From Bacteroidales bacterium (lineage in GTDB: Bacteria > Bacteroidota > Bacteroidia > Bacteroidales > VadinHA17), in assembly GCA_024762655.1 (NCBI GenBank), contig JANTHB010000037.1:1-32706 (forward strand): a stretch of 32,706 nucleotides of DNA, written 5' to 3'. This document shows positions 1 to 32,706 of this stretch, piece by piece. Each line of letters begins with the position of its first letter. Position 1 is the first letter of the stretch. Under the pieces are notes generated by a model. It was not told the origin of the DNA and searched no databases. It worked only from the letters and a program-made list of their open reading frames with translations. Both the position numbers and the translations under genes were made by a program.

Positions 1-88
1 AGGATGCCGGAGGCAGACTCCGGCTTTCAGGGATGGAAGCGGCGCCCAAAGGGTCCGTGAGTCCCGCACGGCGGGACGAACAATCCCA
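1..88. other. Structured non-coding element at the window edge
   Basis: No plausible gene covers this stretch. It can fold well: a perfect 7-bp hairpin pairs 6-12 with 18-24 (loop GCAGA), and a second perfect 7-bp hairpin pairs 61-67 with 71-77 (loop ACG). A small CCC/GGG hairpin lies at 45-53, and GGGAT at 30-34 can pair with ATCCC at 83-87 to enclose the last two hairpins in a branched structure. This could be the end of a structured RNA, a mobile-element end or a palindromic intergenic repeat. The left side is cut by the window, so its full extent and strand are unknown. Confidence 0.4.
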
Positions 89-100
89 TCTGCCATTCCC

Positions 101-131
101 TTTGATATCCTGACAGATATTTGTAAATTTG
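101..131 (+). promoter_or_regulatory. Bacteroidota-type promoter for the T9SS-sorted protein
   Basis: TTTG at 101-104 is followed after exactly 19 bases by TAAATTTG at 124-131, a full match to the Bacteroidota housekeeping consensus (TTTG ... TAnnTTTG). The downstream ATG at 147 lies 15 bases beyond the -7 box. A TTG at 129, in the same reading frame, sits inside the -7 element and so cannot be the real start; this is the main reason for choosing 147. Confidence 0.75.
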
Positions 132-146
132 AAAAAAGATCCTGTT

Positions 147-1088
147 ATGAAATTTATTCAGTTATTTTTTCTGACGGCAGTCTCCCTGGCAGGATCCCTT
201 CTCTCCTCCGCCCAGTCCTTCACAGATCCCCACCGGGTCTTTTACCAGTACAACGCCCCTTCCGGCTGCCCGGCCCCCTGCCGGTTCATTACCACTACGG
301 CCTTCCGCTTTGCCGGAGATACGGTCATCGACACCACCTCTTACCGCAAAATACTTTCTTTAAAAGACTCATTGTCCTCCTGGCAACTGATTGGTTTTGT
401 CCGGGAGACACCGGCCGGGAAAGTTTATCTGAAAAAGCTTTACCAGGACGGAACCACCAGCGAAGAGGGTCTGACGTATGATTTTTCTCTCTCCCCCGGT
501 GATACTATGTATTTCGATAATCCTTTCTTCATAGAATTCAGTGACACGGTAGTTCTGGTGCGGCTAGACACAACCGAAATATTCGACTCCGCAAGAAAAG
601 TCTTGTACCTGCAGTCACTCACCAACCATGAGATAGCAGGGAGTGACTATTACGAGGAATGGATCGAAGGCATCGGATCCCTCACCGGACCCTTGTTGAG
701 CGGCTTTCACTTTAATCCCTGGGTCGGCTCATTCAATACGCTTTTATGCGTTTATTACGACAATCAGCTTATCTACAGTAATCCTGATTTCGACAAATGT
801 TACTATAACACGACAGACGCACCCCTCCTTCCCGGGGATAACACCACGGCAGTGGTCTCTCCCGATCCCGTGACGGACGTCTCTTACCTGAAGGTCACCG
901 GACTGCCAGGCGACTATCTCCTGGAGATCTTTTCGCCCGGCAGTCGTTTATTACTAAAAAGAAGGGTCCGCAGCGGAGAACAGGTAACCCTGCGTGCTGC
1001 GGCCTTTCCACCGGGAGTTTGTTTTTTCCGTGTGACGGTAAAAAACCGGTCTCCCCTCACGGGGAAGTTCATGGTTATCCGGAAATAA
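147..1088 (+). CDS. Exported protein with T9SS type A C-terminal sorting domain
   Basis: A 313-residue protein of unknown specific function that should be exported by the Sec pathway and then carried across the outer membrane by the type IX secretion system. Residues 1-23 form a signal peptide (MKFIQLFFL...SSAQ). The last ~75 residues look like a type A sorting domain: a VSPDPVTD start, short beta strands, a 'PPGVCFFRVTV' strand and a terminal 'KFMVIRK'. The central part is beta-rich with paired cysteines near the N terminus (CPAPC) and matches no family I recognise. ATG 147 was chosen because an upstream in-frame TTG lies in the promoter. The gene is followed 28 bases later by an EamA permease and could be cotranscribed with it. 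PorQ further along the window belongs to the same secretion system. Confidence 0.8.
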   Translation: MKFIQLFFLTAVSLAGSLLSSAQSFTDPHRVFYQYNAPSGCPAPCRFITTTAFRFAGDTVIDTTSYRKILSLKDSLSSWQLIGFVRETPAGKVYLKKLYQDGTTSEEGLTYDFSLSPGDTMYFDNPFFIEFSDTVVLVRLDTTEIFDSARKVLYLQSLTNHEIAGSDYYEEWIEGIGSLTGPLLSGFHFNPWVGSFNTLLCVYYDNQLIYSNPDFDKCYYNTTDAPLLPGDNTTAVVSPDPVTDVSYLKVTGLPGDYLLEIFSPGSRLLLKRRVRSGEQVTLRAAAFPPGVCFFRVTVKNRSPLTGKFMVIRK

Positions 1089-1116
1089 TTTAAATTGCAG
1101 CCGTTTTTCACAGCGT

Positions 1117-2043
1117 ATGAAAAAACAACTCTTTTGGGTATATACCGGCATTGTCCTGGCCATGATTTTCTGGGCCTTGTCATTCATATGGTTTAAAATG
1201 GCCAATAAATATTATCCTCCCGTTACCATTGTCATGAGCCGTCTTATCCTGTCGTCGGTATTGCTTTTTCTCTTCACCAAAGCCACCGGAACGCTTCAGG
1301 AGTTGCAAAAAAAAGACCGCTGGGCCATCGTCATCCTCACCCTGTTCAACCCTTTTCTGTACTTTATCGGCGAGAGTTATGGCCTCACCTATGTATCTTC
1401 CACCACCGGAGCTGTGATTATCTCGACCATCCCTATTTTCACCCCCTTCGCCGCCCACTATTTTCTCAAAGAGAAACTTTCCCTGATGAATTACCTGGGT
1501 ATTTTCTTCTCTTTCGCAGGTGTGTTGCTGATCCTGTATCATCCCGGAGGGTGGGAAGCCTCATGGAAAGGCGTAATGTTCCTGCTTTTCGCGGTATTCT
1601 GTGCCGTAGCCTACACCATCCTGCTCAGCAAGCTTTCTTTCCGGTACAATGCTCTTTCGCTCATTACCTGGCAGAATAGTCTCGGGGCGCTTCTGTTTAT
1701 ACCGCTGTTTCTGTGGATAGACTTACCGGCGCTTCCATCCGGGATCTGGTCATGGCCTCATTTCAGACCTATTCTCGAGCTGGCGGTCTTTGCCTCCTCT
1801 TTTTCCTTTGTTTTGTTTGCCGTAGGTATAAAATTTATCGGGGCGGCCCGCACCAATATTTTCTCCAACATCATCCCCGTATTCACGGCTGTTTTTGCAT
1901 TTTTCCTGCTGAAGGAATCCCTCACCCCGCAGAAAGTGGCCGGTATCCTTATCGTTATCGGAGGTCTGTTCCTGTCTCAGGCTCATTCGTCCTTTTTCAA
2001 GCGGGTTATGAACCGCATCTCGGGAATTCCTTTTCAGGAATAA
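1117..2043 (+). CDS. EamA/DMT-family permease
   Basis: A 308-residue inner-membrane protein with about ten hydrophobic segments arranged as two homologous halves, the usual design of drug/metabolite transporters of the EamA family. Each half ends with the typical pattern: 'PIFTPFAAHYFLKEKLSLMNYLGIFFSFAGVLLI' near residues 108-142 and 'PVFTAVFAFFLLKESLTPQKVAGILIVIGGLFLS' near 250-285 (only short parts are diagnostic: FLKEKL and FLLKESL). The substrate cannot be predicted; family members export amino acids, metabolites or other small molecules. The length is normal and the gene appears intact. A strong hairpin begins at its stop codon. Confidence 0.9.
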   Translation: MKKQLFWVYTGIVLAMIFWALSFIWFKMANKYYPPVTIVMSRLILSSVLLFLFTKATGTLQELQKKDRWAIVILTLFNPFLYFIGESYGLTYVSSTTGAVIISTIPIFTPFAAHYFLKEKLSLMNYLGIFFSFAGVLLILYHPGGWEASWKGVMFLLFAVFCAVAYTILLSKLSFRYNALSLITWQNSLGALLFIPLFLWIDLPALPSGIWSWPHFRPILELAVFASSFSFVLFAVGIKFIGAARTNIFSNIIPVFTAVFAFFLLKESLTPQKVAGILIVIGGLFLSQAHSSFFKRVMNRISGIPFQE

Positions 2044-2071
2044 AGAAATTTCTTCAACCGAAATTTCTTTA
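2041..2071 (+). terminator. Hairpin at the end of the permease gene
   Basis: A perfect 12-bp inverted repeat, TAAAGAAATTTC at 2041-2052 and GAAATTTCTTTA at 2060-2071, with a 7-base loop. The left arm begins with the permease stop codon. The T-rich right arm is consistent with an intrinsic terminator, although no long T run follows. Confidence 0.6.
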
Positions 2072-2084
2072 TTACACCTCACCC

Positions 2085-2230
2085 AAAACTTTCTTCGAAA
2101 GTTTTGACCTCTCCTCAAGGAGAGGTATAGGTGGAACCCCGGGGCAACCTGTCCGACTGGCGTCAGCCAGGCGGAAGCCCCGGGGAATTCTTTTGATTAA
2201 AGGATAATGGATCAGGGATTAGTACTAATC
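2085..2230. repeat. Cluster of inverted repeats between two genes
   Basis: After the terminator hairpin come four further inverted repeats: AAAACTTTC/GAAAGTTTT at 2085-2105 (3-base loop); ACCTCTCC/GGAGAGGT at 2107-2126 (TCAA loop); a larger cruciform at 2137-2185 with outer arms CCCCGGGGC/GCCCCGGGG and an inner stem CTGGC/GCCAG (2157-2170) flanked by CCG/CGG; and a perfect 14-bp palindrome GATTAGTACTAATC at 2217-2230 that overlaps the lipid-kinase stop codon. Since both flanking genes end here, part of this may serve as a two-way terminator. The larger unit looks like a REP/MITE-type intergenic repeat, but no second copy is in the window. Confidence 0.6.
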
Positions 2231-3122
2231 ATACCCCGGTCATCACTTTCAACTTTCCGGGAATAGAGGAAACGTTAATCTTCCCATTGTGCGAATCTCC
2301 TTCGCCGTCGAAGTGGAGGCTGCCGGGTTCTCCTTTCCAAACCGTCAGGTTACGGGCACGGAGGGTCTCTACGTATTTGCTTTTGGTAAATCTTTTGGTG
2401 AAGAGACGCACCACCAGTCCCGGAACGGCCGTTGCCGGAAAAGGCTTCAGCAGGCATACATCGATCAGTCCGTCCGAAGTGTTTGCGTCCGGTGCGATAT
2501 AGGCTCCGTTGCCATATTCCGAAGCATTGGCAAAAGTCAGCAGGAAGGCATTCACCACCTTATGTTTTCCGTCATATTCAATGGAATACACGTCGGACTT
2601 ATAGTTTTGTACTACTTTCAGGATGGCCTCCATGTATCCGATCAGGCCCCGGCGTGAACGCTGGTTAAACTTCCGGGTCACCTCGGCATCAAAACCCACG
2701 CCTGCCGTAGTAAAAAATGGAATTCCGTTGATATGGCCATAATCGATCTCCTGCACTTTGGCATTTTTGATCATTTCCAGCGCCTTCCTGGGTTGTTTCG
2801 GGATGTGCAGATGGCCGGCCAGGCCGTTGCCGGAGCCCCTCGGGATAATTCCCAGGATCATATCCTTGCCTACCAATAATCGGGCCAACATATTTACGGT
2901 ACCGTCACCTCCTACAGCAAACACTACTTTTACCCCTTCTTGTTCTTTTTCATCCAGGATCTTCCGTATCTTCCCTTCATCCCCCGTGAAATAAAACTCA
3001 GGAACACAATTATTACGTTTGCAAAAACTTCGGATAATCCTCACGGTACGGTACCAACTGCCGTGACCGGAAACCGGATTGATGAAAAAAGTATATCTCT
3101 GCTGTTCTTTTTCCTCTCTCAT
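2229..3122 (-). CDS. YegS/DgkB-like diacylglycerol or lipid kinase
   Basis: A 297-residue soluble kinase of the diacylglycerol kinase catalytic-domain family (YegS, BmrU, DgkB), which phosphorylates a membrane lipid with a nucleotide triphosphate. Seen directly: the nucleotide-binding loop 'VGGDGTVNMLARLL' in the N-terminal third, 'IPRGSGNGLAGHL' after it, and 'TTAGVGFDAEVTRKF' in the middle, all in the order and spacing of the family. ATG at 3122 is preferred over a start 25 codons upstream because it follows a GGAGG ribosome site and because the -7 box at 3138-3145 would lie inside the longer form. The gene diverges from the cytochrome b operon. The lipid substrate is unknown. Confidence 0.85.
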   Translation of the reverse strand: MREEKEQQRYTFFINPVSGHGSWYRTVRIIRSFCKRNNCVPEFYFTGDEGKIRKILDEKEQEGVKVVFAVGGDGTVNMLARLLVGKDMILGIIPRGSGNGLAGHLHIPKQPRKALEMIKNAKVQEIDYGHINGIPFFTTAGVGFDAEVTRKFNQRSRRGLIGYMEAILKVVQNYKSDVYSIEYDGKHKVVNAFLLTFANASEYGNGAYIAPDANTSDGLIDVCLLKPFPATAVPGLVVRLFTKRFTKSKYVETLRARNLTVWKGEPGSLHFDGEGDSHNGKINVSSIPGKLKVMTGV

Positions 3123-3137
3123 AAGCCTTCCTCCATG

Positions 3138-3145
3138 CAAAGATA
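3138..3145 (-). promoter_or_regulatory. -7 box for the lipid kinase gene
   Basis: TATCTTTG on the minus strand fits TAnnTTTG and lies 15 bases before the chosen ATG at 3122. I see no good TTTG at the usual 19-base distance, so only the -7 element is supported. Confidence 0.45.
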
Positions 3146-3298
3146 ATATTTTTTGTAATATACTCCCGGGGAGAATGTCTGCAAAAGGAAAATGCATGAA
3201 AAGGGATTTTTTGCTTTTCTGCCGGGAAAAAAACTTACAGGAGTTCAGGACACCCTTTTTTCATGTAATCTCTTTCTCTTTTCATGAAAAAAAATTTG

Positions 3299-3306
3299 TA
3301 GGTTTG
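3299..3306 (+). promoter_or_regulatory. -7 box for the cytochrome operon
   Basis: TAGGTTTG fits TAnnTTTG and lies 41 bases upstream of the cytochrome b ATG at 3348. The -33 position holds only a TTTC-like sequence. It would drive the cyt b-Rieske-octaheme operon. Confidence 0.45.
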
Positions 3307-3347
3307 TTGCACCGGTAAAAACCGGGACCTTGCTAAAACCGGAGGCC

Positions 3348-4628
3348 ATGCAAAAAAACCTGACTTTTCTTTTGCACATCCATCCCAAAAAAGTACCCCG
3401 GGCATCCATACGGTACACATACACTTTCGGGCTGGGAGGCCTTACGGTACTGCTGATCCTTTTGCAGATCTTCACGGGAATCCTTTTGAAGTTTGTGTAC
3501 CTCCCTTCGCCGGCAAAAGCTTACGATTCTATCCTGTTCCTTCAGAACCATATCCTTTTCGGTCAATATGTGCGTAACATCCATCATCTTGACGGGGAGT
3601 TGCTGATCGTTCTGGCTCTTCTTCATATGCTGCGTGTTTTTTTTACGGAAGCGTTCCATCCTCCCATACGCAGCGGCAACTGGATCCTTGGCATATGTAT
3701 GTTCCTGCTTATTATGTTCTCTAACTTCACAGGCTATCTGATGCCCTGGGACCAGTTATCCTACTGGGCCGTCACGGTGGTCACCAATATGTTTTCCTAC
3801 ATACCGCTGATCGGCCCTCATATCACGGTTTTCATCCGCGGAGGAGCAGACGTGACCGGCAATACCCTGATGAATTTCTTCAACTTCCACACAGCGATTA
3901 TCCCGCTTACCTTACTTATTTTAATGATTTTTCATTTTTGGAAAGTCCGTAAAGCCGGAGGGGTGGCTCCTCCCCGCACCAGACAGGAAGAAGAAAAAGG
4001 TCTTGTGCCCGTTATGCCCGACCTGATCGTTAAAGAAGTAGCGGTAGGGCTGATCGCCCTGGCGGTGGTCTTCATTCTGGCGATTTTCCTGGATGCCCCT
4101 TTGCGCGAACGCGCCAATCCCGCCTTCAGCCCCAACCCGGTCAAGGCTCCCTGGTATTTTATCGGAATCCAGGAAATGCTCATGCATTTTCATCCGTTTG
4201 TCGGCGCCATTGTGATCCCTCTTTTTCTTCTGGGTTTTTTATTTTACCTGCCCTGGCTTCATTATCCCCAAAACAATGCAGGTTTCTGGTTTTCCTCCCT
4301 CAAGGGCCGGCAAGCAGCCATTATCTCGGGCATTATCGCCTTTATCCTGACGCCCCTGCTCATCGTAGCAGATGAATACCTGATCCATTTCAACCGCTGG
4401 TTTCCCTCCCTCCCTTCCATCCTCTCTGAAGGACTGTTCCCCGTGCTGCTCTACGGTTTTCTCTTCTACCTGTACCTGCTTTATCTCCGCAAAAAATATC
4501 GCCCCAATGTCAATGAAACCGTTCAGGCGGTATTTGCTTTCTTTCTGATAACCTACACGGTACTATCCCTCACGGGACTTTTTTTCAGAGGTCCCGGGAT
4601 GATTCTAATGTGGCCCTGGCAGATTTGA
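3348..4628 (+). CDS. Cytochrome b/b6-type subunit of a quinol-oxidising complex
   Basis: A 426-residue membrane protein carrying two b hemes and a quinol site, the core of a bc-type respiratory complex. Seen directly: heme ligands H79 and H93 (13 residues between) and H181 and H196 (14 between), the second spacing being that of cytochrome b6 rather than mitochondrial cytochrome b. The C-terminal part contains 'KAPWYFIG' (residues 266-273) where many bc complexes have PEWY. The single chain joins the b6-like half and the subunit-IV-like half. ATG 3348 follows GGAGG closely; an upstream in-frame TTG at 3330 would add six residues. It is followed 18 bases later by the Rieske gene. Menaquinol is the probable substrate given the phylum, which is inference. 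Confidence 0.9.
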   Translation: MQKNLTFLLHIHPKKVPRASIRYTYTFGLGGLTVLLILLQIFTGILLKFVYLPSPAKAYDSILFLQNHILFGQYVRNIHHLDGELLIVLALLHMLRVFFTEAFHPPIRSGNWILGICMFLLIMFSNFTGYLMPWDQLSYWAVTVVTNMFSYIPLIGPHITVFIRGGADVTGNTLMNFFNFHTAIIPLTLLILMIFHFWKVRKAGGVAPPRTRQEEEKGLVPVMPDLIVKEVAVGLIALAVVFILAIFLDAPLRERANPAFSPNPVKAPWYFIGIQEMLMHFHPFVGAIVIPLFLLGFLFYLPWLHYPQNNAGFWFSSLKGRQAAIISGIIAFILTPLLIVADEYLIHFNRWFPSLPSILSEGLFPVLLYGFLFYLYLLYLRKKYRPNVNETVQAVFAFFLITYTVLSLTGLFFRGPGMILMWPWQI

Positions 4629-4646
4629 TCTTAACACCTGTTTCTC

Positions 4647-5198
4647 ATGTCAAAAAAGATATCACATAGTAAAATAAATCCCCCTCCTGAAAAGGAGGAA
4701 CATGCTCCCAAAATAACTACGGACACCTCGCGCCGCAGCTTTTTCAGAAAGATCTGGGGGTGGGTAGCCCTGGCAGCAGGGATTGAGCTGGCCGGTCTGA
4801 GCATCCCTTTCATCGGTTCGGGCAGAAAAAAACAAACGAAAGAAAAAAGCGGAAATTTCACCGCAATAGCTCAGGTGTGGGATATTCCGGAAGGGAGTGT
4901 CCTTCCTTACCGGTCGGGACGGCTTTATATCTGTCATCTCAAAGACGGAGGATTTCTGGCGGTATCCATCAAGTGCACTCATCTGGGATGCAGTGTGGAA
5001 TGGGATGAAAAGAAAAAGGAGTTCCTCTGTCCCTGCCACCATTCCATGTTTTCTCTAAACGGAGAGGTGATAAACCCTCCGGCGACCAGGGCTTTGAATA
5101 TTTATCCCCTGAAAATCGAGGAGGGAGTCATCAAGGTAAACCTGGAGAATCCCATCCAACGGAAACACTACAACAAATCACAGGAGACCTATGCCTGA
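4647..5198 (+). CDS. Rieske [2Fe-2S] protein
   Basis: A 183-residue Rieske iron-sulfur protein that would take one electron from quinol in the bc-type complex. The cluster motifs are complete: CTHLGC at residues 110-115 and CPCHHS at 128-133, including both cysteine-histidine pairs. The N terminus has a twin-arginine motif (SRRSFFRK, 28-35) followed by one hydrophobic segment (about 38-57), fitting Tat export with a retained membrane anchor. The extended charged N terminus before the twin arginine is longer than in many Rieske proteins. The gene's last 8 bases overlap the start of the octaheme gene, suggesting translational coupling. Confidence 0.93.
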   Translation: MSKKISHSKINPPPEKEEHAPKITTDTSRRSFFRKIWGWVALAAGIELAGLSIPFIGSGRKKQTKEKSGNFTAIAQVWDIPEGSVLPYRSGRLYICHLKDGGFLAVSIKCTHLGCSVEWDEKKKEFLCPCHHSMFSLNGEVINPPATRALNIYPLKIEEGVIKVNLENPIQRKHYNKSQETYA

Positions 5199-7548
5199 GA
5201 AAAAACAAACACACAACCTCTACCTCTGGAAAAAAGCAGGATTCATAGCCACCCTGGTCCTCCTTATCTCTTTTCCCCTGTATCTGGTGCGTTTTTATCT
5301 CACCGGAAACGGCCCGGTAGCCGGAAACACAAATGAAACAGCTCATTATGTAGGAGGGGATCAGTGTATCGACTGTCATCCCAATGAATATCACGACTGG
5401 CATGGCTCCGATCATGACCGTGCCATGGATTATGCTACGGAAAAGAGTGTGGAAGGGGACTTTAACAATACGGTTTTTGTGGACATGAAAGGTGACACCA
5501 GCCGTTTTTTCAAAAAAGACGGAAAGTTTTTTGTGCACACCAAAGGGCCGGGAGGAAAACCCGGCGATTTTCAGATCACCCATACCTTCGGGGTCAGACC
5601 CCTGCAGCAATATCTGGTTCCTTTTGACAGCGGAAGATTGCAATGCCTGCCCATAGCCTGGGACACCATTCGTCACACGTGGTACAGTCTGCCGGATTCG
5701 ATTTATAAGGACGAAAACCTTACCCCGGACAACTGGCTTTACTGGACCAACAACGGTCAGAACTGGAACGGCATGTGTGCCGATTGTCACAGTACCAATC
5801 TGAAAAAAGGGTATGATCCCGCCAAACACACCTACCATACCACCTGGACAGATATAGACGTCAACTGCGAGGCATGCCACGGGCCCGGGTCTGAGCATCT
5901 CAAATGGGCCAACCTTCCTGAGATGGACCGTCCGGAAGGCACCAACTACGGACTCACCGTCAACACCTCCGACCTCGATCCTGTCGAAGAGGTCAAGCAG
6001 TGTGCCCGGTGTCATGCCCGGCGTTCGGTGATGGGGGATTTTACACCGGATGATTTTCATAAGGATTTGCTGGATTATTTGATCCCGCAATTGCTTGTCG
6101 CTCCCCATTATTTCCCCGACGGACAAATCCTTGATGAGGATTATGTCTATGGATCATTTACACAAAGTTACATGTACCAGGAGCATCTGCGCGTTCGTTG
6201 CAGTGACTGCCACAATGTACACAGCCTGAAAACCATCCTGCCGGTAGATGACAACCGGTTGTGCCTGCAGTGCCACCGGTCAGATGTTTACGACACCTAC
6301 CAGCATACGTATCATAAAAAGACAGGAGAGCCCGGGAAGCCTCTGGTACTGGAACACGGGAAAAAAGTGGTGCAGGTAGGCGAGGGAGCCAAATGTGTCA
6401 ACTGCCATATGCCGGGCAGGTATTATATGGGAGTAGATTTCCGCAGGGACCACAGCCTGCGCATACCCCGTCCCGATCTGTCGATGAAACAGGGCACCCC
6501 GAACGCCTGCAATCAATGTCATACAGACAAAACCCCTGCCTGGGCTGAATCATATATCCTTAAATGGTACGGGAAAAGCCGGCGGCATCATTACGGGGAA
6601 GTGCTGGCCCGCGGCAGAGAAAGTGATCCTGCAGCACAGGACAGTCTGATCCTGATCATCCGGGATATCCTTCATCCGGTTATCGTACGCGCTACGGCCG
6701 TCGTGTTATTACAAAACTATCCTGACCGGAAAAGCTTCAATGCCGTCAAACAGGCATTCAGCGATCCCGAAGCCATGATCCGTGAAGCAGCAGTACGCAG
6801 CCTTCCTGCCCTTTCACAAGACCCCTTCAAAGAAGCCCTCCTTCCCATGCTGAACGATCCGGTAAAAGCTGTGCGGATACAGGCTGCCTTCCGGCTCTCC
6901 TCCCTGCCCCGTCGCTCGATCAACGGAAAATATCAGAAGGCTTTTGACAAAGCGCTGAAAGAATACCGGGAAAGCATGCTTTATATGGGAGACTTTGCCT
7001 CCAGCCGGCACAACCTGGGTGTGTTATACGCCAACCAGGGACAAACAACCAATGCCATATCCAACTACGAAGAAGCGATACGTATAGACAATCTCTTTTT
7101 CCCGGCTAAAATTAATCTGGCTTTGCTGTACAACCAAACCGGCCAGAATGACAAAGCCGAAAAAATGCTCCTGGATGTTATTCATCATGAACCGGATTTT
7201 GATCAGGGGTATTATTACCTCGGCCTTCTCATGGCCGAGAAAAAAAATTATGACAAAGCCCTGCGTTTTCTCCTGGAAGCTGCCCGGCGTATGCCTGATT
7301 ATGTCCGGATCAACTATAATATTGCCTTGTTGTATCAACAACTGGGGAAAAAAGACGAAGCCGAAAAGTACCTGTTAAAATGTCTGCGGGCCGAGCCGGA
7401 TAATTTTGATTATCTCTACGCCGCCGCCACCTTTTATCTGCAATCGGGAGACCGCAGCAAAGCCAGACACTTCGCATCCCTGTTGACAGAAAAATATCCG
7501 CAAAACCAGGCGGGGAAAAACATTCTGAACATCCTTAACGGCAAATAA
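5191..7548 (+). CDS. Membrane-anchored octaheme cytochrome c with HEAT and TPR repeats
   Basis: A 785-residue multiheme cytochrome c. After one N-terminal membrane segment (about 15-37) there are eight CxxCH heme sites, at residues 59-63, 196-200, 226-230, 271-275, 337-341, 358-362, 402-406 and 440-444, so the protein should be held on the periplasmic face. Many extra histidines between them can serve as distal ligands. Residues ~475-605 resemble HEAT repeats ('PEAMIREAAVRSLPAL', 'PVKAVRIQAAFRLS') and ~610-785 are TPR repeats ending at the C terminus. The heme part recalls the cytochrome c554/hydroxylamine-oxidoreductase-like superfamily, but I cannot assign an enzymatic activity. With the cyt b and Rieske genes it probably forms an electron-output module; the repeats may dock a partner. 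Confidence 0.9.
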   Translation: MPEKKQTHNLYLWKKAGFIATLVLLISFPLYLVRFYLTGNGPVAGNTNETAHYVGGDQCIDCHPNEYHDWHGSDHDRAMDYATEKSVEGDFNNTVFVDMKGDTSRFFKKDGKFFVHTKGPGGKPGDFQITHTFGVRPLQQYLVPFDSGRLQCLPIAWDTIRHTWYSLPDSIYKDENLTPDNWLYWTNNGQNWNGMCADCHSTNLKKGYDPAKHTYHTTWTDIDVNCEACHGPGSEHLKWANLPEMDRPEGTNYGLTVNTSDLDPVEEVKQCARCHARRSVMGDFTPDDFHKDLLDYLIPQLLVAPHYFPDGQILDEDYVYGSFTQSYMYQEHLRVRCSDCHNVHSLKTILPVDDNRLCLQCHRSDVYDTYQHTYHKKTGEPGKPLVLEHGKKVVQVGEGAKCVNCHMPGRYYMGVDFRRDHSLRIPRPDLSMKQGTPNACNQCHTDKTPAWAESYILKWYGKSRRHHYGEVLARGRESDPAAQDSLILIIRDILHPVIVRATAVVLLQNYPDRKSFNAVKQAFSDPEAMIREAAVRSLPALSQDPFKEALLPMLNDPVKAVRIQAAFRLSSLPRRSINGKYQKAFDKALKEYRESMLYMGDFASSRHNLGVLYANQGQTTNAISNYEEAIRIDNLFFPAKINLALLYNQTGQNDKAEKMLLDVIHHEPDFDQGYYYLGLLMAEKKNYDKALRFLLEAARRMPDYVRINYNIALLYQQLGKKDEAEKYLLKCLRAEPDNFDYLYAAATFYLQSGDRSKARHFASLLTEKYPQNQAGKNILNILNGK

Positions 7549-7578
7549 CCCTCCACGTCTAATTCAAAACTTAACCTT

Positions 7579-8607
7579 ATGGAAAAAATAGAAAGATCCA
7601 CTATTGGCCTGGATTCTTTAGCCTATATCGTGATCATCCTGGCCGGCATCAAAATCTCCGCCTCCATCACAACCCCTTTTTTATTGTCGCTGTTTATCGT
7701 GATCATCTTCAAGCCTTTTTCCGATTCCCTGATAAAAAGAGGCATCCCGCGATGGCTGGCTTTCTCCATTATATCAGTCATCGTGTTGCTTTTCGGATTC
7801 CTGTTGGTTACGATAATATCCATATCGGTTCAGAGTTTTTCGGGGAACCTCTCTTTTTATGATGAAAAACTAAGCACCTACCGCGATGAAATCATTGCTT
7901 TGGCAGAAAAATACGGTATGTCCGACAAGTACCAGCTCACTTCACTCCTGAATCCTGCCCGGATTATGAGTTTTGTCGCCGGAGCGCTGACCAATTTCAG
8001 TGATATTCTCTCCAACAGCGTCCTGATACTCCTGACCGTGATTTTTATTTTCATAGAAACCAACATCTTCCCCGATAAAATAAAAGTCATCGCCAAAGAT
8101 GACAAAAACCTTAAATATTTTCGTGAGATCAACCATCAGGTAAACCATTACATGATGATCAAAACGATCATATCGGCAGGAACAGGATTGATTATCGGGG
8201 CAGCGCTGGCAGTGATACGGCTGGATTTTGCGATCCTGTGGGGACTTATCGTTTTCTTGCTGAATTATATTCCCAACATAGGCTCCCTGATCGCAGCCAT
8301 ACCCCCCATTATTCTGGCCCTCATCCAATTCGGACTTCCCGGGGCTATCGGGGTCACGGGAATCTTTCTGGCCGTCAATTTTGTGATAGGCAATTATATC
8401 GAACCGAAAGTGATGGGGAAAGGACTGGGACTCTCCGTGCTGATTGTCTTTCTCTCTTTGATTTTCTGGGGGTGGTTGCTCGGCCCGGTAGGGATGTTAC
8501 TCTCCGTTCCCATCACGCTTGTTTTTAAGATCATCATGCAGGCACAGCCCGAAAAAAGATGGATTGCCGTGTTGCTGGGAGACGGATCGGAAATCCGCGA
8601 GACCTGA
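7579..8607 (+). CDS. AI-2E-family permease, copy 1
   Basis: A 342-residue inner-membrane protein of the AI-2E/PerM/TqsA family, which has about seven to eight membrane segments. The family's typical C-terminal core is visible: 'LLNYIPNIGSLIAAIPPIIL', then 'NYIEPKVMGKGLGLS', 'SLIFWGWLLGPVGMLLSVPIT'. Family members have been linked to autoinducer export, sodium/proton exchange or are uncharacterised, so substrate assignment is not justified. It begins 30 bases after the octaheme gene and could be read from the same transcript. A second, clearly related copy follows after a terminator. Confidence 0.9.
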   Translation: MEKIERSTIGLDSLAYIVIILAGIKISASITTPFLLSLFIVIIFKPFSDSLIKRGIPRWLAFSIISVIVLLFGFLLVTIISISVQSFSGNLSFYDEKLSTYRDEIIALAEKYGMSDKYQLTSLLNPARIMSFVAGALTNFSDILSNSVLILLTVIFIFIETNIFPDKIKVIAKDDKNLKYFREINHQVNHYMMIKTIISAGTGLIIGAALAVIRLDFAILWGLIVFLLNYIPNIGSLIAAIPPIILALIQFGLPGAIGVTGIFLAVNFVIGNYIEPKVMGKGLGLSVLIVFLSLIFWGWLLGPVGMLLSVPITLVFKIIMQAQPEKRWIAVLLGDGSEIRET

Positions 8608-8638
8608 GAGATTTCTGAAAAAACAATCTCACAAAAAG

Positions 8639-8661
8639 ACGCACCCCGGTGCGTTTTTTTT
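8639..8661 (+). terminator. Rho-independent terminator between the two permease genes
   Basis: ACGCACC at 8639-8645 and GGTGCGT at 8648-8654 form a GC-rich hairpin, directly followed by a run of T (8654-8661) and preceded by A residues. This ends the transcript of the first permease gene, so the second has its own promoter. Confidence 0.85.
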
Positions 8662-8760
8662 ATCTCCCGGAATTTTTTATTTCATCCCGGTTGCGTTAAC
8701 TTTATCCGGAGATTTTTGATGATTTTCACCTTGTAAAACAACCTTAAATCCGGCAGATCT

Positions 8761-9819
8761 ATGGAAACAATACATAAAAATAAAACGGCCTCCGCATTGT
8801 GGATCCTGGCCTCTCTGGTCATTGTCCTGGCAGGGACCAAAGCGGCATCCAACATCATCGTTCCTTTTCTGATGGCCCTGTTCATTGTCATTATCTTCAA
8901 GCCTTTTGCCAACGCACTCCAAAAAAAGGGCGTCCCCGGGTGGCTGGCACTGACCATCATTCTTTTGTTCATCCTCCTCTTTATCGGTCTTCTGGTTACG
9001 ATGATCACGGTATCGGTCCAGAACTTCTCTGCAAAAATTCCTTTTTACAATGATAAGCTCATCATATACAGAAACCAGTTCCTTCTGTTATCCCGGAAAC
9101 TGGGCCTGCAAATTGATCAGCAACAATTGAATACCTTTTTTGATCCCGCCAAGATCATGGGATTCGTGGGGATTGCTCTGAAGAGCTTCAGTGACATTCT
9201 CTCCAACGGTTTGCTGATCTTATTGACGATTATCTTCATTTTTATCGAATCCAGTATGTTCAATGCCAAACTGAGATTTATCGCCAGAGATGAAAAGAAA
9301 CTAAAATATTTTCATGAGATCAACGAGCAGTTGAACCAATACATGCTCATTAAGTCCATCACTTCGGCTTCCACAGGGATTATCCTCGGAGGAGCGCTGG
9401 CACTGGCGGGCGTTGATTATGCGCTTCTGTGGGGTGTTATTGCCTTCATGCTCAATTACATCCCCAGCATCGGCTCACTGATTGCAGCCATACCCCCCAT
9501 CATCCTGACCTTGGTGCAGTTCGGGATACCCGAATCCATTGGGGTTACCCTCATGTATGTGGCTGTGAACCTTTTGATCGGCAGTGTGATCGAACCGCGG
9601 ATCATGGGAAAAGGACTGGGTTTGTCTGTGCTGATCGTTTTCCTCTCCCTGATTTTCTGGGGATGGATCCTCGGTCCTGTGGGGATGTTCCTCTCGATAC
9701 CCATCACCCTGGTTATCAAAATTATCCTGCACTCCCAACCCGAAACACGATGGATCTCCGTCCTGCTCGGCAACGGCATCGAATTACGATCAATAAAAAA
9801 ACAACAACAATTAAACTGA
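8761..9819 (+). CDS. AI-2E-family permease, copy 2
   Basis: A 352-residue paralogue of the preceding gene. The two align without gaps over long stretches; the C-terminal halves share 'IPPIIL', 'EP(K/R)(V/I)MGKGLGLSVLIVFLSL' and 'GPVGM', and even the end 'QPE(K/T)RWI(A/S)VLLG(D/N)G'. They appear to be a tandem duplication that has since diverged, most in the soluble loop around residues 95-125. The copy has an added basic C-terminal tail (KKQQQLN). It is separated from copy 1 by a terminator, so the two may be expressed under different conditions. Substrate unknown. Confidence 0.9.
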   Translation: METIHKNKTASALWILASLVIVLAGTKAASNIIVPFLMALFIVIIFKPFANALQKKGVPGWLALTIILLFILLFIGLLVTMITVSVQNFSAKIPFYNDKLIIYRNQFLLLSRKLGLQIDQQQLNTFFDPAKIMGFVGIALKSFSDILSNGLLILLTIIFIFIESSMFNAKLRFIARDEKKLKYFHEINEQLNQYMLIKSITSASTGIILGGALALAGVDYALLWGVIAFMLNYIPSIGSLIAAIPPIILTLVQFGIPESIGVTLMYVAVNLLIGSVIEPRIMGKGLGLSVLIVFLSLIFWGWILGPVGMFLSIPITLVIKIILHSQPETRWISVLLGNGIELRSIKKQQQLN

Positions 9820-9873
9820 AGCTGTCAAATTTAAAATACGCATCTTTGTGTGGATAAATAAATAACGATTATC

Positions 9874-10506
9874 ATGAAATTTTATCAGAAATCCCGGCAT
9901 GTATTATTTCTCCTGAGTGTCCTCCTGATCCTTGCCCTGATAAGCGGGTGCAAAAACAAAGAAGAAGAAAAGCAAACCAAAGGGAAAAACGTCCCGGCTA
10001 CCGCTCTGGAAAACAACGAAGATATTACCGGCATTTTTCTGGACGCTGCCATGAACGGAGATCTCAATAAAGTAAAACAGATCGTCCGGGGGGGCCTGAA
10101 CGTGAACACCCCCGGTGATCAGGGACGCACCGCTCTGATGCTGGCAGCCTACAACGGCCATACCGATGTTGTCAGCTACCTGCTGAAAAAGGGTGCTCAG
10201 GTGAATGCCCTCGACGATATGGGACGGTCTGCACTGATCTATGCCGCTTCCGGCCCCTTTCCAGAAACCGTGAAAACATTGCTGAATCATAAGGCTGATC
10301 CCGATATCATAGCCAAAGGGGACGGATGGACCGCCCTGATGTATGCCGCCGCCGAAGGCCAACTGGCAGTAGTAAAAGTGCTGCTGGATCATGGCGCCAA
10401 CCCCTCTGTCCGGGAAAAAGACGGCGACGATGCCGAATCCTTCGCCCGGAAAAACGGGCATACCGACGTGGTGGAATATTTACATAATTTTGTGCATAAG
10501 AGATGA
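9874..10506 (+). CDS. Ankyrin-repeat lipoprotein
   Basis: A 210-residue protein with a lipoprotein signal: basic start, hydrophobic segment, and lipobox LISGC with the acylated cysteine at residue 26. A charged linker (KNKEEEKQTKGK) follows, then about five ankyrin repeats from residue 50 to the end, recognisable by 'GRTALMLAAYNGHTDVVSYLL', 'GRSALIYAA', 'GWTALMYAAAEGQLAVVKVLL' and the GA(Q/N) turns. Ankyrin repeats bind proteins; the partner is unknown. Lack of charged sorting residues right after the cysteine leaves inner versus outer membrane open. A CATCTTTG box at 9841-9848 is one base off the -7 consensus. Confidence 0.88.
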   Translation: MKFYQKSRHVLFLLSVLLILALISGCKNKEEEKQTKGKNVPATALENNEDITGIFLDAAMNGDLNKVKQIVRGGLNVNTPGDQGRTALMLAAYNGHTDVVSYLLKKGAQVNALDDMGRSALIYAASGPFPETVKTLLNHKADPDIIAKGDGWTALMYAAAEGQLAVVKVLLDHGANPSVREKDGDDAESFARKNGHTDVVEYLHNFVHKR

Positions 10507-10557
10507 TCCCTCTTTTCCCGCCCATCGTGTTACCCACAGCTGAACCTTTCATTCACG

Positions 10558-11223
10558 TTATCCCCTGGCTTCCGGGGGCAGATGATCTGTAAACCCCCTT
10601 TTCTTCAGTTCAAGAAAAGCATGCCATACGTCCTGCGGTATCTCCTGTTCGATCTGAAACCCTTTGGCAGGATAAGCCTTGATACGATACAGGTCGCCCA
10701 CCATGATGTGGATAACCTGTACCATGGGTATTTTTTCCGTAGGATAATCCTTAAAAGCGATGCGGGGAGAGGTAACACATGCCTTCACCTTTTGCTCCGG
10801 CCATTGTTTCACAAAGGTAGCATAGGTGCGGCGCTCCATGTAAGGTTTCTGTACCAGGATCAGTTTTTGCGGGATCCTGTGCTTTTCCGCCAGCAGACGG
10901 TAACTAAACCGCACATTCTCTCCCGTATTGACCGAGTGCGGTTCTACCAGGATCTTCCCGGTCGGCACTCCGGCCTTGATCGCCAGGGAAGCAAACCGTT
11001 CCGCTTCCGTCTCTTTCCAGTGTGATGTCAGGGCCCCCCGTTTGCCTGAAAAAAGGATATACGGAGCCATCCCTTCCCGGTATAATTCAACGGCCCGTTC
11101 CGCCACCCGCAGATCATGACTGCCCAATACCAGAATCAGATCCGATTTCTCCAAAGAGTGGTTTAGATGGTGATAGTCCCAAAGCTTTTGTGCCAGCCTA
11201 CGCACCTCACGGTTTAACGCCAT
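10558..11223 (-). CDS. YdcF-type (DUF218) protein
   Basis: A 221-residue protein of the YdcF/SanA-like DUF218 family. Seen: 'DLILVLGSHDLRVAERAVELYREG' at the start of the fold, 'YILFSGKRG', 'ETEAERFASLAIKAGVP', and the signature 'EPHSVNTGENVRFSYRLL' (the S-x-NT-x-EN motif). There is no signal peptide or membrane segment, so this is the short cytoplasmic type resembling E. coli YdcF, a nucleotide-cofactor binding protein without an established reaction. It lies 56 bases downstream of the flavoprotein gene on the same strand and probably shares its transcript. The 3' end is convergent with the ankyrin gene, only 51 bases away. Confidence 0.85.
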   Translation of the reverse strand: MALNREVRRLAQKLWDYHHLNHSLEKSDLILVLGSHDLRVAERAVELYREGMAPYILFSGKRGALTSHWKETEAERFASLAIKAGVPTGKILVEPHSVNTGENVRFSYRLLAEKHRIPQKLILVQKPYMERRTYATFVKQWPEQKVKACVTSPRIAFKDYPTEKIPMVQVIHIMVGDLYRIKAYPAKGFQIEQEIPQDVWHAFLELKKRGFTDHLPPEARG

Positions 11224-11279
11224 GTTATTGTTTTTTTCATTTCATGTCCTCTGACTTTTCTTCCGAAACCGGGCACCTG

Positions 11280-12308
11280 TCAGGAAAACCCTTTGGTTAC
11301 TCGTTTGTTCAGCCGGGAATTGATTTTGAGCAGAAAAAGGATGAAGTTAAAAATAAGGTTTCTGAAAGGTCCGCTTTTTATCATGAAACGCAGGAAATTA
11401 TTCTGAATACGGTTGTAGCGGATCACTCTGTCCATGGCCGGCAACGGCTCTTTGTCACCCAGGATTCCGGCTGCTGCCGCCTCTCCCGATACCAGGGCCT
11501 GATAGATCCCTTCGCCCGTAAGTCCCGAGGCCAGTCCTGCTGCTTCGCCGGTCAGGAACACCGGATCAAAATCCCATCCCCGGTAGTCATAGCTGATCGG
11601 AAAACTTTCATAGGTTGCCCCGGTCAGATCAAACCCCTGTTTTTCCGCCCAGGTGAAAAAACGTTCTTTCATCTTTGCCGGCGATACATACCGCGCATCC
11701 CCGCCAGTGCCAATCACCAGATAACCGTCATGCGGAAAGATCCAGGCATACCATGCATGAAAATACCTTGAATCCATATGGATTTCAAAACGGTCTTCCC
11801 CCTTCCAGGGAACCCGGTACTGAAAAGTAAAAATCCTTTTTTCCGCAGGCAACCCGAGATAACGGCGAACCACCGAAGTCACTCCGTCCGCTCCTACTAG
11901 ATAACGGTATCCTATCTCTTCTCCCTTATCGGTAAAGATACGGTCTTTTTCAATCCTGCTCACTCTGCTTCCCGTACGGATCTCTGTACCCCTGCTACGT
12001 ACCTTTTCAGCCATCCATTCTCCCAGTTTCCTCCGGTCCACCGTATAGAGCACAGGCATCTGAAAACGGGAATAATTCCTGAACAAGGAAGAAACCAGCA
12101 GGCTTACATATACTTTCTTTTCAAAAAGATTTTCCGGCACTTCCAGCAATGCCAGGTCTTTGCGTGTAAGTCCTCCGGCACATACCTTCTCCCCAAACAC
12201 GTTCTTTTTTTCCAGCACCAACACCTCCAGCCCGTGCCCTGAAAGCTTATCGGCACAGTGTAACCCGGCCGGACCGGCTCCCACGATTATGACATCATAT
12301 TTCTTCAT
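11280..12308 (-). CDS. Geranylgeranyl-reductase-like FAD-dependent oxidoreductase
   Basis: A 342-residue flavoprotein of the geranylgeranyl reductase family, which reduces isoprenoid chains or related lipids. Seen: the N-terminal dinucleotide-binding motif 'VGAGPAGLHCADKL' (GxGxxG near residues 10-15), the family's 'KVCAGGLT' segment near 42-49, 'VGADGVTSVVRRYLG' in the middle, and the second FAD motif 'LTGEAAGLASGLTGEGIYQAL' near residue 250-270. In Bacteroidota such enzymes may act on menaquinone or polyprenyl side chains, but the substrate is not determined here. It is transcribed away from porQ, and a perfect -7 box lies just upstream. Confidence 0.85.
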   Translation of the reverse strand: MKKYDVIIVGAGPAGLHCADKLSGHGLEVLVLEKKNVFGEKVCAGGLTRKDLALLEVPENLFEKKVYVSLLVSSLFRNYSRFQMPVLYTVDRRKLGEWMAEKVRSRGTEIRTGSRVSRIEKDRIFTDKGEEIGYRYLVGADGVTSVVRRYLGLPAEKRIFTFQYRVPWKGEDRFEIHMDSRYFHAWYAWIFPHDGYLVIGTGGDARYVSPAKMKERFFTWAEKQGFDLTGATYESFPISYDYRGWDFDPVFLTGEAAGLASGLTGEGIYQALVSGEAAAAGILGDKEPLPAMDRVIRYNRIQNNFLRFMIKSGPFRNLIFNFILFLLKINSRLNKRVTKGFS

Positions 12309-12327
12309 CGGGAAAGGATTAAAATGG

Positions 12328-12335
12328 CAAATGTA
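12328..12335 (-). promoter_or_regulatory. -7 box for the flavoprotein gene
   Basis: TACATTTG on the minus strand matches TAnnTTTG and lies 19 bases before the ATG at 12308. The -33 region has only a T run. The rest of the 218-base divergent region up to porQ shows no further clear element; a TACTTTTA box at 12482-12489 is one base off the -7 consensus and could serve porQ. Confidence 0.5.
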
Positions 12336-12526
12336 AAAAAATCATTGTGGACGGAAAAAAGACACCCGGAATCCGCTGCAGGTTCCAGGGCCTCAGGCCT
12401 CAATTTTCGTCCGGTTCAAAACGAAGTACAACTTTCCCGCCCCGGCTGCAATTTCCTCTTGCCTTAATTCCGGGAAATATATACTTTTAACGGCAATTAT
12501 ACGTTGCTTTCTTACAAACGAAACCA

Positions 12527-13606
12527 TTGCGGGTGATCAAAAAGATTTTTTCATACCTGTTGCTCCTGATTCCGGTATTTTTTGCCGGGAACACTTCTCT
12601 CACGGCCCAGACCGGAGGCACCCGCACCTATCGTTTTCTGGACCTTCCCTACAGCAGCCGGGAAGCAGCGCTGGGCGGCAAGGTGGCTTCCATGCCTGCA
12701 GAAGATTTGAATTTCGGCCTTTCCAACCCCGCATTGCTGGGAGAAAACACCAACAACACCCTCGTGCTTAACTATGTTAACTATTTCTCCGATATAAATT
12801 TCGGGAGCGTCGGATACGCCTTTAAGACTCCTTTACCCGGGTATTTCTCCGCAGGACTTCGCTACATCAACTACGGTTCTTTTGTCGCTGCCGATGAAAC
12901 CGGGCAGATCACAGGCCGGTTTGGGGCTGCCGAGTATGTTTTTCAGGCTTCCTATGCCCGCACTTTTGACTCTCTTTTTACGGTAGGGGTCACGCTCAAA
13001 CCGCTTCTCTCCGTGCTGGAAAGATACCAGTCTTTCGGAGTGGCCATGGATGTCGGAGCCTCCTGGCACAACCGGGACAACCTGTTTACAGCATCTGTGC
13101 TGTTACGGAATATAGGGTTTCAGATCGACCCCTATGTACAAGGACATCACGAACCCATCCCTTTTGAGATTATGGCAGGTCTGTCACAGAAACTGGCCCA
13201 TGCTCCCTTCCGGTTCATATTCACCTTTCAGCAGCTTCAAAAACCCGACCTGCTGTATCCTTATCCTGAAGACCCGGAAAACCCCGTCACAACCCCCGGC
13301 AACGGAACCCCTGAATATACCGGCTTCGGCCGTTTCACCGAAAATGCTTTTCGCCATACCCTCCTGGGCATAGAATTTCTTCCGCTTAAAAGTTTTACTT
13401 TCAGTCTGGGCTACAATTACCAGCGCAGGAAAGAGATGCAGGTGCCTGCCCGTATCGGTATGGTCGGTTTTTCCTGGGGTTTTGAGCTGCGGCTGACCCG
13501 TTTCAGCATCAGCTATGGCCGGGCCACCTACCATCTGGCCGGAGGCTCCAATCATTTTTCCGTTTCCCTCAACATGGGCAACCTCTTCCCCGGAAAGAAA
13601 TCATAA
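12527..13606 (+). CDS. porQ: Type IX secretion system protein PorQ
   Basis: A ~358-residue outer-membrane beta-barrel protein of the PorQ family, a component of the type IX secretion system. Seen: signal peptide ending SLTAQ, then the characteristic start 'GGTRTYRFLDLPYSSREAALGG', 'DLNFGLSNPALL', and repeated amphipathic beta strands to a C-terminal strand 'SNHFSVSLNMGNLF'. Its position directly upstream of cmk is commonly seen in Bacteroidota, which strengthens the call. There is no in-frame ATG near the signal peptide: translation must begin at TTG 12527 or GTG 12533 (giving MIKKIFSYL). GTG 12533 is equally plausible. In this window it pairs functionally with the sorting-domain protein at 147-1088. 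Confidence 0.85.
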   Translation: MRVIKKIFSYLLLLIPVFFAGNTSLTAQTGGTRTYRFLDLPYSSREAALGGKVASMPAEDLNFGLSNPALLGENTNNTLVLNYVNYFSDINFGSVGYAFKTPLPGYFSAGLRYINYGSFVAADETGQITGRFGAAEYVFQASYARTFDSLFTVGVTLKPLLSVLERYQSFGVAMDVGASWHNRDNLFTASVLLRNIGFQIDPYVQGHHEPIPFEIMAGLSQKLAHAPFRFIFTFQQLQKPDLLYPYPEDPENPVTTPGNGTPEYTGFGRFTENAFRHTLLGIEFLPLKSFTFSLGYNYQRRKEMQVPARIGMVGFSWGFELRLTRFSISYGRATYHLAGGSNHFSVSLNMGNLFPGKKS

Positions 13607-13643
13607 TTTTGGTATCTTTACCCCTTCATTTTACGGTTCAGAT

Positions 13644-14363
13644 ATGACAGACAAACCTTTGATCATCGCCATCGACGGGTATTCCTCTTGCGGCAAAAGT
13701 ACCTTCGCCAAATCCATTGCCCGTTGGCTTCATTACCTTCACATCGACAGCGGAGCGATGTACCGGGCTGTCACTCTCTTCGCCCTGCAAAACGGCTTAT
13801 ATAAAAACGGAAAGCTGGATGCCGGAAAACTGATATCCCTGTTGCCGGAGATTACCATTGAGTTCAAAAAAAATCCCCGCACCGGCAATACGGAGACCTG
13901 GCTCAACGGACGGAATGTTGAAAAAGAGATCCGTAGTATTGAGGTCTCCGGGCATGTCAGCGAGATAAGTAAGATACCGGAAGTACGGGAGCACCTGGTA
14001 CGTCTGCAACGAAAACTGGCGGGCCGCGAAGGGGTCGTGATGGAGGGCCGGGACATAGGGACCGTTGTTTTTCCACATGCCGATATTAAGATTTTTATGA
14101 CCGCCTCCCCGCAGGTGAGGGCCATGCGCAGATACAAGGAGATGCTGGAGAAAAAAGAACACAGCACGTATGAAGAGGTTCTGAGAAATGTGATGGAACG
14201 GGACCGGATAGACTCGGAACGTGACGTGAGTCCGCTGCGCCAGGCGGAAGATGCCCTGGTGCTGGACAACTCAAACATGACCGTCGGGGAACAAATGAAC
14301 TGGATTAAAGAGATTATCCGTAATAAACGGGCGGAACAAAACGATAAAGAAAATGCAGATTGA
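13644..14363 (+). CDS. cmk: Cytidylate kinase
   Basis: A 239-residue (d)CMP kinase, which transfers phosphate from ATP to CMP or dCMP for nucleotide recycling. The P-loop 'GYSSCGKST' is at residues 12-20, followed by 'HIDSGAMYRAVTLFA', the substrate-binding segment 'VVMEGRDIGTVVFPHADIKIFMTA' and the lid region 'NVMERDRIDSERDVSPLRQAEDALVLDNSNM', all in family order. ATG 13644 gives a start right before the P-loop strand; longer in-frame extensions run back into porQ and are rejected. A TATCTTTA box at 13613-13620 may give it its own promoter. It overlaps ispH by 11 bases. Confidence 0.95.
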   Translation: MTDKPLIIAIDGYSSCGKSTFAKSIARWLHYLHIDSGAMYRAVTLFALQNGLYKNGKLDAGKLISLLPEITIEFKKNPRTGNTETWLNGRNVEKEIRSIEVSGHVSEISKIPEVREHLVRLQRKLAGREGVVMEGRDIGTVVFPHADIKIFMTASPQVRAMRRYKEMLEKKEHSTYEEVLRNVMERDRIDSERDVSPLRQAEDALVLDNSNMTVGEQMNWIKEIIRNKRAEQNDKENAD

Positions 14364-15234
14364 TCTGGACAGACGGGCAGGTTTTTGTTTTGGCGTGGAA
14401 AATGCCATTAAAATTGCCGAAAAAGAACTCAGGGCAGGGAACAAGGTATATTGTCTCGGACAGATTGTACATAATGAAATGGAGATCCGGCGCCTGGAGC
14501 AACTGGGTCTCATCACCATCGATCATGACATGTACAAAAAGCTGAAAAACGCCCGTGTCCTTATCCGCGCCCACGGTGAGCCTCCGGAAACCTATCGCAT
14601 TGCCCGGGAAAACAACATCAGCCTGATCGATGCCACCTGTCCCATCGTAGCCCATCTGCAAAACAAGATCCGCACCTGTTACGACGAGATCATCAAAGAA
14701 AAAGGCCAAATTGTTATCTTCGGAAAACAAGGTCATGCCGAGGTGATCGGCCTTATCGGACAGACCGGAAATACAGCGGTGGTGATCAACAGTTGGGAAG
14801 ATCTTGACAAACTGAACTACCACCATCCCATTTACATGTATTCGCAGACCACCCGGGATATTCACGAATACGAGCAGCTCAAGCAGGAGATACGGAAAAG
14901 GATCCGGGAAACCGGCGACCGGGAACCGCCTCCCTTCATTTCTTACGATACGATCTGCTCGCAGGTATCCAACCGGGCCCCCGAACTCGAGAAATTTGCC
15001 CGGGATCATGACCTGGTGATCTTTGTAAGCGGGAAAAACAGCTCAAACGGTAAATTCCTCTACGATGTGTGTAAGAGCAACAATGCCAACACCCTCTTTG
15101 TCAGCCTGCCCGAAGAACTGCAACTGCCTCTGCCCGGAAGTCCGCAAAGGATAGGGATCAGCGGAGCCACGTCAACCCCCTCCTGGCTGATGGAAAAAAT
15201 CAGGGATAAAATCCAAGAGTTTTATCATCTTTGA
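14353..15234 (+). CDS. ispH: 4-hydroxy-3-methylbut-2-enyl diphosphate reductase (IspH/LytB)
   Basis: A 293-residue iron-sulfur enzyme that makes IPP and DMAPP from HMBPP in the last step of the methylerythritol phosphate isoprenoid pathway. The three cluster cysteines are present at C12 (GFCFGVENAI), C96 (DATCPIV) and C202 (TICSQVSNR). Other family elements: 'YCLGQIVHNEMEIRRLEQLG', 'RAHGEPPET', 'FGKQGHAEVIGLIGQT', and the C-terminal 'ISGATSTPSWLMEKI'. Length is normal for the stand-alone form, without the S1-domain fusion found in some Bacteroidota and Firmicutes. It overlaps cmk by 11 bases, suggesting coupled translation. Confidence 0.96.
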   Translation: MQIDLDRRAGFCFGVENAIKIAEKELRAGNKVYCLGQIVHNEMEIRRLEQLGLITIDHDMYKKLKNARVLIRAHGEPPETYRIARENNISLIDATCPIVAHLQNKIRTCYDEIIKEKGQIVIFGKQGHAEVIGLIGQTGNTAVVINSWEDLDKLNYHHPIYMYSQTTRDIHEYEQLKQEIRKRIRETGDREPPPFISYDTICSQVSNRAPELEKFARDHDLVIFVSGKNSSNGKFLYDVCKSNNANTLFVSLPEELQLPLPGSPQRIGISGATSTPSWLMEKIRDKIQEFYHL

Positions 15235-15311
15235 CTATCTTTAGGTTTTATTTATTTCCTGCGCTTTGCGTTGAGAAACCGTGGAAATTTCATAAGAATT
15301 AATAAATAAAT

Positions 15312-16292
15312 ATGAGTAAGATAAAACGAATCGGCGTATTAACTTCAGGAGGAGATGCTCCGGGCATGAATGCAGCCATCCGCGCCGTAACCCGTACAGC
15401 TATTTATAACGGACTGGAAGTGATCGGCATCCGGCATGGGTACCAGGGGATGATCAACGGGTATTTCAAATTGCTGAAGACATTTCATGTAAGTGATATC
15501 ATCCAGCGCGGCGGTACCATCCTGAAAACGGCCCGCTGCGAAGAGTTCAAAACCCCCGAAGGCCGTAAACAGGCTTACGAAACGCTCAGAGACCGTAAAA
15601 TAGACGGGGTGGTGGTGATCGGTGGGGACGGTTCTTTCACCGGAGCACGCATCTTCAACGAAGAATACGACATCCCCTTTATCGGGATCCCCGGTACCAT
15701 TGACAATGATATTTACGGCACCGACTATACCATCGGGTACGATACCGCACTGAATACCGTCATCGAAGCAGTAGATAAGATCCGTGATACGGCCAGCGCC
15801 CACAATCGTTTGTTTTTTATAGAGGTGATGGGCGCCGAAGCAGGTTTTATCGCCGTACGCAGCGGCATCGCCTGTGGCGCCGAAGCCATTATTATCCCCG
15901 AAGTGAAAGATCAGGTTAAAAACCTCCGTGCTTATCTCGAAGAAGGATACAAACGAAAAAAGTCCAGTAACATTATCATCGTGGCCGAAGGGGCCTACCC
16001 CGGCGGAGCCTTCGGGGTGGCAGAAGCCGTGAAAAAAGAATTTACGGGCTACTCCATGAGAGTCACCGTATTGGGGCATATACAGCGGGGCGGATCCCCG
16101 TCCGCTTTCGACAGGTTTACCGCCTCACGCCTCGGGTTTGCCGCTGTGGACGCCCTGCTCGACGACCAGAAAAGTGCGATGGTGGGACTGCAAAACAATG
16201 AAATCTCACTCGTGCCCTTCAGTAAAGCGGTCAAACTGCATAAAGAAGTACGGAAAGATTATCTGGAAATAGCCAATATCCTGTCTGTCTGA
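15312..16292 (+). CDS. pfkA: ATP-dependent 6-phosphofructokinase
   Basis: A 326-residue PfkA-type enzyme converting fructose 6-phosphate to fructose 1,6-bisphosphate in glycolysis. Seen: 'TSGGDAPGMNAAIRAV' (ATP site) at residues 10-25, 'VVIGGDGSFTGA', the catalytic 'GIPGTIDNDIYGTD', 'VEVMG'-like 'IEVMGAEAGFIA', and 'LGHIQRGGSPSAFDR' near the C terminus. The glycine pair GGDGS rather than GGDDT points to ATP and not pyrophosphate as donor. The gap of 77 bases to ispH is AT-rich and could contain a promoter, but I see no full consensus. Confidence 0.95.
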   Translation: MSKIKRIGVLTSGGDAPGMNAAIRAVTRTAIYNGLEVIGIRHGYQGMINGYFKLLKTFHVSDIIQRGGTILKTARCEEFKTPEGRKQAYETLRDRKIDGVVVIGGDGSFTGARIFNEEYDIPFIGIPGTIDNDIYGTDYTIGYDTALNTVIEAVDKIRDTASAHNRLFFIEVMGAEAGFIAVRSGIACGAEAIIIPEVKDQVKNLRAYLEEGYKRKKSSNIIIVAEGAYPGGAFGVAEAVKKEFTGYSMRVTVLGHIQRGGSPSAFDRFTASRLGFAAVDALLDDQKSAMVGLQNNEISLVPFSKAVKLHKEVRKDYLEIANILSV

Positions 16293-16327
16293 CCGGCTAA
16301 GCATTTTATTGTCTTATTCCTGTTCCT

Positions 16328-18790
16328 ATGGAGCCTGAAACATATGCCGAAGTAATATTACCGCTGCCGGTTTCAGGAACCTTCACATACCATATCCCTG
16401 ATTCTCTGAGAGAGAAAGCGATCCCCGGTGTACGGATTATCGTACCCTTCGGAGAGAAAAAGTCCTATACCGGCGTGATAAGACGGATCGTACCCGAACC
16501 TCCCGGTACGTTCCTTCCCAAAGAAATAGAGCGTGTGCTGGATGACAAACCTCTGATCCGGGAATTCCATTTTCAGTTCTGGGAATGGATGGCAGACTAT
16601 TACCTATGCACCCCGGGAGAGGTGATGGATGCCGCCCTGCCCGCCGGACTGAAACCGGCGCATCATTTTTCCTATTCCGTGAATACCGGATTCAAAGAAC
16701 CGGGGATCCTGACAGATAAGGAAAGGAATATGTTCTTTTTTATTCATCAGCATCCCGGCGTGCTGGAGGATACACTGGGAAAAGAATTTGGGAAGAGGAA
16801 TGCCCCTAAAGGGATCAGGTCTCTCCTGGAGAAAAAAGCCATAACGGAAAAAAGCCTGATGATGGATCCCTATAAACCGAGGACCCTGCGTTATATACGC
16901 ATCTCACCCGGTATTACGGAACAGGCTCTGCAACAACTTCCGGAGACCCTGAAACGGGCCAAAAGACAATGGGAACTGTTTACTGCCTGTGCCGGGGACT
17001 GGTCCCACGGAGAAACACCTCCCTCCTTTCTGAAGTCCGGACTGCTGAAAAAATACCCCTACCCGGGCGCCCTGGCCTCCCTGAAGGAAAAAGGGATCCT
17101 GGAGGAATACGAACTGCCTGTCAGCCGGCTGGAAAGAGGCGAGGATAGACCTGCTCATCTGAAAAAACTCACGCCTGCACAACTGCAGGTTCTGGAAAGT
17201 ATCCGGCAGCTTTTCCGGGAGAAAAACACCGTCCTGCTGCATGGCGTGACCTCCAGCGGCAAAACGGAGATTTATTTCCACCTGATCCGTGAGCAGCTTG
17301 TTCAGGGAAAACAGGTGCTGTATCTGCTGCCGGAGATCGCCATTACCGGCCAGATGATTCACCGTCTGAAAGAAGCTTTCGGTGATCTTGCAGGCATCTA
17401 TCACTCCCGTTACAGCGATGCCGAAAGGATAGAGACCTGGCTGAATCTCTCGGGCAATGACGACAGCAAACCCCTGAAAATTGTGCTGGGCGTGCGCGCC
17501 GCCGTTTTCCTGCCTTTCCGGGAACCGGGGCTGATCATTGTGGATGAAGAACATGAAACCAGCTACAAACAGGACAGCACCGCTCCCCGTTATCATGCCC
17601 GCGACGCTGCCGTTATGCTGGGACATCTGACCGGAGCGAAGGTCCTGCTCGGATCAGCCACCCCCTCCCTTGAATCCTACTACAACGCCCGCACCGGAAA
17701 ATACGGCCTGACAGAACTAAAAGAACGCTATACCCGCATTGCCATGCCGGAGATACGCGTGGTGGACATGAAAAAAATGTATAAACGCAGAGAGGTACGC
17801 GGACATCTGTCCCGGGAACTGCATGAGGCCGTAGAGGAGGCCCTGCAGGAAGAGGAACAGGTAATCCTGTTCCAGAACCGGCGGGGTTTTTCTCCATATA
17901 TCCAGTGTGCCGAATGTGGCTGGATCCCCTACTGCAAACACTGTGACGTGGCCCTCACCTACCACAAAAACAGCAACCGGCTGGTCTGTCATTACTGCGG
18001 ATACAATATTCCCGTGCCAACCCGGTGTCCTTCCTGCCAATCCACCCATCTGCATACCCGGGGTTTCGGCACCGAAAAAATAGAGGAGGAGATACGGTTG
18101 CTGTTCCCGGAGGCACACCCCACCCGCCTCGATCTGGATACCGCCCGCTCACGAAAACAATACCTGTCTATCATCCAGGATTTCGAAGAACAAAAGACCA
18201 ATATTCTGATAGGCACCCAGATGATCACCAAAGGGCTGGATTTCGGACATGTGCGGGTCGTAGGCATTCTGAATGCCGACAACCTGTTACATTTTCCCGA
18301 TTTCAGGGCCTGGGAACGCAGCTTCCAGCTCATGGCTCAGGTGAGCGGCCGCGCCGGCCGCAAAGACAAACGGGGACGTGTCTTTATCCAGACCTACGAC
18401 CCCGCACACCCTGTTATTACCGACGTGCTGAAACATGACTATTTCCATATGTACAGCACCCAATTACAGGAACGCAGGATGTTCCACTACCCTCCTTTCT
18501 ACCGGCTGATACGTATCACCCTGAAACACAGGAAAAAAGACACCATCAACCGGGCGGCAGACGAGCTGGCCTCTTTGCTGCGAAAAAATTTCCGTAACAA
18601 CGTGCTGGGACCGCAATATGCCTTCATCCCCCGCGTACGAAACCGGTACATCAAACAAATCCTCCTGAAACTGGAACGGCATGCCGACAAGTCCACGGCC
18701 AAAACCATATTGCAGCAGTTCGAACAATACCTCCGGGAAACCCCTGCCTACAGAGGCATTCAGTTTATCAATGATGTAGATCCGCTTTAG
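16328..18790 (+). CDS. priA: Primosomal protein N' (replication restart helicase)
   Basis: An 820-residue PriA helicase that reloads the replisome at stalled or repaired forks. Seen in order: an N-terminal DNA-binding domain ('AEVILPLPVSGTFTYHIP'), Walker A 'HGVTSSGKTEIYFH' near residue 305, DEEH box near 405, 'LLGSATPSLESYYNA', the zinc-binding insertion with eight cysteines in four pairs (CAEC, CKHC, CHYC, CPSC; about 525-567), and helicase motifs 'ILIGTQMITKGLDFGHVRVVGILNADN' and 'QVSGRAGRKDKRGRVFIQT'. It starts 35 bases after pfkA. Length and motifs are complete. Confidence 0.96.
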   Translation: MEPETYAEVILPLPVSGTFTYHIPDSLREKAIPGVRIIVPFGEKKSYTGVIRRIVPEPPGTFLPKEIERVLDDKPLIREFHFQFWEWMADYYLCTPGEVMDAALPAGLKPAHHFSYSVNTGFKEPGILTDKERNMFFFIHQHPGVLEDTLGKEFGKRNAPKGIRSLLEKKAITEKSLMMDPYKPRTLRYIRISPGITEQALQQLPETLKRAKRQWELFTACAGDWSHGETPPSFLKSGLLKKYPYPGALASLKEKGILEEYELPVSRLERGEDRPAHLKKLTPAQLQVLESIRQLFREKNTVLLHGVTSSGKTEIYFHLIREQLVQGKQVLYLLPEIAITGQMIHRLKEAFGDLAGIYHSRYSDAERIETWLNLSGNDDSKPLKIVLGVRAAVFLPFREPGLIIVDEEHETSYKQDSTAPRYHARDAAVMLGHLTGAKVLLGSATPSLESYYNARTGKYGLTELKERYTRIAMPEIRVVDMKKMYKRREVRGHLSRELHEAVEEALQEEEQVILFQNRRGFSPYIQCAECGWIPYCKHCDVALTYHKNSNRLVCHYCGYNIPVPTRCPSCQSTHLHTRGFGTEKIEEEIRLLFPEAHPTRLDLDTARSRKQYLSIIQDFEEQKTNILIGTQMITKGLDFGHVRVVGILNADNLLHFPDFRAWERSFQLMAQVSGRAGRKDKRGRVFIQTYDPAHPVITDVLKHDYFHMYSTQLQERRMFHYPPFYRLIRITLKHRKKDTINRAADELASLLRKNFRNNVLGPQYAFIPRVRNRYIKQILLKLERHADKSTAKTILQQFEQYLRETPAYRGIQFINDVDPL

Positions 18791-18944
18791 GAAACCAAAT
18801 TACAACACCCGGTATTCAAGATCAAAACATTTTGGAAAACTTTGATTGTTTATTGAAAATCAGGGTCCTCCGCAAGATGAGTTTTTTTGTAAAAGATGAA
18901 CCGGGTAATTATTTGAAATTGTATGTTGATGTTTGGAATGAATC
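18791..18944. other. Convergent intergenic region
   Basis: priA and the sensor gene end towards each other here. The only structure noticed is an imperfect inverted repeat at 18931-18954 (GTTTG...CAAAC), which overlaps the sensor stop codon and could weakly terminate minus-strand transcription. No gene or other feature seen. Confidence 0.35.
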
Positions 18945-21900
18945 TTATTCAAACCTGGTCCCAATCACCAGGATATCATCTATCTGGGCTTCGTGACCCC
19001 GCCATTTCTCGATGGTATCATCCAGGATCCGTCTCTGTTTTTCCAGATCGTAGTGGTTGATCTTCAGGAATAGTTCTTTCATCTGGCGCGACTTGAATTT
19101 TTTTCCGTCGGGCCCTCCAAACTGGTCGGCATAGCCGTCGGAGAAAACATAGGTCATATCTCCCTTTTCTATCGTAATTTCATGATTGGTAAACTTGCGA
19201 CCCTGGTCCATGGAGGTCATCCCGATGGAAAAGCGGTCGGCTTTGATCTCCTGCAACTCATCATTACGGATTAAATACAGCGGGTTATGAGCCCCGGCAT
19301 ATTCCAGAATACGCGTCTTCCTGTCATAAACGATCAGGGCCAGGTCCATGCCGTCCTTTACCTCTTCCACCCGCGACTGAATGTGCAGGGTGCGGTATAT
19401 CTCATCATTCAGATAATCCAGGATGGAGGCTGCCTGCGTGATGTGATATTCATTGACGATCTTGTTCAGCGAATTATACCCGATAAAGGACATAAACGCG
19501 CCCGGCACCCCGTGTCCGGTACAATCTACGGCGGCAATAAACACCTTCGTTTCCAGCACATTGTACCAGTAGAAATCTCCGCTCACAATATCTTTGGGTT
19601 TGAACAGCACGAAAGAACCGGGCACCTCATCTTCCGGCGGCAGGATCGCGTTCTGAATCCTTTTGGCATACCGGATGCTGTCGGTGATATCCTTGTTTTT
19701 CTCTTCCAGTTCTTTGCTTTTCTCCACCACTTCCGCCGTACGCTGGATCACTTTCTCTTCGAGGATCAGTTTTTCCCGTATCAGATTGCGTTCCCTGATC
19801 TTAATATAGCTCCATATTCCCAACCCGGCCAGGAGGATAACCAGCGAGATAAACCACCAGGTGAGGTAAAAGGGAGGCCGTATGGTAAAGGAAAAGGTCA
19901 CCGGATGGCTGTTCCATATTCCTTCACTGTTCTTCGCCTTCACCATAAAAGTGTAATGTCCGGGCGACAGGGCCGAATAGGTGGCTCTGGTCTCTGTGGT
20001 CACCGGGCGCCATCCGGCGTCGGCCCCTTTGAGCATCACCTGATAACGTACCGCATCAGGGCTGGTGAGACTGATGCTGTAATAATGAAAGATAATAGAC
20101 TTCTCATGATAGCTCAGTTTCATCCCGGGCACCATCGGACGCGGTTCGTAATTGACCTCCATACTGCGGATATGGGTCAGGGGTTCGGCATTGATCTTCC
20201 GGACAAAACCCGGATCATAACGAATAGCCCCGTTGGCTGTGCCGAACCACAGATACCCCTGCCGGTCCCTGTAGGTAGCGTTCCGCTGGGTCTCTATGCC
20301 TACAAAACCATTGCGGCGCGTATATACGACCATTTGTTTTCTGTCCGGAATATACTTGTTCAGCCCCTTGCTGGTGCCTATGTAGATATTCCCTTTTTTA
20401 TCGGTGTTCACCAGGTTGACACGGTTGGCCAGCAGACCGTCTTCTTCGGTCAGGTGTACGGTAAGAGAATCGCCGTTATAGGCAAACAACCCTACATTGG
20501 TGCCCAGCCACAGGGTCCCGTCCGGACCGGAAGTGATCGCCAGCGGGGTGATCTTTTTGGATAATATCTTCCGCTCGAATTTCCCGGTCTTGAAATCATA
20601 ACAGGTCAAGCCTTTCTTGCGTTCCGAGCCGATCCACAATTTGTCTTTGTCCCGGTCGTAATACAGGGCTGTGATCCCATTGCCCACCAGACCGTCCCCC
20701 TGCGAATAACGGGTACCCCGTTTTGTCTCCGGTTCGAAATAGGTCACTCCGTCGTTGGTACCGGCCCATACATGGTCGTTCCTATCCACCACCAGTGCTG
20801 TTACGATCAGATCCCGGTACAGATAACGGTTGTTGAGATAGGAATCATAAAAAAACTGATTTCTCAGGGGATCATACTCAAAGATACCCCCCTGGTAGGT
20901 CCCGATCCAAAGATGTTCGTGCGAATCATTTGCGATAAAACGGACAATATTCTCAATGCCGTTTTCCCTGCGGGAATAATAGCTGAATCGGCGGACCGGT
21001 GCTTTGGAAGGATCATAAACCGTGATCCCTTCGTTGGTGCCAAACCAGTAGGCATGGTCCGGGCTCTGATAGATCGCCGAGACTGTGGAGTTACTCAGGC
21101 CGTCCTCTTTATTAATCACAATAAACTCTTCTCCCTTGAAAATGCTCATCCCGTGATACTGGGTTCCTATCAGAATATTCCCTTCATGGTCCTCCACCAG
21201 GCATTTGATAAAATTATCCTGCAATCCGTTTGAAGTATTGTACGTCTTCAGTTTACCGTCGCGTATGCGGGTGATCCCTCCCCCCCAGGTACCAACCCAG
21301 AGGGTTCCCTGATTATCTTCCAGCAAACAGCTGATCCAGTTATGAGCCAGTCCGTCGCGTTTGCTGTCGAAGATACGTAAGGTATCCCTTTTTTTGCTGT
21401 ATTCATACAAGCCGCCGTGGTAGGTCCCGAACCAAAGATTCCCCTCCCGGTCTTCCAGCATGCATGTCTTCATAAAATAATGAGTGAACGGCTTCAGGGT
21501 AAAGATCTCGAAACTGTCTTTCTCCGGCAGATAAAGATGCACCCCCACATCCGACAGACAAAAATACCGGTTGTCCTTCGACTTATATGCATTGAATATC
21601 CGGTCGCTTAGCCCTTTTCTGCCAAGATACTGTTTCACCTGCATCTTCCCGACAGGGCCGAAAGGATGCTCCACCAGCAGAGCCCCCGAAGCACTCGTAG
21701 TGATCCAGATCTTATGATCCGGTGTCTCCGTAAATGAAGTAATGTCTCCGTTGATGGTAAGCGAATCAAACCGGATCACCTCAAAACGATGGCCGTCATA
21801 GCGGGTTATACCTCCGTCCAGGTGCCCGAACCACAGGTTGTCATGCGAATCCTCCAGGATGGAAAACACCCCGTTTTCGGCCATCCCCTGCTCGGAGGTA

Positions 21901-22139
21901 AAATCCCTGAACTCCTTCCCGTCAAACCGGGATACCCCCGCTTCTGTGCCCAGCCACACCAGATCGTTGTGATCCTGAAAGATGGCATATACTTTGGAAG
22001 AGCTCAATCCTTCTTCCACCCCGTAATTGTCAAAGAAATATTTCTGGGCTTGGCCGGGAAGAAACGTAAGCAGGGAAAAAAACAACAGTAAGATCCACCG
22101 GTAACAGGGTTCCGTTTTGATAGGGAGGAAGTATCTCAT
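18945..22139 (-). CDS. Propeller-sensor protein with cytoplasmic SpoIIE phosphatase
   Basis: A 1064-residue transmembrane signalling protein. Order: signal/anchor ending LPGQAQ (residues 1-32); two seven-bladed-type propellers of 'two-component regulator propeller' repeats (about 40-645; many copies of D-x-x-G-x-(L/I)-W-(F/I/V)-G-T-x-x-G); a Y_Y_Y Ig-like domain (about 680-755); one membrane segment (757-779); a coiled coil (784-820); and a PP2C-type SpoIIE phosphatase (about 850-1064) with metal-binding aspartates in SGDFYW (D855), DCTGHG (D872), SDGYAD (D1001) and DDILVIG (D1054/D1055). The propeller should be periplasmic and the phosphatase cytoplasmic, where family members dephosphorylate anti-sigma-antagonist proteins. 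No such partner is encoded here. It lies 14 bases downstream of the TPR-caspase gene and is probably cotranscribed. No histidine kinase domain is present. Confidence 0.93.
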   Translation of the reverse strand: MRYFLPIKTEPCYRWILLLFFSLLTFLPGQAQKYFFDNYGVEEGLSSSKVYAIFQDHNDLVWLGTEAGVSRFDGKEFRDFTSEQGMAENGVFSILEDSHDNLWFGHLDGGITRYDGHRFEVIRFDSLTINGDITSFTETPDHKIWITTSASGALLVEHPFGPVGKMQVKQYLGRKGLSDRIFNAYKSKDNRYFCLSDVGVHLYLPEKDSFEIFTLKPFTHYFMKTCMLEDREGNLWFGTYHGGLYEYSKKRDTLRIFDSKRDGLAHNWISCLLEDNQGTLWVGTWGGGITRIRDGKLKTYNTSNGLQDNFIKCLVEDHEGNILIGTQYHGMSIFKGEEFIVINKEDGLSNSTVSAIYQSPDHAYWFGTNEGITVYDPSKAPVRRFSYYSRRENGIENIVRFIANDSHEHLWIGTYQGGIFEYDPLRNQFFYDSYLNNRYLYRDLIVTALVVDRNDHVWAGTNDGVTYFEPETKRGTRYSQGDGLVGNGITALYYDRDKDKLWIGSERKKGLTCYDFKTGKFERKILSKKITPLAITSGPDGTLWLGTNVGLFAYNGDSLTVHLTEEDGLLANRVNLVNTDKKGNIYIGTSKGLNKYIPDRKQMVVYTRRNGFVGIETQRNATYRDRQGYLWFGTANGAIRYDPGFVRKINAEPLTHIRSMEVNYEPRPMVPGMKLSYHEKSIIFHYYSISLTSPDAVRYQVMLKGADAGWRPVTTETRATYSALSPGHYTFMVKAKNSEGIWNSHPVTFSFTIRPPFYLTWWFISLVILLAGLGIWSYIKIRERNLIREKLILEEKVIQRTAEVVEKSKELEEKNKDITDSIRYAKRIQNAILPPEDEVPGSFVLFKPKDIVSGDFYWYNVLETKVFIAAVDCTGHGVPGAFMSFIGYNSLNKIVNEYHITQAASILDYLNDEIYRTLHIQSRVEEVKDGMDLALIVYDRKTRILEYAGAHNPLYLIRNDELQEIKADRFSIGMTSMDQGRKFTNHEITIEKGDMTYVFSDGYADQFGGPDGKKFKSRQMKELFLKINHYDLEKQRRILDDTIEKWRGHEAQIDDILVIGTRFE

Positions 22140-22153
22140 AAACTCAACTCAGG

Positions 22154-24499
22154 TTATTTCGCGATAAAGAAAAAGGTCCCGTCTTCATCCTCCAGCCCTG
22201 CGATCTTCCCGAACTGCGGTTTCTGCTGATCATTCTGCACCACCGCTTTGGTAACCTTCCTCACAATGCTCTCAATCGGAATACAGGCATCCGGATTGTT
22301 CAGCAAGGTATTGGCAAAGGTACGTGTAAATTGTGAATTATCCACAGCCAGTTCATAGCCGGCCGAGGAAAATACCTGGGAGGATTTGAACCGGGTGGCT
22401 TTCCAGTCGTCACAGCTTCTCACCTCCGGAATGGAACGCATCGCCTGGTAAAATGTGGGACCGGACTCGCAGGCATCGGTGATCACCAGAATATGGGTCA
22501 CCCACTTGGCATAAGCCTGCAAAGCCCCTTTCAGATTGCTTATATTAAAATAGGTAAACTCATCGTCCCGTTTGGCATCCACCGGGATCCAGTAGCCTGT
22601 TTCATTAATGAACTTTCCGTGTCCGGCATACCAGATCAGGATAGAGTTGACATGGTTGCTACGCACCAGGTCCCGCAATTCAATGGAAAAGAATTTTTCC
22701 ATCTCCGCCTTGGTCATGTCTTTTTTTACAATGATATTGCTAACACGGTAGCGGGCCAGCGCCTTTTTCATCAAAGAGATATCCTTGGGGGGTCCGTCGA
22801 GCGAAGCAAACGTCTGGTAATTGGAGTTCTCTATAAATACAGCCCAGGTTTTCCCCATGGGATTGTCCGCAGCAACAGCTACCCCCTCACGATTAAGCTT
22901 ATAATCGGTAGTGCTTTTATTCCCGTAAATATCTTCAGCCGTTACGGTAAAGTGGTTCTTGTTCATAATGTTGATCGTAGCTGAAAAATGCGGGTTGGTC
23001 TCGTCCGGTTTATAGCTGGCATAGATTCCGTTGATCATGATTGTTTTTATGGGACTTTCGTCATTGATCTTCCCCTCGATATAAAGTTGGGGATCGGACG
23101 ATTCCAGATAGATTTCTCCGTTGTCCGAAGCATACGGTGCGATAATCTTCACCGCCGGCGGGTTGACTTCCGTCCTGCGGATAAAAAACTCCTCCCTGGC
23201 AACATTGTGATAGATATCGCTGGCTTCGATCATGACCTCATTGGTGTCGTGCAGTTCGACATTGGCCAGAAACTCCACGGTTCCGTTTTTCTTGTCCAGA
23301 TGAGCCGGCTGGCCGTTGATCTTCAGATATTCCAGGTCGCTCTGGTCTTCTACCTTCCCTTTCAGGATCACCTCCTTTTTATTCTCCGGGACGTTGATCC
23401 TCCTGCTGTCATCCGGTGCGGGGATCAACAGGGAGATTTCAGGTTTGTCGCTTTCACGGTTCAGTTCATACAATCTTTTCTGTGCCTCTTTCAGCATTTT
23501 CTCAGCCTCGGCATTGTTTTTGGTCAGTTTGGTGATAGCTCTGTAATCCTTTTCAGCAGATTTATAATCCAGGATATCTTCATAGGATCCGGCCCGGGCC
23601 ATATACGCTTTCGGATCCTCGGGCCGCAGGCTGATAACCTTGGTAAAGTCGGTGATGGCGTTGATATGCTGGTTAAACTGCTGATAATATTTCCCGCGCA
23701 GAAAAAACATCTCCGGATTATCCGGTTCTATCAGCAGGATCCTGGAAATGTCATTGATGGCATTCGGCATATCCAGTTGTTTTACATACACCTTACTGCG
23801 GATAAGATAAGCCTGCGTGTTCTTGTTATCATACGACAGCACAAAATTACACTCTTTGATGGCCTGATCGGTCTTATCCTCTTTCAGATAGAGATTGGCC
23901 AGTGCCAGGTGTGCATCGGTATATCTGCTTCTCAGGTTGGCAGCCTTGTGATAGTCTTGTTCTGCTTCGCTCAGGTTTGACAGTTTTTCCTGTGCCTGTC
24001 CCAGTAAATAATAGTTCAGCGGCGTCTCCCGGATCTTTTTGGCCGAATCGGCAGCATACATAGCCTCCTTGTATCGTTCCAGTGCCATCAACGCTTTCAC
24101 CTTTGCCTGCAAGGCGCTCATCGGCTTTTTCTGCAACCGGGTGGCGTGGTTAAGCATATCCACAGCTTCCGGATAACGCCCTAGACTGTTGAGGATCGTT
24201 CCGGCCCGGTAATACAGGTCTGCTTCATCATTGACAAATACCAATGCCCTTTTATAATCCTCCAGCGCTTTTTCCGGCTGATTCAGCCGTTCATATACAT
24301 CCGCCCGCGCCACATACGCTTTGGTAAACTCCGGTTTTAGTTCGATGGCTTTGGAAAACTGTACGATGGCATCCTGATACGCCTTTTTGTTTAAAAACTC
24401 CTGCCCGGTTTTATAATATTTTTTTGCATTCTGGGAAAATCCCTGTACTCCGAAAACAAACAGCAGGATAAATCCGCCGATAAAAAATTTCGTTTTCAT
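22154..24499 (-). CDS. Exported TPR / Ig-like / caspase-family (C14) protein
   Basis: A 781-residue protein with a signal peptide (1-23, ending GFSQ), about nine TPR repeats (residues 25-345), two Ig/cadherin-like beta domains (about 355-440 and 447-535), and a C-terminal caspase-fold peptidase domain (545-781). The catalytic dyad is intact: His627 in 'YAGHGKFINETGYWIP' and Cys677 in 'ITDACESGP'. Caspase-family peptidases cut after acidic or basic residues; specificity here is unknown. The signal predicts location outside the cytoplasm, probably periplasm. A TATCTTTG box lies just upstream. The last 14 bases before the SpoIIE-sensor gene suggest a two-gene operon. The catalytic domain is nearly duplicated in the stand-alone gene at 24780-25556. 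Confidence 0.9.
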   Translation of the reverse strand: MKTKFFIGGFILLFVFGVQGFSQNAKKYYKTGQEFLNKKAYQDAIVQFSKAIELKPEFTKAYVARADVYERLNQPEKALEDYKRALVFVNDEADLYYRAGTILNSLGRYPEAVDMLNHATRLQKKPMSALQAKVKALMALERYKEAMYAADSAKKIRETPLNYYLLGQAQEKLSNLSEAEQDYHKAANLRSRYTDAHLALANLYLKEDKTDQAIKECNFVLSYDNKNTQAYLIRSKVYVKQLDMPNAINDISRILLIEPDNPEMFFLRGKYYQQFNQHINAITDFTKVISLRPEDPKAYMARAGSYEDILDYKSAEKDYRAITKLTKNNAEAEKMLKEAQKRLYELNRESDKPEISLLIPAPDDSRRINVPENKKEVILKGKVEDQSDLEYLKINGQPAHLDKKNGTVEFLANVELHDTNEVMIEASDIYHNVAREEFFIRRTEVNPPAVKIIAPYASDNGEIYLESSDPQLYIEGKINDESPIKTIMINGIYASYKPDETNPHFSATINIMNKNHFTVTAEDIYGNKSTTDYKLNREGVAVAADNPMGKTWAVFIENSNYQTFASLDGPPKDISLMKKALARYRVSNIIVKKDMTKAEMEKFFSIELRDLVRSNHVNSILIWYAGHGKFINETGYWIPVDAKRDDEFTYFNISNLKGALQAYAKWVTHILVITDACESGPTFYQAMRSIPEVRSCDDWKATRFKSSQVFSSAGYELAVDNSQFTRTFANTLLNNPDACIPIESIVRKVTKAVVQNDQQKPQFGKIAGLEDEDGTFFFIAK

Positions 24500-24516
24500 A
24501 ACAACCTAATTTATAC

Positions 24517-24524
24517 CAAAGATA
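24517..24524 (-). promoter_or_regulatory. -7 box for the TPR-caspase/sensor operon
   Basis: TATCTTTG on the minus strand matches TAnnTTTG, 17 bases before the ATG at 24499. No clear TTTG is present at the -33 position. The same octamer precedes the lipid kinase gene (3138-3145). Confidence 0.5.
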
Positions 24525-24602
24525 AAGAATATTTTTCAGACGCCATTTTATACGATTCCACATGGATAAGGTTGCAATTATTTTTTCTTCATAAGTTGCT
24601 TT

Positions 24603-24628
24603 CTCCTACGTAGGCGCCTACGTAGGAG
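24603..24628. repeat. 26-bp perfect palindrome between the caspase genes
   Basis: The 26 bases are exactly self-complementary. They contain two copies of the 10-bp palindrome CCTACGTAGG, at 24605-24614 and 24617-24626, centred on GGCGCC (24613-24618). The copies are 12 bp apart, roughly one helical turn, which suits side-by-side binding of two regulator dimers. It sits 79 bases upstream of the -7 box of the TPR-caspase operon and 152 bases past the end of the stand-alone caspase gene. It could equally be a terminator stem, but no T run follows on the minus strand. Confidence 0.6.
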
Positions 24629-24779
24629 GCACAAGCCGGCGTTGCACAAAACCACGATAAAAATTCGCCGGTCATAGTGAACCGCCACGGAAGCGAAGGA
24701 CTCCGGTTAAACAGAGATTTTAAGAAAACGCAGGTGTACGTTGCGGGAAGGCCGCAAAGGGTCTTATTTACAAAACAGG

Positions 24780-25556
24780 TTACTTTTTATAAAACAGAAA
24801 CGTTCCCCCTTCGTTTTTCAGACCGGCGATGTTGCCAAACTGAGGCCGGTCCTGGTGATTCTTGATCATGGCGACGGTCACCTTTCTGGCAATGGTTTGT
24901 ACCGGTATGCATTTCCTGGTATTGTCCGCGAGAGCGGTGGCAAAAGCCCTGGAAAAAAGGGATTCACTGGAGGCCAGATCATACCCCAGGGCCGAGAGTA
25001 CCTGGTAGGAGTTTCGTTTTGCCTGACCGGCCTGGGCACAGTCGGGCTCTACCGGAATGGAACGCATGGCCTGGAAAAAGGTAGGGCCCGATTCACAGGC
25101 ATCCGTAACCACCAGGATATGCGATAACTGGCCGGCATATTTCTTCAGTTCGTTCTTCAGATCATCCATTTTATAAAAGGTAGACTCATCATCCCTGACG
25201 GCATCCACCGGGATCCAATAGCCCGTCTCATTGATGAACTTTCCGTGTCCCGAATACCAGATCAACAAAGAACTGACATTATTTTCCCGTAACAGTGAAA
25301 CCAGACCGGAAGAAAAAAACTTTTTCATTTTCTCCAGGCTCATATCCCGTTCGACCAGGATGCGGTCCATCTGATAATTTGCCAGAGCACCGGTGACCGA
25401 CTGTACATCTTTGATGCTCCCGGCCAGACTGGAAAGGGTCAGGTAGTTGGTGTTCTCAATAAACACAGCCCAGGTCTTTCCCATGGGATTGCTCTGGGCA
25501 CAAAGGGAAAATACAAACCATACCGATATGATCAGGAATAATAGAATTTTCTTCAT
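24780..25556 (-). CDS. Stand-alone exported caspase-family (C14) protein
   Basis: A 258-residue protein consisting of a signal peptide (1-20, FSLCA before QSN) and one caspase-fold domain. The dyad is present at His104 ('YSGHGKFINETGYWIP') and Cys154 ('VTDACESGP'). It is very similar along its whole length to residues 545-781 of the neighbouring TPR-caspase: both begin with NPMGKTWAVFIEN and end with 'PQFG(N/K)IAGL'. It lacks TPR and Ig-like domains. The cysteine at residue 19 does not fit a lipobox (FSLC), so this is probably a soluble periplasmic or secreted protein. It lies on the same strand as, and upstream of, the TPR-caspase, with 280 bases between them. Activity and substrate are unknown. 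Confidence 0.88.
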   Translation of the reverse strand: MKKILLFLIISVWFVFSLCAQSNPMGKTWAVFIENTNYLTLSSLAGSIKDVQSVTGALANYQMDRILVERDMSLEKMKKFFSSGLVSLLRENNVSSLLIWYSGHGKFINETGYWIPVDAVRDDESTFYKMDDLKNELKKYAGQLSHILVVTDACESGPTFFQAMRSIPVEPDCAQAGQAKRNSYQVLSALGYDLASSESLFSRAFATALADNTRKCIPVQTIARKVTVAMIKNHQDRPQFGNIAGLKNEGGTFLFYKK

Positions 25557-25949
25557 AACTCGCTGTTTTTTTTGTTTACAAGCCGGTAAAATCTTTCACA
25601 ACAAATATAAATCCAAATTTTGCAACAGAAAAATTTACAAAAAAAGAATGCGGATGTAAAATCAAAAATCCAAAAAAAATTGCGAAGATCTTAATAAGGC
25701 AGGGTTTGCCCATCATTTCACATACTGGAATTGGGGTTCTTCACTGCTCAATACGGGTTATCAGCATTTTAAATATCCTTCGGAATTAAGTTTATGAAGA
25801 TTCAGACTTTATTCAAAATCAGGAAATATTTTTCATGCGTTTATTGTGTTACCCCTTTTATTGAATGATAAACACGAAACATCATGGATCTAAGACCTGA
25901 AACCCAACCTTTTTACTCTTTACTAATCTTATAAACAGAGAAGACAATA
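25557..25949. other. Divergent regulatory region, caspase gene / sigma operon
   Basis: About 390 AT-rich bases without a credible gene. On the left is the caspase promoter region. At 25812-25833 lies a split motif, TTCAAAATC-N4-AATATTTTT, that recurs at 31562-31583. The sequence changes here from roughly balanced to AT-rich composition. I could not identify the sigma operon's own promoter with confidence; GAAACCC at about 25898 could be an ECF-type -35 element. Confidence 0.5.
25602..25609 (-). promoter_or_regulatory. -7 box for the stand-alone caspase gene
   Basis: TATATTTG on the minus strand matches TAnnTTTG and lies 45 bases before the ATG at 25556. No consensus -33 box is seen at the normal distance. 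Confidence 0.4.
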
Positions 25950-26519
25950 TTGGCTGTAAAAGACAAAGAACTAAAACGGATTGTTGAGGGTTGCAAAAAG
26001 GGGAATCCCGGAGATCAAAAGGAATTATACCACCGGTTTGCTCCTTATATGCTAAGCATATGTAACAGATATGCAAGAAATATTATGGATGCGGAAGATA
26101 TTTTCCAGGAAGGGTTTTTAAAAGTATATGCAAACATTCATCAGCTAAAAAGAGTGGAAGCGGTCATGTGGTGGATGAAAAGAATATTTGTGAATGAAGC
26201 GCTGTCATTTTATCAGAAACAACCCGATTTATACCGGCTTGATAATATTCCCGAAGAAAAAGGCGATTTAACCGAAGAAGAGACACCCGTAAGCAAGATA
26301 TCCACAGAAGAAATGACGCTTATGATACAAAATTTACCCAACAAAATGCGAATGGTTTTTAACATGTATGTCATTGAAGGCTATACGCATCAGGAAATTT
26401 CGGACCTGCTCGGCATTTCAGTGGGAACCTCTAAATCCAACCTGCATGATGCAAGGAAAATTTTGCAGATGAAAATACGACAATTTGAATACCAAAAAAA
26501 TACGGATAATAATATATGA
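25950..26519 (+). CDS. ECF-type RNA polymerase sigma factor
   Basis: A 189-residue extracytoplasmic-function sigma factor that would direct RNA polymerase to a specific promoter set. Region 2 spans about residues 25-68 ('LYHRFAPYMLSICNRYARN', 'DAEDIFQEGFLKVY') and region 4 about 125-175 ('LPNKMRMVFNMYVIEGYTHQEISDLLGIS', 'GTSKSNLHDARKIL'), with a short acidic linker between. No ATG fits the N terminus; TTG at 25950 after an AGAGAAG stretch is the probable start. The stop overlaps the next start as ATGA, so the two are translationally coupled, the usual sigma/anti-sigma arrangement. Such factors are normally held by a membrane-bound partner, which is probably the next gene. Confidence 0.92.
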   Translation: MAVKDKELKRIVEGCKKGNPGDQKELYHRFAPYMLSICNRYARNIMDAEDIFQEGFLKVYANIHQLKRVEAVMWWMKRIFVNEALSFYQKQPDLYRLDNIPEEKGDLTEEETPVSKISTEEMTLMIQNLPNKMRMVFNMYVIEGYTHQEISDLLGISVGTSKSNLHDARKILQMKIRQFEYQKNTDNNI

Positions 26520-28018
26520 GCAATTCTACTGAAGATAACCGTTTTGATTTCGAGATAAGGAAGAAATATGAGCGCCATGCATTATCACCCGATGATAATA
26601 TGTGGGAGAAAATCTATGCTCGTTTGGCAATGCATAGTTCTATTCACGTCCTTCATAAGATACGCAATTTGAAGATTGCTGTAATTATAACTACTACGGC
26701 CTTTATCGGCACGTTACTCTACTATGAAATCAGTATTTCAGGAAAACATAATCAAAACATTGTATTGTCGAAAAAAAACAGAATAAAAGAACGTCCTTCG
26801 ACCCTTCACAGGAACATTCTTCGGGAGCAGAATAAGTTCAATCTGAAGAAATCATATCAGTCCACCGATACCACCCATTTGTTTACCACCCCGCCAGGTT
26901 TAATTCCAAAGAGGCATGAAGCAGGAAAGGGGGTCATGCAAACACAAAATCATATCCTTACCAACACTCAAACGGGGAACTCCTCAAAAATAAAACGTAG
27001 ACCAAAGGCTCTGAAAAACCTGCCTGTGTCATCAGTGGCAAGGGAAGCGGCCTTATCTTCAAAAGAAAACCTGATTTTACAGGGCAAAGAACAATCAAAA
27101 AGCACTATTAATAAAAAGCGAAATAAGATTAAAGAAACAAAACAAGAGAGAGAAAAACTTCAAACCATCCCGCCCCGCCTGTTATATACCGAGCATCATA
27201 AACCCATGAATATTATTTTTTCTGCAAAAACAACACCCTTGGATCATATTGTTTCAGCTAAGAAGTCTTTTTCATCAAAGCTTCTGAACCCTTTGAATGC
27301 AAATTATTCTCCTGTTCTCGGCAGAAGATATTCCCTGACATTCTATATATGTCCTACCTACTCGTACAGAAGCCTGGCAGATAACAGAGCTTTTTCCACA
27401 CCTCCCTACGATAAATCATATTTCAATGACCGAGACCAGGGAGATATAAGCTATGCTGCAGGAGCTTTATTTACATACAGCTTCAGACCAAAAATCAGAC
27501 TTGAATCAGGGGTTTATTATTTCAATTATACCTATGACTTCAAAACACAAGCCACATATGTTAATGTCGATCAGGGGTATAATTGGTTCTACACTTCTGC
27601 AGGTATCCTGAATTTTCATGCCTATCTGTCTGATACTTTACTACAGAATGCCTTGTTAAAATCCAAAATGAAATTTTCTTATCTCAGTATTCCCCTACAT
27701 GCAGAATATGATTTTTCCCCTTCAATATTTATGAATATAGGGATGAATATAAGTTTCCTTATCGGAAAAGACTTACAAATGCAGGCTATCGATTATACCG
27801 GGGACTTTGATTTCCAGGCGGGAGATATTCAACATCTTCATTCCTATAACCTTAACATAATTATTGGTTTGGGGTTCAGACAAGCTATCAACAAAAATAT
27901 GAGTTTCATCATTAATCCGGCATTCCGGGCTTCATTAACGACATTGAATGATCAAGCCACAGTGAAGTCTTACCCTTACACGGTAGGGCTAAGTGCGGGT
28001 CTCAGATATTACTTTTAA
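26516..28018 (+). CDS. Putative anti-sigma protein fused to an outer-membrane beta-barrel
   Basis: A 500-residue protein with an unusual order: a cytoplasmic N terminus of ~50 residues with 'SPDDNMWEKIYARL', resembling the short sigma-binding segment of Bacteroidota anti-sigma-like proteins; one membrane segment (about 52-70); a long basic Lys/Ser/Thr-rich linker (about 75-265); and a C-terminal beta-rich domain (about 270-500) of the OMP_b-brl type ending in an aromatic 'GLRYYF', the classic outer-membrane barrel end. If correct, the chain runs from cytoplasm through the periplasm to the outer membrane. There is no cleavable signal peptide. The ATGA overlap with the sigma gene supports the anti-sigma role, which remains inference. 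Confidence 0.75.
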   Translation: MSNSTEDNRFDFEIRKKYERHALSPDDNMWEKIYARLAMHSSIHVLHKIRNLKIAVIITTTAFIGTLLYYEISISGKHNQNIVLSKKNRIKERPSTLHRNILREQNKFNLKKSYQSTDTTHLFTTPPGLIPKRHEAGKGVMQTQNHILTNTQTGNSSKIKRRPKALKNLPVSSVAREAALSSKENLILQGKEQSKSTINKKRNKIKETKQEREKLQTIPPRLLYTEHHKPMNIIFSAKTTPLDHIVSAKKSFSSKLLNPLNANYSPVLGRRYSLTFYICPTYSYRSLADNRAFSTPPYDKSYFNDRDQGDISYAAGALFTYSFRPKIRLESGVYYFNYTYDFKTQATYVNVDQGYNWFYTSAGILNFHAYLSDTLLQNALLKSKMKFSYLSIPLHAEYDFSPSIFMNIGMNISFLIGKDLQMQAIDYTGDFDFQAGDIQHLHSYNLNIIIGLGFRQAINKNMSFIINPAFRASLTTLNDQATVKSYPYTVGLSAGLRYYF

Positions 28019-28147
28019 TTTTTTTTTCCATCATAAGGGCCTCCACAACCCAACCCTTTCACTGTTATTGTATCTTATAATCGGGAAGCAATAAAGATCA
28101 AAATGGAAGATCAGCAAATTATTATTTTTTTAACTCAAAAATCCAAA

Positions 28148-28963
28148 ATGATGAAAACACGAATTTTAAGTTCAGTGGGAGTTCTGGTAGCACTGGTCAC
28201 CTTGTTCTCCCTGACAGGATGCATGAAAAACAATGTAAAAAATGCATCATTGAAGATGACCGCCTCTTCAATAAAAACAAAAGGTGTACTGAAATCAGCA
28301 ACGGTATCCGGTCCCTTACAATTGGCATCCGGAACACTAACCGTTACCGAAGCAAATGTTAATATTGCAAATTTACAGATTGAGGAAAACTCCGGCAACG
28401 ATGTGCAGCAGCAGGTTGGTAATCAGCAACAGGGAGGGGCAGAAGATATCGGAGGAACTGAAGGAAAGGATAACGAAAAGGAAAAGGAAGGCACGGAAAC
28501 AGACAAGGAAACAGGCAGTGAAGATATTTTGCTGGCAGGGCCTTTTTCTCTGAATATAAGTAGTGGAAATGCCATCATTGATCAGGTTAATGTATATCCT
28601 GGTACGTTTAAAAAGGTAGACTTTACCTTTCAGCTTAACCCCAATGCTCCCTTCAACGGACATAGCATTGCCATTGCGGGAAACTATACGGCATCGGATG
28701 GTACCATAATTCCCGTTGTCTTATCTTCCGATTTCGCAAAACAGGTTCAGCTTCCTTTGGCTAACGGAGGCGTGACGGTACCATCCAACGCCTCGGTTGC
28801 CATAACCATTGTATTTGATCTCAATAAATGGTTTGGAAACCTTGATCTAACGGGGGCAACAGTTACCGATGGAAAGATTGTAATCGACAGCCAAAACAAT
28901 CCTTCATTGCTTGCAGCCTTCGAAGCCAATGTGGCAAGCAACATAGATGTCGAGAACGAGTAA
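28148..28963 (+). CDS. Lipoprotein, DUF4382-like
   Basis: A ~271-residue lipoprotein: hydrophobic leader and lipobox SLTGC, with acidic and lysine-rich low-complexity residues in the middle (about 95-130, E/K/G/T-rich). The remaining parts are beta-rich ('GPFSLNISSGNAIIDQVNVYPG', 'FKKVDFTFQLNP'), resembling the DUF4382 type of extracytoplasmic beta-sandwich, though I am not certain. Two adjacent ATGs (28148, 28151) are possible starts; an ATG 45 bases upstream would put 15 polar residues before the leader and is less likely. It follows the anti-sigma gene by about 130 bases and ends in a strong terminator. Function unknown. Confidence 0.7.
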   Translation: MMKTRILSSVGVLVALVTLFSLTGCMKNNVKNASLKMTASSIKTKGVLKSATVSGPLQLASGTLTVTEANVNIANLQIEENSGNDVQQQVGNQQQGGAEDIGGTEGKDNEKEKEGTETDKETGSEDILLAGPFSLNISSGNAIIDQVNVYPGTFKKVDFTFQLNPNAPFNGHSIAIAGNYTASDGTIIPVVLSSDFAKQVQLPLANGGVTVPSNASVAITIVFDLNKWFGNLDLTGATVTDGKIVIDSQNNPSLLAAFEANVASNIDVENE

Positions 28964-28993
28964 TGAGCGGGATGGGGTTTTAATCTCAGGGAC

Positions 28994-29030
28994 AAGAGCA
29001 ATCTGTTCAGTAAACGGATTGCTCTTTTTT
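28994..29030 (+). terminator. Strong Rho-independent terminator after the lipoprotein
   Basis: A 14-bp stem, AAGAGCAATC-TGTT at 28994-29007 paired with 29013-29026 (one G-T pair), with loop CAGTA, followed by a run of T residues (29025-29030). It separates the sigma operon from the downstream lipid A deacylase gene. Confidence 0.9.
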
Positions 29031-29049
29031 GCTTATTTTTAAAAATTTT

Positions 29050-30255
29050 ATGCGCTTATTCAAAACATATCTGAATAAATCCATCTTTAAGAGAATCTTC
29101 TTATTAACGGTATTTTTTTTATTGTATGTTTCCTATACCAGGGCTCAGGATCCGGACTCTCATATCCGTCCATCTCATAATCTGGAGATATTTTATCAGA
29201 ATGGATACGTTTTTCCCACCGATCCTTTTCTGAGAGGGTACAATGCAGTATCTGACGGGATTGACGCCTATCAGGCTTTCTCTTTACGTTTTTCCAAACA
29301 AACCATTGGCAATAAACTTTGGGAACAATTATATAAATATCCGGTCTGGGGAGGAGGGGTGTATGTGGCCGATTTCTTTAATCCGCAGGAAGTAGGGACT
29401 CCAATAGCTATATATGGGTTTTTTAATGCTCCTTTTAAGAGATGGGATAGGTGGTCTTTTAACTATACGCTGGGATTCGGACTGGCATTTAACTGGAAGC
29501 ATTATGGCCCGACCAATATTTACAATGTGGCGGTTGGGGCTCCTTTTACCGTTTATATTGATGCCGGGATGAATATGGAATACCGGATTGCAGACAAATG
29601 GAATGCCGCTCTGGGATTTTCCCTGAGTCATTTTTCAAACGGGGCATTAAAGAGACCTAACAAAGGCATTAATACCGTGGCTCCAAGGATTAGCCTAATG
29701 TATCGATTTGGGGAGGGAAAAACGGTTTTTATCCGGCAGGATATCCCGAAATTTTCAGGAAGCAATGAATGGTTGTTTTCTGTTTTTGGCGGAAGTCAGA
29801 ATATCCTGACGGACACTTCCAATATTACCCTGGAAGAAAAATATGAAGGGGTCTTTTTCCCCGTCTTTGGAATTCTAACCACTTATAACCGATACATTAG
29901 TTATAAATCAAAAATCGGCTTTGGGGTTTCAGTGTCCTATGACGGTTCGGTAAATGCAAAAATTGCTGTTGAAAACGGAGAACTGGAAGAAAAAGAGGCC
30001 CCGTTTGGGGAGAAATTACAAATAAGCATCTATCCTTCCTATTCGCTGGTTGTAAACAGGATTTCCGTAATCATACAACCCGGCGTTTATTTATACCGGA
30101 AAAAATTCGCCCTCCAAACCCCCGTTTTCTATCAAAGAATAGGATTAAACTATCAGATCAATAACCACCTGACAGCCGGCATAAACCTCAGGGCTTATCA
30201 TTTTCATGTATCCAATTATATTGAATGGAACGTCGGATACAGACTTCCCTGGTAA
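29050..30255 (+). CDS. PagL-like lipid A 3-O-deacylase / acyloxyacyl hydrolase
   Basis: A 401-residue outer-membrane beta-barrel enzyme of the PagL/acyloxyacyl-hydrolase family, which removes an acyl chain from lipid A and so changes the surface. After a signal peptide (ending YTRAQ, about residue 33) come beta strands; the active-site signature HFSNGAL is at residues 194-200, giving His194 and Ser196 of the catalytic triad. The barrel is longer than the ~170-residue proteobacterial PagL, as is normal for Bacteroidota members. ATG 29050 was chosen because the upstream TTG (29029) lies in the terminator's T run. Clustering with the sigma/anti-sigma pair suggests an envelope-modification role, but it has its own transcript. 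Confidence 0.85.
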   Translation: MRLFKTYLNKSIFKRIFLLTVFFLLYVSYTRAQDPDSHIRPSHNLEIFYQNGYVFPTDPFLRGYNAVSDGIDAYQAFSLRFSKQTIGNKLWEQLYKYPVWGGGVYVADFFNPQEVGTPIAIYGFFNAPFKRWDRWSFNYTLGFGLAFNWKHYGPTNIYNVAVGAPFTVYIDAGMNMEYRIADKWNAALGFSLSHFSNGALKRPNKGINTVAPRISLMYRFGEGKTVFIRQDIPKFSGSNEWLFSVFGGSQNILTDTSNITLEEKYEGVFFPVFGILTTYNRYISYKSKIGFGVSVSYDGSVNAKIAVENGELEEKEAPFGEKLQISIYPSYSLVVNRISVIIQPGVYLYRKKFALQTPVFYQRIGLNYQINNHLTAGINLRAYHFHVSNYIEWNVGYRLPW

Positions 30256-30287
30256 TTTATAATTTTTTAACATTTCGGCCGGATTTT

Positions 30288-30307
30288 CTTCAAATTTCCT
30301 TCAAATT
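30288..30307 (+). repeat. Two CTTCAAATT direct repeats, 11 bp apart
   Basis: CTTCAAATT occurs at 30288-30296 and 30299-30307, one helical turn apart, upstream of the glycosyltransferase gene. It resembles the TTCAAAATC half of the split motif at 25812 and 31562. It may be a regulator-binding site; a CATATTTG box (30320-30327) close behind is one base off the -7 consensus. Confidence 0.35.
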
Positions 30308-30349
30308 CAGTGATACATATTTGTTTTACAAAATAAAAACGATAATGTC

Positions 30350-31084
30350 ATGAAAACAGCCATTATTATACCCACAAAAAATGAGGAGAAATATTTGCCG
30401 ATGTTGGCTACGTCCATCAGGAATCAAACTTATAAAAATTTCCTGGTTATCATAGCTGATGCATTTTCCACAGATGATACAAGAAAGATTGCAGCAAGTT
30501 ACGGTTTCATCGTTGTGGACGGTGGCATGCCTTTTACCGGCCGCAATAATGGGGCTTCTGAAGCAATAAAAAGAGGATGTGATCCCCTCATTTTTATGGA
30601 TGCAGACATTGTATTGCCCCATCCTTTTTTTCTGGAAAGATCCTTGCAGGAATTTAAATCACGCCAGCTTGATATCGCCGGGACCTTGCAAATACCTTAC
30701 GACGGCATACAAGCGATAAATCTTAGGTCTTCCAGGAAAGTAGTGCACAAAGCCATTTACTGGACATCTAATACCGGAATGCGCCTCATGGAACGTTCCA
30801 GAAAGCCCATGATGCAGGTATGTATGTTTGCGACAAAACATGCTCACGAAATGATTGGAGGATTCAAACCCCTTGAATTTGGAGAGGACACACAGTATGC
30901 TTTAGAAGGAAGGGGGAAAGGACTAAAATTCGGGATCCTGCGTATCGGGGGGAAAGTATTTGCCTCTACACGAAGATATGAAGAAAAAGGGTTTATTAAA
31001 GCAGGGAATCTTTTCTTTCTGACAGGCATGATATTTGGCCGTCAGTATGTTTATGGAGAAAGCAAACGAAAATATTTCGATTAA
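30350..31084 (+). CDS. Family 2 glycosyltransferase
   Basis: A 244-residue GT-A fold glycosyltransferase. Seen: 'AIIIPTKNEEKYLPMLATSIRNQTY' at the N terminus, 'VIIADAFSTDDT', and the DAD metal-binding motif 'IFMDADIVLPHPFF' (D84-D86). It probably transfers a sugar from a nucleotide sugar to an envelope acceptor; neither is identified. No membrane segment is present, so membrane attachment may depend on the next protein, whose start codon follows the TAA directly. Confidence 0.9.
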   Translation: MKTAIIIPTKNEEKYLPMLATSIRNQTYKNFLVIIADAFSTDDTRKIAASYGFIVVDGGMPFTGRNNGASEAIKRGCDPLIFMDADIVLPHPFFLERSLQEFKSRQLDIAGTLQIPYDGIQAINLRSSRKVVHKAIYWTSNTGMRLMERSRKPMMQVCMFATKHAHEMIGGFKPLEFGEDTQYALEGRGKGLKFGILRIGGKVFASTRRYEEKGFIKAGNLFFLTGMIFGRQYVYGESKRKYFD

Positions 31085-31537
31085 ATGGTTAAAAAAATTT
31101 CCCGCGCAGCCCTGAATTTTAATAAGGAAATACTTTTCGGGGAACTGGGAGCTATCGCCGGGGCCCAGGTATTCGGATATATCTCTTCAGAATCAGGCAG
31201 CCATCATTCACTGACAACCATCCTGGTTGTGGCCGGGGCCATGGTCGGATCCGCAATCTTTTACCTTATATCCAGGTTTTATCATCAGAAAAAAACAAAA
31301 GTTTTTTCGATAAAAAAATTCCGTACCGATCTCCTTTTCTTTACACCGGTTGCTTTGACATTAACAATAGGTATCTACTATCCTTCCCTTTACCTTTTTG
31401 AAAAATATTTCTTGGAAAATATACATGCCGTTATTTTTTCAACTTTCCTGGCACAAACACTTGCTTTTGTTTTTTTCCTGGCAGGGATTAATATATATAG
31501 AATCATTTTAATAAAATCTTTTAAAAGAAAGTTGTAA
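31085..31537 (+). CDS. Small four-segment membrane protein, unknown
   Basis: A 150-residue protein that I do not recognise by family. It has four likely membrane segments (about 18-38, 43-63, 85-106 and 113-142) and a basic C terminus, similar in size and topology to GtrA-like flippases that are paired with glycosyltransferases. Its start follows the glycosyltransferase stop codon with no gap, so the two are almost certainly cotranslated. A role in moving or anchoring the glycosyltransferase substrate is plausible. Confidence 0.7.
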   Translation: MVKKISRAALNFNKEILFGELGAIAGAQVFGYISSESGSHHSLTTILVVAGAMVGSAIFYLISRFYHQKKTKVFSIKKFRTDLLFFTPVALTLTIGIYYPSLYLFEKYFLENIHAVIFSTFLAQTLAFVFFLAGINIYRIILIKSFKRKL

Positions 31538-31829
31538 TTTAAAGGTTTTCTACAGTATTTCTTCAAAATCGGAGAATATTTTTAAGCATTATTTAATAAT
31601 CTAATTTCATGACCACTGAACCAGTTGCTAAATATTAATCTATTATGAGCAGTGTTTCTAAATTAGCAAGTAGCAATCTTGTCTCGATTATAAATAGGCA
31701 AATGGATTGCATGCCCGAAAATCCACAATATAGGGTATTCATGACTAAATATTACGCTACTCCTGACAATTATCATGGCATAAGGATTTACAGTGGCTTA
31801 GAAGTTCTGAATTTTAAAATTTGTTTATC
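31538..31829. other. AT-rich intergenic region
   Basis: No credible gene. It holds the second copy of the split motif TTCAAAATC-N4-AATATTTTT at 31562-31583. A 62-codon open frame at 31645-31833 runs into the next gene and has no family features or ribosome site. Confidence 0.5.
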
Positions 31830-32363
31830 ATGAAAAAATCAAAGTTCTTTTTAATCGTATTATTGGGTATAGGCTTGTTTTATAACCAGACCTTTTCTCA
31901 AGAAAAAGGTTATGTATTGGAGCTAAAAGTTCCGGTTGTCGTTTTAAAATCATTCCAGGCAAAATTTCCGACAGCAAAAAATGTGGTTTGGAGTATGGAA
32001 AAAGAATTGGAATATGAAGCTGAGTTTTACATGAACAGACAGAAAATGTCTGCAAATTTTATGGTTAATGGAGAATGGAAAGAAACGGAATGGAGCCTAT
32101 CAGAAAAAAAACTGCCTCTTGAGATAAAAAAGACATTAAAAAATCAATTTCACAAGTATAATCTTGAAAAGGCCGAAGTTTCTGACACACCTGAAAAAGG
32201 AAAAGTTTATGAAGTAACACTTGAAAAAGATGAGTCGATGATTGAAGTAGTATTGAAGGGAAACGGTAAAGTAATAAAAGAGGAAAATATCGGAAGGGAA
32301 AATGATGAAAAGGAAGGAAAAGAAGAGAAAGAAGAAGACAGTGGAGGATCATTGATTCTTTAA
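31830..32363 (+). CDS. PepSY-like periplasmic protein
   Basis: A 177-residue exported protein with a signal peptide (1-24, ending TFSQ) followed by two beta-rich PepSY-like units: 'LKSFQAKFPTAKNVVWS...YEAEFYMN' and 'LPLEIKKTLKNQFHKYNLEKAEV...YEVTLEKD', the form described as a putative beta-lactamase-inhibitor-like, PepSY-like domain (DUF2874). It ends in an acidic Glu/Lys-rich tail (about residues 145-175) and a hydrophobic 'GGSLIL'. ATG 31830 is preferred over TTG 31821. The role in the envelope is unknown; such proteins often occur beside two-component or sigma systems. Confidence 0.75.
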   Translation: MKKSKFFLIVLLGIGLFYNQTFSQEKGYVLELKVPVVVLKSFQAKFPTAKNVVWSMEKELEYEAEFYMNRQKMSANFMVNGEWKETEWSLSEKKLPLEIKKTLKNQFHKYNLEKAEVSDTPEKGKVYEVTLEKDESMIEVVLKGNGKVIKEENIGRENDEKEGKEEKEEDSGGSLIL

Positions 32364-32385
32364 CAATCATTTCCTTGCCAGTTAA

Positions 32386-32427
32386 AACCGACCTGCAAAC
32401 ATACAAACAGACCGGTTATTTTTTATA
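32386..32427 (+). terminator. Terminator after the PepSY-like gene
   Basis: AACCG (32386-32390) pairs with CGGTT (32413-32417) and CTG (32393-32395) with CAG (32408-32410), across a two-base mismatch, followed by a T-rich run to 32424. A plausible intrinsic terminator. Confidence 0.55.
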
Positions 32428-32441
32428 AAAAATTGATTCCT

Positions 32442-32449
32442 TAGTTTTG
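32442..32449 (+). promoter_or_regulatory. -7 box for the TolC-family gene
   Basis: TAGTTTTG matches TAnnTTTG, 28 bases before the ATG at 32478. TTTT stands at the expected -33 position (32419-32422), three of four bases right. Confidence 0.5.
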
Positions 32450-32477
32450 TGTTTTTCTTTTTATATTGCAAATAAAA

Positions 32478-32706
32478 ATGAAAATATTCCATTGCTCCTT
32501 GTCTGAATATACTAAGATTCTACGCTTCTGGATATTTATATTTCTGCTGTTAACTGTTCCCTCTTCATTGCTGCATGCTCAATTTACCCTGAATTACTAT
32601 CTCACACATGCATTAAATACCAATCCCTCTATAGCTGAAAATAAAAATCTATCACAAATAGAAAGGTTAGAAATACAGCGTATTAAAGCCGCTTTTACTT
32701 ACCCCA
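32478..32706 (+). CDS. TolC-family outer-membrane efflux protein (partial)
   Basis: The first 76 codons of a gene that continues past the window. They begin with a signal peptide ending LLHAQ (about residue 35), followed by the TolC-like start 'FTLNYYLTHALNTNPSIAENK' and a helix with 'ERLEIQRIKAAF', typical of outer-membrane factor proteins. ATG 32478 follows a -7 box by 28 bases. In such operons the membrane fusion and RND or ABC parts usually follow, but none are visible. Confidence 0.75.
   Translation, partial: MKIFHCSLSEYTKILRFWIFIFLLLTVPSSLLHAQFTLNYYLTHALNTNPSIAENKNLSQIERLEIQRIKAAFTYP

Follow-up and report, generated by a model that had tools for sequence, protein, structure and literature searches.

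Conserved adjacency of an exported caspase-fold protein and a propeller receptor phosphatase suggests a signalling pair in uncultured Bacteroidales

Introduction

Hybrid two-component sensors of the BT4663 type carry propellers and a Y_Y_Y domain (Reg_prop/Y_Y_Y) in their ectodomain, span the membrane and end in kinase, receiver and DNA-binding domains, while SiaA- and RsbU-type receptor phosphatases are membrane proteins with a C-terminal SpoIIE/PP2C domain. Bacterial orthocaspases and the paracaspase MALT1 combine the caspase fold with a His-Cys dyad and a D-x-C arrangement. Prokaryotic caspase homologues have reportedly been discussed as stress and cell-death proteases; to our knowledge, most bacterial members have no known substrates or pathways. 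PorU, a cysteine peptidase of clan CD, family C25, acts as a sortase in the attachment complex of type IX secretion, together with PorZ, a CTD-bearing protein of the cell surface whose exported double propeller resembles the BT4663 ectodomain. Direct binding of PorU to PorZ is reported (PMC8545088). The Craspase protein TPR-CHAT (type III-E CRISPR) joins a TPR part to a caspase-like protease that acts on a sigma-factor partner, Csx30-RpoE (PMC9729208).

The window, the whole 32,706-nucleotide stretch of DNA analysed here, encodes TPRCASP, a TPR/Ig-like/caspase-fold protein, and SENSOR, a receptor phosphatase. Like PorU and PorZ, the two bring together a cysteine peptidase and an exported propeller, but in the present pair the propeller forms the outer part of a phosphatase that spans the membrane, and a TPR/Ig/C14-type protein takes the place of the sortase. 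SENSOR follows the BT4663 type through propellers, Y_Y_Y domain and membrane span, yet ends in a SpoIIE phosphatase; residues 793–1064 match the SiaA model NF038263 (1.4e-56), whereas its ectodomain and upstream caspase partner set it apart from the SiaA and RsbU types. TPRCASP differs from orthocaspases and MALT1 in being exported, in its TPR/Ig N-terminal part and in being tied to a receptor phosphatase. It likewise differs from TPR-CHAT, an RNA-activated CHAT protease on a CRISPR effector, in being exported and adjoining a receptor gene. In searches of an open-access library, judged mostly by title, no description of the TPRCASP–SENSOR pair was found. The conserved adjacency of the two genes in uncultured Bacteroidales suggests a signalling pair, for whose working we offer a hypothesis below. 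Such a pair would give caspase-fold proteases a role in signalling across the membrane, and the conserved pairing provides a caspase homologue with a concrete partner to test.

Organization of the locus

The features of the locus are collected in Table 1. A gap of 14 bases (22140–22153) separates TPRCASP from SENSOR, and one of 280 bases (24500–24779) separates CASP258 from TPRCASP. Scans for promoters and terminators gave scores not clearly above those of shuffled sequences. The preliminary description had treated all three genes as one group; the TPRCASP–SENSOR pair stands, being conserved among relatives, whereas CASP258 is confined to the genus and falls outside the unit.

Table 1. Coordinates of the genes, domains and catalytic codons in the window
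Feature	Position	Strand	Evidence
TPRCASP (781-aa exported TPR / Ig-like / caspase-fold protein)	22154..24499	-	ORF listing, Pfam, alignments, model
TPRCASP TPR superhelix, about aa 24-346	23462..24430	-	Pfam TPR families; model helices; OGT TPR domain Z 27.8
TPRCASP all-beta (Ig-like) region, about aa 350-537	22889..23452	-	Model strands; Glucodextran_B match below cut-off
TPRCASP caspase-fold domain, about aa 545-781	22157..22867	-	Model m46299dc8fbfc pLDDT 87; MALT1 Z 20.8; profile matches
TPRCASP catalytic His627 codon	22619..22621	-	28/28 rows; 80/81 rows in wider set
TPRCASP catalytic Cys677 codon	22469..22471	-	28/28 rows; 81/81 rows in wider set
SENSOR (1064-aa transmembrane receptor phosphatase: signal peptide, propeller, Y_Y_Y, TM, linker, SpoIIE/PP2C)	18945..22139	-	ORF listing, Pfam, alignment
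SENSOR Reg_prop beta-propeller ectodomain, about aa 33-650	20190..22043	-	PF07494 1.5e-54; PorZ model NF052228 1.7e-25, below cut-off
SENSOR Y_Y_Y domain, aa 692-753	19881..20066	-	PF07495 2e-13
SENSOR transmembrane segment, about aa 757-781	19797..19871	-	19-residue hydropathy windows >1.6 only at starts 755-764
SENSOR cytoplasmic SpoIIE (PP2C) phosphatase, aa 864-1063	18951..19550	-	PF07228 2.5e-18; acidic residues
CASP258 (258-aa exported stand-alone caspase-fold protein; outside conserved unit)	24780..25556	-	PF00656 1.2e-12; genus only; own clade

CASP258 matches Peptidase_C14 (PF00656) with 48.5 bits against a cut-off of 21.4 and is a paralogue of the TPRCASP caspase domain, forming its own clade with support of 98 in a quick tree with long branches outside that clade. 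It is present in 5 of 7 genus members, was not seen at the locus in an additional member (G006), and the contig ends at this place in another (G005); outside the genus it was not found among 60 genomes. This genus-only occurrence and the separate clade rule CASP258 out as a core component, contrary to its earlier inclusion in the module.

Fold and active site of TPRCASP

At E<=1e-3, Pfam lists no caspase domain (PF00656) for TPRCASP, no CHAT family is among its listed matches, and NCBIfam NF047832 matches at 5.3e-9, below the model cut-off. The C-terminal domain nevertheless aligns with CASP258, and its profile matches include metacaspase-4 (4.6e-7) and MALT1 (1.1e-6). An AF2 model of residues 539–781 has the C14-type, clan CD caspase fold, with MALT1 (4i1r) as its best solved match at an rmsd of 2.5 over 194 residues; the same search with the full-length model was filled by TPR chains and is uninformative for the caspase part.

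The catalytic residues are His627 and Cys677, as first proposed. The dyad is complete in all 28 rows from a whole-protein search and invariant in mixed alignments of 14 and 65 sequences; among the matches listed in the wider set, Cys is kept in 81/81 and His in 80/81, with the caveat that one of the patterns used to collect these loci includes the His motif. The commonest residue accounts for a mean share per column of 0.81 in the caspase domain versus 0.57 in the TPR and Ig parts. In TbMCA2 the catalytic Cys presumably occupies position 213, and D675-x-C677 of TPRCASP resembles the arrangement of its Asp211. Asp211 is described as an S1 residue (PMC4357240). By sequence comparison, the D-x-C arrangement suggests that TPRCASP may cleave after Arg or Lys.

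Receptor phosphatase and shared compartment

The SpoIIE/PP2C domain of SENSOR scores 67.2 bits against a cut-off of 25, and its acidic residues are conserved: D855, D872, D1001, D1054 and D1055, which we take to be the PP2C metal ligands, are present in 65/65 rows. Among the families listed for SENSOR, SpoIIE alone falls at the C-terminus, with no histidine kinase, receiver or DNA-binding part, so that it is not a hybrid two-component sensor. Nor is it an equivalog of PorZ (NF052228, 89.6 bits against a cut-off of 260) or of SiaA (NF038263, 192.4 bits against a cut-off of 700).

Hydrophobic N-termini are found in TPRCASP and CASP258 by hydropathy and in SENSOR by inspection, the latter being present in 40 of 41 orthologues. 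In 71 of 89 TPRCASP N-termini the hydrophobic stretch is followed by Gln, a feature that marks export signals under the Bacteroidetes Q-rule (PMC5837995). A lipoprotein-like Cys takes the place of Gln in 15 of 80 N-termini among the matches listed, and one TPRCASP subclade is apparently lipid-anchored, judging from these residues. The export-signal-like N-termini of TPRCASP and SENSOR support the earlier placement of caspase protein and propeller in the same compartment.

Conservation of the gene pair

TPRCASP loci were sampled as 80 of 253. Among the loci listed, the sequence reaches far enough in 78 relatives; in 77 of these SENSOR lies directly downstream of TPRCASP on the same strand, at a median gap of 11 bases, which bears out the proposed link between an exported caspase and a receptor phosphatase. 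The predicted conserved neighbourhood is likewise recovered, and more strongly for the pair than for the flanking housekeeping genes, as RibD is upstream of TPRCASP in 57/69 and a LOG-type gene downstream of the pair in 48/64 of the loci listed. The preliminary description named loss of the neighbourhood or of the catalytic residues in relatives among the findings that would refute it, and neither was seen. In one locus (L092), TPRCASP is kept and SENSOR is cleanly missing, which may reflect use of TPRCASP without SENSOR or a misassembled bin. RibD was also considered as a functional third gene and rejected; it is a housekeeping neighbour, and at 12 of the 69 loci listed it was not seen among the next two ORFs upstream.

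Co-occurrence across 60 genomes agrees with the expected association: 32 hold both genes, 26 hold neither, two hold SENSOR without TPRCASP and none holds TPRCASP without SENSOR. In the two SENSOR-only genomes, either the TPRCASP side is a contig end (G005) or a SENSOR piece is present and TPRCASP is absent (G009). At a profile threshold of E<=1e-60, the window's own genome is the sole TPRCASP match among 296 genomes across the phylum.

The two genes might be neighbours merely because this stretch of chromosome is stable in the clade, and other neighbours, ribD and the LOG-type gene among them, are indeed kept in many members. However, the flanks vary within the genus (priA/PFK or others) while the pair stays, the pairing recurs in separate clades of caspases and sensors, and both genes are missing together from four genomes (G017, G020, G026 and G028), three of which are only 80–85% complete. 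Passive synteny is thus largely rejected, and we regard it as highly improbable.

Other caspase and sensor clades

Several propeller-SpoIIE receptors occur per genome. A second caspase clade is paired with a second sensor clade: among the 47 other C14 genes in these genomes, 8 are followed by such a sensor at no more than 300 bases. The other 39 have no SpoIIE sensor within that distance, and at four of these the contig ends. A third sensor clade has, in the same upstream position, a conserved exported partner of about 325 aa without a Pfam match, and a conserved exported partner occupies this position in 9 of 20 other sensors sampled. These patterns suggest that propeller-SpoIIE receptors are best read together with exported partner proteins.

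The best tree keeps the two paired sensor clades apart, and in none of 200 bootstrap trees do the unpaired sensors form one side of a branch; a test of the paired sensors as one clade gives a p-AU of 0.067. The caspase–sensor pairing may have had one origin or two. The second caspase type is found in 8 of 296 genomes of the phylum, at 13 places. In the wider regions around these genes in other families of the phylum, no SpoIIE gene is adjacent: the nearest lies two genes downstream of the caspase gene (L243), elsewhere the caspase gene is followed by a propeller protein without SpoIIE (L238), and one contig ends after the caspase gene (L240).

Proposed mechanism

TPRCASP and SENSOR very probably belong to the same pathway. 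We favour, with reasonable though limited confidence, a dedicated two-gene module in which TPRCASP serves as periplasmic co-receptor of the SENSOR receptor phosphatase and feeds a cytoplasmic partner switch. The TPR/Ig part of TPRCASP would recognise a periplasmic signal, and TPRCASP would bind the SENSOR propeller in the manner of PorU and PorZ; direct binding of the two is fairly probable. Since no part of TPRCASP is better conserved than its active-site domain, the switch probably involves a cut, be it in a ligand, in SENSOR or in TPRCASP; for proteolysis being needed for signalling the chances are about even. Against the module count the L092 and G009 loci, the 39 other caspase genes that have no SpoIIE sensor close downstream and the absence of adjacent SpoIIE sensors in the regions read from other families of the phylum; nor does gene adjacency amount to binding.

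That the SENSOR ectodomain itself is the substrate appears doubtful. In a proteolytic relay, TPRCASP would cut this ectodomain and thereby turn the phosphatase on or off, which is compatible with the conserved dyad, with the protease domain being the best-conserved part of TPRCASP and with the shared compartment. The ectodomain also carries two clade-specific basic residues, K335 (65/65 rows) and R400 (60/65), whose counterparts are the same residue in 1 and 0, respectively, of 23 other sensors aligned. No other basic position of the ectodomain, however, reaches 90% conservation across the SENSOR rows, K335 lies inside a propeller repeat motif, and no conserved cleavage linker was seen in the ectodomain in the alignment of 65 SENSOR rows. 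Moreover, PorZ is bound by PorU yet resists cutting (PMC5121618), and the exported partner of the third sensor clade, without a Pfam match, also speaks against the relay and implies that the general principle may lie in binding and not in cutting. The relay is accordingly an unlikely account. Equally tentative is a broader form, a proteolysis-gated receptor phosphatase in which TPRCASP, armed by its TPR/Ig part, would cut at or near the propeller and drive the partner switch as one case of a wider exported-partner rule.

The direction of control could also be reversed, with TPRCASP as the output: SENSOR would control a periplasmic protease for envelope proteins or cell death, and adjacency would reflect co-regulation only. 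The operon-like spacing of the pair, the caspase duplicate CASP258 nearby in the genus and the stress and cell-death roles reportedly discussed for prokaryotic homologues fit this arrangement, but SpoIIE output is cytoplasmic, and another sensor clade with an exported partner immediately upstream better fits a co-receptor. Neither point is decisive, and we hold this reading to be rather improbable.

Under the co-receptor model, the signal would pass from the Y_Y_Y domain through the transmembrane segment and linker to the phosphatase, which would remove the phosphate from a stand-alone STAS protein of the cell, the target we infer. This would shift an RsbW-like kinase and free a sigma factor or other target. 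The genome of the window encodes both a stand-alone RsbW-like kinase and STAS antagonists: of the 8 matches to HATPase_c_2, one falls in a short ORF (140 aa, C39) that is stand-alone and RsbW-like, and STAS (PF01740) has 3 matches, in stand-alone frames of 115–123 aa.

The TPRCASP–SENSOR gene pair and its conservation

The three minus-strand genes claimed in the preliminary description are present in the window at the coordinates tabulated here. They encode the 1064-aa receptor SENSOR, the 781-aa protein TPRCASP and the 258-aa protein CASP258. At 25950-30255, a divergent gene of the sigma-70 family precedes three others, which encode in turn an outer-membrane beta-barrel, a product unmatched in Pfam and a PagL-like protein.

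Features of the caspase–sensor locus in the window
Feature	Position	Strand	Domains or character
SENSOR gene	18945-22139	minus	Reg_prop, Y_Y_Y and SpoIIE domains
SENSOR membrane span	residues ~757-781
TPRCASP gene	22154-24499	minus	TPR superhelix, beta-rich Ig-like part, caspase-fold C-terminus
CASP258 gene	24780-25556	minus	stand-alone caspase-fold protein with export signal

Among 60 genomes including the window's own, a hand tally at E below 1e-60 for TPRCASP and below 1e-170 for SENSOR gives orthologues in 32 and 34, respectively; 32 genomes hold both genes, 26 neither and two SENSOR alone. In one of these two (G005) a contig end falls inside TPRCASP, SENSOR being counted alone, while in the other (G009) a piece of SENSOR adjoins a glycosidase gene without TPRCASP. 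A TPRCASP relative is encoded in 253 of 270 stretches from a public genome collection; locus analysis covers the best 80 of these 253, all labelled metagenome-assembled genomes and mostly assigned to Bacteroidales, Bacteroidetes or Bacteroidota, with one Chlorobiota and one Chitinophaga. In 78 of these best 80 loci the sequence continues for 300 bases or more beyond TPRCASP, and SENSOR comes immediately after TPRCASP on the same strand in 77 of the 78 (median gap 11 bases), so that the neighbourhood whose conservation the preliminary description had wished to see checked is indeed retained. The sole exception, L092, carries TPRCASP at 5854-8202 and is missing exactly SENSOR before the next conserved gene. 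The pair is kept better than its flanks, since loci of the same best 80 have RibD upstream of TPRCASP in 57/69 and, on the downstream side, a LOG-type (Lysine_decarbox) gene in 48/64. Among 296 genomes sampled across the phylum, TPRCASP at E<=1e-60 is found in none beyond the window's own, which makes the pair look clade-restricted. Searches of an open-access literature library turned up no account of it.

Caspase fold and active site

Because TPRCASP has no Pfam caspase hit at E<=1e-3, its caspase domain was tested by other routes. CASP258 is alignable with this domain, a profile of 65 caspase domains matches metacaspases and MALT1 among solved structures, and MALT1 is the best solved match of the structure model (pLDDT 87; Z 20.8, rmsd 2.5 over 194 residues). 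The His627–Cys677 dyad is intact in 28/28 TPRCASP rows gathered by whole-protein search, and the catalytic residues are thus conserved in orthologues, a second point raised by the preliminary description. A wider set keeps Cys677 in 81/81 and His627 in 80/81 (one Arg), the latter count being biased because one of the peptide patterns used to locate these loci contains the His motif. The caspase domain is the best-conserved part of TPRCASP, with a mean commonest-residue share of 0.81 versus 0.57 for TPR and Ig. The D675-x-C677 motif is positioned like Asp211, described as part of the TbMCA2 S1 pocket (PMC4357240), a likeness that suggests a basic P1 residue for putative cleavage by TPRCASP.

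Compartment, contact and output

Gln follows the hydrophobic stretch in 71/89 TPRCASP N-termini, and in Bacteroidetes such a Gln is described as characteristic of proteins processed by signal peptidase I (PMC5837995). A second N-terminus pattern, applied to 80 TPRCASP rows, finds such a Gln in 55 and neither Gln nor lipoprotein-like Cys in 10. From these export features, TPRCASP and SENSOR probably both face the periplasm. In the other 15 of the 80 (L103, L107, L111, L117-L119, L122 and others), a lipoprotein-like Cys replaces the usual Gln at the signal peptide end.

In SENSOR, the SpoIIE acidic positions D855, D872, D1001, D1054 and D1055 are all kept in 65 full-length rows. K335 occurs in 65/65 orthologues and 1/23 other aligned sensors, and R400 in 60/65 and 0/23; basic and typical of SENSOR orthologues, both are at most candidates for contact or cleavage.

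Exported caspases cutting or binding the SENSOR propeller had been proposed as a proteolytic relay. The best precedent for TPRCASP–SENSOR contact is the type IX secretion attachment complex, in which the peptidase PorU is reported to bind the double propeller PorZ directly, more strongly with ligand (PMC8545088). Since PorU binds PorZ while PorZ is described as resisting cutting (PMC5121618), we put first that TPRCASP would bind SENSOR as a co-receptor, and second that it would cut SENSOR itself. Downstream of co-receptor binding, the SENSOR phosphatase would probably feed a partner switch (RsbW-like kinase, STAS protein and SpoIIE phosphatase), because the window's genome encodes three STAS proteins that stand alone and, among eight matches to the RsbW-like family, one short stand-alone protein.

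Other caspase–sensor pairs and exported partners

Among 50 weaker caspase rows in the 60 genomes, two represent ends of TPRCASP lying at a contig edge; the remaining 48 regions were all examined, and a caspase profile confirms 47 as caspase genes. Eight of these 47 are followed on the same strand, within 300 bases, by a Reg_prop-SpoIIE gene, their caspases being of ~445, ~432 and ~608 aa types; the other 39 have none within 300 bases downstream, four of them reaching a contig end (L165, L170, L180, L188). The eight sensor-paired caspases and that of L165 form a clade separate from TPRCASP, and the eight sensors form a clade separate from SENSOR (support 96/95); the pairing may have arisen once or twice (p-AU 0.067 for a single clade). 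In other parts of the phylum, 8/296 sampled genomes carry this second caspase type, in none of them next to a SpoIIE gene. The 445-aa type has two further genes upstream, one for a kelch-type protein and one for a 263-aa protein unmatched in Pfam (families scanned in L066, plus the 263-aa protein of L067). The resulting four-gene cassette, completed by the CARDB/caspase gene (~445 aa) and the Reg_prop-SpoIIE sensor gene, is carried by six loci (L065-L069, L071).

Of 20 hand-picked other sensors, 9, belonging to another Reg_prop-SpoIIE sensor clade, have a conserved exported ~325-aa protein encoded directly upstream (L194:2950-3921, L212:2979-3965, L207:7886-8845 and six more); scans of three of these proteins gave no Pfam hit. 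Additionally, a large 1567-aa sensor (L195:4899-9602) has solute-binding (SBP_bac_3) domains fused before its propeller and SpoIIE. Together with the second caspase–sensor pairs, these cases suggest that propeller-SpoIIE receptors more widely tend to have an exported partner encoded immediately before them, the caspase being one kind of partner.

Other arrangements were also observed. At L243:11066-13054, in another family, a SpoIIE gene lies two genes downstream of a caspase-fold gene pair. Two genomes, both from other families in the phylum, encode a propeller-type protein next after an exported caspase-fold protein (L238:5668-7911, L225:1-1488); these propeller-type proteins show Reg_prop/Sortilin or PSII_BNR matches but lack SpoIIE. 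In a genome of the same class (G181, contig C96, ~329-350 kb; L245, L246), some nine caspase-fold genes form a same-strand array.
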